Shown piece after piece: positions 1-64,000 of a stretch of DNA of 64,000 nucleotides. Each line of letters opens with the position of its first letter. The stretch's first letter is position 1. A program made the translations under genes and the position numbers. The notes beneath the pieces are model-generated. The model had not been told where the DNA came from. It ran no database searches and saw only the letters and a list, made by a program, of their open reading frames with translations. This DNA comes from Sclerodactyla briareus (taxonomy: Eukaryota > Echinodermata > Holothuroidea > Dendrochirotida > Sclerodactylidae), in the NCBI GenBank assembly GCA_026419785.1, contig JAODTK010003232.1, positions 110,267 to 174,266 on the forward strand. Direction: 5' to 3'.

Positions 1-350
1 TCAGTGGAACCTTGTCAAAGGCGTTACTAAAATCAGTAAAAAAACAACATCTGTCTGAAGCCTGCAGTCTAGATTCTTAGCTAGATCATGACAGTTAGAG
101 CCAGTGGGTTTCACAGGAGGTCATTTTCTAAATCCATGTGGAACATTGAGTCATAAGCTGGACGTGTCCTTATAGTTCATGATGTGTGATGAACAATATG
201 TTCCATTATTTTACATGGGATTGAATTTGACGAAACAGGCTGAATTGCTGGGTTCTGAAGGGGTCCCTTCTCGAAAAAGGGAAGTAGTAGTAATAACAAC
301 AGAAGTCTTCCAATCTGAAGGCAGATGACCAGTATATGATTTCTGATAGA
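1..350. other. Non-coding, nothing recognised
   Basis: No exon, repeat boundary or RNA gene is visible. The last 8 bases (343-350, CTGATAGA) are the left target-site duplication of the element that follows. Confidence 0.5.
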
Positions 351-1743
351 CAGGACAAAATAAGGTTCTCTTGGACCGGCTCTATGTGGTCCCAAAAAGT
401 GGAGCCCGGTCAACAAGGATCAGAGGAGAACGAGGCTCTATTTTGGGGATTACCGGGCTCCAATTTTCCAAATCAACATATTTACATAGTTTTGTTATGT
501 AGTGTGTTGAAACAAAAATTAATAATGTCCCATATCCCCACATCGTTCTATCACAGGTGACCACTACAGCATTGCCTAGGGTACACACAAATGTCAGAAA
601 TCCCTAGAGTTTATAGATGCCAACTCTGTTACGTTTGTTTAATAGGCCAGGGGGGGGTGGGTACTTGGGGATAATCCACCCATGCCATACATTCATGTTC
701 CATCCCATAGCAACTTGACTGTCCCCGAAAGGGCCAATCCTTCAACGCAAACATTCTTTGGCCCATATGAATGTTCTCCCCAGCAAAATGGGATTGTGGG
801 AAAAATAAGAAAACAACAAGATAATTCAATGGCTTCACAATCCCACAAGGTAGCCGCAGTACACCCTAAGCTATGAACTGGCTATGATTTTGTACAGGGA
901 CCACACTTAGCCTGGATCATAAAAGTGGTTATCTGAAGACAACCTTGCAATAACATGAATCATTCTTTTATGAAATGTGTTGGTATCAACTCAACTACAT
1001 GCCTGTTTTCGTTGTTGTGACTTTTGAAAGTTTTCAGATTGCAGATTATAACGTTATTCTACAGTGATTTTGGTCCCATTCAACATAGTTAACATAGAAA
1101 GTGTACATACACCAGTTCTACGAATCATGTCAATCGAACGGCGATATGTGGGCTGAAAAATAGTGTTTTCTCTCATGTTCTAAAGTGTCACGGATGTCTG
1201 ACACACAATGCTATGAGGATGCATACATTGTGCCTTGAAGTACAGAGATCGTGACTGGTTGAAAAGAGTGCAAAATTACTATTCATGTTGATGGAAACCA
1301 GTGTGGACATTCCCACCATTAATAGTTTTGTGCGGGGTTTTGAGTTTGTGTGCGAAGATCGCGGATCCCTCACCTTTATAGCGTGAATACTGATTCTAAT
1401 GCACAGTTCACTCGGTGAGTCTGTGTACACGTGGGGCAGGGCGTTTATTATACAACTTTTTGTTTGGGAATACGATCGGATCGGCCTACATTTCGTGACT
1501 GTCGAGTGTCAGTGTCACGGCCGATGTTGGAGGTCTTCGCAGAAGCTCAATTCCTGCGAATATTTTAGTAGCAAAGTGGGCCTAGCTACTGCTAGTGCGC
1601 TCGAGTTGTGGACCGGGCGGACATGCAATGAAAATACCTGCGCCGGTAACGTTTAGTAGTGGCATACTCAAACAATGCCAGGCGCTACATCGACGGACCG
1701 ATGGGTAAAAATTGCCCAGCGCGCCCGCTTATTTTTGTCCCTG
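351..1743 (+). mobile_element. Non-autonomous hAT-like DNA transposon, copy 1
   Basis: The element begins CAGGACAAAATA and ends TATTTTTGTCCCTG, so its ends are short inverted repeats of the CAGGGACAAAATA type. It is flanked by a perfect 8-bp duplication, CTGATAGA, at 343-350 and 1,744-1,751. Eight-base duplications and ends starting CAGGG are typical of the hAT superfamily. Near the left end the motif GAGCCCGG/CCGGGCTC recurs several times as subterminal repeats. Internal sequence is homologous, in inverted orientation, to 8,411-9,792. No transposase reading frame of useful length is present, so the element must depend on a transposase made elsewhere. The superfamily assignment is inferred from ends and duplication length only. 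Confidence 0.85.
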
Positions 1744-1751
1744 CTGATAGA

Positions 1752-3675
1752 GGTCCATAAGAATGGTCGAAAAAAATTATTTTCACTGCTGTTGGATGAG
1801 CTTAAAACCCAGTTGAAACTTTGTATGTTAACCCTCACAGGATTGGAAGACTCCTATTGTTCATGGGTAGACTGGGAGGTCATTTCGTTTTGTTTTTTTG
1901 GTGAATAAAAGTAGAACACTGTTGAAAATTCATATACTGGAGATTTGGCTTGTTATTATGAAATCAGGTCAAGAGTAATCTAAGCTCAAAAGGGTCAAAG
2001 TCGGAAACTTGAAAAAAAATGGTAAGTCTCAACTGTTGGTCCCAATCAGGAGAATTAAGAACTGTTGGCTTGGTGTGGACGGTGGTCGTATTGAAAAAAA
2101 AAAGTTTTTTTTTTTGTAACCCCATCTTTTTAACTAAATACACATAGCCCAAACATAAATTTGGTATCCAGGTACATGAGCCTCATTATTCTAGGGGTCA
2201 GGGTCAGAGGTCCATCTGAAGGTCAGCAGAGTCATATCACCTAAACACACTAGATAGCAGAGCATGTCCAGGATGCTCAATCCGATCAAGAGGAATTTCA
2301 GTGAAGCTTTCTCAAGTGAAGTACAAGACTAGTCGAAGGTCTCTGAGGATCATCTCCGCCCAGGTGCTAATATGGGACTTGTGAGGATCCAATGCTACTG
2401 CCAGAACTGGCTAGCTTCACTCACAGGAGCAGTTTGACATTTGGATATAGAGAAAGTTGATCAAGGATGCCCTGTGTCTCACAGCACTGTATATAGAAGG
2501 GTAAACAGTCCAAACAGGACTGACAGGGTGAACACATGATTGCAGTCTTCCATGTCAGTCTATTGCATAATATGGTCACTGATCGTGAAGAAATAAATTG
2601 GCCTGTTGAGTTAATGTGAGCTATTTTCCTAGATTCACTTTTGAGCACTCATCTTTGGCTCTGAAAACCTCCTCGATCCCGGTCGTGTGCACAATAACTG
2701 GAACAGCAGGTGGTTTTGCTGGGAGTCAGTCTTTGTTTGGCGCCCGTGAGCAGCGATTGGTGCCCATGAAGCTGTTGTTGATGTCTAATACAGAATAGAA
2801 AAATCGCACACTACATTCTTATCTCCTCTCGAGATCGAGCCTGGTCCCATTTCCACTAAAATCACCCTTGACCAGCAGATGACAGGATTTCTGTAAAGTC
2901 TGAACGAAGGCACAATATACAGATAGAGTTTGGTCCACAGTACAATAAAAAGTGTCACTTCCTATAATAGAGAGTGTCACACAATACCAATAGGAACAAA
3001 ATACGCATGAGTAACTGAGTGGTCAGGCACAGTTGGTAGTGTATTTGCTTTCTGCCAGGGAGTTTCGAATTGTGGTAGGGTACTACCATGGAAAAGGTGA
3101 AAATGTTCCCTCCCTGTTGCATGAAGCAGCTACTTGTTATGTAGCGCCTCACAGGTCTCTATCATCTACAGGTAGCACATAGGTAGAGAGGAGAAGTGGA
3201 GGTGAAGTGCCAGGCGCATCAGAAGAGCAGATCGGACTCTTGTTGGCTTCACACTCACATCCTTCCATTGCAGTCCGGAGCTGTACCAAGTACCTTTATC
3301 CAACTAGCTCATCGGATCTAATCTTATCCCTCCCCTGCAGCATCTCTGCACAGACGTTAGGTTTTCTGGGTCTCTGCGTACCAGGCTGTACCCTTTGTTG
3401 GGCCTTGTAATATAGCAAATTATCATGAGTTGATCCGTATCTTGAATCGAATGTCCATCCATGCATATAAAGTAGATATTAGCAGTGCGTGCAGTCACGT
3501 GATAAATTGGAATGTAAACAGTCTATTAAAATCCTCAGACTGACATTTTTTGGAATAATTGTTTCGTCCATGCCAATTCACGATTTCACCCAGATTTGAG
3601 GTAAATCTGGATAATGTGTTTTTTTTTATATGACCACCAAATGACAAATACTAATTATTTCACTGATTTTTCTTT
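1752..3675. other. Non-coding spacer with a dispersed repeat
   Basis: No convincing exon. Positions about 2,610-2,872 contain a repeat that recurs in diverged form at about 51,960-52,213; the best conserved part is the stretch around CTGGTCCCATTTCCACTAAA. The rest is unremarkable AT-rich DNA. Confidence 0.5.
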
Positions 3676-4237
3676 TCAATTCTCATGCGGAGAAAAAATA
3701 TCATATTTTATTACAATTTCATGCTGCAAGTTTTGTCCATGTTTAGCAGCAAATTTGCTCAACTCACCCAGTGATTGTACCCAATGACCTCCATATTGTT
3801 GAGCTATGAAAGAGTAACTGACTTCAGGCAGTACATTCTCAGTAGTTATTCCAAAGCAACAATACACACTGGCATCTGGAAGAATCTTATCCAGTAAATC
3901 ATGTTGCCAAGTTCTATGTATTTTGGATAGTGTATCAGAAAAACTGGGTATTAAAAAAAATTGGAAGAATGGAGTATCTGTTACTCATTGGGTGATCGAC
4001 TTTACTCCACATTATATAGGGTAAATCCTCCACCTGCCGAGTATTCTTAGAAATAGCTGGACAAGGCAGTCTCTCTATTCTTCTACCGATCTCGAACCGA
4101 GTACATGTAGTCTGAATGAGATGATGAGGGTTGGCTACATGGAGCTCAACATGGTCATCCAGTGGCCAAGCGGAGCCTGGGTTCTCGCACGTCAGTCTGG
4201 AGGATAGGATCTGCCTCCTAGCATCCTTCATGGACAT
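3676..4237 (-). CDS. Unrecognised protein, about 188 codons, one frameshift
   Basis: On the minus strand an ATG at 4,237 opens a frame rich in ordinary protein composition (it contains MSMKDARRQ, then PLDDHVELHVANPHH, then RFEIGRRIERLPCPA). It runs into an 8-base T run (the A run at 3,953-3,960 on the + strand). Moving the frame by one base there continues into another well-formed stretch (SDTLSKIHRTWQHDLL, then YGGHWVQSLGELSKFAAKHG) that ends with a stop at 3,676. The two halves read as one protein interrupted by a homopolymer indel. I do not recognise a family, and there is no signal peptide or membrane segment. A tRNA-like or SINE-like repeat with the TATATAGCGC motif starts just upstream at about 4,290, so the true 5' end may be an exon border or lie elsewhere. 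It could be a host exon or a transposon-borne gene. Confidence 0.5.
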
Positions 4238-4284
4238 TTGTGTGCTACGAGTTTCATACAGGTGAGAAAGATTAGTTAGACATA

Positions 4285-4420
4285 GAATTGAACAGAATAC
4301 AATATTTATATAGCGCTCAATCCAGTCAAAGGAATGCTCTAAGAGCTTACATCAAATAACCAGATGCGCTGGGGCCGGAATAGAGTTCCACATAACAGGT
4401 GCAGCAACCCTGACACCCAC
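4285..4420. repeat. Dispersed TATATAGCGC-type repeat
   Basis: The segment around TTTATATAGCGCTCAATCCA and the following AAAGGAATGCTCTAAGAGCT resembles a repeat motif met in many invertebrate genomes. Boundaries are not clear and no target duplication was found. Confidence 0.4.
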
Positions 4421-5439
4421 ACCACCATAATACTTAGAGCGCGTCTTTGGCACACATAGCAACGAAAGACAAAAAAAAAGAAGAACCTGCTGGCCATACG
4501 CGAGAAGGCGTGTGGACGATATTAGAGATTATGTCATCTCAATAACTGGGAGAGTCCCTGGCGGAGAGTTATGAAGTTAGGGTCAGGAGTTTTCAATGAA
4601 TTTGGTGATACAACAGTGATCCCGGAGAATGGGGGTGATATGATCTCTGCGTTTTGATCTTGTGACTAAGCGCCCAGCAGTGCTCATAGACATAGTTAGG
4701 TTAGATGAACATAGATGGGGCCGTCATGACATGCTGCAGCCTGCAGGGGTCCATGGGTCCAAGCACATGGGTCCAAACACGTGCGAGTGGGTTAGAACAG
4801 CAAAAGCTGAAATTTAATTGAAGTTCAGGAAGATACTTTGGTGGTGTATGTGAGTGTATGTCCCATGCCTGTTCGGCAGAATTTCCCCAAAAGTGTGACA
4901 ACTAATTTTTGAATGTATTTTTGTTTGTGGTGGGCAGTCACGTGACGAGTCTATTAGATTTCGAGTGCAAAAGTCACTAATTAGAGTATTCCGCCTATTC
5001 TGTGTGTTTTTGTCTCTCCTGAAAAGTTATTTGGGCAAGTGCGTATATGTGTATATATGTATGTATGCGTGTGTCACACTAAGTCACACTTGTTTGACAT
5101 CCCAGCCTAATTATTGCAGGAATTCTTAAAGTGGAGGCTGAGGGGGGGGGGGGGGGGGGGAGGGCTTCCTTCGATCCCTTCCCCCAGTACAGCAACCCCC
5201 TAGTACACCACTCTGTTAAACCACTGTTCTCCCCCCCCCCCGTCCCAGTGGCCCCCAAACAGGGGAGTCTGGGGGTGGGGACGACATGGATCTGACTGAC
5301 AGCAACATGCTTAGTGTTAGATATCAATGAATTCTTGTAATTGCATCCCGCAGGTCCCTTGACTTACCAGAGCGAACTCTCAATATTCGTCGACCCTCAT
5401 CCTCAGTGAAGAACGGGCCATCTCCAGCTCGGCTGGCAG
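4421..5439. other. Upstream flank of the receptor exon; low-complexity runs
   Basis: Contains a run of 18 G at about 5,143-5,160 and a C run at about 5,230. Further receptor ligand-domain exons should lie upstream of 5,440, but none was recognised. The stretch 5,367-5,439 is open in another frame and may be coding with a frameshift. Confidence 0.4.
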
Positions 5440-5545
5440 GCTGACCTCATCAAGGGTAACATCGAGTACTTCAAGAGGCTGAAGTGTCTCAAGTTTGACC
5501 CGCAGGAGTTTGCCGTCATGTCCGTTCTTGTACTTTTCTTCCCTG
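5440..5545 (+). CDS. Nuclear receptor ligand-binding domain, exon covering helices 7-8 (partial gene)
   Basis: The exon reads ADLIKGNIEYFKRLKCLKFD, then PQEFAVMSVLVLFFP, then a split codon at CCT-G|gtgagt. This matches the stretch of NR2-type receptors (RXR, COUP-TF, TR2/TR4, PNR) that ends in a hydrophobic (A/V)LF-x-P/S-D motif before the loop to helix 9. Splicing in phase 1 to the acceptor at 13,540 gives LFFP-DAAGLKNIRG, which lines up with the conserved LF..D..GL of this superfamily. The protein would be a ligand-regulated or orphan transcription factor acting in the nucleus. The start of the exon is uncertain: an AG at 5,438-5,439 is a possible acceptor, but upstream sequence in another frame also looks coding. 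DNA-binding-domain exons are not in the window. The donor is followed at once by a TGTATG microsatellite. Subfamily beyond NR2-like cannot be fixed. Confidence 0.85.
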
Positions 5546-5548
5546 GTG

Positions 5549-5597
5549 AGTCCATGTATGTGTGTATGTATGTGTGTATGTATGTGTGTATGTATAC
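5549..5597 (+). repeat. TGTATG microsatellite next to the splice donor
   Basis: Three copies of a 12-base unit (TATGTGTGTATG) start a few bases after the receptor donor site. Read in the exon frame it stays open, so retention of this short segment would add a YVCM-type repeat. Confidence 0.8.
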
Positions 5598-5623
5598 ACC
5601 TTGTGTTATGCTCCCATCCAAAG

Positions 5624-5739
5624 GTGCTCCACAGACTGAGGAAATCCTCTTTCGGAAATTGATTCTCAAGGTGTGTGGAGTGATTTGTCGAATCTCACCT
5701 TCTCTTTTCGATGAGTGCCCCCCGAGTAACGAGGCAGGG
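5624..5739 (+). CDS. Candidate alternative receptor exon 1b
   Basis: An AG at 5,622-5,623 and a donor gtaagt at 5,740 enclose 116 bases. Joined to the receptor exon in phase 1 they read P-GAPQTEEILFRKLILK and on to FDECPPSNEAGG without a stop. The end phase (0) fits the next candidate exon at 5,871. It would replace helix 9 onward of the ligand-binding domain. No homology to a known receptor was recognised, and the acceptor has only a modest pyrimidine tract. Support is limited to open frame, splice signals and matching phases. Confidence 0.3.
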
Positions 5740-5870
5740 GTAAGTGTTCCTGCTCCCGGGATCGGAATTTCATCTATCCATCTGACAGTGTAGCTTTACT
5801 CGTGCGGGCCACTTCTTCCTTACACACGAAAGAAGCGGGGTCAAGTTGGTGTCTGTGATGTGTATTGCAG

Positions 5871-6014
5871 GCGGACACTCTGCCGTACCAGTCACATCAC
5901 TGCTACAACTGGCAACCAAGTTTCTTCCCTCAGCAAAATCAACCTCGGTTAGGCAGAGACCATCAGTTTGTAACCCTGGTCGTTCCTCCCCAGTTCCTTC
6001 AGATGCAGCAATAA
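5871..6014 (+). CDS. Candidate alternative terminal exon 1c
   Basis: After an acceptor TGTATTGCAG at 5,861-5,870 the phase-0 frame reads ADTLPYQSHHCYNWQPSFFP and continues for 47 codons. Its stop, TAA at 6,012-6,014, lies inside the first copy of the acceptor-like repeat. Phase agrees with the donor of candidate exon 1b. If used, it would give a receptor isoform truncated after helix 8. Function unknown; no family recognised. Confidence 0.3.
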   Translation, partial: ADTLPYQSHHCYNWQPSFFPQQNQPRLGRDHQFVTLVVPPQFLQMQQ

Positions 6015-6085
6015 TCAATCTGTATCATAGCTGATCCCTCCCTCCTTCTTCCAGATGCAGCAACCATCAATTTATTTCACATATT
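6000..6085 (+). repeat. First two copies of the acceptor-like repeat
   Basis: CAG|ATGCAGCAATAATCAATCTG at about 6,000 and CAG|ATGCAGCAACCATCAATTTA at about 6,054 are outlying copies of the unit that forms the main arrays downstream. Confidence 0.75.
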
Positions 6086-6533
6086 CAACTCACCCCAGAT
6101 AGGACCTGCACCAACACCCCCTTTGAAGCTGGGCCTCTGGCAAATAAAACCACAAACTGTCACCCATTGCCCCCTTCTCAATTTTTGCCAGACTTATTGT
6201 CTCGCTGGAGCTTTTGGCGTCACATTTGCTTCTAGAATTTAAACCTTTGAATAAGTCCACTGATCACAGAAACTGTTTTCATCCTGTTCTTAGGATTTCA
6301 AGCATCTTTTTGGATCATTTGTGAGCTGTATCCTTTTGCATTTTGTGTGTTTTGAAGGCCTGGAAAAATGAGAAGGGTGATTGGGTGGCCAGTTCGGGGT
6401 TTTATTGCCAAAAGCCCAGCTTGCGCAAAGGGGGTGGTGCAGGATTCTATTAACTGAGGTAAGTTCACAGATTCACAAACCTGTGCTGTTTTGTCTAATC
6501 AGTAACCATTGTTGTTTCCTCCCCAATTCTTCA

Positions 6534-7610
6534 AGATGAAGCAACTATCAATCTGTAACCTTGCTGATCCCTACCTGCTTCCTTCAGATGCAGCAACTAT
6601 CATCTGTAACCTCGCTGATCCCTACCTGCTTCCTTCAGATGCAGCAACTATCAATCTGTAACCTCGCTGATCCCCACCTGCTTCCTTCAGATGCAGCAAC
6701 TATCAATCTGTAACCTCGCTGATCCCCACCTGCTTCCTTCAGATGCAGCAACTATCAATCTGTAACCTAGCTGATCCCTACCTGCTTCCTTCAGATGCAG
6801 CAAATATCAATCTGTAACCTCGCTGATCCCTACCTGCTTCCTTCAGATGCAGCAACTATCAATCTGTAACCTCGCTGATCCCTACCTGCTTCCTTCAGAT
6901 GCAGCGACTATCAATCTGTAACCTCGCTGATCCCCACCTGCTTCCTTCAGATGCAGCAAATATCAATCTGTAACCTCGCTGATCCCTACCTGCTTCCTTC
7001 AGATGCACAAATATCAATCTGTAACCTTGCTGATCCTACCTGCTTCCTTCAGATGCAGCAAATATCAATCTGTAACCTCGCTGATCCCTACCTGCTTCCT
7101 TTAGATGCGCAACTATCAATCTGTAACCTCGCTGATCCCCACCTGCTTCCTTCAGATGCAGCAACTATCAATCTGTAACCTCGCTGATCCCCACCTGCTT
7201 CCTTCAGATGCAGCAACTATCATCTGTAACCTAGCTGATCCCTACCTGCTTCCTTCAGATGCAGCAACTATCAATCTGTAACCTCGCTGATCCTACCTGC
7301 TTCCTTCAGATGCCGCAACTATCAATCTGTAACCTCGCTGATCCCTACCTGCTTCCTTCAGATGCAGCGACTATCAATCTGTAACCTCGCTGATCCCCAC
7401 CTGCTTCCTTCAGATGCAGCAACTATCAATCTGTAACCTCGCTGATCCCTACCTGCTTCCTTCAGATGCAGCAACTATCATCTGTAACCTCGCTGATCCC
7501 TACCTGCTTCCTTCAGATGCAGCAATCATCAATCTGTGACCATAATTACTTCCTCCCTCCTCCTCAGATGCAGCAACCATCGATCTGTAACTATTGTTCT
7601 TTCATACTTG
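6534..7610 (+). repeat. Array A: about 21 copies of a 52-bp unit resembling a 3' splice site
   Basis: Each unit has a CTGAT-type branch-point candidate (CTCGCTGATCC), a pyrimidine stretch (CCTACCTGCTTCCTTCAG) and then ATGCAGCAACTATCAATCTG. The 8 bases after the AG, ATGCAGCA, are identical to the first 8 bases of the receptor exon at 13,541. Copies differ by point changes and single-base deletions. In the phase of the real exon each unit reads DAATINL and then TAA, so splicing to one would end translation within eight codons. Confidence 0.9.
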
Positions 7611-7649
7611 CTGTAAATACTCGCCACTGACTGTCTGACTCCAGGTCAG

Positions 7650-7725
7650 CTGACCGTGCATTAAACGGCGTTAATGCACGGTGTTAATGCACGGTGTCTG
7701 GTGTTAATGCACGGTGGATCGAACG
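7650..7725 (+). repeat. Short tandem repeat of GTTAATGCACGGTGT
   Basis: About four partial copies of a motif around TTAATGCACGGTG occur between 7,650 and 7,720. A partial inverted echo (TTAACCCC...GTGCATTA) lies at about 7,828-7,848. Confidence 0.6.
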
Positions 7726-7864
7726 GGTGAAATCAATGGTCGATTGTGTTTAATCCACATGATATGCCTCCCTTGGGGTTAATTCTAAGGCTGATGCACT
7801 CAGGGCGCTCTCGTGCCTTGCTTGAATTAACCCCGGTTGTGCATTATCCAGTTACTTCCTCCCT

Positions 7865-8110
7865 TCTTCCTCTAGATGCAGCAACTATCGATCTGTGACC
7901 ATGCTTGTTTTTCTTCTGCTCACGTCAGATGCAGCAAATATCAATTTGTAACCATGCCTGTTTCTTCTCTGCTCCCTTTGGATGTAGCAACCATCAATCT
8001 GTTTCCCATAGTTCCTTACTAATTTACACCAGCTTCCTTCAAATGCAGCCACTATCGATCTGTTACCAAGGTTGCTCCCTAACTCCCGCTTCCTTTAGAT
8101 TAGGCACCAA
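7865..8110 (+). repeat. Scattered degenerate acceptor-like units
   Basis: Four to five copies at about 7,875, 7,928, 7,982, 8,042 and 8,096 have the same TAG/CAG-ATGCAGC...ATCAATCTG core but different pyrimidine arms. They sit between array A and the inserted hAT element. Confidence 0.75.
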
Positions 8111-8410
8111 GATTTTGCACGATTTTGAATGGCAAAATGCGCTCTCCCTTTCCCCAAATGCGCGAAAATTGCCAGAAAACGGCAAATGTTGTTCGGTTGC
8201 GATTCGGAAATCAAAGTACATTATTTAACACTCAAACACATGACAAACGCATGCTTTCTTGGAGAAAGGAAGAATCGCAAGTAGTGCTCTGCCAAAATTC
8301 ATGAAAAATGTAATTTCATCTCTAAGTAACAACATAGGCAAGCTGTAAGTTTCATTTAAAAAACAATCGACTCTTCAAAGATAATTTATTAAGTGCTGTA
8401 ACTTCTGACG

Positions 8411-9792
8411 CAGGGACAAAATAGCCGGGCTCAACGTTGCGATTTCTACCCATCGGTCCCCCCCCGTCATGTGTATCGCCTGGTCATTGTTTGAGTATGC
8501 ACTACCGGGCGCAGGTATTTTCATTGCCATGTCGCCCGGTCACAACTGAGCGAACTAGCAGTAGCCTAGGCCTATTTGCTACTAAATATTCGCAGAAATT
8601 GAGCTTCTGCGAAGACATCCAACATCGGCCGTGACACTGACACTCCGACAGTCACGAAAATTAAAGGCCGATCTGATCGTATTCCCATAACAAAAGTTGT
8701 ATAATAAACGCCCGGCCCCACGTGTACACAGACTCACCGAGTGAACTGTGCATTAGAATCAGTGTTCACGCTATAAAGGTGAGGGATCGCGCGATCTGCG
8801 CACTCAACTCAACTCCCGCACAAAAATAATTAATATGTGGGAATGTCCCGCACTGGTCTCCACAACAGGAATAGTAAATTGTGCCTCTTTTCAATCAGTC
8901 ACGCTCTTGGTACTTCAGGCACGATGTAAGCATCCTCGTATCATTGTGTGTCGACATCGTGACACTGTAGAACATGAGAGAAAACACTATTTTTCAGCCC
9001 ACATATCAACTTTCGATGACATGATTTCGGGTAGAATCGGTGTATGTCGCACCTTCTAGGTAACCCCTTGGAATGGGACCAAAATCACTAACTCATTAAA
9101 ATATGCAATCTGAAAACATTTAAAAAATCATCAAATAATGAAACAAGCATGTAGATGAGTTGATACAAACACATTTCATAAAAGAATGAATCATGTTATT
9201 TGCAATGTGTCTTTCAGAAGAACCACTCTTTATGATCTGGCTAGTGTGTCCTGTACAAATCACAGCAAGTTCAGTAGCTTAGTGTACTGCTGCTACCTTT
9301 TGGAAATTAGTGAGGGGAGCCATTGAATTATCATTTTTGTTTTCTTATTTTCACACACAACATCAATTTTGCCTGGGAAGAGCATTCACTATGGCCAGAA
9401 AAATTTTGCTGTCGAAGGATTCGCCCTTTCGGGGACAGTCATGCTGCTATGGGATGGAAGCAGGAATGGTATGGCATGGGGATTATCCCCAAGTACCCAC
9501 TGCCTCTAACAAACGTAACAGAGTTGGCATCTATAAACTCTAGGAATTTCTGACATTTGTGTAACCTAGGCAATGCTGTAGTGGTCACCCGTGATAGAAA
9601 GATGTGGGGATGTGGCATTCATTATGTTCTTGTTTCAAACACACTACATAACAAAACTATGTAAATATTTGATTTTGAAATTGGAGCCCGGTATCCCCAA
9701 AATAGAGCCCGGTTCTCCTCTGATCTTGATTGCCCGGGCTCTACTTTTGGGACCACATAGAGCCCGGTCCAAGAGACCTTATTTTGTCCCTG
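8411..9792 (-). mobile_element. Non-autonomous hAT-like DNA transposon, copy 2 (inverted)
   Basis: Starts CAGGGACAAAATA and ends TATTTTGTCCCTG. It is flanked by CTTCTGAC (8,402-8,409, with one extra g before the element) and CTTCTGAT (9,793-9,800), an 8-bp duplication with one mismatch. Read on the minus strand it matches 351-1,743 along nearly all of its length, including the GAGCCCGG subterminal repeats, here at 9,680-9,770. It carries no transposase. It lies in the receptor intron. Confidence 0.83.
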
Positions 9793-9800
9793 CTTCTGAT

Positions 9801-10780
9801 GATATTTGGAAAATATTTCGAAATTGGGAATAAGAAAATGAACTTGAACTTCTCCGCCGACTACACGATCACAAATTTTACCAAACAGCGATGCAGCTCA
9901 TGCATACGGCAATTAACATAACGAGGACCACGCATGGCCCATCTTTATTGCTCAGGGACCGCCGATGGCTAATTATTAGCGATATGCCAAAACACAAGTC
10001 ACGTACCACCGCAGGTTAGGCCAGCTGGTCACTAAAAATTAGCATTCTGGCTAATCAGATCCTCTTGTCTAGCGGGGTGGATTGAACTGACCAATGAAAA
10101 CATTGCCGCACCGGGAATCACTGATGTATTTATAGTGCACTGTATACGGGAAATCCGGTGTAACTACAGTGATAGGAATTCAACAGGGGAACACGCAACT
10201 TTCAGACATGTCTCAGTGCACGCAATATTCCTATTACAGCCAGAACAATATTATAGTCCTCACTATAGTGTCGGTTCACCTGTGAACGTTCCCGCTCACA
10301 AAATCCTGCGGGCCGGTGACAGTCTGTGCATAATTGTAGCACAAAATTATTGGACGTGACATCGATCTGTTCATATGGGTCATGCAGTGTGTGTACTGAG
10401 CGGCAAGTCAGGTATGTTAATGACACGGTACAGTGCATGGGCTGGCAGTGGAGTGAGTGATTGATGTCAATCCTTCGCATTTTTTTAACCTTTTAAAACT
10501 GACTCGAAAACTGTTGAAACTGAACTCCCTGGGGAGTTGAAGTCATGTAAGTTGCTGCCTGACAACGTAGGCCTGCGCTGTGTAATTTTTAGGTTCTTCA
10601 ACACCAGCCATTCCTTGGTGATTTTTGGATTATTACTACTGGTTTGTTTGTTTTTGGGGATTTTTTTTAAATGAAAAAAAAAATTGGCTATCACGAAACA
10701 TCATGAATTCGCGATGGATTGTAAAATGGCGGAAAAGATAGAAATGAGCATTTTGGCGCGGATCGCGCGGAAATACGATT
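9801..10780. other. Intron segment with nothing recognised
   Basis: No repeat unit, exon or element boundary is visible here. Confidence 0.5.
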
Positions 10781-10785
10781 GCCTA

Positions 10786-11580
10786 TTAGGATGCAACAAC
10801 CATCAATCTGGGACCGTAGTTGCCTCCTAACTCCCGCTTCCTTTAGATGCAGCAACCATCAATCTGTTACCATGGTTAGTTCCTATTTCCATGCTTCCTT
10901 TAGATGCAGCAACCATCAATCTGTTACCATGGTTAGTTCCTATTTCCATGCTTCCTTTAGATGCAGCAACCATCAATCTGTTACCATGGTTAGTTCCTAT
11001 TTCCATGCTTCCTTTAGATGCAGCAACCATCAATCTGTTACCATGGTTAGTTCCTATTTCCATGCTTCCTTTAGATGCAGCAACCATCAATCTGTTACCA
11101 TGGTTAGTTCCTATTTCCATGCTTCCTTTAGATGCAGCAACTATCAATCTGTTTCCATGGTTTGTTGTTATTTCCATGCTTCCTTTAGATGCAGCAACCA
11201 TCAATCTGTTACCGTGGTTAGTTGTTATTTCCATGCTTCCTTTCGATGCAGCAACCATCAATCTGTTACCGTGGTTAGTTGTTATTTCCATGCTTCCTTT
11301 AGATGCAGCAACCATCAATCTGTTACCATGGTTAGTTCCTATTTCCATGCTTCCTTTAGATGCAGCAACCATCAATCTGTTACCGTGGTTAGTTGTTATT
11401 TCCATGCTTCCTTTAGATGCAGCAACCATCATCTGTTACCATGGTTAGTTCCTATTCCATGCTTCCTTAGATGCAGCAACATCAAATTGTACCATGTTGT
11501 TCCTATTTCCATGCTTCCTTTAGATGCAGCAACTATCGATCTGTACCGTGGTTGCTTCCTAAATCCTGCTTCCTTTAGAT
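10786..11580 (+). repeat. Array B: about 14 copies of a 57-bp acceptor-like unit
   Basis: The unit shares the TTTAG-ATGCAGCAACCATCAATC core with array A but has a different middle (CTGTTACCATGGTTAGTTCC). At 57 bp it is a whole number of codons, and it stays open in the receptor-exon phase, giving repeats such as DAATINLLPWLVPISMLPL. Open frames run across it on both strands. The last copies (11,440-11,520) carry many single-base deletions. The final unit is broken after CTTTAGAT by an inserted element. Confidence 0.9.
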
Positions 11581-11845
11581 CAGTGGTTCCCAACCTTTTC
11601 TCCCCATTTCCCCCTTTGCCTTTCGCTTGAAGCCGTTCCCCTTATGAAATACATTATAATGAAGGTTTGATAGGTGGGGAAAGGCGGGAAAGTGTTTAAA
11701 ACTTGCTATGTAATTGTGTTTGTGAACAAGAAGAATTCATAACTCAAAATCCTGCAAAAATTATTACCTTTCTATACATTTTTTCTCCCCTGCCATCTTG
11801 AAATTTCCCCCCTGGGGAGAATTTCCCCCTGGTTGGGAACTACTG
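11581..11845 (+). mobile_element. Small hAT-type MITE inserted in array B
   Basis: Ends are CAGTGGTTCCCAACC and GGTTGGGAACTACTG, a classic hAT-MITE terminal inverted repeat. Flanks are CTTTAGAT (11,573-11,580) and CTCTGGAT (11,846-11,853), an 8-bp duplication with two mismatches. The second flank continues as the rest of the interrupted acceptor-like unit, so the insertion came after the array formed. Confidence 0.85.
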
Positions 11846-11920
11846 CTCTGGATACAACAACCATCAATCTGGGACCGTAGTTGCCTCCTAACTTCTGCTT
11901 CCTCCAGATGCAACCATAAG
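11846..11920 (+). repeat. Acceptor-like units after the MITE
   Basis: The interrupted unit resumes as GATACAACAACCATCAATCT. One further degenerate unit follows (TCCAGATGCAACC at about 11,905). Confidence 0.7.
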
Positions 11921-12860
11921 GCCACCTATTTAAACATAAGCTTGAACATTTATGCACATGATTGTACCTTCGGCTTGGTACATTTGTGCAGTTTTGAGCT
12001 ACAGCACCATTGTTGCTATAGTTACTAGACTTATTTTATACTATTTTATACTCAATGAATTCCAAATGGAATACTACTGTAACCACGACCTTCTATAATT
12101 GCCGAGTGGAGAGAAAGCCCGGAATGCATAAAGAATGATCTAAATGTACACCAGGACCCAAAGAAGTCCGAGTTACCAATGGAGCCAGATTCCGTGATAT
12201 AAGGAAGAAGTCAGGCCGGCAACAGAGGCCATGAATGACATTAGACCCTCCACGTAAATCCTTTTAGTGAGGATTGCGCTCATGCCAAACATCATTTAAA
12301 TATAATGCTGACATGAGTTTGAGACATTTCAACCTTGCCTTTGTTCTTGAATTACCACCCTGTTTATCCAGATATAGATTTAAACGAAATTGAAATCACC
12401 CCCTATAATAATTAAGTTAACAAGAATACCTATAGATGTTCACCAATAAAAAGGATTCTCTGATACTTCAATTTCAGCAACACAAGTCTCCATCACGGGT
12501 GCGGCCCAGCTAATTATCTCCACATCAAATCCGGACTGAGAAGAATGCACACTCCCTACTTTTTGAGGCACCATGACTAAAAATTAAACGACCTTCCCAA
12601 TCATATTGCCATTTGGACTCATCTCTGGGCATGCTATGAGTTTCTTGTAGAAAATTAATATGACTTTTACCCATCTTCAAGTGGGCAAAGACCTTTCGCC
12701 TCTTTCGAACTGCTGTAAGCCCCGCACAATGTATGTACATAACTTCAAGTCTGTCATTTATAGCTTTGTGCGTTAAAAACAGATTCTTGACGCATGTAAT
12801 TCAATTCATGCAAAATCATGTTGGTATCAGAACGATAAGTTTAGGATGATAAGTTGGCTT
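11921..12860. other. Intron segment with nothing recognised
   Basis: No splice-like units or element ends seen until a single copy at about 12,861-12,880 (CTCTAG-ATGCAGCATC). Confidence 0.5.
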
Positions 12861-12886
12861 ATTCCTCTAGATGCAGCATCTCGTAC

Positions 12887-13497
12887 GCCCACCTCACACT
12901 ATACCGAGTCCAACGCCGCAACCTTACGGCCGCTGTGTGCGGTTCCCACAATTGTTGACTGTAAGCTCCTTGCGACTCCTTGCAAAATTCACTGCGTTGG
13001 TTCCCCAGACAGTGCCGGATCACCGTATGTTTTGCACGCGCAGAAGGATGACTTCACGGCAGAAGAAGACTTGGGATAACTTTACTGTTCAAAGTCTTTT
13101 CGCCTCTCCTCCAAAAATTATTGAGGAGTTGACCACTGATGCAAAAAGTGCTACTTTCAGTCGAGCTATGCGCGCGTTCTTATCTGGCCTATTCCTTATC
13201 CCGATTTTATTTGCCATCACAAAACTATGTGGGCCGTGCGGAAACGGTCAACAATACTCTTGCAATGCTTGCGGTCAATCGGCTGCTCGCAGTGGGCCTT
13301 GCGGAATTTCGAAAATTCTCGAACTCCTCTCAAATTCCTTCCTTCAAAATTTGCCGCAACGCCTGCAGTCAATCTGGCTGCTCGCAGTGGCTGAGTTGGT
13401 GCTTGTCGTATGCCTCACACCTTTACGGTCATACACAAGCGACCGCCGAGCATGAAAAGTCACAAATTCAGCAAATTCCGTACAGTGTGAGGCAGGC
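12887..13497. mobile_element. 611-bp element with imperfect inverted ends (CCTCACACT)
   Basis: The left end GCCCACCTCACACTATACC and the right end CCGTACAGTGTGAGGCAGGC are imperfect inverted repeats. The element sits between a broken acceptor-like unit (12,861-12,880) and the final unit that carries the authentic splice site. It has an internal direct repeat of CTGCTCGCAGTGG (about 13,280 and 13,378). Superfamily unknown; no clear target duplication. Confidence 0.55.
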
Positions 13498-13499
13498 TT

Positions 13500-13548
13500 T
13501 AATCTGGTAACCATGGTTGTTTCCTCTCTGCTCCCTTTAGATGCAGCA
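13500..13548 (+). promoter_or_regulatory. Authentic receptor 3' splice site, itself a repeat-unit copy
   Basis: AATCTGGTAACCATGGTTGT, a pyrimidine-rich arm and CTCCCTTTAG|ATGCAGCA match the array B unit nearly base for base up to and beyond the AG. The real acceptor is therefore the most downstream member of the repeat family. Confidence 0.85.
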
Positions 13549-13845
13549 GGCCTGAAGAACATCAGAGGTTATGGATAGGCAGTCCCATTATCTGGAGTGC
13601 CTCCGCCTCTATCAGCTCCACACGTATGGCGCAATCGGGGGACTCAAGCGATACGGCAAGTTCCTCCTGCGGCTCCCGACGCTCCGGATCGTCAGTGCTA
13701 GGCGATGGAGAACTTCTTCTCCCTCCGCCTGGATGGGAAGATCGAGATTACTGCGCTCGTCCAGGAAAGCTCGAGATGTGAAGGTCGGAAGTGGCTTCAT
13801 TCATTTGTCCGGGAGTGGTTCTATCCCTTCAGTGAGTCACTCTGA
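13541..13845 (+). CDS. Nuclear receptor ligand-binding domain, C-terminal exon (frameshifted)
   Basis: In phase with the exon at 5,440-5,545 the first codons give DAAGLKNIRG. A one-base frame change at about 13,565-13,571 leads into MDRQSHYLECLRLYQLHTYG and then KRYGKFLLRLPTLRIVSA, the helix 9-10 signature of NR2-type receptors ((F/Y)GKLLLRLP.LR). A second, opposite frame change at about 13,697-13,704 leads to MENFFSLRLDGKIEITALVQ, matching the helix 11-12 region, where the family has (L/F)FF.(K/R)L.G...I..L. Translation then runs 25 more residues to TGA at 13,843. The usual activation helix (..LL.EML) is replaced by ITALVQES, so coactivator binding may differ or the end may be miscalled. The two shifts cancel, but the uncorrected frame meets TAG at 13,568, so as written the exon is not translatable. 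Confidence 0.85.
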
Positions 13846-15080
13846 CCTTGGGGTCGTTCTGTCGCCCACAATGCAGCCTGAACATGTCCGTCTTGAAGCA
13901 GCTGGCTAAGGACGACGTGGAAAGGAGGACTGGTTGAATGTAGGCAAATCCTGCCAGTATGCATTCTGGATGAATTAGTCATATGTTGCCTGTCCTCCCC
14001 CACATGGTTGCCATTGGTCATCGATGGTACTGTCCAAAAGAAGATGCTAAACATTCTGATTTGTATGTGTTTGTGTGACGCTTCCTGGTAACCTGATCGC
14101 TCAACCAGGCTCTAGTGGGATGATGCTCGGACTTGTTGTGTGTGTTCCTCATTATGAGTAAATAATCCCTACGGTTTGTTCGTCCGGTATGTTAACAAAA
14201 TCACTCGAATAGGTTTGGATAGGAGTAGCTCATGCTTGGTTTGCTTTTTTTACCCTTGAGACATTTTTGGTAGAAAATGAATTTGTGAGGATTTGTGTTG
14301 TTGGTTCTAGCTTGCCACGAGCGGCAAGACCTGTATAGATTGAGCTCATATAGATCTTGCTTAAGAAAAAAAATCATTTAAACTTATCTGCAGTACCTGA
14401 GCGTGTAATCCAAGTCGAGCGTCGCTACATCCAGAGGTCGTGGTGTCATTGGGAGCCATACTTGGTAAAAGATACTGTATTCACTCCCATGAATGCCCTG
14501 GGGAGCTTGTAAAATGCATTCACAAGGGAGGGGGGGAGGGGGGTGGCACTTACAGGAGCCGACACACATTAGGAATATGTTATGCCCAATTTTGAAGTTG
14601 TAACCACATAGCCATAGCAATTAGCTGCACAGTTGAGTTACATTGGTTATTCCATTACAACCAGCTTGAATTAGTCCCCATATCTATCCCCCCTAAAAAA
14701 ATTATGAAAATTGTCCATATGAGTCCATATGAATCGTTCCTCAAGATTGGAGACAACTTCACTTTGACTATCTGAAAAAAAAGTGATGTGTGAATGAATG
14801 AAAAGTTGGTTGAGTCAATAGGACTCATTTTTCAGGATTGAAGGAATCTGACTATCCAAAAAATGAATAGAATAAAAGTTGTCTGGAAAAGTAAATGCCA
14901 CATGCAACTTGCCATCCGTCCATCGTACCCCAAAATTTGTTTTGCAGCCTTGAAACATTTTCTTGTCCACATTCAGTCACCTTTTTGGAGTACTGCAGAA
15001 CAATGACACAACCACCTGTTGAAAGTTTGGTAATGTATGGATACCTGATAAAAAAAAAGAATTATGACCCTCAACCCCCA
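13846..15080. other. Downstream of the receptor; nothing recognised
   Basis: Probable 3' UTR and spacer. No clear polyadenylation signal was assigned and no gene was recognised. Confidence 0.45.
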
Positions 15081-15084
15081 GTAG

Positions 15085-15245
15085 TTTTGCCCTTGCTGCA
15101 AAAAATAATTGATTCTCAAGCCCAAGGGCGCTTTTGGGAAGGCCTCCATACATGATTTTTTCACACACAAAATGTTTTCCCATCACTGCTTCGGAACCCC
15201 TCCCAAATTGCTCTTGGCCCCCTCAACTTCCAGACAGTGGCTGTG
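15085..15245 (-). repeat. Dispersed G-rich repeat family, copy 1
   Basis: Its reverse complement contains the same blocks (CCACTGTCTG, then GGGGG-rich, then AAAATGTTTTGTGTG-like, then CATGTATGGAGGC) seen at 33,170-33,265 and 59,566-59,735, in the same order. It is non-coding; element class unknown. Confidence 0.65.
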
Positions 15246-15690
15246 CGCTTACTCAAGCAGGTATTTGTGCATAAAATGCAGCGTGGGAGTCGATCAGTGG
15301 TGATATAAAATGTGTGTCATACAACTTGCAACGGGAAGATTCACTGCATTTCAGTATTGAGGCCATAGGATAGGGGTCTGTGGATGGGGTGTCACTGCTG
15401 CACATGTTAACCCCCCTCCCAGGCCTGATGGGGTCAGTCACACAACCACCCTCATGGAGACATTTTCCACAATGCCCGTCCTCGTTAATGCGACCCTCAA
15501 CACTGGCAATTGGCTCCGAAGAGGGTGGCAGTGCAAGTGACTCACGCTGGAGGCGTAACGTGACGTTACTGCCCCACTTTTGTTTTTTGCGATGGTATGT
15601 GCAGGGCCATCTGGCTAACCCCTTGAATCATCTCTGATGAGAAACCAGTGGTGAAGACACTTTCAGTCATCAAGGGGTTGAAATTGTGTA
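15246..15690. other. Spacer, nothing recognised
   Basis: No exon or element boundary is supported. Confidence 0.4.
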
Positions 15691-16060
15691 CTAAGCTGGA
15701 ATACATTCATTGGAATGTTAGCCTGAAAACATGGCTTCTGTTCTTGGGGTGTGTCATGTTTCACCGTGAGGCTCCCACTCATATGGTCCTGTCAATTGCA
15801 TGACTCATCCCCAATACCCTGGGCATGGTCAGTCAAGTGTGTGAGTCATTGTCACATCCAAGTGACTCACTGACACGTGTGCATCACTTCCCCAAATATT
15901 CAGTCAACAAGTGACTCTGAGTGTAGATAATAGTAAGGGAACCATAGCTAGTGGTGGGTCATCTTGAATGAATTGTGAGTCATTTAAGTGACTGAGGGGT
16001 GTGTCAATGTACTAGAGTGACATGACCCCACCTGTGACAACGACTCACCGTGTCCGGGGT
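15690..16060. repeat. GTGACTCA-rich dispersed repeat
   Basis: Many copies of GTGACTCA/TGAGTCAC-like words lie close together (for example AAGTGACTCACTGACACG at about 15,860). A related, diverged sequence including GTCAATTGCATGAC occurs at about 51,990-52,560. Confidence 0.5.
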
Positions 16061-17330
16061 ATAGGGCTTGCTTTATACAATTTACCCACTGCATTAGCAA
16101 ATAGCATGGGGGCATTTGAAAGATGGGTCCTCATTTAGAAGGAATGGGGTGAAACTTGTTATTACTTTGTATATTTTGTCAAATTGCTCTATCCTGTATA
16201 CTGCTGTATTCGTACATCTCTGTCCAAAAGCTGTTTAAACTGTGAGAAGTGAATCTGAAGTCTGAACTTTGGTGATGTGGTGACTCTATCTTGTAATCAA
16301 GCCACTGGAAAGGGGTTTGCCCCTCAACTTTTGTGAGGGGCTCCCCCCCCCCCTCCACCCCAAATGCTTGTTACTACTTTGAACCCCTTCCTAATATTCT
16401 GTAAGCCTGGGCCGCCCCCTCTCTTCAAATTTAATTTTAATAGTGGCTGCGCCCTTGCTTGTAATGATTTGCATTGTTTCTCAAATTGTTACAGACAGCC
16501 GATGGGGGCCTTTCTCAGGCTTTAAAGCAGCCTGTATATAGCATAACTTGTTGTGCATCTGAGAGGCTAATATCTGACATCTTTTCAACAATGCCAATAG
16601 TGGTTTGTATTGCACATGTAGCCAAACTTGTTGGTGAAGCTAACAACCAATTTCAGCAATCAACATGCACATTCGTCTCTCAGCTTTCAGGCTTCTCAGT
16701 GGTTAGTTTACTTGTTCTTTCCCTAACATTTTACTTTTTGCATGGTTACTACTTTGAGTGATAAGAATATTCTATGTGTAGACTTGCTTTATACTAACTC
16801 ATATTGTATTATAAATATTTACACAGTTGTATAGACACATGGCACTGAATGTAGCACTGAACCAGTCCTAAATCATTAGTTTCCTCCCAGCTTTCCCAAG
16901 TTTTACTGTACTCCCCATAAATCTTGAACTGCACTGCTGCTTTCTGTCATATTCAATGGAAATCGAATTACTAACGCTTGGTTTTCCTCCCCCCTCTCCA
17001 CTTGTCCTCCTTTTGAAATGATCCTTTTGAAAATAATGATGGTAATGGGCTAGACATAGGAAGACGGGCTCACAGCTTGCAGTTTAAAATGGTTGTACTC
17101 TTGATTCACGGCAGTTGTTATATCACCCGTGCGCGTATGCTTCAACAGCTGTAATCCCCATTAGATCTGGCATAAAAGAAGGGCAGTGCAACTGGGCGCC
17201 CTACCTGTGCAACACCGAATGAAACATTGTATATATATTATGATGTTGGCTAAGAACTTCTCTTGTACTATCTTTCAGTCTGAGCCTTGGCATATCATCA
17301 TGTAAATTCTGGACTTCAACCTCAGTTGAA
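16061..17330. other. Spacer; weak coding-like stretch only
   Basis: An open + frame at 16,493-16,761 follows a TTACAG acceptor-like site (TADGGLSQALKQPVYS...). It has no recognised family and no clear donor, so it is not called as a gene. Confidence 0.35.
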
Positions 17331-17334
17331 CACT

Positions 17335-17665
17335 TCTTCCCCCTCCCCTCTTGAAAATGTAACGCCCCTCCCCACTTTAAATGTAACGCCCCTCCTCCCC
17401 ACTTTGAAAATGTAACGCCCCTCCCCACTTTGAAAATGTAACACCCCTCACCCCTTCTTTGAAAATGTAACGCCTCTCCCCACTTTGAAAATTAACGCCC
17501 CTCCCCGACGCCCCTCCCCACTTTGAAAATGTAACGCCAACGCTGCCCCACTTTGAAAATGTAACGCACCTCCCACTTTGAAAATGTACGACTCCCCTCC
17601 CCTCTTTGAAATGTACGCCGCCCTCCCCATTTGAAATGTAACTCCCTCCACGCTCTTTGAAAATT
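17335..17665 (-). repeat. Minisatellite with CCCCACTTTGAAAATGTAACGCCCCT unit
   Basis: About ten imperfect copies of a unit near 25-30 bp (core ACTTTGAAAATGTAACGC followed by a CCCCTCCCC arm) lie in tandem. Later copies carry many one-base losses. It is open on the minus strand as GG(A)LHFQSG-type repeats, but this is a consequence of periodicity, not evidence of a gene. Confidence 0.85.
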
Positions 17666-19240
17666 AATCCTCCCTTGATGCGTTCATACGGAGATTATAC
17701 ATGGTTAATAACATACATTTCTGCACACCAGAAAATCCTTTTTTATCAGAATTTTTATTATTAACTCCATAGTATTACTATTAGCTGTACATTCTGCAGG
17801 TGTGCATTTTTGTAGGCAAAAAGCGTCGCTTTGATTGCGACAAAGTTGATATCGTTCACCATGCAAGGTCGCCAATTTATGGTCACTGCTGTTTCTTTCT
17901 CCTGCCCGCCAACAAAGAGAATTACAGTGCACTTTGTAGTCTTAACTTACCACGTTCCTACCTCTGTACTGAAGAGCCATCATTGTACTTCATTGTTTAT
18001 GCTAGCATATGTGAAATTCTCCGGCGTTGGTAGCCTCAATTAAATAGAAAAAATCTTGGTGGCAGTTCTTCGGCTCTTATCAGAACATCACGTCCCATGT
18101 GGTGAAACCTGACATCATGTATCTGTTTGATTACTGTTAATGCCCGCTAGCCTGTTAATAGCACATATCATGTTTGAGCCATGTGTAAAGTGCTGTATAC
18201 CTGTCTTACACGTACTGGTGCACATGTCCTTACAATAGGCTCGCTTCCATAATAGTTTTTCGGAGGAGGTGGAGATATCTGAGGCATTCAGATGTGCCAT
18301 TTGGTCTTTTCGTCACATGCGTGAAGTGAAGCTCACACAATTATCCCATGTTGCAGTGAGTCTTATGCCATGGGAGGAATTTGTGCAATTTCTAAAGTTA
18401 ATTTTCAGGGCAATCTTGAAATTTAGAGAGAAAGTTTGTATCATGCGGAAATTTATGTTTTCTTTCCTTTTTTTTTCTTGGTTCTGGCCAAGTACAGGTT
18501 CTTTCTTGTCCTACAGGGTTTTCTTGAGGGTGACTGGCTATTCTGGTCTCTGGTGGTAGTAGCTTAACAACTTTTTTTTTTCACGAAGATTTATCTCTTT
18601 GCCAACTTGAAAAAGATAGAAGTGGAATATCTGCCAATACGGGTTTCATGGGGTGGTTATTGAGTGTTCTGTGACTCATTCAGCATGATGGTCTCTCGAG
18701 TGGCCTTTTCGAGATTGGTAATTTTGCTAATAGTGGCTGTAAATAGGATAACTTACTAAAACGAGACAAAAAAGAAGTATGCCACAAAATTTGTTCTCAT
18801 TGAGAAGCTTTTAATTTTGAGGAAGGGAGACCTTGTTTTGAGTTTCTGTATGGTCAGTGATATCACTGATTTTGCATCAATTTTCTCTTTTATAATATTA
18901 CTTTAGAGCTCTTTAATTTTGTACAGTATTACAGCGACAGTTGGCTGATTTACTCTTTCTATGTGGAAGGTAACAAATCTTATAGTCTTGCCTAAAGATC
19001 AGAGAAAGAGAGAGCAATTATATATCAAAGAATTAATCTATTTGTGCCGGTGGAGGGAATGTGAGAATCAACAGGTAAGGGGAGGAGGGCGGGTGGGGCT
19101 TTGCGTGTGTGTTGAAGGACAATCCAAGTCAAAAAAAAAAATTTAAATGTCATATGATTGTCTTGAAAATCATGCCAATCAACTTGTTTTTTCATGTTCA
19201 CAGCATGTTCGTTTAAACTGTTACCCAATTTTCAAAGATA
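17666..19240. other. Spacer, nothing recognised
   Basis: No gene or repeat with clear borders. Several open frames exist but none has a recognisable family or splice context. Confidence 0.4.
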
Positions 19241-19255
19241 TTAATTTATCACTGC

Positions 19256-19390
19256 GACTTGCAATTTTGCAAATTGGCAACATTTGATGACGTCATATCT
19301 ACCAATTCTGAAGAAAATGTTAAGAAATTGTTGACTTTCTCGATTGACATCAAAGGTTGCCAGTTTGCCAAATTCACAAATTATGAAATT
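19256..19390. repeat. Imperfect inverted repeat (hairpin-forming)
   Basis: TTTGCAAATTGGCAACATTT near 19,267 pairs with the reverse complement of AGGTTGCCAGTTTGCCAAAT near 19,351. This explains why both strands encode similar short peptides here. Probably the ends of a small MITE. Confidence 0.6.
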
Positions 19391-19444
19391 GAGGAAGTCA
19401 TATCTCCTCAACCGAACAGCTATAAACCTGGAACAAAGTGACAT

Positions 19445-20903
19445 TTGGAAGAGTTAATTTGGCTGGAGTTAACATGGTTTGTATTTACGATCATACCATC
19501 TCAGCTCCCTATTTGTGCCAGCGCCTGGACACTGAGATAGATTCCTGCTCTCCCAGCCACGATTCCTGAGACTGAACACTTCATTAGGGGAGGGAGTTGG
19601 GAGATCTTCCTCCAGTGGGTTTCAGCTCGGTTATCTACACATCCTATTTATAGATTTGCTACTATTAGAGTTTATTTCATCTTCATCTCATTCTCACTCT
19701 TTATTCTGCAAATGTAATGATGTTTCTGTCGACTGTGAAGAAGTTCCATAAAATCTTAATGATCACGTTCACGATAGTCTCATTCACACATGGCCGCCTG
19801 AGCTTCATTTCTGAGGCGCACATATTTAACATTGATTGTTGCGATTAGCAGTTCGTATTGTATGAAATGGAATCAAGTCATGCATCAGAATGACCTTCAA
19901 CCAATACAGAAGTCGACATCTGTGCACTGACCCTGCTTTGTGGGTTTATTCACCCAATTTGTGCCCGAGTTGATAATTTCATGACTTGAGTCATTCAACC
20001 CCAGCGATTCGCCTGTTCACCTCTGCAAGTGCGCGTACTCGCGGCTGGGCAGTTCAGAGTATGAACAAGATTTCAGCATTAATATTATGGTTCACTTTTA
20101 AACTGCCACGTCTCTTGACTGCCGCCTAACCACTACCAGTTGGACAAGTGTTGGTGTCAGAAGAACGCCCCTCACCAGTTCTGAACTTGTATGTACGTAC
20201 GGTATACACAAGATCGGAGGAACCCAGCATATTACGTGTTGTCTGGACATGTGTGAATGGGGCCTAACTGATAAATAATGCACATCATGACCGCTGTATA
20301 TATATATGCATATCCAATTCACAATTTATGTATCACATTGTCACACAGAAAAAATTTGGAGAAATATAATGGTGTTGACGTGGCACAGTAAATAAGATTT
20401 CAGCTCATTTTGTGAACTGTGTCAGTAAACTGGAGAGAATCAAGGTTTAATAACCCTACTGTGGTCATGGTCAAGGGTGACACCCGTGACCACCAGTGAA
20501 TGGTCAATTTTTCTGAAGAATAAAAAGGACTATAATTACTATGTGTCTCACCTGAACAAAAAAGCAGGAAAAGACCTGTTTTTGGTGTGTTATTCGGTAT
20601 ATTGACTGGCGGCCTATTGATGATTGCTTTGTTTCGAGTGTGTCAAACTTGCGAATTTTGTATGTGATATCAGGTTGGGCGTACAGGACTTGAATAGATT
20701 TTGAGGATGAAAGTCACAACAAAAGTCAAATGAAGTCAAAAAGTCAAAATTAACGATTCGTAGTCTTGTTCGTAATGTGCTTCTATACCCAAGGGAACAA
20801 CATTTGACACTTCAGACCGCCCTTAACCATATAATTTGTCATTTCAAATCTTCACACCACAGCTTATAAGGCCAAATCAATGATCCACCTCTTAATGAAC
20901 ATT
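19445..20903. other. Spacer, nothing recognised
   Basis: AT-rich non-coding DNA without supported features. Confidence 0.4.
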
Positions 20904-21180
20904 GGCTGCGTTTAGTCGACTGTTAGTGTTAGATAATTACGTAATTGTCCCTTCAATCAAGGGACCTGATTGGCTGACGAGTCATGTGACCCCATTACAT
21001 CATCTAACAGAGCTAACAGTTCCAAGAGACTGATAGTTAGGCCACGCCCACTGATAGCACTGATTTTGTATACAAAATTACAACTTCCTTGACAACGCGG
21101 CTGGTTGCTGATCACGTGATCATTTGCGTTCGAGTCGCCGTGCAAAATTATTTATAACTAACAGTCGACAAAAACGCACC
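20904..21180. mobile_element. 277-bp MITE with GGCTGCGTTT ends
   Basis: The left end is GGCTGCGTTTAGTCGACTGT, and the right end read inward is GGTGCGTTTTTGTCGACTGT. Both continue as TAGT..TA(G/A)ATAATT. The inverted repeats span about 35 bp. Superfamily unresolved; no convincing target duplication. Confidence 0.75.
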
Positions 21181-23980
21181 TTTTTGTCCAATTTTGGTCA
21201 ACATCCATCGACGACCAAGCCCCAGAGGGGTCTATAATACTAATCTAATTCAACTTCCCCCATTGTTGACTGCATTTAGAATCTCTGAACAAGTTGAAAG
21301 CCATGTACACAAAATTAACTTAATCAGACCAACTAATCGTTTTTTCTCCACCATGGTGCATGACCTCAGATGACCTGACCCCAAAACAATAGGGTAGATG
21401 CAATCGAGTATGAGCTTCCTCCGACTAGTTGGGTTGAGTTATGTTCACAAGCTGGGCATAACTGCTACATGACACCGGCTGCATAGATTCCTCCGACTGG
21501 TCCGCGAGTAGCAACAAGTAGCCTGCAGTCTTGAAGTTGGACCCCGACTGTATCGGCTCAGCAATGGGCAGGTCCTCCATGTGTGATCACGCTCCGCAAA
21601 CCATGAAACAGGCTCACATTATGCCTCTTCATCTGGAAATCCCTGGACACCCCAAGTACTACTGTAGGAAGGGTTGCACCTCAGTCATTTTTCTTCACAT
21701 AATAGCTCAATGTGCACTTCATTTAAACTCCAGACCAAACTAGACATGTGCAGGCGGGTAACCGCTGACGTGTATATTCCCGCAGAAACAGCCTTTGTGG
21801 ACCTTGTTTACAGGGGACACATTATATTACGTCCATTTGACTACCAGTGACTTCAAAATGCCCTACCCGTTGTTCAGGTCAAAATGTAGTCCACAATCCC
21901 TGAGTGTTGTTGCAGGATTTAGATAAATTTGACCTCCTGTGACCTTGAAATGACCTTCATGTTGTTAAGGACTAACAACAGTCCACATCCACCAAATTTT
22001 GAACTTTGAATTGCAAAAGAACAGGAAAGATCCATTTCCAAGAGAATACTTTTTTTGTGCCTATGTTATCATTGTGCCAAAATGCAAATGTACTACGGAG
22101 AAAGAATGCCTATGAGCAGTCTATGGGGAAATGACATCTTGACAGCGGCAACATGCGTAAACTGTCAATGTCGTGTGGGGTTTGAATATATGTCCTCTTT
22201 TCATCTGTGCTAGTTTGAAGCAAATCTATTACGTGACCATTGGCCTTCAATTACATCTATTTCAACCCAGTTTTGCGAAAGATCGAGGATTCATGTATAT
22301 CTAGAATAACATGAGCGATCGCTGTGGTTACCTCCAGACTGGCACATGACCTATTACTTAAGCTGGTGGTTACATATTCCCAATTCAGGGATGATGAATA
22401 TACCTACAACCCTAATCACACATCAAGATTCAAGAAGTGTCAGTGCTTGTACAATACATTTTCGATGCCATCTTCAAAATTTACTTTGAGCGTTGAATAG
22501 ATGTGTGGTTTGGGGCATCACAGTTGTAGTTGCCATTATTCCCAATATACACTTCTTTCAGGCGTATTGACCTCGGCCCGATGACGCCGTGGCAAATTTG
22601 GTTGACATCTTTCATGCTTTTGAAAAAGTTCATGGATTTGACAGTCGTTCATTCAAGTTACCTCTTTGTTCCAATGTCACTACTAATAAAGGTCATCAAA
22701 CGCTGCAAATCGGACATTCAGAAATTGTTCTCCTCGTCAAGAGTGATCAATGCTCCTAAGAACAGCCTTGGCTCGTTTTTCAAGAAATGTGGATGAATTG
22801 TTCAGGCGTCTGGTTCGTCTCTTAGCCCTGGGTTGCTGTGATTGTAGGGTCACTTATGAGGATCACATACTTCCTGACTGTCTCAGACTAAATAAATAAA
22901 TTATCCCTGCAGTGGTACTCCCAACAACTCCCATCCTCGCCACTCGAGTAGCTGCCAGGATTGTATGACCCACCATCAGGATCCCTGGCGGTGTGCGTCA
23001 TCGTTCATTCATCACTGAATTATCGATGACTCGGGGTACTGAGATGGGTGTGTCATGAACGGACAGTGGTTTCTGTCAATGTACGTCAGATTTTCACATG
23101 TGGGTGGGTCACTTCCATGTAGTTTTAAAGTTCCATTCACGGCCTTTGGAATATTTGAGAAAATAAGCATCAATGATACTGAAAATGAATGCTATCGTGA
23201 AGTACCTCATCTACAAGAACTTCAGTCAAAATTACAGCACTCAAATCATTTCTATGAGCCAGTTCGGAGTTACAGTTAATGAGATGATAATGATATTGTG
23301 TCAAAGGTCATAGGGGAATGACCGCAGTTCGACGTTGAACGTACAGTGTGCAAAACAATTTTTGAAACTCCCTGCCGAAAATTCGAATCCTGCCATCACA
23401 AAACTCCATAGATTTTCCCCCATACTTATCAACAATAACATCCGAAAACATGGGATGAATGGTCGTGTTTTTCAAATAGTGGTGACAGATTAAAAAAAAG
23501 CCGTAAAACGAGATTGCTAGGGGAATTTGGACCGAATCTTGTGTATTCCCCCGAACTGCTCAGTGGTGAGTTTGCGCATGCGAATTTAGAACTACGAACT
23601 GGCTTATTCTTGGAGAAAATGGTGATCACAAATTTTCCAAAAAAGACGGCCGGCTACAACAAATGTATTTTTCGCCACTGGGACCTTTCCCACAAAATTA
23701 TGCATTTTGCTCTAATAATATCTTCTCAACAGATTTTTTCAATTGCAGTTTTTGAATCAGTCAATAGATAATACAAGTATGGGCAGCTTCGTGACTAGAA
23801 AGTATGACATGGAATAAAGGCTGAATGGAACTTTCAAGTTCATGACAGTGGGTTCGTCTTTTCTGATTTGTATGACGTAAGTGACTGTCCTATCTTGGGG
23901 GTCTGATAATGGGTCATACGAATAACTGCTCCATGATGTCAAAAAGAAAAACCTCACAATACACAATTTTTCAGTTTTTT
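21181..23980. other. Spacer, one ambiguous coding-like segment
   Basis: A + frame at about 22,579-22,758 reads DDAVANLVDIFHAFEKVHGF and onward. It has normal protein composition, but no proper acceptor and no family. Otherwise nothing supported. Confidence 0.35.
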
Positions 23981-23990
23981 TCTCACTCAA

Positions 23991-24047
23991 TTTATTCAAT
24001 GACCTGTTATGCCATGATCAACAGCTTCTGACAACCAGAATTTTATT
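23991..24047 (-). terminator. Polyadenylation signals of the P1 gene
   Basis: On the minus strand AATAAA occurs at 24,042-24,047 and again at 23,991-23,996, about 85 and 135 bases after the P1 stop codon. Either would suit its 3' end. Confidence 0.65.
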
Positions 24048-24127
24048 TACGGACAGGATTACTTCTCCAGCAGAACATAGATTCTCCAGGATCGGTCGAT
24101 GTGAGACCCGCACGGCAGGTGGACTTG

Positions 24128-24141
24128 TTAGTCGAACAGAC
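24128..24141 (-). CDS. RPLP1: Ribosomal protein P1, terminal coding exon (last residues GLFD)
   Basis: After the acceptor TTTTCTGATACACAG on the minus strand, the exon supplies GT CTG TTC GAC TAA. It completes the split glycine and then encodes Leu-Phe-Asp-stop, the invariant C-terminus (DDDMGFGLFD) shared by all eukaryotic P1 and P2 proteins. This tail binds elongation factors at the ribosomal GTPase centre. The 3' UTR continues to the AATAAA signals at 24,047 or 23,996. A tiny last coding exon is unusual, but the match is exact. Confidence 0.85.
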
Positions 24142-25331
24142 CTGTGTATCAGAAAAGAAAAATGAAACTTTTGAGAAATTTTAAATCTAAATTCACATAC
24201 TATTAAGGACCCTTATGGACACAATGTGTAGGAAATTGAAGCTGGTGTTCGATGTTTTCAGAGCCAGATTAATCCAGCCTTGTTCCCATACACAGGGACA
24301 GGAATGACGTAATATGCGATCACCAGTTTGCCTGAACAACAACCGGACAAAAAAGCTTATATGACCGAACCACTACATACATCCCAGTTTCCTCGCATAG
24401 GAGGACGAAAGGCTTGCTTGATGACCCAATAAAAGTAGAATGAGACAACCTTGTTGACCAGAAATCATCGGCCAAATCGGAAGAATGGGTCTTTATTTGG
24501 CTTGGGCACCCATCCAACATGGAATGCCATTGGGGGGGGGGGGGGAATTATCATAACGAAAACTAATTCCCATGTATTTGATGTCCATTCTGCACCAGTT
24601 TTTTTTTGGCACCAGTTTGTTTTTTTTTCTCAAGGAAAATATAACTTTGGAAAATACAGCACCTGGCCACAACATGCACCAAATTAAGGCACTAAATGTT
24701 ACAATTAGAGGGGAGGTTGACCTATTGATGGAATTGCTCATAACAGAGCCACACGACTGTGCATTTCAATTCTTTAGTATTTTCTGAACCAGAATCAAAT
24801 CTGGGAAATTCCATCTGGCCGTTCCTCTGATCAATGTCCTCATAGCTCAGGTCGTTCATCTAAACCAGTGGTTCCCAAACTTTTCAAGGTGGGGACCCCA
24901 TTTCATGTAGTGCCATCCGAGCGTGACCCCAAGTTTGTGTCTCCGGAATAATGAAGATGTGCAAGGCATTCACTTACCTGTAGTACAGAACTGTATTTGT
25001 ATGTGAAAACAATATAGTGATCATACAGAAGCAGGGTGGCCAGCGTTACTTGAGCAAATAACGCCAGATTGACTCAGAAGAATGCTCAAAGGTGAATTTG
25101 TATGAGTGTGACTGCGAACGTTCAAATTCGGATAAATTTTTGGGGTACCCTCAGATTTTTCTATAATTTGAAACAAGCCTGCGACCCCACTAGAATTGCT
25201 TCACGACCCCAGTTGGGAAACCATGACTTAAACCATCATTTGGAACTCACCTCTTCTAGGGGACCTGTTAGCATCATTATTAACCTGTGTAGCACAAAAA
25301 CACCAGTGAGAAAGAAACGATGACCACCTAC
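24142..25331 (-). other. P1 intron with an inserted hAT-type MITE
   Basis: Intron between the DDDMGF exon and the GLFD exon. Its main content is the MITE at 24,866-25,224 and a G run at about 24,533. Confidence 0.7.
24866..25224. mobile_element. hAT-type MITE
   Basis: Ends CAGTGGTTCCCAAAC and GTTGGGAAACCATG form the same terminal repeat type as the MITE at 11,581. Flanks ATCTAAAC (24,858-24,865) and ACTTAAAC (25,225-25,232) form an 8-bp duplication with two mismatches. Confidence 0.8.
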
Positions 25332-25419
25332 GAAGCCCATGTCGTCGTCAGTTATTTCTGAGTTATATGAATCCTTGTTATTTTTGTTTTTTTTTTCCTT
25401 TTCTTCTTCTCTTCGGCTT
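25332..25419 (-). CDS. RPLP1: Ribosomal protein P1, acidic tail exon
   Basis: After the acceptor TTGTTTCACAG the exon starts E-AEEKKK and ends TDDDMGF at a GTAGGT donor. This is the charged hinge and conserved acidic tip of P1. The early lysine/glutamate codons and the TDDDMGF codons lie in different frames, with a 10-base A run between them, so at least one base is lost or gained there. At the donor one G seems to be missing as well: TTC-G|gtaggt would join perfectly to the GLFD exon. Both faults fall in or beside homopolymers. Confidence 0.85.
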
Positions 25420-25951
25420 CTGTGAAACAAATCAGAATTGCTTATTTGACTGGATAACAGAATTCTGCTAACGCATGACTTCGCTCATAAGGCTGGGCTC
25501 AGATTAGGAATGAGCTAAACTAGTTTCAGCTATAGTGCAACAGTCCCATTTGTGCCCCTGCTTGGTCCCACATATACCAGTAAAAATATTAAGTCAATGG
25601 TCAATTATCCAGAGAATTAGCATTATTTATCTGGACAAATAATCTGCTGTGGGTTAAATTAGGATTGAAACTGGAAGAATCTCAATTCTCAAGTCATCTA
25701 TGATCCACTGTTATCAATTAAACCTCTGACAAATATGCTTCATATTTGTGTAATATTCAGGCAAATTAGATGAAGGTTCAAAACAAAAATTGGTCGAAAT
25801 GTGATGATTTTTGTCATCTTCGACGACAAGGTTACCAAGAAATTTGCCCACCACCTCCACCACCCCTCCTCCTCCTTCGTGATGCCAATTTCCTATTTTC
25901 TCCTGAATGAATTGGATGAATGAAGACTATTACTTTCTTCAGCAGTCTTAC

Positions 25952-26134
25952 CACCACCAGAGGGGCAGCACCCCCCCCCCCCCCCCCAGTGGCAGGGGCA
26001 GCCCCTGCACCACTCCCAACGTTGCTGATCAGGGCAACCGATGTCAATGCCCCCAGAGCCTTGGCAAAGAGGCCAGGCCAGTACGACTCCACATCGACTC
26101 CAGCTGCCTTCGTCAGGGTTGTGATCTTGTCAGC
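25952..26134 (-). CDS. RPLP1: 60S acidic ribosomal protein P1, main exon
   Basis: The exon opens after CTTGCTCGACAG with [20 protein letters not shown] and continues [20 protein letters not shown]. This is unmistakably P1, the stalk protein that pairs with P2 on P0 and recruits translation factors to the large ribosomal subunit. Pro-Gly-Leu-Phe-Ala-Lys-Ala-Leu is the P1 hallmark. The intron before the D-K-I segment is at a position I recall for animal P1 genes. An Ala/Gly/Pro hinge follows, interrupted by a 14-base G run and a C run where the frame slips; the donor gtaagact follows TCTGGTGGTG. The exon for the N-terminus (MA..ELA..YSALIL) was not found upstream to 31 kb, so it lies farther away, is missing from this assembly, or this is a partial duplicate. 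Confidence 0.92.
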
Positions 26135-29100
26135 CTGTCGAGCAAGTAGGAAAATAGAGGGGTTTGAGGATATGGTCATTTTTCTAGCATGAACAAACAA
26201 GTTTGGGAGGCCAAGACAATTCTGCCAAGTTTGGGTAGTGAAACCAACTGAATTCTTGTTGACTTAAACATCGACAGTGCCTGTCCAATGAGTCCTCTAT
26301 AAGCCCCAAATACCTTCACTTGGTACTATACGAACCAACACAAACCATGATCATACTATAAATATTACCATGCACAGAAAAACCTGTTAAAAAACTCTTT
26401 CCCTTTACCCAAACAGGGGAGATCACATTTTTGACAAAAAAGGCCAAGAAGTTCCAAATGGGACACTGCTTGAACAGGGGGACGGGGCCCCCCCCTTTGT
26501 GACTAATGATTTGGAAAACATTCAAACCTTTCACCGAGAACTGACGGTTTCTCCATCTCTGTCCCTTTCACAACCATGAAGATTTTAAATGGCTCATCTC
26601 CATACCTGACCGCTCACCAAAACCTATCAAGATATCAAAACTTCTGCAGGCACAGTATTTCTCATGCGAAGTGGCCAACAATTAACTTGTTGCATCATCA
26701 ACTTAACCAGGCAAAATGGGGTCATGATCACCACGTGTTAAAGTGGGTACCTTGTGAGGTGACTTGTGAAGAGTAGCGAGCGCCGTATGTGGCCGCCCTA
26801 TGGGGGAGTCCCCCCGCGGACACTATGTCTGACTTACTGGAATGGTGCGTTGGGCGAGAACAATCAAGAGTCGGTGCTTATAGAAAGCTTCATCGAATTT
26901 TTTTTTAAGATTGGAGGGTAAATGGTGCAAAATGGTGCCTCCTCTTCTTGTGCACAGGTAACGTTTTACAAAGCCACTATAATGTAATATTACATTTGCA
27001 TGCAATTGATTGTTCAACTAGAGTATATTATCCAAATTTCATGTCATTAGATACTTGATATCAATCCAATTTTCATGAAATGGTCATAACAATGATAGGA
27101 AACTCTATACAGTATTATTCTGAAACGTGAGGAATTTGACCGAAACAGTCAACGGCAGCCCCAAGTGATAGATTAGAAAGATAGACAGAAACTACGTTGC
27201 CAACGCATGGTATGACTCATGCATTCTCTTGTCAATATGTGGCTCTACCGAAATTAACTTTTTCGGTTCGATCCAATTGCCGATGTGTTACCAACATAGA
27301 CGATATCCAATCATCAGCCGATCCGGTGGAGCGGGACTGTGATTAAGAGCTTAGTAGTTATCAATTATGAATAAACAACAGAACATTAATTTCTGATGTT
27401 GATCCAACTGACTATTGTGTTGATATACCAGCCGATTATCAGTAACCATCCATAATATGTTTCGTACTCCATACACTACTACATCGTGAAAATATAACTC
27501 CCGCACTGATGTACTTTTAACTTTTCGAAATGCCCCATGGCTCACCTTAGAAGATCGGCGGGGACAAGATCTGCATTCATCATTACATACTGTTACTCTG
27601 AGCCGTTCTCACATGTGGTATTCAGTACAATTTAGCTTTATTCTAGGAGATTGCCAGAGGATGAGATGGGTACCCCCAATCGCTATGGAGGATGAAAATC
27701 TGACCGCTTATTAGTTACTATATAGCTATAGTTTGCAATGCAGTCGACGATTGCAGAGAGGGAGTCAGGGAGACAAACTTGGGCCAAAAGGGAGGCTGTA
27801 ACCCCATAGCAAACACACCCTCCCTATTGTTAAAAAAACTGGCAATGTGGCCATGTCGCCAGCATGCATGGTACCAAAGATTCGCTGATCTATTTTCTGA
27901 GAACCCCCCTAGATTTCAAAACCCCATTTGAGAAATTGTGAAAGGGGGAATTCTCCCCCCCCCCCACATTTTGAAAGCTGGCTAAACACTGATCAAGCCG
28001 AGTACTGCTAGTTCAACAGCTTTCAAGTGCCACATCGTCCTAGTAGTGGGTACACTACTGTTTTGCTGTTGTTCAGTAGATCGAAGTAGATACATGAACT
28101 ACACACACACACTGTGATTACGCATCATAGATAGTGTGCAGTGCTTTTCATGGCTAATTCTTGTTTATTTAAAAAGAGCTCTCGAAAACTCAATAGTAGC
28201 ACCCGAAATGAAATTGACAGGGGCTAGGGAGGAAGTAAACTAGTGTTTTGTTGATTCATTGGCGTGCTCGGACAAGATGACCCACGTCAAAGAAAAATAA
28301 ATAAATGGAATTGCAAGCTGCTGAGTTTTAACTGACCGGCTATAACCTATGAAGGAAATAAACCAGGATTTTGCTGTCATTGGCGGATAGGATGACCCAC
28401 CACCAGGGTTGTAGCTAGAGGAAAATGAGTGCCGGGCATTTTGCATGTGAATTTTGTGAAGATTAGTCATGGATTACTTTAGCGCCGGACCGCTAGTGGG
28501 GTAGGTTTTTTTTTGGGGGCCCAGGTCAAACAGAGGGGCCATATTAGACTATTTTGTGACTGAATCATGGGCCTCCACATCATGGACCCCTATATTTGTG
28601 CATTAGGCAGTATATCTATGACCAAAAAAAAAAACCCAAAAAACAGATTTTTTTTTTTTTTGGTGCCGGTTGGCATGGCTCCAATTCCGCCGGCGTACTA
28701 CAATCCCTGTCCCGACCAATCATTTAAAAAATGATTGCCGTGGAAGACGAAGTGCAAGCCACTGACTGCGTACTAGCAGGTGAATAGAGTTACATCAATA
28801 TGAAACTCTGGCTTTGTTAAGTTATTGGCTTGCCTGGATACCCATTTGAAAATAATTTTGGTAGCGGGATAATATTCCTGCAAATAAACGAACACTGCAT
28901 GTATTTTGTTGTGCTAAGCATGCTTCATATTAGTGCAGTAAATTAAATTTTATTCATTTTTTCTTACTTGTGCTTAATTTTGTTAATAGTGCCTTCACAT
29001 CGATTAGGATTGATTAGAAAAAAATGGCTGTGGTGCCCTATCACACCAAAAACATTTGGCCTTGGTGCCCTAACCGATTGGGCTTGGTGCCCTACAAAAT

Positions 29101-29170
29101 TCATGGTTGGCCAAGGCCAAATGGCCGTGCCCTTCTCCAACCTTAATCTTAGCCCTGATGTAGCCTAGGT
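26135..29170. other. Upstream of P1; nothing recognised
   Basis: Contains homopolymer runs (27,955; 28,622-28,662) and no supported exon. The P1 first exon was specifically looked for here and not seen. Confidence 0.4.
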
Positions 29171-29176
29171 GATGGT

Positions 29177-29380
29177 TAAGAGCGACGCATATGTCTATCA
29201 TGGCTTTGCTGGGAGCAGCATACGACCCACCTGCCCTGAATGTGAAGTTGTCTCAGTCTAAGAGCGACGCATATGTCTATCATGGCTTTGCTGGGAGCAG
29301 CATACGACCCACCTGCCCTGAATGTGAAGTTGTCCCAGTCTACATCGGGGAGGTTAAAATCTCTGAGTAGCCAAATAGGC
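29177..29380 (-). pseudogene. LINE endonuclease fragment with an 82-bp tandem duplication
   Basis: The minus strand encodes GPRPIWLLRDFNLPDVDWDN, the GDFN-type motif of the AP-endonuclease domain of non-LTR retrotransposons, which nick target DNA for reverse transcription. Here the normal GGDFN reads LRDFN. An 82-bp block is repeated head to tail (29,177-29,258 and 29,259-29,340), duplicating FTFRAGGSYAAPSKAMID and shifting the frame. No reverse transcriptase remains. The fragment is cut off near 29,378, where another element has inserted. Confidence 0.8.
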
Positions 29381-29385
29381 CTAGG

Positions 29386-30213
29386 GCCGAGAGAATGAAA
29401 GTCATAAATTTGCGTACGAGAAAAATGAAAACACAGGCGTTTTTTTTCAATATTCATTATTTTTCATCTGTCATTATTTACATGTCGATTATGACTTTTC
29501 ATCGTTCTCGAATTACTTTTTTTTAACGTATGTACACGTACACATGGCAGTCAATAGGCAGTGCCTACACTGGCCGTTGATCATTGATGCGACCTACAGT
29601 ATCGTCTCCTCTTCTGAATCTGAACCATCGGCAGATCATTACCTGTGTTACGGTAGTATCAGTCCCTCATCGTCACCCGAGTGTATATATTCATTATTTT
29701 TAATCTCTCATTTAATATGTACATGTCGATTATGACTTTCCATCGCATTTGAATCAGTTTTGAACGTATGTACAACGTGGCCGTCACATAGACATTGCCT
29801 ACATGTCGGTATGTTCCGCCCCCCTGGTGTGCGCTGCCGGCGATATTCAGGACCTCTCGCGATGTACGACACAAGGCGCGAATCAATTCAAGAACTGACC
29901 ACGTACAATGCGTATGTCGTTTGCTTCTTTGTACTGGAGCAGCATTTAGTGGGTCGAATGAAAGTGCATGCATTCGATTGCGCCGGCTGTAGATGCCCAG
30001 CAGTGAGTGCCGCAGTACATACAGTGATAGGCCTACTGCAAAATTTGTAGGCAGCCACGCCGAAGAGTGCATAGCGGAAGTCTGGCGGTGGATCGATATA
30101 TTTTTTTTAGAACTCGTAAATTATTTAATGAAATATTTTTCAAATATAAGTTTTGAGCGTAGCGTCAGGAGCATGTGGGCGGTGGACGCAAATTTATGAC
30201 TTTCATTCTCCTT
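29386..30213. mobile_element. 828-bp DNA transposon with 25-bp perfect inverted repeats and 8-bp duplication
   Basis: The inverted repeat at 29,391-29,415 (starting GAGAATGAAAGTCATAAATT) is matched perfectly by 30,186-30,210. The element is flanked by GGCCTAGG at 29,378-29,385 and 30,214-30,221. Inside, about 120 bp around CATGTCGATTATGACTTTYC is repeated directly (29,440-29,570 and 29,685-29,805). A + frame of about 95 codons at 29,760-30,050 is not recognisable as a transposase. Duplication length suggests hAT or a related superfamily. Confidence 0.85.
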
Positions 30214-30221
30214 GGCCTAGG

Positions 30222-31320
30222 CTAGATGCCTGTACTGTGGGATCTGGAATGATAGTGATAGGCCTAGCTGACTCTAGTTGTACTCAACACCAGTTGATTG
30301 CGGACATTAAAAGAACGCCATTAAGTCAGATGCAACAGCCCGCCTCCTTTAAATGTTTCACATGTTTTGGCATCGAACGTTACACTTTACATTTGGCATT
30401 TTGGGCACACCTCTAGGCCGACGTCTAACACTGCACCAAGAACCTTAGCCTAGCCCTAGCCTAGGCACATTCCTGTTAAACACCCACCAGTACCACTGGC
30501 ACTCTCACTGTCTCGCTCTCCCAGTACTCGGCTACCAGTGGCAGTCCCGTGTACCACCTACAGTTTAAATCTCATTTCAATGTTAATTGTTACTGACACG
30601 TTAGCCTAGCAAAAATGATTCAACGTTGCAAGCTGCTGTGGCCTACGTGGGCTACAGTCGGTCAGTACTTGTGGCTAGGCAGGCTCACCTGGATCGCGAC
30701 ATCTCATCTTGAAGGATTAGAGCGCTGTTAGACGCAAAGCTAGTTCAGATTGCGACCGCCATTCATTGCAGTAGTAAATTGTTTCAGGTTGCAGATAACA
30801 AGTCAAGAATAGTTTCGATGTCTTTTAAAACTGCCACAAGTCGCCGATTGGGCCTTAGCTCTAAAGAGGACTATGTGCCTTGACTGTAGCTCATGTGGGA
30901 AAGACGGAAAGAAAGGTCGCAGCTAGGCAATCAGGCGTTGCCAGGTTTTCCAATTCAAAAACCTGCGTAGCGATGTGTACCACAGATAGTATATATGTCT
31001 GTGATGTGTACTTGTCAACGTCCCAGATGGAACGAGACGGAGAAGCAAGTAGTGATCCTACCGTGTTCCTCGAAAAATGAACTCGTGCCCTGTCACTATA
31101 TGGCTAGAACTTGAATCTTTACTGGCAGAGTGGATTACTTACCCTACCTTGTTTGTATTAGCCTATTTTCACGACTTTCTCAGCAGGGCGAAACGGGCAT
31201 TCTTGCTGTATTACCATGGAGGTATTACCAACCTAGTACAGTAGCGCTTTGACTTTCACGTAACTAATGCTGTGTTACTATGCAGTATGCACACGGGCGG
31301 GCGGGCACGAAGGGGGTGGG
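30222..31320. other. Spacer, nothing recognised
   Basis: Non-coding sequence with several CCTAGG/GCCTAG words but no defined element. Confidence 0.4.
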
Positions 31321-31334
31321 GTGGGGAACCCGGT

Positions 31335-31490
31335 CAGTCCGACCACCGTAGCCAGTCCGACGAGTCGTTAGTCCGACACGTCGCCAGTCCGAAAACACAG
31401 TGACACACTGTCAGTATAGCTAGGTAACGAAAAAACGAATCGCCAGTCCGACAAGTCGGTATAGTCCGACACGTCGCTAAAATAAACAGG
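31335..31490. repeat. Simple repeat of AGTCCGAC
   Basis: At least seven copies of (C)AGTCCGAC(R)(C/A)GTCG-like words occur in two clusters, 31,335-31,390 and 31,443-31,490. Confidence 0.75.
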
Positions 31491-31759
31491 CTTTTCGACT
31501 TGTCGACTTGACAGTGTCCCCCCCAACTGTCCTAAAGTAGTGTACAAGCAGCCTATGTACTCCTTACGAGAATAGGAGATGCAGTTACTGTAAGACATGA
31601 GAGTAGGCTGGTTATCGCGAGAAAATTGGACCTGCGGGAAATTGGGTATATAGGCCTAGCCCTTAGGGTGTGGAAGGAGGCATGCAGGACGCTTATGTTA
31701 GTTCAATACGCATATCAACATGGAAAAATATCAATTACCTCGATGCGCTTTTTCTGGTG

Positions 31760-31835
31760 GGGGGGGGGAGGACTTGAGCACATTCTGGGGGGCTTGTGCC
31801 CCCAAAATGTGCCCCCCCCCCTCGTCGTAGAGCCG
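31760..31835. repeat. G/C-run palindrome
   Basis: GGGGGGGGGAGG...GGGGGGCTTGTGCCCCC...GCCCCCCCCCCTC can fold on itself. Borders of a parent element are not visible. Confidence 0.5.
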
Positions 31836-32294
31836 CCGCATGCTCTTTTACCATGCACAATCGTGCTACGAGCCATAAGATACAGGGAAACCCCGGGGAA
31901 ATGGATGACGAAATACCACGCGAGCACTCGGGTGGGCGGGTAAAATAGGACATGATCGATTAATTTAAAAAAAACTGAAGGCCCACCCTTCCGTCCGCCC
32001 GCGTCCGCGTCCACGTGCATGGAAACGAGTCTGAGAAAGTTACAGTGAGCGATTTCACCCTCCCACTCTCACGCCCCTCGCTCGCGTGCGTGGAAACGCA
32101 GCTTAAGACTAAACAAAATTGTCTCTTTGACCAAAAGGATCTTGTCCCGGAAATCAGTTACTTGGCGTGCGGTATGGAGAAAAAAAAAACTTTCAATGCC
32201 AATTTCTCAATTGAATTTAAAAATAAATCGGGAAGGGAGAAATGAATAGGCCTATGAGCATTGTAGTTATTCCTCTGATCCAGTATAGGTATAC
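31836..32294. other. Spacer, nothing recognised
   Basis: No supported feature. Confidence 0.4.
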
Positions 32295-32888
32295 TTAAAG
32301 GACAACTGCAGGCTTGGGACACACCGAGTTATATTGTGGAGAATGGAAAAACTGTATCTATAGGTCCAAACCCCATTCAAATACGATGTTCCTATGTGGA
32401 GTCATTAGCCTTCAAAGTTTGGGCTATCAAGCAGAGAAATTGGGAGAATCCCAATTGCGCAATAACGCATGGACGTTAACACAGGAACGCAAAGGAAATT
32501 ATGCTATGTATTTGATTCTTTCATTTTATTGAATAAGTCACATTTAGCAGAAGTTCTGTTGTCTTTCTATCACCAAGTAACCAGCGACACTACCAAGCCA
32601 CGACAGGATCCTTCCCATGAATAAAGCTGGCGGAGGGAAATGAATGTTTGGATCTCAAGAGAAAACATTGAATGTTTGCAGGGTTGTGCAAGTTTGACAT
32701 CATTTAATTTGCATGATGGGATGCATTTCGATCTTGCGCAATACACATGCTTCACAATACACAAACTTCAAAGACGTAATCCGCAACGGAAGGTCCTATA
32801 CTTCCGGTTGTGACTGAAAGGCATTCAGTATTATCCAAGCTATTAAATAATTAGCCCATGTATAAATCATCCTGCAGTTGCCCTTTAA
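32295..32888. mobile_element. 594-bp element flanked by TTAA
   Basis: The left end TTAAAGGACAACTGCAGG and the right end CCTGCAGTTGCCCTTTAA are inverted repeats with one mismatch, each beginning with TTAA. TTAA target sites are the hallmark of piggyBac-type elements, though the terminal bases here (AGG) differ from the usual CCC/CCY start. No transposase inside. Confidence 0.8.
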
Positions 32889-33169
32889 CTTCAGCCATAA
32901 CTGATATTATGCACATCATGCCCATAGCGACCACACTCAGTATTCTGACCGTCAGGCTAATACGGATATGTTTCCCGTGAATCGCAAATTCTCACAGATC
33001 GGCTGGAACAGTGCAGACATGCGCTTCGATTCCTTCGAAAAGTAAAGAGATCACGCAGATTCAGTTCCTAGTTGATCTCGTCTCGGTCAGATCGGAGTCT
33101 ATTATGCAGCAGGCGGACATACAGCCGAGATACCAGGAATTGCTAGACAAGAGGGGGTGAATAAAAGCA

Positions 33170-33265
33170 AGGGGGCAGCCACTGTCTGAAAGTTGGGGGG
33201 TCAAGAGCAATTGGGGGGGGGGGGGGTCCGAGGCAGTGATAGGAAGCATTTTGTGTGTCGGGGGT
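33170..33265 (+). repeat. Dispersed G-rich repeat family, copy 2
   Basis: CAGCCACTGTCTGAAAGTTG, a G run, then GAGGCAGTGATAGGAAGCAT matches 59,566-59,735 and the reverse of 15,085-15,245. This copy is cut short after TTTTGTGTGTCGGGGG. Confidence 0.7.
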
Positions 33266-33599
33266 CAGACGGGGGCCAGTGCAGCGTCTAGCTCGGTGCC
33301 CCGGCACACGCCGGCGGACCACACTCACTTCTCTCACCAAGACCATTCCTGGCCAATTCATTTTTTTATTTCAATACCTGTGTATTTTTTTCATTTCCCA
33401 ACTATTTTTGGAGGCCATCACGTGTCGTGGTCCCTGCACAGAGACCTCTACCAATTCTTCAAACGGTATCTTCCCTAACATTAGCACTAACCTTCACCCC
33501 TCACCACCCCATCGGTGTCGCCAGCCTTACGGATTCTTTTTTTTCGACGGAGGTGAACATGTCCTCCCCAACCCCCGTGAGGAGAGGGAGGTCTAAAAT

Positions 33600-34150
33600 G
33601 TTTACACGCATCGGCATGTCATTATATCCCTACTTCGTGGAAGTTATGGTTTCGGTAACGTCGTCTCCGCCGCCCGCCAACCGGAAGAGTTACCGGTTAC
33701 CGCATTAACTCTCTAACACAATGTCCGATTGACACGAAACTTTGCACACATGTTCGCCCTAGAATATCGGATGGGTTCGAATGTAGGCGTCGCAGCACCA
33801 ATCTGGCGGCGGCCGGCCATCTTGGACTTCCACACGGAATGAATGATAGTGTCAGTACAATAACTTCCCTAGTGCCTAGTCGGAATATCGGATCCATATG
33901 AAACTTCGCACACATGGTCGTCTGATTGAAAAATTGGAAAGGTATTTAAAAAAAAGTTGGCGTCGCGGCCATATTACAGCGGCCATTTTGTTTTTGCGAA
34001 ACTGAGTTTTTTTGCTGATTTGCGCGTTTCGAAGCGTGGCGATCGTCTGAAGACCAACTTTTTTTCGCCCCATACGACCCCACCCGCCGCCACTTTTAAT
34101 TTTTGCGAAATAAATTTTTCCGCAGATTTTGACTTCATTTGAATCGTCTC
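33600..34150. repeat. Repeat family shared with the right edge of the window
   Basis: GTTTCGGTAACGTCGTCTCC, followed by GTTACCGCATTAACTCT and GAAACTTTGCACACATG, resembles 63,765-64,000 (GTTTCGGAGG, TAACGCAACAACTCTTTAAC, GAAACTTGGTACCCTG). Within this copy the GAAACTT(T/C)GCACACATG sentence occurs twice (about 33,738 and 33,901). Confidence 0.6.
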
Positions 34151-34980
34151 GATAATTTTCTAGAATCTTGATAACCGGTACCAAGATCACGATGGAATGT
34201 TCCAAACGCGCCTCAGAGTGCATCAGAGAGCGGCTGCAATCCGAAAGCTGCCAGCCCGGAAACCACACAGAAACGGACTCCGTTTCCGCGCTCATGATGT
34301 GCGCTGATGTAAAAAAAAATGCTTGAATCCTCATAATTAACATTCATAAATGCCTTTATTGGTTTCCTGCAATCTGATAGGCTGAGGAGTTCAATCGAGA
34401 CCGGTTTCGACTCACTAGTGATTGCATATTTCGTTTTTGGGAGAATTTATGGTCCTCTGAAGCCAGTAACCAACCAGCCACTATCACAAACTGAGTTTTT
34501 AAACTGGATCGCTTGTTTGTTTTGGGTACTTGCTGTGTTGACCACATTGGAGGTCACAACTAGATAGCGTAGTCAATACGTACGTATACAACTGATGAAA
34601 CTTAAAAAACGCTGAAGAATATCAGTTAAAATTCACAATTAACGACGATGCGAAAAGTATTCAGATGAATTTTGAGTCGAGACTGTTTATAACACGGTTA
34701 AAGTAAACAAACTTGCATTTCTCACCCTACAACCCCCTAAACTGCTGGAGGAACAATAAAAATCTAGAGATACTCTAGAGATAATGGATCTCTACTCTAT
34801 AGAGGCCAAGCGACTCTTACGTTAGTTTGATACTTCGATCAAAGTTCCTTACTGATGACAATCGTGACGGTTCTTTTTGTGCGTGTGCATGGATACCTGG
34901 AGACGCGCGGCTAAAATTTAACACTGATACAGGCAACGGAAGAGGGTCAATACGCAGATTTTTACAAGCTATTTCCAGAG
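34151..34980. other. Spacer, nothing recognised
   Basis: No supported feature. Confidence 0.4.
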
Positions 34981-34982
34981 AT

Positions 34983-35160
34983 GTTGACTCGAGTCAATTG
35001 ACTCGGACTCGAGTCGGACTCGAGTCCCTATTTTCGTGACTTGCGACTTTAATTGAAATTTTCGCATTGACTCGAGACTTGACTTGGACTTGCAGAGCCG
35101 TCTGAAATGTGACTTGACTTGGACTCGCGATAACTGACTTGTCGCCAACGCAAGTCAGAG
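34983..35160. repeat. GACTCGAGTC / GACTTGACTTGG simple repeat
   Basis: Dense words GACTCGAGTC and GACTTGACTTGGACTTG; the same repeat recurs at 37,765-37,925. Confidence 0.8.
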
Positions 35161-36050
35161 CCCGAATTTAGCCTAATTTGTAGAGATCGCCGTGTCAGAA
35201 TGATCACCAAAATTACAATTGGGCCAATTAGAAATCCCGACTTCGGGCTTCCCGGCCCTACAGAATCAATCCGTAACGTACAAGTAACGATATGCCATCC
35301 ATAGACAACACCAAAATCGGTACCGTGATATTTGGTTTCCCAGTTCCTTTGCACCGTGAATAGTCTACCGGCATATTGATATTAGGCCTATAAAATCATG
35401 CAGCAGCACAGAGTACAGACTGCAGAATGTCGATATGACACTGCGCTGATACCCGATTGTCGTTGATATCGGACCATACCTCACGTACCGGGACGGTTCT
35501 ACCGGTGCTGATAATGAGTTTCGACTGTGACACTGTGTGCATCATAGTAGCTTGCTGTGTCTGGCTCAATCGATATTCGAGAGCCTGCCCATTGGCCACG
35601 TGATGTTTTATTTCCCGTACGTTGGGGCACTCCAAATTTTTTCAGGGATTCACAAATTCGCTTTTGGTAGTGTTCGATGCGATTTAGTATTCATCAGTGT
35701 AAAAGGAATGAGCAAGTTCTTTCATATTCTGACGTTATAATCACAAAAGTCTAAAATAGCTATCTTTGTGTGAGAGAGTAGACGTGGCCCTCATTTTCAG
35801 GAATCTGATTAGACTGCAGCTAGTGAATACCCTCATTCGTTCCAGGAAAGAAATACGCGAGCTGCACTTAGCCTCAGTACAGTACATGCAATAGATAAGC
35901 CTACTGTACTAGCTGCGCTTGCCAGCCGCGCCGAGATCTAATGAAACAGGGCGTCCCAAGTTCCTCAGCTCTCTCTTTCATTGTCAATACCTTTGTTGTA
36001 AGGCCCTTTCCAGTCTGCTAAAACATGTCCCCCAGACTTGTGGGATACAG
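35161..36050. other. Spacer, nothing recognised
   Basis: No supported exon or element. Confidence 0.4.
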
Positions 36051-36190
36051 TAGCGGATACAGAGGGGGGTCCCAGGGGGTCGCCGGCCCCCCCCCTTTTG
36101 GTTCGAGCGTTTCAAAACACTAATGCATTCTACCAATAATGTGGATCCAGGTGGCTTTGGTGAGTCGGACCCCCCCCCCCCACCCCCCAC
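36050..36190 (+). repeat. Dispersed repeat with C/G runs, copy 1
   Basis: TAGCGGATACAGAGGGGGGT, a C run, AAAACACTAATGCATTCTA and AGGTGG recur in the same order at 62,405-62,530. Confidence 0.75.
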
Positions 36191-37019
36191 CACTTTTTGC
36201 CGCTATGTGATGTCATCTGTGCTGAATGTATCACCTCTACATAAGACATACCCATTACAAGATGTACAGACCCTAAAAAATTTGCGCGCTTCGCGCGCAC
36301 TATTGTTTGCTCTCTGTGACATGTTATGTGGTGTCCAATTGTACTATATGCAAGGTCGGCACCACAGAGAAGGGAGGGCAGGCATTTGCCACCTATTAGG
36401 GAATCTATCCCCCAAATAAAATTGTGTAAATAACGTTTCAAGACATGTTATTTGTAGTAGGTGGGGTGAGGTGTTACACTATGAGGGATAAAGTGTTATG
36501 TGTGATACGATATCTTGTCCCCTATAGGGCATCTCCGTGTGAACCTCCGAAAATTTGGCGCGCTTCGCGCGCGTTGCCGGCTCTCGTTAACTTATTGTAG
36601 ATCCACCTTATACTGGTCCCATGCACGAGCAAATATGTGAGTATACACTCATCCATCATTGGCTATATAGCCTACGCTATCTTCATTACCTCATAGCTTA
36701 CACATATGCCCTCTTCTCCAGCTCAAAACCCATGATTTAATTTTCTCTCTTGAGTTTTTTCTTCATTGTTAAAGGGTTAATACCTAATAGAATAAACAAT
36801 CGATGGGGGTGCAGTATATCCCCCTGCGAGATTCCGTAGAAGCGTTTGTATATTTGAGAAACATATCAAAATCAGTATTCAACACTTGACTGACTTAGGC
36901 TGATTTTGAGTGAGGAAGTTATTTCAAATCCAGATTCAGAATCCAGAAAAAACATGACATTTAGAGAAAATTTGAAAATAAGTAAATGAGAATGGTATAG
37001 GTAACGGGTCGTCGGGGGT

Positions 37020-37140
37020 AGGGTGAGGTAAAAAAAAAAAAAAAGGTTGGAACCCGGGAGGAAGCCGCGCCATTGTTCCCTGGAGCCAATTGACCCCCCT
37101 CCCCTTTTGAAATCCTTGATCCGCCCCTGGGATATTTTGC
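37020..37140 (-). repeat. Dispersed repeat ending in GATCCGCCCCTG
   Basis: An A run, then CCCTGGAGCCAATTGACCCC and TTGAAATCCTTGATCCGCCC; this has the look of a common dispersed repeat. Only one copy is seen in the window, so it rests on pattern alone. Confidence 0.35.
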
Positions 37141-37764
37141 CGATAACAGCATTCCTCATAGTTGCTCTTGATCATTACATTGAATATTTGTTGACTGAAT
37201 CTTTGTTTTGTTTACTCATGTTTTGCCACATTGTGTGTTGTATCTAATGAATAATTGAAGGGCGTTGTGGCATGTTTGGATTTCCTAGCTCACATAATGC
37301 ACTCAAGGGGTGGACTGAGGACAGTGTACGTAACTGTGCATTTTTCACATCATTATTTTTGACTGTTTGATGACCCCCTCAGATTGAGAGGGTATGTAGC
37401 ATCCTAATCCTGGTGAATTTGGGGTGGTTTATGATCTGTTCTGGTGGCTGAAAGATGGGAGAATTCTTACATGAATGGTACTAATGTCTATGACTCACGA
37501 CTCCTTAGTCTATGGGGTACTACACACAAGTGGTCATGGTGACACGACTGACCACACAAAGGCTTTGAAGAGATGTGATGTCCGTTTTATGGTTCATCTG
37601 CCCCAATTCACATTTTCAGTTTTCGTCTACAGTAACAGTGCCTCAATACATGAATCTTTGTCTGCTTCAGATTTGAATATAACTGGGGAAAAGTAGCGTT
37701 CGCCACTCCTCCACGGTCGCATGCAGTTGGATCCCGCAAGACAAAATTTGATACATTTAATAGT

Positions 37765-37925
37765 GCCTTGTGACTTGACTTGTGACTTGACTGCATTCAG
37801 TCTAATTGACTTGACTTGCTACTAACTGCTCTACTTGTGACTTGACTTGGAGCCCGAGCGAAGACTGTGACTTGACCCTTGGACTTGCACTCTCTGCTTG
37901 TGGAGACTCGACTTGGCTTCAGCAA
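37765..37925. repeat. GTGACTTGACTTG simple repeat
   Basis: About ten TGACTTGACT-type words; the second patch of the repeat at 34,983. Confidence 0.8.
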
Positions 37926-39840
37926 GTGACTGTCAACCATCCTCTGCTTTTCCGAATTGGTTGTAACGTGAATCTAACCTCACCTTAAATATTACTCTAA
38001 CAGTAAACACAATTGGTTCCTATACAATACCGACATTCAACCACAAAACCAACCGGTCGTTGGGTAAATCTGTTTGGTAATCGCCTGAGAAGTAACGAAT
38101 TTCGCGGAAAGCGCGCGACATTTGGGGCACATCATCTGCCTGGATAATGATATATAAATTGATATAAAAATTGAAATTCAGCAATCCTGACTGTTATGAG
38201 GAAAGTGGGAATTCACCAGTTCGCCGTTACGTCAGTGCGTGTACGCGCTGTGGCCTAATGTTATTAGTTGCCATGGGTGGCGATTTGTGTTGTCGGTTGG
38301 GGGGGGACGGAGCGCCACCACCGGTGGCGCGTTAGGGACAAGAAATTTTCGTTTGCCAGAGCCCCCTAGATTGCAGGAACAGGCAATTCCCATGACTCAT
38401 GGACAGTCCGCAGCATTCCTAACCTTGGATAACAATGGTTTATTTCCGGAAGGTCGCCAAAAACTTATGCGAATAGGATCAAATTTCAAGGTTTGCGTTG
38501 GGTGCTGTGACATTCTGAATACGATGCAAGTGAGGTTTCAGTCATGAAGGCATCAATCGAAAATGGGGACAATGCCACACCACTACGTTCGCGCGAAGCG
38601 CGAGATTTTGCAGGAGGATCCATTTGACCAACGAGCACATGACTGACCACTCTCTGACCTATCATTTACGATAGGGCAGGCCTGAGTTTTTTACTTGAAG
38701 ATTACGGCCCCCCGTTTTTATCTCTTTGCTGAACACAGGCGCATGGGAGGGGAATTTCACTTGGAGCCAGAATTTGGTCCAAATGAGTATAAAACACAGA
38801 AGTAAACAGCCACTGCGCGCGAAGCGCGCGCGAAAATTTTACCCTTTTGGACATTCATCTAAAAGACAGGCAATCTTTTGATATAAACTTGTCTTCACCA
38901 AAAATTTTAATCATGTCTTTGCACGAAATGTGGGTTCTGGCCGAATTTCGCGAATGACTATTCATGGGTTTCAACCCGCACGGGTGTGCACTGCCCCATT
39001 GTATGGCACTCGTGCACGCAAATGATTTCAAAAAAGGTTCGCACCCATAAATTGATTGCGTAATACTCTATTTTAAATTTGCAGATAGACCATATTTTGC
39101 CAAAACAAATCATAGGTCCCGCCAGGTGGTTAGACTTAGCCTAAATCGCCCCAACGTTCTTCCCTCCAAAGACAAAAGACGTTTACACTTTTGGGCATTC
39201 CGATCGAAAAGTCAGAAATATTTGGACTTCACTTTGGACAGCCTTTTCTTCACTTGAATTGTGAATCATGTCTTTCTGACAACGTATTTGTGAGCCAGTT
39301 CCTGGTTGCATTTTCGATGCCGCACCGTAAGCCCTCATAGTGATAGTATGTGCACAGCGTAGTGCACCTAACTTAAACAAGTGGTCGCACCATAATAAAT
39401 AACAAATCACAGATCACGCCAGGTGTTTAGACTACCCCGTCGTCTTCACCCCTTCACCCAAGATTTTTTTTTAGCGATTTGTTTGACAACGTCCAATGAA
39501 GGAGAGACACACCTTAAGATGGTGGTGAAGCTAGTCTTATGTAAACGACAAGGGATTGGAGGAGAAACCCTTCTTCTCATTGATTAATGAGAACAACTCA
39601 GAGTAAGTTTCACGGCATTTTTTGTTGAGGAACATCATATGTTTGCAGAAGGCACATCATATGTCTGAACACTACCGACAAATGAAATATCCGCGCGGGT
39701 ACAACGCGCAAAAAATTCGAAAATGGAGCAGCAGAAGTCACTCAACTCGATCATTTAGGTTCATTCATGCAGGTGTTGACCATGGCTGATGATGGGACTG
39801 TCGGAGACAGGTCAGGCGGAACATAGCAGTAGGGATTCAA
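37926..39840. other. Spacer, nothing recognised apart from the CG palindromes
   Basis: No supported exon. Open frames here lack splice context. Confidence 0.4.
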
Positions 39841-39945
39841 ATATTGGGGGGACAAAATGCATTGCGTCCCCCCACCAACCCAATATTGGGGGGACGCCGT
39901 TCCCCCCCCCCCCCCGTCCCCCCATGAGGCGCCGCTGGTTTGTGC
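39841..39945 (-). repeat. GGGGGGAC-type repeat, copy 1
   Basis: Reverse complement GGCGCCTCATGGGGGGACGG, a G run, AACGGCGTCCCCCCAATATT and so on matches 63,370-63,475 block for block. Confidence 0.7.
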
Positions 39946-40072
39946 ACACTGAAGGGTTTAAATCCTGAATTCTTTTTTTTGCAAGTCGGATTACTCACGT
40001 TTTGTATGCGCGTGTTGCGAACTTATGACACCGCTACAAAATATTACTGACAAAACATTTCAGGTCATGTGA

Positions 40073-41196
40073 ATGGAAGGAACTGTACATAAAATTGTGG
40101 TGAAAAGTTTGAAAAAACGAGTAAGTCCCATTGAGTTTCACGAGATTTATATCCAGTGATGTCTGTACGTGATTTTGGCTATGGTGAAGTATACGTCGTT
40201 AGCGCGTATCTCGGATCCAGGCATGAAGACGATGTTTTGAAAATTCAAGAGGGGTGTTCAGAATCGAGGAGTGGGATCTCAGTTTAGTGATATGGAATAC
40301 AGCGCAAATAGTAATACCGGCAACTTTTTCACCGTGGATCAACAATACGCTGAGATATCTCTTGGGCATCGACTGGAGGAACATATATTACAGGACATCG
40401 AAGAGCGAGTGATGAGAAACTGCGGACAAGAAGGAATCTAAAAAAAATAAACCGCACGAAAAATGAAAGAAATTTTCATCACAAGAAATGGCAATGAAGT
40501 TGGAAGAATGTAAATATGGGAGGGTGTTAGGAAACGAGAAGACAATCAACACGAAGAATTGGTAACCAACCACACTTTCATCACTCTATCAACAATTTTA
40601 AAGAGCAGACGGAATAAAGTAGCAGCATCAAACTCCGGATTTTCGATGCCTTTATAAAGGTATTTTTCTGTATAATGCGAACTGTGGGGTACAAAGAAGA
40701 ATCTGATCCAAAATGACACTTTCCAAGAAGACTACTCCGCAATATTTTCAACATCACCTGGACATAACAATTGGATACCAAACGACGAACTCTATGATGT
40801 GACCAATCAAATCCCTTGGTCTTACGTAGTAGCACATAGACTTTTGAGATTTTTTGGTCAGGTCGCGAGACGGCAGAAAAGCTCCAGCGAAGACCGCTCT
40901 ACGAAACATTGAGCCCTACTGCTAAACCAGTTGGAAGACCCGTGCCTACCTTGCTCGGAAAATCAAATCGCAACTTCAGGGACATCAACATTAACAGTTT
41001 CGAGGAAGGCATAAATCTTGTGGCAAGTCGGGATACGGCTGAGATTGATCACGGAGCATGTCGGATAGACGAGACTCAACCTACTACTACTGGCACTAGG
41101 AGTGGGGGCGGAATGGCCTTCCGCCCCTACATTTATCACGGAGGGAGGCTGCCCCCCCCCACCGGCTCCTACGCCCTTGCGTTTAGATTATCTTGA
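40073..41196 (+). pseudogene. Coding-like tract of unknown family, broken by several frameshifts
   Basis: Successive open stretches in changing frames all have normal protein composition. They are: an ATG at 40,073 giving MEGTVHKIVVKSLKKRVSPI (to 40,156); 40,159-40,287 (SVRDFGYGEVYVVSAYLGS); 40,241-40,441 (SANSNTGNFFTVDQQYAEIS then RLEEHILQDIEERVMRN); 40,679-40,912 (DTFQEDYSAIFSTSPGHNN then WIPNDELYDVTNQIPWSYVV); and 40,834-41,196 (LYETLSPTAKPVGRPVPTLL then NSFEEGINLVASRDTAEID). Breaks lie at or near an 8-base A run (40,440) and a T run (40,854). Together they suggest one protein of roughly 350 residues. I recognise no domain. It may be a decayed gene, a transposon protein, or an intact gene with indel errors. 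The end grades into a CG-palindromic repeat at 41,100-41,160. Confidence 0.45.
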
Positions 41197-43670
41197 AAGT
41201 CCTTTCGTTAGCGATTGGATATTTCACAAGGCCACTACGCATTGTTGGCGTTCCTTTTCCAGGATACTAGGGGAAATCTGGCAGCCCTGAACTAACCAGC
41301 TACAGGCTAGTAGTAGCTTACATCGCACTGTCAACTAGACTAGACCGCAGAGGCGAAACAGGAGTCAGGCTGCTCTTGTTCTCGAAAATGAGAAAGAATT
41401 ATCCGATCGTTGACAGTTTTATCACCTTTGAGTCGGCGTAGTCAGTGGAACCATATGGCTAATTTCCCTAGAATGTGCCCTTTCTCTATTCTCTGTTCAA
41501 TCTGCTTTTCATCAGTGAATTTCTTGCTTTGGATCTTCTCAACTTGTTGTGAATGTGACAAATTGCTGGTGGTGATCTCATCCAAGCAACAATACAAGCA
41601 GACACTGCACAAGCTATCATCTCATGGACCTTTTCCTAAATTAGACGGAACTTTATAAGCATTTTATTGATTTTCGATCGGTTGCACTCACCAATATGTC
41701 CCATTCTGTAATCACCTAGGGCTAGGCTTAGTGGTATGGGCCTATAACAACCCACCCCCATTCACTAACCATCTCATAGTCATACACCCATGTACACCTG
41801 CCAATCATGCCCGGATGACAAATACATACCCTAGTCTTACTTCGCTAGCTTTAGGCCTAGGCAAGGTATTCCTCATAGGGTTACTGTTGGAGGTTGTATC
41901 CTTGCTGCATCCGTGCCTTTGTCCAACATGCACGAGAAAGAAGTTGCAAGAAGTTCATTATGCAATCATGCTCAGAGGAATCCCTAGCCTGCTGTGGACT
42001 ATACACTAGCCTAGTCCGTACTAGAACTAACCCTCAGTCGTTTCAAAAATATTCCTGCATGTTGGTGCTGCTGGGCAACTCATACTTCCCGCGAACCATT
42101 TCCCCGGTGGAACAGCGCCCCCAGACATAGTCCATTGGATAATGGAAACACCTTCATGAGGGCAAGTTCCCAACTGGTGCCGGCAGCAATAGTTTCTCCC
42201 TGCACACCAACTATCCTCCATTGAATGCCTATTAGGGCGCATTGGAGTAATTGACAAACCAAGAACTACATTATGGCGCGGTGCACTCATTTAAATAAAA
42301 CCCACTGACATGAGATTGCCTAAATCACACTCCAAAGTTACGCCAAGGCTAAAGTATCCATACCCCGGGGAAAATAAAAAAATGTCCGGAAATACCTGAC
42401 ATATAGGCATGTGTGTATGATGTGTATGTCATGTGAATCCGATCAATCCCCCATTGTATCGGTCCGAATAACCTAACTCTGCATACTGTGCTGCAGAAAT
42501 AAAATCTATTTCTCAGTTGCCATTTCATTTATAAATTTATTTGCAACTTTCTGGATATAATGGCTTTAGTAATTAGTTTGAGCTACATTTGGGACCCCCT
42601 CTGGTATTAACCATATTGATACAATGGGTCGGGTCGCCAGAAAAAAAAAAGGGGGCCGCCTCCTCCTCATTTTTCGGAAGGGGGACGCTAAACATGTTAT
42701 TATTTTTACTTGGCCTAAGTAACCTAACTTCAGGGGGTCACGCACTTTGAATTCCATACCATAGTATCAGAGAGCCACAACTTTGCTGAACAACAGAAAC
42801 AAGTTGAATGTTTTTGGATTTGGAACGAAATTAAATAATCGTATTCAGTCCAATAGACCCGCCCAATGCACTCAGGCAATCTCGCAACATGCACCTTTAT
42901 TAGGACAAACGCTCGTCGAACTAGAACATGTTAGTATGCTCCATTCAACTACATAGATACCACAAAAGTCTAAAACAGTTGTCAAACCTACTATACAGTA
43001 TTCTGGGGATAACTGGGTTCTCTGTCTCAAGTCCCTGACAGTACATTACCCTTCATACTGGGTAACTTGAGACACCTTTTTTGAAGACTGAAAAATTGTG
43101 CATACTAAGGGAAAACTAAAATGCTGTCCAACCATGGCTGTAGAGGTTTCATACTTAGCATGTAGATTGGCCACCTGGTCTGGTCCGAAGTCATTCTGAT
43201 TTTTTGTGATGTAAATACGTCGAAGGAATCACACCATTGTTACGATCTTGTTCCTCAGATCAGGGACGAAAGGGGGATCAGAGTCCAGGGGTTACTTTCA
43301 AAAGAAAGAGCCCCTGGTTTGGGAAATTTGGCATGGGACCAGTGGTTATTTTGGTAGGACCAGGACTCTGATCACTTTCTCGACTTCTGCAATGAGGAGG
43401 ACCAAGGCTCAAATGACAGAGAAGCACCCCAGGTCTATAAACCTGCCCCATCATTCTCCAACTGAAGCTCAGTCTGCCATCGAACATGAAATAGTGCTTG
43501 CTGCATTCAATAGTTAGGCCTAGTACCTAAGCTAAATGAGACAGTTGAAGACCCAAGGGGCTATTTGCCCCGAGAAATTGCCCCTGGTTCATACATTTTC
43601 ATTAGGACCTGGGTTATTGATGTATTTTAGAGGGCCCCCACTTATCGTGAAACCTCGGTTCCTCTTTCAG
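41197..43670. other. Spacer; OAF upstream exons not found
   Basis: The exon for the OAF signal peptide and N-terminus should lie 5' of 43,671, but none was recognised here or farther upstream. Confidence 0.4.
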
Positions 43671-43800
43671 GAAGTACGATCCGAGGCTGACTATTCTTGG
43701 AGATGCGAGAGACAGAAAGTTGTATCAGAGACTGTGCTTTGTTAACCATCTCCAGAAGACCTCCTTCATCTCCACCGATGCCATGTCAAAACTCAGACAG
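43671..43800 (+). CDS. OAF: Out-at-first (OAF) homologue, internal exon
   Basis: Between CCTCTTTCAG and a gtactg donor the exon encodes KYDPRLTILGDARDRKLYQR followed by LCFVNHLQKTSFISTDAMSK-LRQ. Known animal OAF proteins have ILG....(Q)..ALCFVT.L......S(E)AM..LRQKNP at this place, so the match covers most of the exon. OAF is a secreted, cysteine-rich protein first described in Drosophila; its biochemical role is poorly known. The exon starts with one base of a split codon and ends in phase 0. No internal stop or frameshift is present. The next exon, expected to begin with the K-N-P segment, was not identified between 43,801 and 45,972. Confidence 0.85.
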
Positions 43801-45972
43801 GTACTGTTCGATTGAATAAGTATGTTCATGTGGTTGTAAGAGAGCATGCTTACGACTAACAAACTCTGATATAGTCAAGGTTCTCTCCATGGTGGCATCT
43901 TTACAACTCCACTACTCTTTGACGAACACAGTTGAACGTCTTGATAGCTGCGGACGGCAAAATTCCTGTGGGATACCCGAGTTCTTCCCAACCAATCCAC
44001 ATTCATGTTTTTTTTTGTTCAATTTAATGACCTTACTGAATTGTCATAACGGGAATGGCGTTGGAAGTGAGAAACAGTCTAACTCATTGGCCTAATTTTG
44101 CTATTGAGTTCCCAGCACAAGTACTCATTAAATCATTCTAGGCCTGTTATAATAGCTACATAAAGCCTACCCAACAGAACTAAACATGTGAAAACAACTC
44201 TCTTTCTGGGTCACCAGCCAATCATCCGAGGGCAGCGAGAGGGGTGTGGAGACAAATTCATTCCCCCCTGGAGATAGGTTTTATTGTTCACTAGGCGCAG
44301 CCAGGACCTTCTGGACAGATAAGTAAAACACTGGGTAGGGCTAGGAGGATAATGTAAACAAACCTCTTCCACTGTCCACAGAGAAGGCTACTCAATGGAA
44401 GTTGGAAATTGCGGGGTAACATTAATGGATTGATTGAAATCTAATCACACTATGACAAACATGAAGAACTCAGCAGAGCCAGTGGCATGCTTCATGCACC
44501 CACCAAGTTTCAACCTGATTGCATGTACGGGTCAGAAATTACGAATGAAGACGATGTGGATAATTAATTGGATTTAATTTAAATTTCATTGCACTGATGT
44601 GCAAAAAAAGTAACTTAGCCTAGCCAGTGGCATGCTTCATGCACCCACCAAGTTTCAACCTGATTGCATGTATGTTTGGAAGTTCTGCATGAACATGACG
44701 AACCGACGAGACTATACGGACGAACAACGCCAAGAAAGGATGGAGAAGACATGAATTGTAAGATGCTAACCGTGCTAAAAAGAACCCCACATCATCCCAT
44801 GTTTCACTTTGACTATGTTACTGTAATTAGTTTGGTGAAATCTAATTTTTTTTCTGCAGTGATATCAAGAGGTTTGTCTGGTGGGGGGAGGGGGGGTTAG
44901 GTCAGGACACAAGGGGAGTGTGCCCTCATTAATAGCCTCAATTTCCCCATTGGCAAATAAATGCAGTTTACGAGCCTCTAGACACGTGCTACCATTATTG
45001 CTGGGGCAACATTTGATAAACAACTAAAGAGTTCACTGAACACAAAAATAGTTGTTTTGTGTTGAAAATCTATTAGTCACAGGGTCAAGGGGTTCGAGAG
45101 ATGTGTTGTGTTTGGCACACTGTGGCCACATGAACCGATTTAGGTACCCTATGACCCTTGCTGCTACATGATTAAATCTCATTCACTGAAACTGACCAGG
45201 CCCATTTGGACTTGCAGCAGCAGATTTGGTTGGACATTCATCTTCATCAACTTTGAAGGTGAGACTAGGTCAATTGGTTGTGTCATATATGAAGCACTTC
45301 AGGGCTGACAAACTTCAGTCCCCTCTATGATGCTTCCTTTCATTGTTATCTGCGAGTCACTCTCTTTGACCCTTCTGATCGTGAAACGAGATCAGCAGTC
45401 AAGAACCAACTCAATTCCAATTCAGTTTCATGTGTATGTTATGTTCGCACTTCATTTTTGTTGTAATAATTTGGATTAAGTGGTGAACAGGATAACTTGG
45501 TCCACTTTTCTCCTCAAACTCCTCTTACATACTAACACAACACCCCCCCCCCCTCCTCTATTTAGAGATATTAGTCCTTACTGGCGAATTCCACCTCTCC
45601 AATTGGAGCTAGAGGAAGACGATGGAGTGGCCAGATTGGGAGAGGCAGAATCTTCTTAATAGAAGGGGTGGCGTGTGAAGAATGAGAAGTTGTCGTCGCT
45701 CTCAGACCCTAAAACCAGGTAGTTTCTTGGAATCCGGCCTTCTGTTTGCATCTCATAATTGATACCCCCATAATGAGTACATAGTCCATCTATTCTGAAT
45801 CAGCAGTCCAGGAGTCAAAAAGCTTAACGATTTCTGTTTTTTTTTTTCTGAAATTCATCTTTCAGAAAAATCCCGGCACTGTTTCGTAATCCGCGCAGGA
45901 TGACCTGGGCCGTGCGAGCTTCCCAAATGGATATGAGCAGTGTTAACCTAGCCAGGGTCCCGCATTTTTCAG
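43801..45972 (+). other. OAF intron region; one OAF exon unaccounted for
   Basis: About 30 residues present in other OAF proteins (K-N-P... to the ..SPH.. segment) are missing between the two recognised exons. A short stretch at 45,210-45,258 (AHLDLQQQIWLDIHLHQL, ending in a gtgaga donor) is open in one frame but not clearly homologous. A C run precedes an acceptor-like site at 45,566. Confidence 0.4.
44478..44672. repeat. Direct repeat of about 49 bp
   Basis: AGCCAGTGGCATGCTTCATG plus the following 29 bases (to GATTGCATGTA) occur at about 44,478-44,526 and, essentially unchanged, at about 44,622-44,671. Confidence 0.8.
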
Positions 45973-46063
45973 TTTTACAAGGGTAAACATATCAAGGATG
46001 CGTGCTTGGAGGCCAAGACCACAACCTACACTAGAGAGGCCGATCTCAAACTGTGGTCAAAAG
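45973..46063 (+). CDS. OAF: OAF homologue, internal exon with CxEA..TYTREAD motif
   Basis: After CCCGCATTTTTCAG the exon reads FYKGKHIKDACLEAKTTTYT and then READLKLWSK, ending in a split codon at a gtatgg donor. Vertebrate OAF has a closely similar stretch (..LHN.CAEA.DA.YTR..DV..W..). The phase (one base left over) fits the exon at 56,123 exactly, giving W-S-K-G-V-N-A-T-F. The frame is intact. The cysteine is one of the set that stays in the mature secreted protein. Confidence 0.85.
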
Positions 46064-48884
46064 GTATGGGATGATAGGGCAGCTGAAGGTAGCATCGAAC
46101 TAAACCAAGCTTGTCAGGGTAAAATCTCAGACAAGCCCTCAGGCAAACTTCGGCCAACCAGAGTGTGCTAATGAGGCAAAGTCGGCTATCATTGTCAAAT
46201 CTTTGATGTGCTCACGGGGGAAACTGAGAACTAGGTCTCCTGCAGGGTTGTCACAACGGCTGGGCGGGGCCACAAAATTTCTGGCCAGTACTCAGGTCAA
46301 TTTCAGTTTTCCGCCCGGCACAAATTCCTACCAGAACTGAATGAAAAGATTCTTGGAAAATTCAGTGATCCAAAAGAAACAACCAATATAGTAATCTCGG
46401 GGGGAATTGTGAGGATCAAATCTTTCTAAATCCACCATTGCCCCATTCGGATTGAAAAAATTTTAAGGGGTGCACCCCCCTTTAATACCCCTCCACCGTA
46501 ATATACCCCTCCCCTTGTTTATCATACTGTTAACCCCTCCCTTGATACCACTCCCCCAGGTCGACGCATCACTGTCACAAAGTACCAGGCTATAAAAAAT
46601 GGTCCAGTTGAGAACCCTGGACCCCGTTCCACAAAGAGTTACCGTCAATCTTACGCACAATTGTAATATTAATATCCATACTATCGAGCTAAGATCGATC
46701 GGAAACTCTCTGTGAACGGGAACCATGGTTCCTGTTATACAAAGTCGATAAAAAAAACGGTCCAAACAAACCACAAATGTGATCTGGAGAAAAACTTAAT
46801 AAATTGTTCACAAGATTTCATGAGATAATCTATTTCATTTTTCTGTTCTCCAATTATGAGCCACAAAAATTGCCTGCGACATCATAAATCCTCGAAGTAT
46901 TCATATATTGTCTCCTGTCTTCCCAAATGAGTGTGTCCTCCCCGCTCATGGTGTGAGGCAGGGGTACCGACGGTAGCTAAAACACTTGACAACACTTGTA
47001 TGGAGGGTGGTCGCAGGTAGCATTACAGCCGGGGTTTATGTGGTGTAGGGCAAGGTTCCCTACCTAGAGTACCTGCAGAGATACTGTATTAACCAAAGTT
47101 TGGAATTCGCTGGTGGGCAGCTTGGGGCGGCACTTGTGGAAAGAGAGCGAGTACTAATCTTCCGGAATCTCATGTCACCACGCCACAAAATTTCTTACCG
47201 TAACTTAATGAAAAGATCTCAGGAAAATTCATGATCCAAAAGAGATCAAGCAAAAAGGTATCTCAGGGGAAATTTGGGAATGAAAATCCTTCCTGAATGC
47301 CAACCAATTTTGAATGTACACAGTTACACACCAGTAGGATTCAAGAAAATTTCTCCAAGGGATTGCCCCCTCTCTGGTCCTATAACCCTCCCCAGGATGC
47401 GCATCACTGTCAAAAATTACCCCGAAGACCAAAGGCGTATGGTGACAACCCTGGTCATGTCATGAAGACTAAGATCCGGGATCCAGTTCTTAGTGGGTAT
47501 TTGGTCCGTGAGTTGAGTCGATGTGAGGTGAGAACTGGCGGTCACCGATTGTTTTGCTTCAAATACCTGTACGTGCGACGGCTGGGTCAAGGTCAGGGAA
47601 GTGCCTGACATGACTTAAGAGATTGTGATTCCTTCTGATTCGTATAGGAGAAAATCAATCCCCCAAACTGCTTTTACTTTTAGTTGATGAAAATGGTGGA
47701 AATGGGGCAAAACCACTACTATGCAATGTCTTCATGAATCACAGGGAGGAAGACAAATTCATGCGAAGTCAATTGAAAAAAATCACTTCTTCGATCTCTG
47801 TTATACGTGCATGGTGAACCTGATTTGAAGGGGGATGCGAACAATTTTCAAAAATATATATAGATGCAAGCATGCGAAAAAAATGAACTTGTGCTTCTCA
47901 CTCATAAAAAGAGTAAAGAAATCAGCAATTACTGGTGATGGTAAACGCAAGGGCGGGGCGACATTAATTTGGTGCAACTTTGCCTCGTGGGACCATTGGA
48001 TACAAGCCGTAATATAGATAACACACAATTGTTGAAAGGAGAGTTTGAATTCAAACAATGAGATTTTAGGTTAGCAAACACGGTTCATTCACATCGATGC
48101 TAGTTTCAAAGCAATCGGAATGCAATCTTAATAATCTCGACCTTCAATAGACTGGTGTATGGAGTTATGGAGTCACAAAGTGGAGGTGATGCATTGTGCT
48201 TACAGCTTGGTTATAGGTATTCTTGTGATCATGGGCACTCACTGTTGTGTACTGAAGTGGAGTTTGGACTTTGCTTTTTGACCACCTCCCTTCACTGCAT
48301 CTTTGGTTACTGAGGCCATGACCGTATATGTATGTCATCTCTCAGGTTTCGGAGAAGGCGTTCAAGGTCAGTTGCCCCGATTGGTGCCGTCAACGGCATT
48401 TCTTTTGGGCATAGGGCACGCCCCCTGGAAGAGAATTCCCTCCAGTGTGTCAAATGGTGTTGGTACCGGTGCGTTGGGCTGCCTTGATGGGGACCAGCTG
48501 TATTGTATGTATAGGAGGTAGTGTTCAAATGACATTGGTATCAGAATTGGCCCCGAGTATGGATAATCGGAATGGTATCGAATCGGAATGGGTAAATTGC
48601 TCATCTAGTTCCAATCACGAGATACCGATTACCCATAGCATGGGTGCAGAAATTGCAGCATTTACCGCTCAAAATTGCGAAACACTAGTTACGTAAGAAA
48701 CCATGTAAAACACACATTCACAAATATACCGGTTAACGCAAAAAAAAAAATGTCGTTGAATTTCCACATGCGCATTCGGCAACCCTCCCCCCCCCCCCCC
48801 CCCACCCCCTCCGAAACCCAAAACCTCCCCGATCCCCGATGATAAAAAAAACTCACAAACCGATGTCATTAGCCATAACATAAC
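46064..48884. other. OAF intron; nothing else recognised
   Basis: Non-coding sequence with one C-run patch (48,788-48,803) and no supported exon. Confidence 0.4.
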
Positions 48885-49683
48885 TACCGTATCATTCCGC
48901 TAAGCGCCCAGGCGCTCAAAGTTTCGGGTGGGCGCTTACGAGAGTATAACTTACCAACCTTCTGAGGTGTAAGTTTTGCGGGGACTGACATGTGTTCGTA
49001 AAACACACATTCAAAAAACACGCATAAGTTTGAACAAAACAATGCCTTGCTATTTCCACAAGCAGTGTAACCATCCCTCTTCCCAACACGCCCTTCCCAG
49101 ATAAAGAAACTCACAAAAATGATGGTTTAATTGGCTCCCGATAGTATAACTAGTTTATTTGCTATGCATCGGGCTCTATTACAATATAACAGAGAAACTA
49201 CGAATGGGCTAGATAAAAGAGGCGTACGGACACATACATGCACAGGCCACCTAACCATTGCCTCGATTGGCATGGATACCGAAGCAAGACACGGCTTGGA
49301 ATTTGATTGTGAAAGAGCTAAAATCATTGCTAAAACTATCAATTATAATAGTGGTATCCAGTGAATTGTTGAATCACTCCATTCATGGAACTGAGTACCG
49401 TAGGTCTACGAGAGGTCACAGAATAGCACTCGTTTCGCGGAGCGGGGCGATTGGCGAGCGCTCGAACGTTCGGCTTTATACCTGTTTTGTGTGATTGTTG
49501 TATGTTGTAGGGATGTATGCATTGCAATCAATCGAGCAATAGCGCTTGTGCTACTGCGGCATTAAACAAAAAAAAATATTTTCAGGCTTTTCGGCCGCGC
49601 ATATCGGCGTTATATTTAAAGTTTGAAAAAAAAGTGGGTGTGGCGCTTACGGAAGATGGGCGCTTAGCGGGATGAATAGGGTA
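48885..49683. mobile_element. 799-bp element with TACC..CCGCTAAGCGCCC inverted ends
   Basis: The left end TACCGTATCATTCCGCTAAG and the right end, read inward, TACCCTATTCATCCCGCTAAG both continue CGCCC; both begin with TA, a possible TA target duplication. A second GGCGCTTACG word lies just inside each end. No transposase is visible. Sequence 49,140-49,440 inside is related to 49,690-49,960 outside, so the region has also been duplicated. Confidence 0.75.
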
Positions 49684-49689
49684 ATATGC

Positions 49690-49965
49690 TGTGCTTCGCC
49701 GCCCATTACACTGCACATATGACATAAGACACTCAAACTACCAAATGGCCTATCTGTGCCACATTAACTATGCCTCGCTTTGGCATGGATGGGTACCGAA
49801 GCCAGGAACGGCCCCGGGAATTAGATTGTGATTTGCTAAAATCATTGGAAAAACTAATAATTATCATCGTTGCCTCCAGTGAGGAATTGGTGAATTGAAC
49901 CATCATTCATGGCATTGAGTAACGAAGGTCTATGAAGAGTCACAGGCACAGCAACATATTGATGA
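49690..49965. repeat. Diverged duplicate of the preceding element's interior
   Basis: GCCTCGCTTTGGCATGGATG, followed by ACCGAAGCCAGG, parallels 49,259-49,290 (GCCTCGATTGGCATGGATAC, CGAAGCAAGA). The similarity continues to AGAGGTCACAG/AGAGTCACAGG. Confidence 0.65.
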
Positions 49966-50674
49966 ATCGGCGACCGCTTACCGCCCCCCACTCGAGTGTT
50001 TAGGTTTAACCCAGGGCCAATGCGGAAAAAAACCCCATACGACGTTTAAGTGTGTGCCGGAGGATGTCGAATGTTGATGAAGTTACGCACAAATGTGTAC
50101 ACACATACACACTGCTTTGTGTACGGTGTATGCACCAGAAAAAATTTTCAGGCTTCTCGTGTAGCGGGCCGTGCATATCGACTTTTATGAGATTCACAAG
50201 AGTATCGGAGCTTCCGAATCCATTCGAAAGCTGGCCGTAGTTTATTTGGTTTCCTTCACGGGAGCAAACCATAGCATGCAATAAGAAGATGAATCGAATA
50301 GTATTGACTTGAAATGAACGATTAGATACCCCTGTAGGTCTAGTGATTGGATTTAACTCAGGGAAATGCCTTACGTAATTGCATGGACAGTGAAGTGTAC
50401 TGTGTAATGTGCTGACTTGAATAATCGGAATCGGACCAATTATGGAAAAAATTAATTGGTAATCGGTTAACATCCGATATGGGCATAATCGGTTTGAACA
50501 CTAAAGAAGGACACATTTTTAACTTTTTGTGATTCCAAGAACCAAGATGTGAATAAACAAAGCCTGTTAACAGTTTTGTAATATGATAATATGGTGTCAA
50601 AGGTCAGCACCCTCAATGGAAGAGGAGAGGGAGGTGGTTACACTTGGGGATATGAGGCCTTATCAAATAAATAG

Positions 50675-50890
50675 GCAAGTACTGACAATCAGCCAAAACA
50701 ATTTCCATGGCGACATTATGTGGACCCTACAACACACAAACTTGTCAAATTTGTCAGTGATTACTGGCAAAAAGTAGAAAAATGGAATGGAAGGAAATTG
50801 ACGCACTTGCGGCGGTTCAAACTTGCCTATGCTTCACAGCGTCTGTTGTCATGTGTGCAAAAACTTTATCGTACTGAACAATATATAACA
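50675..50890 (+). CDS. Candidate exon of an unrecognised protein, 72 codons
   Basis: An AG (AAATAAATAG) and a good donor (gtgagtg) enclose exactly 216 bases, open throughout in phase 0: NQPKQFPWRHYVDPTTHKLV, then KFVSDYWQKVEKWNGRKLTH, then LAYASQRLLSCVQKLYRTE. Composition is typical of an exon, rich in aromatic and basic residues, but I know no family with this pattern. It lies within the long OAF intron on the same strand. OAF has no such segment, and inserting it would not fit the phase-1 intron. It may belong to a nested gene or a transposon protein. Confidence 0.45.
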
Positions 50891-51960
50891 GTGAGTGTTT
50901 ATTACTCAATCAAGCCTGCTTGTGACCAGTATAACATGAATATATACTGCATTCAATGTTGTTCAACAGTTCACTGGCTATAATAATAATGGCTATTTGG
51001 ACAGTCCATGTTTGTCGTAGATCATTATAGAAAATTAAAAATCGCAGCAGTGAACTCATTCTTGTATCTATTTCCCCCCCCAAAAAAAAAAAAAAATTGG
51101 GGGAGACGATGAGACGTGATACAAAATACTGAAAGGTTTGTAAGTTATGAAACAAATGATACAGTTGTTATTCCACAAGTTGCATCTAGGCCCCCGTCGA
51201 TATAATACAAAACAAAAGTTTGATGACTAATTAACCACCTGTCTGTGCCTCTGTGGGTGGAGGAAAGGTTGAGAATCTATGTTCTATGATGTATTGTCCA
51301 TAGAGAAGATTGTGACAGTAAACATGCCTAGTTTGGTGGTTGAGAGCAATTTGTTTTAAATGTTGGGGAGCATCACCCTATTGGCTATTTTCATGAAAGT
51401 TAACATGAAGCCAGTGAGGACTCTATCAGATGTTGGGGGGGGGACAATTCCCTCTGCCCCCCTCCCCTGGATGGCCCCAGCTGACCATGTTGCTGTTCAT
51501 TGTCCTCCCTGGGGATAAGTGATGTTTTCATTGCCTAATAATAGCAGGTGGTGGTGGTCTATTGTTCAGTAAAGTTCATTTAGGGGAGAAGAAGAAAGAA
51601 ACTGTACCATAACTATATTCGCCGAATCATCCAACGACGGACGGTATTGCAGGTGGGTCACTGGGCAGAGAACAATTTGTCCATCCCAGGGAGATTGTGT
51701 GAAGCAGTGTCCTGACTGAGCCCACCTCCTTGGGTGGAGTTTTAAGTTCTGCAAAGGTCCATTCGGGTTGCTGAGTAGCAATGAGCCTGTCACTGTTTCT
51801 ATCATATCAATTCACAGGTGTAAAGCTCAAGAAATTCTATCCAAAGTATGCCCACACCGAGGAGGGTAATGAATGGAGCTCATCTGAATCAAACTTCCAT
51901 CTTGCTTAATATTATCGAGGGGGATAACACTAACAATGCTTTCTAATGAGCCATTCCATC
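50891..51960. other. OAF intron segment, nothing recognised
   Basis: No supported feature. Confidence 0.4.
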
Positions 51961-52560
51961 CTGAAAGTGGTGTGTTTATATATATGCTCTTGTCAATTGC
52001 ATGACGTACCCCACTACCCCGGACGTGGTGAGTCGCTATAGAGTTATTGTCCACTGGCACAGAGACCAAGGGTGATTTAGCTGGGAGCCAGGCTCCGTTC
52101 CGCACCCATAAGCAGTGAAAATTTCTAATACATATTGGCAAAATTTACACACCTAAAACTCATCTCCTCAAAAAAATGGACCTGGTCCCATTTTCACTAA
52201 AATCACCCTTGACAGTGACACACATGTGGGTCACTGAAGTGACTGAGGGTCAAGTCTTAGTCAGTTGTGTCATTCCTAGTTTTCAATGGCAGAAATTCTG
52301 GTCTCCCTAACGTGACTCTTTGGTGTGTGGTCACTTTCCATGATTTTCCAGTCACAAAAAGTGACCGAAGGATGGGTCGGTCCATTGTAGCCAAATTTGT
52401 TATCATTGTTAGTCCTCAGTTGATTTTTCCAATTTTTGTACAACAGACTCACAGAATATAGTCCCTCTGGTCTCTTGAAAGTGACTGGAGTTTGTTACTC
52501 TCCATGATTTTTCAGTCACGAAAGTGGTGGAGGGGCGAGTCTTTGTACCCACCAAGTGCA
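51960..52560. repeat. GTGAC-rich dispersed repeat, related to 2.6 kb and 15.7 kb
   Basis: GTCAATTGCATGACGTACCC (about 51,992) matches 15,797. CCTGGTCCCATTTTCACTAA (about 52,181) matches 2,840. From 52,215 on the words GTGAC/GTCAC recur about a dozen times. Confidence 0.55.
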
Positions 52561-52895
52561 ATGACTGACCTTGTCTGGGCTAGTAGAGGTACATCACACA
52601 ATTGACAGGTGTATTATTTACCTCAATTTTGTTCTGTAGCTGTTTGTAATTTTTTCTCGCAGCACAGGAATGTATACAAATATTTCTGCTGTGTGCGAAG
52701 CATGCAATCAGAAAAAGCAATGTTCTTGGCCTGTATTTTTGTCTGCATCTCTTGTTCCATGAAATATTGGTTCGCATGATTGAAATGCAATGATATTACA
52801 ATTTTTTACAATTGCAAGATAGGCCATTTGAAACACGTACCTTAAGCCCCTTCCCATTCCCTAATACTTGAATTCAGTCTGTCAGCGAAGACACA

Positions 52896-52938
52896 CTTAC
52901 ACACACACACACACACACACACACCACACATATATATA
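52896..52938. repeat. (AC)n and (TA)n microsatellite
   Basis: About a dozen AC dinucleotides followed by CACATATATATA. Confidence 0.9.
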
Positions 52939-52939
52939 G

Positions 52940-53770
52940 TATGCACATACAGGATCCTCTGATCTTTGGTAGCAAGACGAGGAGCTGTATCAGTCATAGT
53001 CAATCGTCACATGCATGGATTGATGGATGTCTCTCAGATTCATCATGCCCGATCATTTCATACACGGGGGTAGTACAGTCGCTATTATTTTTGGCCATTT
53101 CCATATTGCCAGTAATCGTACAAATTTATTCAACACTTGGCACTGTCATCAGTGTCATGTGTTCATGTTGTACACACCGTTCACATTGTTTTATCATTTC
53201 CGTTCACTTGTATGCCAGCAACCACATAATTTGTGTCCTCATTTCCCAACCTGTGACTAATCTATAGAAGATCTAGCAGTATTAGCTTGTTGCACAGTCC
53301 AGCACTGACTGGAATCACACTCTCCACAAAATTGCAGTGTCAGGCTTCTACCAGTAAACGCAATTTTCACACCCGCAAGGCAAGTGAGAACTGTTTATAG
53401 CCAAATACCTGGTAAAATTGATAGTTGTCAGTGAAAACTAGGGATAAGATGCGTGTGTAACTGAACACTGTTCGAGAGGACTGGGCTCTGCTGAAGGGGA
53501 AGGTTTAGGAGGAGTACATGTCTTCATGATGCATTGCAATTGCTTGCATACAACATGTTTTACACCATAGGGAGTAAGAAGTCATGTATTTTGTAGCCTC
53601 TTTGCCGAGTCTCCTGCAATTCAGTAGTATGGTATTTTAGAATGAAGTCAGTGATTCTGATGAGACAGGCACAAACAATTTTGTTTTCGATCCAGAATCA
53701 TCTCCAAGCTGTACATTTGAATAATCTCTAGCTTTCATCCATCATCATTAAATTAATCCCTCAACAGCAA
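52940..53770. other. OAF intron segment, nothing recognised
   Basis: No supported feature. Confidence 0.4.
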
Positions 53771-53772
53771 AC

Positions 53773-54339
53773 CCCTTACAAAAAAAAACGTGTGGCAACC
53801 TTTGTCAGAAAACACACGTGTTTACTAGTGACAAAGCGTGGCAAAATTCAAAGACAAAAATAGAGCAAAATATGTGGCAACTCTGTGATTTTGGAATACA
53901 TTTTCTGTGTCAACCTGTGGTTTTTACCACAGGTTTTCCCACACATTGATAGGTCTTGACACTGTATGAAAACCTGTGGGAACACAGGGCAAACCTGCGT
54001 TTAGGAGAATACATGGTATTGCATAGCAATGTGTGGTAATGTGTGTCAACCTGTGTCGTAAGTTCATAACCCTTGGTTCATTCACCAGTTAATGTAGCCT
54101 GCAAATTTTCCACAGGTTTGCCCCCTGTAGTGGTGTATCATGGCACAGTTTTTACCTTGCCAATATGGACCACAGGTCTGTCACAAAAACCTGTTCATCT
54201 ATGGGTACCATGTTTTCCTGGTTCAAAGGAGCAAACTGTGGCAATGTGGGGCAATAAACAAACCTGTGGCAATGTCACAGGCTTTACCTTGGGAAAATGT
54301 GTTTTTGGAAACAAATTGCCACACGTTTTTCTGTAAGGG
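53773..54339. mobile_element. 567-bp MITE with CCCTTACA...CGTGTGGCAA ends
   Basis: The left end CCCTTACA-A(9)-CGTGTGGCAA is matched by the right end TTGCCACACGTTTTTCTGTAAGGG. The interior has at least five copies of ACCTGTGG or its complement, including a perfect hairpin CCTGTGGTTTTTACCACAGG at about 53,922-53,941. No target duplication is clear. Superfamily unknown. Confidence 0.8.
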
Positions 54340-56122
54340 ATAAAGTATAGCACAGAACGCCTCATCACCATCTTCCATGAGGGTAGACCATGGCCACCAC
54401 TGGAAATTTTGTAATTGGGGATGGGGTAGAGTTAAAATGTAGCAAATGGTGGTGTTGGTGTAAGAGCATGAGGTGGGGTGATTGGTCCTTTGGTCGCTGG
54501 CCTCCCTGTCTGGGACCTTATGAACCTTCTTCACCTAAAAATGGAAAATTAAAAAAGAAGTAGATCGACTGTTCCTACAGTCAAAGTACAGTTATTTCAT
54601 TAGGAGAGTTGATCATGATGCAGTTTATGCACAATTCTCCACAAAAGCAGTAGTGTCTTGCACCTCCTTACAATGAGTGGAAATTCAGTCGCAAATTTCT
54701 CCATAATGGCAACCCCCTCGTTGTAGCTTTCAACTCCAGGAATTGTTGTGTCAGAATGATGTTCTGTTTGCGAATGCGGTTTTTTGCTAACACTATGTAC
54801 TTCTCCACTTGCTCAGCCAATCTCGAAAATTCTGATGTTATGTATCATTAGCATGTTTTACATTTTGGAGGGGGATTCATTTAATGTATGTTCTAGCAGT
54901 ATTATAGATTTCTCCCTTTTGAATTAATTTGAGTATTAATGACAAAGAACCATGCTCATACCTTTTCTTCTTCGCTTCTCATGTTTTCAGTTGCCCATTC
55001 ATTTCAAAGTTCCCATTGTCAACCTGATTATCCATAAGCTATTTTGACTATTTAGCCATCATCTTATTTGCTCGTTTAATGTTTTGCTTCTTTTCACAAC
55101 CATTGTTTTACTGTACGTCTACACTTGGGTGCTAATATATCTCCTCACACAAGCAGGCTTTACAGTCTGGGGCAGAATCGGTGAATCCATCTAACTAGGA
55201 AAGTGAATTAACGATGTTCTTTCCTATGAGACACTTCCATTCCATCCTGGCCTATTGGTTACCGCTACTTTATGGAAGTTGGGGGAGAGGCTGGTCGGGG
55301 GAAGGGGGCCGGGGGAGAAGGGGCGAATTCAAAGCGGTGAGGGGCTCCAGTTTGTGTGTGGGCAAAAGACATGGTGTGTGGAGTGAAACAGGATCATTTC
55401 CTGGGTGATGTGTGATAAAATATGTGTTCAAAATGTGAGTCAGAATGTTGGCTGACTTGTGAGAAAAAATGTCAACGATGAAAGGCTAATAGGACGACTG
55501 GTTTGGGCGCATCTCTCTCATTTTTTTTTTTTTCTTTTTTTTTTCTTGAAACTCATCTGGCTCTCTCATCAGTGTGGTTTATAAACAGGCTGAATCTTCG
55601 GACAAGGAACTTGAATAATAATCAACAAAGGACGATCAAAATTTTGTAGGCGTTACATATACACATGCCCGTCTGGGAGCAGTTCGGCTACGTGAACTGG
55701 CATATTGTTTGATGCCTGTTGTTGGAAAGAGGTGGTAAGTTGTATGAGCCCAATTCAATAACTTCCTGGACTCAAAACAGACTCGTACCATAGTGTAATT
55801 ATTTCTGATGTTAATTTTTCCCAGGAAATCTACTTTGTCCTGGGATTCGGAAGTGTTTTACTATATCACTACCAGTGTTGTAACAGGTCATGACTGGGGT
55901 CACTACTTTTTAAATACGAATTGGCTCGAGCAAATTTATGAAAATTTCCCCATTAAATCAGTAGAGTGACTCAAGTCGCATAAATCTCATGACTTTGGTG
56001 ACTTTACAACAGTAACACTATCTACCTATGATGAATAGTGTGCACGTATAATGAAACATTATAATGTTTTCACATCAAACAATTCATCAGAGCTTGACTC
56101 GTTTCATCTCATCTACCCCCAG
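54340..56122. other. OAF intron, 3' part; nothing else recognised
   Basis: Non-coding, with T-rich and G-rich patches (55,520-55,545; 55,270-55,330). Confidence 0.4.
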
Positions 56123-56405
56123 GTGTCAACGCCACCTTCTCAACCCTATCGGGTGCCGTCCAGCGGCAGCCTTCGCCAAGACTTCCCCCCGGTGCGGGAC
56201 ACCGTGGACTTCTGGAAGCCCTGCGTGTGCCACGTGGACGTCTGCATCGGCTGGTACCCCTGCGGACTCAAGTACTGCCGGGGCCGGACTCCGCGGGAAC
56301 AACGTCAACTACCGGTGTGGGATCAAGACCTGCAAGAAGTGCCGGGGATTTGACTAATACATAGCGCAGAAATCGTCTTGCCTCTGGGATAACGATCTGA
56401 GCTAG
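56123..56405 (+). CDS. OAF: OAF homologue, terminal exon (two frameshifts and one in-frame stop)
   Basis: After ATCTACCCCCAG the phase-correct frame gives GVNATFSTLSGAVQRQPSPR. At the six-base C run 56,185-56,190 the frame changes to VRDTVDFWKPCVCHVDVCIG and WYPCGLKYCRGR. Around 56,284-56,300 it changes again to GNNVNYRCGIKTCKKCRGFD. Next comes TAA at 56,355-56,357, then, in the same frame, YIAQKSSCLWDNDLS and TAG at 56,403. Cysteine spacing (CVC...WYPC.LKYC...CGI..C..C) and the closing CLWD motif are those of the OAF C-terminus, where FD(F/Y)YV precedes ..Q..LCLWD. The TAA therefore replaces a conserved aromatic residue. With two shifts and a stop, the exon is either mis-sequenced or decaying. 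Confidence 0.9.
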
Positions 56406-57190
56406 AGGAGGGAGGTATTGTTAATGGGATGTTGGCTACCATCCCATGAGACAATGACAACTACTTGGTGTGAATTGCAGTAGATTTGACTTGCCTCTTT
56501 TCTTGCCTCTGGGATCATGATCTGAACTGAAAAAGGTATCATCAAGGATAGGGAGGCTAGGAGCAATGACAACTCCTTGGTGTGGGATCAAGACCTGCAA
56601 GAAGTGCCGGGGATTGATTACTAAATTAGGCAGAAATCGTCGGGCCTATGGGATAACCATCTGAGCTAGAGTAGGGAGTATTGTAATGGGAGTTTGGTAC
56701 CATCCCAGGAGACAATGACAAATACTTGCTGGTGAATTGCAATTCACAGAGATTTGACTTGCCTCTTTTCTTGCCTCTGGGATCATGATCTGAACTGAAA
56801 AAGGTATCATCAAGGATAGGGAGGCTAGGAGCAATGACAACTCCTTGGGTGACAACTCCTTGGTGTGGGATCAAGACCTGCCAGAAGTGCAGGTGATTTG
56901 GCTACTGTAAAGCATGGAAAATATTATTCTGCCTCTAGGATCATGACTGAACTGAAGAAGGTATCATTAGTGTAGAGTGGCTACGCTCACATGAAACATG
57001 GCAACTACTTTCGTGTGAAATCAAGACCTTCGAGTAGAGCCAGAGAACACAGAATGACCTGGCCCTGGGATCATTATTGAACTTGGCACAAGGTGATGTC
57101 CTATGAACCTTGGCCCCTACCTTAGTGTGGGATGGAAGGTCCAGGCTATTTGCAAAAATCATCCTGTCTTTGTCATCATGACTGAACTAT
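56406..57190 (+). repeat. About six decaying tandem copies of the OAF 3' end
   Basis: The words GTGTGGGATCAAGACCTGCA, GAAGTGC, ATTTGAC and TTGCCTCTGGGAT..TGAGCTAG/TGAACTG of the terminal exon recur with 110-150 bp spacing at about 56,465, 56,577, 56,725, 56,865, 57,010 and 57,122. The copies at 56,571-56,669 and 56,862-56,960 are closest to the exon; those beyond 57,000 are barely recognisable. Intervening text (GGTATCATCAAGGATAGGGA) is also repeated, so the larger repeat period is about 285 bp. Confidence 0.85.
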
Positions 57191-58019
57191 CTAGGAATCA
57201 GTAATGGTGAGTTGGCTACCATATGCATCCCACTCATGGAACGCTGCAACACTGGTATTTGCTAGCAAATATAGAAATACAATCATGTCAGTCTCATTTT
57301 TCATCAGGCATTTTACAGATGGTATATACTCCTCGTATAGTACACCCAAATTACTTCCGCCGTCAGCAATACAGGTCACTCCGGTGTCAGAGAAGATGCA
57401 TACAATTTTTTGCCCCCACAGCTTGGTGCTGCTCGATATTCACTGTGTAAGAATAGAGCCCACACAGACCATTTTCATACCTTTCTGGGGGTGACTCAGT
57501 TTTAGGTCTGGTATTGTTCTCCGGTGCCTTCACACAATTTTACTAATCCAATGCTTGGTACTTAGTAATTGCCTGAAAAATTGTTCTTATTCTACCATGG
57601 AAAGCTCCCTCCCCGCTTCATTGCATTGGGTGTGAACCCCCATACTTATTGACACAAGATTGATTTATAACTTTTTGGAAAAGACAGGGCCCTGATGTCA
57701 CTCTTGTACAGTAGTTGGAGAACGATTTGAGTGATGGGGGGGGGGGGGGATAACTTTCCTCTTGTTTAGATTATCTAGAATTGTACATTCGGCTAGACCG
57801 TCATAGAAATTTAATAGTATGTCACGTAGGTTTGTGCTGTATTTTGTATGAAGATTTGTAGACCTTAATACAAAATAAAATCTGAAAAAAAAAACGTATA
57901 CTCTAATCTATAAACTATGATGGGTATGTTCACTTGTTTCTTATTCCTTATCGAAAGTCAAGGAACTACACAGTGTTTGTGTGTGTGGGGGCTGACTTGT
58001 GAACAAAATACTTTGATTC
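57191..58019. other. Downstream of OAF; nothing recognised
   Basis: An AATAAA at about 57,876 and an A run at about 57,887 could belong to a transcript end or a retroposed tail. G run at 57,737. Confidence 0.35.
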
Positions 58020-58900
58020 ATCCACCAGGATGGATTGGGATGATACTTGTTTTGTGTGTGTTCCCCGTCATGATACATGATTCCTATTATTTGGGGTCAG
58101 GTCACTGGAAGTTAAGGACTGAAACCTTTGGGGAACCTAGTATTAGAGAATTCATCGACCCCATCAAAGTTTTAAATTAGGTATATACTTCCTCATGGGG
58201 TTAACACGGACCCTATTGTTTTTGGTGTGACAGGATTCATCTTCAGTGGAAAGGAAAGGGATAGTGTGAAAGATTGATAATCTGGCCAATTTTTAGCTGC
58301 GAATACTATACCTCGACCCACCTGGATTGGTCCCAAACTAATAGTCGGTATGTGGGTTGCCCCGTAATGAGTACGCCAAAACACAAAAAAAAAAGGGGAG
58401 AACGATGAAGAAATGATATCAAATTTTTGACTTGTGAACATGATAACCTGACACCACAGGGATGGATCAGCCCATATTTGGTATGGGGTTTCCCTTAATG
58501 AGTATTTTTGAGTATGTATCTTTATCAGTTTTGTTTCGTGGTCAGTAGAGGGTCTGCGGAGAACCTTATGAACAATAGTCCAGAATGCTTTTTCTGACTA
58601 AGTTGAATTTTGATATGTAGCTTTCTTATGGCAATTGTGAGATTCTGATATTTTGTCCAATGAACAACATACCTGATGGTATGGATAGATCAAGCTCTTA
58701 TTGGTATGGGGGGTTCCCTGTAATGAATGCATGATCCCTATTATGTTGGGGGGTCATGTCAAATGTTATCTGGGGTCTGCAGAGGTCTAAAAGCTTTTTG
58801 AACACATCAAGTCCAAAAAGCTGACATGGTGAAGTTGAAATTACATATTTAGCTTTCAAATGGGGAGTAGGCTTCAGTTTGAAAACCTTGTGAAAGTCCA
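58020..58900 (+). repeat. Degenerate tandem repeat, about four copies
   Basis: The sequence sentence GGATGGAT(C/T)..(G/T)..(T)TTGGTATGGGG..CCC.(G)TAATGA recurs at about 58,028, 58,318, 58,461 and 58,678, each followed by text like TCAGGTCACTGG..GGGGA. Copies are strongly diverged. Confidence 0.65.
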
Positions 58901-59560
58901 GTTCAGAATGCTAGAACTATCGGTGAAATTAAGTGAGTAGCTTTAGTGAGTACACTTGGATCCTACTGTATTTGGTAAGAATTGGGGTCTCTTTTCATAA
59001 ATTAGAAAACAAGCGCAAGTCAAAGTATCTTGGTAGCTGCGGACAGCAAAATTCTCTGGCGAATACACTCCCATGTTCTTCACCATTCCACATTATTGTA
59101 TGTCCACATTTAGTTGACCTTTACTGACATCAGTCATAACCTTGGAATGACTTCGAACACGTCTACCACATTGGCCTAAATTTCTATATGTATATTTGCT
59201 ATATATGACCAGGCACAACTCATTCCTAGGCCTGTAGCAGTGAACAGTGGATACAAACTGCCTGGATGCGTGTCCCCCATTCCTCAATTCATTCCACTAT
59301 AGAGTGTCCACACATGGGCCTAAGCCCGCCAGTACCTACATATGAGGGAGTGATAACAGACTGCCCATATACATTACTGCATGTAAGTCCGCCTCTATTC
59401 ATCGACTTGCTGACAGGTACAATGCTAACAGTCCCCTTCTAGCTGCTGCCTGCTCTGCAGTGATATGAGCAATGTTTCACAAACAATAGCAAAATGAGAA
59501 TGGTTGTGGGGAACAATAATTTGGGTAATTAATTGGATTTATTAAATCTAATCACACTGC
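58901..59560. other. Spacer, nothing recognised
   Basis: No supported feature. Confidence 0.4.
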
Positions 59561-59565
59561 AACAA

Positions 59566-59735
59566 GGGCGCGGCCACTGTCTGAAGTTGGGGGAGGGGTC
59601 AAGAGGCAGTTTTGGGGGGGGTCGGTCTCGAGGCAGTGATGGGAACATTTTGTGTGTGAAAAAATCATGTATGGAGGCCTTACCAAATGTTGGGGGTCAT
59701 GAACCCCCGTCATCCCCTAGGGCTACGCCCTTGCT
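59566..59735 (+). repeat. Dispersed G-rich repeat family, copy 3 (longest)
   Basis: GGGCGCGGCCACTGTCTGAA ... GGAGGCCTTACCAAATGTTG ... GGGCTACGCCCTTGC. The short inverted ends (GGGCG / CGCCC) hint at a small element. Related to 15,085-15,245 (inverted) and 33,170-33,265. Confidence 0.7.
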
Positions 59736-61495
59736 AGGCAACCTGATCGCCTGTACAGTTTTGAAGTTCTGAGTAACGGGATGATATCACGGACGAAACA
59801 ACGAAAGGAAGAGAGTTAGTGACTTTTGGAGCGGCTAAAACTCATATTGGCCAAATTTTATCCTGGATACACGATAACCGGACCCCGCCTGAATGGATGA
59901 AGCTCCTGTGTGTTCGTAGGCTTGTGTTAAGACGTCGACATATTCCGCGATTTTTGCCTGCTGCCTTTTAATCCGGCATTACATTTCCGCACTGTGCCAC
60001 CATTAGTCTTCTGTTTCATTGAACAGAGTCGACTACTACAGTTGGTGGCGCAGTGCAGAACTGTAATGATGGCTGTGCGTTCCAGATAAAGCCGCCGGAA
60101 ATCAGGTAATATATCAACTTCTGTCATTAACACCAGACTAGTGTGTTGACTGTGTTCGCCAACGATGATAGGCTATATACATGAACCCTGTGGTCGAGCA
60201 GTTAAGTCTGAACTGTGGAACCTTGTAAACACGCTCGGTCCGGAATGATTGGTCCGATGAAGTGAAATGTAGTTTGCGATCCTGGAGACCGCGCTAATGG
60301 CCAGCAAGGGGGGGGGGGGGGAGGGGGGTCACCCATTACAAAATAATCGAGGGAACAAATCGGGAGGGGCTCCAAAACTTTGGTGGAGCCTGAATGGAAA
60401 ACATTCCCCCCCCCCCCCCGCCATCCTCCAAAATTATAATTGGACCTAAGGCCATTTTTTATTCCGCATAGTGAATAACAATAGATTTACTTCTACGACG
60501 GATGACCATATTAGGAGTAATTATGAATTCTTGCATATCGTGATATTTTTTTGCGGAATCGTCAGTTTTCACGCGATTGGGGGAAACCGGGAACTTTTGG
60601 GGGGGGGTGGGGCGCAACCCAATCGAAACGAGTTTTAATTTGAAGAAACGAAACACCAATTGCTCAGACGGAGAACATTGTATTTTGGGCTACCGTTCGC
60701 AGTCTCCCAAGATCCGGTTTTGGACTTCTTCCCCAACATGGGCTTACTTCATTCTCCAGCAGCATAATTCCCTGTCCAAGATGCATTCATGATATTGGTG
60801 TGTCGTTCCATTGAACTATGCAGGGTAACCCAGGTAGGTTCTGATTATTAAGAAGAATGCTCGTGTTTGAACGGAATCTAAATTTCAGGTTCCGGAAAGA
60901 TCTCTCATATTATCAGTGCTTACCCACGGGGGGTCAGAACGCCCTCCCCCCCCATGACTCCCATTTACAATAAATGGTTAATACAAAACTGATTTTTGTC
61001 AGTTCAGTATAGGTTTTTGCAGCTGTTATGAGGAAATTTGCAGCAATCATCTGTCTCGGGGCCCATTTGTCCGTATTGCCAAGAGGGAAGGTGAGACATT
61101 TATTAGGTGCACGTCCCTTGGGTTCCGACTTCAAACCCCCCCCCCCCCCCTTAAAAAAATTAAAAAAATTAAAAAAATTAATAATATTCTGCCTTTTCGG
61201 TATTGTGCTGCAGCCGACCTTTTTTTTCATTTTAGGTGGGTGTTTCAAAAGTCACCCCCTTCCCCCGGCTTACGGCCTAGAAAATATCCACTGTGGGTAA
61301 AATATTCTTTCTCCGCCCAGGGTCACTATTGTGCTCTCTCTCCGCCGAGTGTGAGTCTGGTCGAGTCACACCAGAAAATGGGTCACATTGCTAACATTTA
61401 TATTATATCATTAATCATGTCAGTGAACTCTGTGTCAACCCACGCTGCTGTAAAAATTTCATCAAGTTATGCTAGATTATACTATATGGAGGTTA
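59736..61495. other. Spacer with homopolymer runs, nothing recognised
   Basis: G/C runs at 60,309, 60,408 and 61,137, and three copies of TTAAAAAAA at 61,151-61,180. No supported exon. Confidence 0.4.
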
Positions 61496-61496
61496 A

Positions 61497-61852
61497 GGGC
61501 CCTTCAAAACACCCGGCGCGCGACGCGATAACGCCGCGATAAAAAAGTTGAAAACTATAAGATTAGTTAGGCCCTTTCACAACGGCGCGCGACGCGATTT
61601 TTTCGTGTTGAAAATGAATCAACTTTTTGTAGCTTGTCGCCAAGGTGTCTCGAGCGATATTTTTTCGGTGACCAATCATCGTCCGCCTGTAATATCCAGG
61701 ATCGGGTTAGGTAAATGTCCCATTATAATAACACATCGCTGAGCGATAAAACCATCGCCCGCCTGTTGAAAGGTCCTGCCCCTTTTTTAAATTTGCGTCG
61801 CGTCGGCGTCGCGTCGCGTCCGTCGCGCCCGGTGTGAAGGCGCCTTTACAGC
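61497..61852. mobile_element. Element with GGCGCGCGACGCGA ends (nested copies)
   Basis: Two left-type ends (GGGCCCTTCAAAACACCCGG at about 61,497, and GGCCCTTTCACAACGGCGCG at about 61,571, both followed by CGACGCGA) face one right end (GTCGCGCCCGGTGTGAAGGCGCC at about 61,829-61,852). This suggests a MITE inserted next to or inside a relative. Very CpG-rich ends. Confidence 0.65.
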
Positions 61853-62404
61853 CTGATTTATTGTTTTAATGACCGTATATGGTTTACCTATGTAGCGATC
61901 TTTTCAGTTGTGTACATGAGAGCGCTATCATTTCCCGCCACATGTGTTTATGACGAACAACACTCCAAAGGCAGCGAAGTTAGCAGGCTCAAACTGACAA
62001 GACTAGTACTAAGTTTGCCACTATGCCCCGAATCAGGATTTGATCCAAGATGCCAGGCCCCATGTTAATTCATCTTCTTAGCTTCTCGGGTCACCGACAG
62101 GCATTCCATGTGGCGAATACCTCCTGTCAGTGTAGGCGTATGGCAAGATTCCTAATACTTGAGAGGCGTTTGAATATTACTTTTATCATAAAAACCCGTG
62201 TCACCAATGGTTGTTGTGAAAACTTCCCTCAAACAGAGCACAAACTATAAGTTACGGCATGTTGTTGGGTTTTTTTTTTTTTTTTTTCCCTGTAAGGTTC
62301 AGCTAGCGGATCCCACGTACGCACGACCTTTTCCAGTTGCTGCGCCAGTGTACTTGTGAGAGCGCTAGTTTTTTCCCCACTCCGTTCATCGCCGATACGC
62401 CCCA
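61853..62404. other. Spacer, nothing recognised
   Basis: Contains a 17-base T run at 62,271; no supported gene. Confidence 0.4.
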
Positions 62405-62530
62405 GTAGCGGATACAGAGGGGGGTTCCCCCCCCCCCCCCACTTCAAGCTTTTTTCAAAAAACACTAATGCATTCTAACCATAAGGTGGATGTAATGGTT
62501 CCTTGGGGTAGTACTCCCCCCCCCCTCCCC
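62405..62530 (+). repeat. Dispersed repeat with C/G runs, copy 2
   Basis: CAGTAGCGGATACAGAGGGG, a C run, AACACTAATGCATTCTAACC and AAGGTGGAT match 36,050-36,190 in order. Confidence 0.75.
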
Positions 62531-63369
62531 TCCCCAGCGTATGCTAGGAGTTATGATCTAAGGCAGTATCCGAAGTGCATCCGTCTAATTTCAGGAAATA
62601 CGAGCCTATTTCAGGAAATCTTGAAATTTCGATGTGGAAGCACTGGTACTATTATATCTAGTATATTACCGCACTTCTTAATCTAGCATAATCAATAACG
62701 TTTAGTATTTTCGGTAACCGTTGTTGTAAGACAGCCGAGGCGCTTAAATGCACACGAAACAAACGATCGCTGGTCCAATAGACCGTTACCTTCTTACCTA
62801 TCCACATCTAAAGAGAAGTCGTAAGGATCGCTAGACAAATATCACGAGTGGAGAAGAGGCTGTTCAAAAGGACCGTGTCCAGTCAGCATTTTTTCCGTGC
62901 AAATCGTGTTCGCATGCCTGGTCCTTGTGCAACTACGAGACCCACAAGTCGGTCCGTTGTCTGCGCTGGAAAGTCTGCACCCATCATACCAGGTTTACTT
63001 CTCGGGCCCTGCTTAATGGAACCTGGATAATGAGGAGTAGTAGAATGTATATCCATACTCAATGCAAAGAATCGTCTAGCTTCGGCCGGATTCGCACTCG
63101 CAATCCTTCGATTACCAAGAATGGAACCCTCTGGGCTTATTCCGTTCTCACCTACTACCTGGTAGACTCCTGAAGTGCCAACTGGCCAAAATTGCAGAAA
63201 ACAACCCAATTTTCTAAACGTCATGGGGAAGCGAATTTTGTAAATCAAGTTTGTAAATCAGTGCTACTAAGCCGTATCTTTTTGCCGATTTTAGTTTTTG
63301 GAGCTTTTTAGAGGTTGCCCACTCTGTACTACTGCATGGGAGCCGGAAGATGTTTCTCTGATCCCCTGC
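62531..63369. other. Spacer, nothing recognised
   Basis: A 121-codon minus-strand frame at 62,883-63,248 has no recognised family. Confidence 0.4.
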
Positions 63370-63475
63370 AGGGCGGCGATCATTGGGGGGACGGGGGGGG
63401 GGAACGGCGTCCCCCCCCAATTTTTGGTTGGGGGGCGCAATTGCCTTTGTCTCCCCCGCCCCCCCCCCCCAGTAT
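63370..63475 (+). repeat. GGGGGGAC-type repeat, copy 2
   Basis: GGCGGCGATCATTGGGGGGA, a G run, then AACGGCGTCCCCCCCCAATT and so on; the inverted counterpart is at 39,841-39,945. Confidence 0.7.
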
Positions 63476-63764
63476 TTGGGCCCGATGCTATTTCGCGACA
63501 CTGTCCGGCATATCACCGCAGCAACGTGTTTAAAAGCAATTCATCATGAAATAATTAATCAAGTTGAGTGGTTCTGCGGTTCCTTTTCGATTTTTTGCCG
63601 CTACGCGCGCAGGTGTTTCGATGTGTCCCGGTTAGGGTTCGGTCGCATGATGTGCCTTGTGCAGATATATGATGTGCCTCAGACGAAAAAGAAAAAAATG
63701 CCTGAATTAACTCTGAATGTTTCTTTATATCCCCGCACACTTTCAATTGGGTTTCTGGGAGATT

Positions 63765-64000
63765 ATGTTTCGGAGGCGTAGCCCCGTCTCCCTGCCACCG
63801 GCCGCCGCCGCCTTCGGTAACTTTAGACGTTAACGCAACAACTCTTTAACGCTTAATTCGATCGATCTGAAACTTGGTACCCTGTCCGTCCGATAAAATC
63901 TGGATAAGTTCGAAAGTGGGGCATCGCTGCTTATCTGCTGCCCTCTATTTTGCAGGTCACACACGAAAATACCCGTTAGTCCGATTAATCAAAAACTTGT
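63765..64000. repeat. Second copy of the 33.6-kb repeat family, cut by the window edge
   Basis: GTTTCGGAGGCGTAGCCCCG followed by CCGCCGCC, TAACGCAACAACTCTTTAAC and GAAACTTGG; compare 33,650-33,780. Continues past the window. Confidence 0.55.

Follow-up and report, generated by a model that had tools for sequence, protein, structure and literature searches.

How an intron comes to carry dozens of copies of its own 3′ splice site is the question raised by a nuclear-receptor locus of the sea cucumber Sclerodactyla briareus, analysed here in a window of 64 kb (the whole stretch of DNA studied). The intron, the last of the coding region, occupies 5546..13540 of the plus strand (7995 bp); its donor, CCCTG|GTGAGT, is graded good (GT at 5546-5547), and its AG lies at 13539-13540. 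It is flanked by a coding exon at 5354..5545 (+), which encodes part of an NR7-like ligand-binding domain (LBD) behind the acceptor CCGCAG|GTCCC, and by the last coding exon at 13541..13785 (+, end approximate); both exons are broken in frame in the assembly.

The LBD of the host gene is closest to NR7. A joined peptide of 112 aa had the NR7 structure 7q71 as its top PDB match (E 5e-16), and the closest protein is P0001 of the sea cucumber Apostichopus japonicus, which itself scores 169 bits against the NR7 LBD chain vs 106.6 bits against the best ERR-gamma LBD chain. Using tblastn, exon 5354..5545 matched P0001 residues 219-277 (E 3.65e-14, 55% identity, with an internal stop), and the last coding exon matched residues 288-331 and 332-353 in different frames, the matches stopping at residue 353 of 359. 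The Pfam profile Hormone_recep gave 22.1 bits for the joined peptide, under its cut-off of 23.5. Single frames of the last exon yielded no match to this profile, to any other Pfam family or to the PDB, and a Hormone_recep search of the whole genome was equally silent, as it was in 14 of 14 control genomes, so that this silence carries no information. No second NR7-like locus was found in the searched assembly.

Repeat-like sequence built of 52-57 bp units accounts for 2401 bp of the intron, in six plus-strand tracts (blastn, E <= 0.01; 5953-6083, 6497-7609, 7858-8100, 10786-11580, 11846-11916 and 13501-13548). The earlier note described an intron filled with about 45 copies. The number agrees with the 47 unit positions picked by eye across both arrays and the scattered units, authentic acceptor included, but the repeat covers 30% of the intron and the remainder is other sequence, some of it with transposon-like ends. 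Tandem Repeats Finder recovered both periods named at the outset, array A at 6529..7591 within the second tract (20.6 units of 52 bp, 94% matches) and array B at 10790..11580 (14.1 units of 57 bp, 92% matches), both on the plus strand. The other tracts comprise an old, degenerate one at 5953..6083 (AGs at 6001 and 6053), old ones at 7858..8100, which includes a unit at 7980, and at 11846..11916 (AG at 11906), and the authentic acceptor unit at 13501..13548, in which 40 bases of intron are followed by the exon's first 8, ATGCAGCA. Beyond the blastn matches, a truncated plus-strand unit, TTCCTCTAG|ATGCAGCA, lies at 12860..12878 (AG at 12869).

The unit is made up of an intronic tract, an AG and eight exonic bases, and thus spans the intron-exon boundary; the final tract stops eight bases into the exon. 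A plausible pyrimidine tract and an AG persist in most units, as had been proposed: the AG is retained in 42 of 47 and lost at 7980, 8041, 10789, 11244 and 11850. The plus strand of the 64-kb window carries 33 instances of the string AG|ATGCAGCA, each within 6001-13539, and the last of them is the authentic acceptor. Recursive splicing sites were considered and rejected, as the AG of a unit is followed by AT instead of GT. Branch-point-like text, claimed for all units, is regular in the 19 array A units at 6586-7515, where an exact yTnAy (CTGAT) stands 18-19 nt before the AG, and uneven elsewhere: the nine AG-bearing array B units at 10902-11415 have TNAY-type matches only, TTAC at 33 nt or TTAT at 17 nt ahead of the AG, and in the authentic site TTAAT lies 37 nt and TAAC 29 nt ahead of it.

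The authentic acceptor is a genuine member of the repeat family. Aligned with three units, it scored 24, 26 and 30, far above the best other scores of 13, 15 and 13 among 3197 70-base stretches for each, which bears out its description as the last member of a series of copied 3′ splice regions. Its closest relative is the unit at 7980 (41 of 52 aligned columns), and its mean identity is 0.686 to array A, 0.744 to array B and 0.669 to the scattered units. Leaving aside four poorly aligned units, mean pairwise identity reached 0.937 in array A (19 units) and 0.959 in array B (10 units), against 0.643 among 14 scattered units including the authentic acceptor. Two young, homogenised arrays thus lie among older units, some of them split by transposon-like inserts. 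By this comparison of identities, with weak support from trees, homogenisation is confined to the cluster interior and excludes the boundary units. In a unit tree built on few columns, array A formed one group with weak support (41/69), array B required two changes, and 22 of 33 inner branches were left open, the authentic acceptor being without placement.

Between the tracts lie stretches that differ in character. The largest, 8101..10785 (+, limits from blastn edges), contains at ~8411-9792 an element with ends CAGGGACAAAATA / TATTTTGTCCCTG (inverted repeat I3), and a second insert, with ends CAGTGGTTCCCAACC / GGTTGGGAACTACTG, occupies 11581..11845 (+; inverted repeat I7 and blastn edges); we take both to be hAT-like. 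The second sits inside a repeat unit, and its flanks, CTTTAGAT / CTCTGGAT, agree at 6 of 8 bases. A third stretch, at 12887..13497 (+), has 21-nt inverted ends that are 81% complementary (inverted repeat I8) and separates the truncated unit from the authentic acceptor. The intervals 6084-6496, 7610-7857 and 11917-12859 are non-repeat as well, with approximate edges.

These features are very probably those of a minisatellite of the kind described as mirages, in which an intron-exon boundary was tandemly duplicated, expanded, aged and partly re-expanded while the terminal acceptor went on working and the copies were tolerated. The duplicated segment would comprise ~44-49 intronic bases and the first eight exonic bases at the point where this intron meets the last coding exon, and its tandem copies may have spread towards the donor through slippage or unequal exchange. 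The array would then have aged and been broken up by transposon-like inserts, after which two inner stretches, A and B, would have expanded anew and become homogenised. The terminal unit presumably went on serving as acceptor, since it both codes for the real exon and defines it, and the upstream copies are most likely removed with the intron and tolerated, by analogy with what is reported for amphioxus.

Of the two directions of copying first offered, the sequence favours an authentic acceptor that most likely seeded the array, since the shared exonic bases, ATGCAGCA, encode Asp-Ala-Ala of the conserved receptor motif PDAxGL. The motif reads PDAAGL in P0001 and P0002, and PDASGL or SDACGL in amphioxus NR7 and COUP-TF2; the eight exonic bases are therefore probably older than the array. 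The reverse order, in which a minisatellite arose first and later supplied an acceptor in place of an older one, draws on the bases ACCATC, or a variant, which stand between ATGCAGCA and AATCTG in the units and are missing beside the authentic acceptor. That loss could be accounted for by the inverted-end stretch directly upstream of the acceptor unit, and with the exonic bases being conserved coding text this order was set aside as decidedly improbable. A transposon-borne or introner-like repeat that inserted at the locus might be suspected from the inverted-end stretches in the same intron, but genome searches with both array types returned at least 20 and at least 15 matches, of which 20 of 20 and 15 of 15 fell inside the intron, and the last tract stops at exon +8. 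With no dispersed copies among the genome matches listed, a transposon-borne satellite was rejected, and we regard insertion of this kind as extremely unlikely. Nor was the repeat seen outside this intron among those matches; within the 64-kb window blastn (E <= 0.01) placed it neither elsewhere on the plus strand nor anywhere on the minus strand, and the core word was absent from the 50 kb upstream at up to four mismatches.

The earlier note proposed that the ladder could delay, regulate or diversify splicing. In such a functional reading the decoys would compete with the authentic site and a regulated share of transcripts would end in the intron, cutting the receptor short about where helix 8 of the LBD ends. 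Unit scores are not low: under a general 3′ splice model, its weights not specific to this species, 18 of 19 array A units score 8.29 (6.82 for the unit at 7103) against 8.59 for the authentic site, which is exceeded at 6053, 7566, 7874, 11906 and 11577 and equalled at 10845. All 40 decoys translated from the donor are predicted to stop within the intron and truncate the receptor; were there no intron in the 3′ UTR, these stops would have no downstream junction. The same calculations speak against a single selected product, as 14 of 19 array A decoys would add seven residues (DAATINL in 10 of those) and array B decoys between 10 and 200. The loss of the AG from 5 of 47 units is expected without constraint. 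The general weights of the model further weaken the scores, and amphioxus mirages are reported to leave splicing regular (PMC3087553, PMC3902484). Regulated competition of this sort is accordingly improbable, and somewhat more so its extension to a rheostat tuned by copy number, in which added units raise decoy joining and yield a stable receptor lacking the rest of its LBD. Were it true, the array A product would end in D-A-A-T-I-N-L and that of array B would carry an in-frame 19-residue repeat. Array B is open throughout in two plus frames and one minus frame; a coding function for these was set aside, as 57 is a multiple of three and a stop-free unit therefore stays open.

The locus might instead be a pseudogene and the array neutral debris inside it, a reading compatible with a mirage-type origin. 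Frame breaks in 5 of 5 exon blocks seen and poorly kept DNA-binding domain blocks (52% and 46% identity to P0001) raise the possibility that the host gene is decaying and no longer requires correct splicing, and since this is the sole NR7-like locus found, no intact copy within the searched part of the assembly covers for it. Against this, the last LBD block is identical to A. japonicus at 22 of 22 residues, beside its frame breaks, and two further LBD blocks retain 80% and 84% identity (exon 5354..5545, 55%). Other genes are frame-broken as well: successive portions of the OAF_C profile fall in two different frames, the sequence for a 60S acidic ribosomal protein shifts frame when compared with its family, and two frames are likewise needed to match 2 of 3 other nuclear-receptor DNA-binding domain loci. 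Frame trouble across several genes is consistent with indel errors in the assembly, and we consider a pseudogene unlikely.

The earlier note knew of no described family like this one. In amphioxus, however, minisatellite-like duplications of intron-exon boundaries that, by their authors' conclusion, leave regular splicing undisturbed have been published as mirages, in the globins BflGb6 and BflGb9, Adh3, troponin C and PGBD5 (PMC3087553, PMC3902484). The likeness is close: the tandem duplication runs over the boundary, at the 3′ intron end in BflGb6, splice signals occur in many but not all units, and inner units are homogenised except at the cluster boundaries. In the two BflGb6 haplotypes the units number 3 or 6 and measure 150-160 bp, and those of Adh3 measure 10-72 bp, whereas the sea cucumber array has 47 positions of 52-57 bp units, with transposon-like inserts and only eight exonic bases per unit, in an echinoderm instead of a cephalochordate. 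Minisatellites at exon-intron boundaries of human segmental-duplication genes may give rise to new introns or switch on cryptic splice sites (PMC2812944); these tandem repeats average ~30 bp x ~4 and change exon or intron length, with no long acceptor ladder. The tandem repeat of ABCA7 likewise lies in an intron and, by the title of its report, affects splicing (PMC5954066). An echinoderm mirage was not among the matches listed in the open-licence literature. The present array would be such an example, its units far outnumbering those of the amphioxus globin mirages; boundary-spanning minisatellites would then not be peculiar to amphioxus, an occurrence that bears on the published idea that mirages create new introns, and, with ~40 acceptor copies preceding one real site, the locus would be a natural setting in which to ask whether position, exon definition or unit strength leads the spliceosome to one of many near-identical AGs.

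The last intron of the NR7-like nuclear receptor gene occupies 5546-13540 on the plus strand (7995 bp), in a window taken from positions 110267-174266 of a contig of 174266 bases (assembly size, 319 Mb). Tandem Repeats Finder placed array A, with 20.6 copies of a 52-bp period, at 6529-7591 and array B, with 14.1 copies of a 57-bp period, at 10790-11580; both periods agree with the earlier note. In blastn searches with both units and one old tract, repeat-like sequence comprised 2401 bases in six tracts, exclusively in plus-strand orientation and confined to 5953-13548, with none elsewhere in the window; the intron thus harbours the copies but is not filled with them, as had been claimed, since they account for ~30% of its length. 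By word search, AG followed by ATGCAGCA occurs 33 times in the window, always within 6001-13539. Genome-wide, array A gave at least 20 matches and array B at least 15, lower bounds because five candidate regions were scored in each search, and among the matches listed all lie inside this intron; a repeat widespread outside introns, the pattern considered adverse to a splice-site reading, was not found in these searches. A C-rich minisatellite of ~26-bp units (CCCCTCCCCACTTTGAAAATGTAACG) at 17340-17664 is separate from the acceptor repeat.

The authentic acceptor at 13540 proved to be a member of the repeat, as the earlier note proposed. Local alignment of the surrounding region scored 24 with unit A, 26 with unit B and 30 with an old unit. 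Background was set by 3197 stretches of 70 bases per unit, drawn from both strands with the intron masked, where the best scores, the acceptor's own stretch apart, were 13, 15 and 13, respectively. Similarity stops after ATGCAGCA, 8 bases inside the exon. With the preceding G, ATGCAGCA codes for Asp-Ala-Ala, found as PDAAGLK in two relatives (P0001, from Apostichopus japonicus, and P0002) and aligned with PDASGLK in amphioxus NR7 and SDACGLS in COUP-TF2; the unit thus ends, on its exonic side, in conserved coding sequence. For this reason, the simplest direction of copying would be from acceptor to array.

The joined 112-residue peptide of the two exons flanking the intron had NR7 as its top PDB match (7q71, E 5e-16) and scored 22.1 bits with Pfam Hormone_recep, below the cut-off of 23.5. 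A large protein database yielded 116 candidates, of which two were hits; the stronger (79% identity) is a protein of the sea cucumber A. japonicus that NCBI names 'steroid hormone receptor ERR2-like', and its ligand-binding part scores 169 bits with NR7 versus 106.6 bits with ERR-gamma. NR7 is reported from echinoderms (PMC9535869). Matches of both relatives are collinear along the contig, with the DNA-binding domain before the window start (around -5975 to -5779), the linker at -787 to -538, and further matches at 4061-4262, 5347-5544 and 13568-13767. Six residues of the A. japonicus protein follow the last matched one, so that the exon from 13541 on is the last coding exon. Searching the assembly with P0001 gave 11 matches, five here and six representing DNA-binding domains at three other loci, and this was the only NR7-like locus found.

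The frame is broken in all five exon blocks of the gene. A recent pseudogene would explain this and accords with the low identity of the DNA-binding blocks (52% and 46%), but ligand-binding text is mostly kept relative to A. japonicus (identical at all 22 residues of the last block, at 80% and 84% in two further blocks and at 55% in the pre-intron exon), and other genes likewise look broken. Consecutive Pfam profile parts of Out-at-first (OAF; 56080-56460) match in two frames with conserved protein text, two frames are likewise needed for the matches at two of three further nuclear-receptor loci, and the text of a 60S acidic ribosomal protein gene (25832-26263) jumps frame when judged against what we take to be the conserved family text. 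The breaks in OAF and the ribosomal protein gene despite conserved text suggest assembly indel errors, and we favour assembly indels over a recent pseudogene; single-base differences between units therefore call for caution. The end of the last OAF coding exon is itself repeated downstream (56314-56910; a 268-bp unit present twice, 90% matches, and part of a third copy near 56863), and this may be the second duplication of boundary type in the window.

Scores for 3' splice sites were based on a weight table not trained on this species, and ranks among AGs count the units themselves. The authentic acceptor scored 8.59, a value reached or exceeded at 41 of 3503 window AGs. Low unit scores, which the earlier note had named as counting against its reading, were not seen: 18 of 19 A units score 8.29 and B units 6.82, while five units (6053, 7566, 7874, 11906 and 11577) outscore it and 10845 equals it. 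AGs scoring at least 7 number 4.6 per kb in the intron versus 1.9 outside. Branch-point-like text, ascribed to all copies, is uneven: A units carry CTGAT 18-19 nt upstream of the AG, and in B units yTnAy was sought before the AG and was absent. Hypothetical splicing to unit AGs other than the authentic acceptor would meet an intron stop in all 40 decoys read: after seven residues in 14 of 19 A units, after 10 to 181 in nine B units (10902-11415) and after 200 in unit 10845. As the 57-bp unit length is divisible by three, array B is open in the receptor frame at 10845-11446, giving a 19-residue repeat (DAATINLLPWLVPISMLPL). The B units at 10902-11415 contain ATG|GTTAGT, matching the donor consensus at seven of nine positions, by virtue of which each could in principle make a 28-nt microexon. 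The unit ladder could conceivably regulate splicing, though this is an unlikely reading.

Mean pairwise identity, leaving out four poorly aligned units (10789, 11469, 11850 and 12869), was 0.937 for the A units (n = 19), 0.959 for the B units (n = 10) and 0.643 for the scattered units (n = 14, counting the authentic acceptor); the closest unit to the acceptor is old unit 7980 (41 of 52 columns). In a 44-row tree the A units grouped with weak support (41/69), the B units needed two changes, and the acceptor had no place, 22 of 33 inner branches being unresolved. An insert at 11581-11845, with hAT-like ends and flanks CTTTAGAT and CTCTGGAT, lies inside a unit; the large non-repeat stretch contains another element, bounded by CAGGG ends, and a third one, whose ends are inverted, directly precedes the acceptor unit. 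Given the insert inside a unit, and young A and B units against divergent scattered ones, inserts broke up an older array, two parts of which expanded at a later time.

Such a family had been thought undescribed, yet amphioxus mirages, minisatellite-like duplications of an intron-exon boundary, are already published. PMC3087553 gives Adh3 units of 10-72 bp, RT-PCR suggesting undisturbed splicing, and a proposal of intron gain from mirage repeats; PMC3902484 adds mirages in PGBD5 and troponin C. A literature search found no echinoderm mirage, which is weak evidence of absence. Compared with these mirages, the S. briareus array is distinguished by its lineage, its copy number and its inserts. 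It shares all four features tested: a boundary-spanning unit, an authentic boundary that is a member, splice signals kept in many but not all units, and inner homogenization. The structure is real, remarkable and recognizable: a mirage in a sea-cucumber genome.
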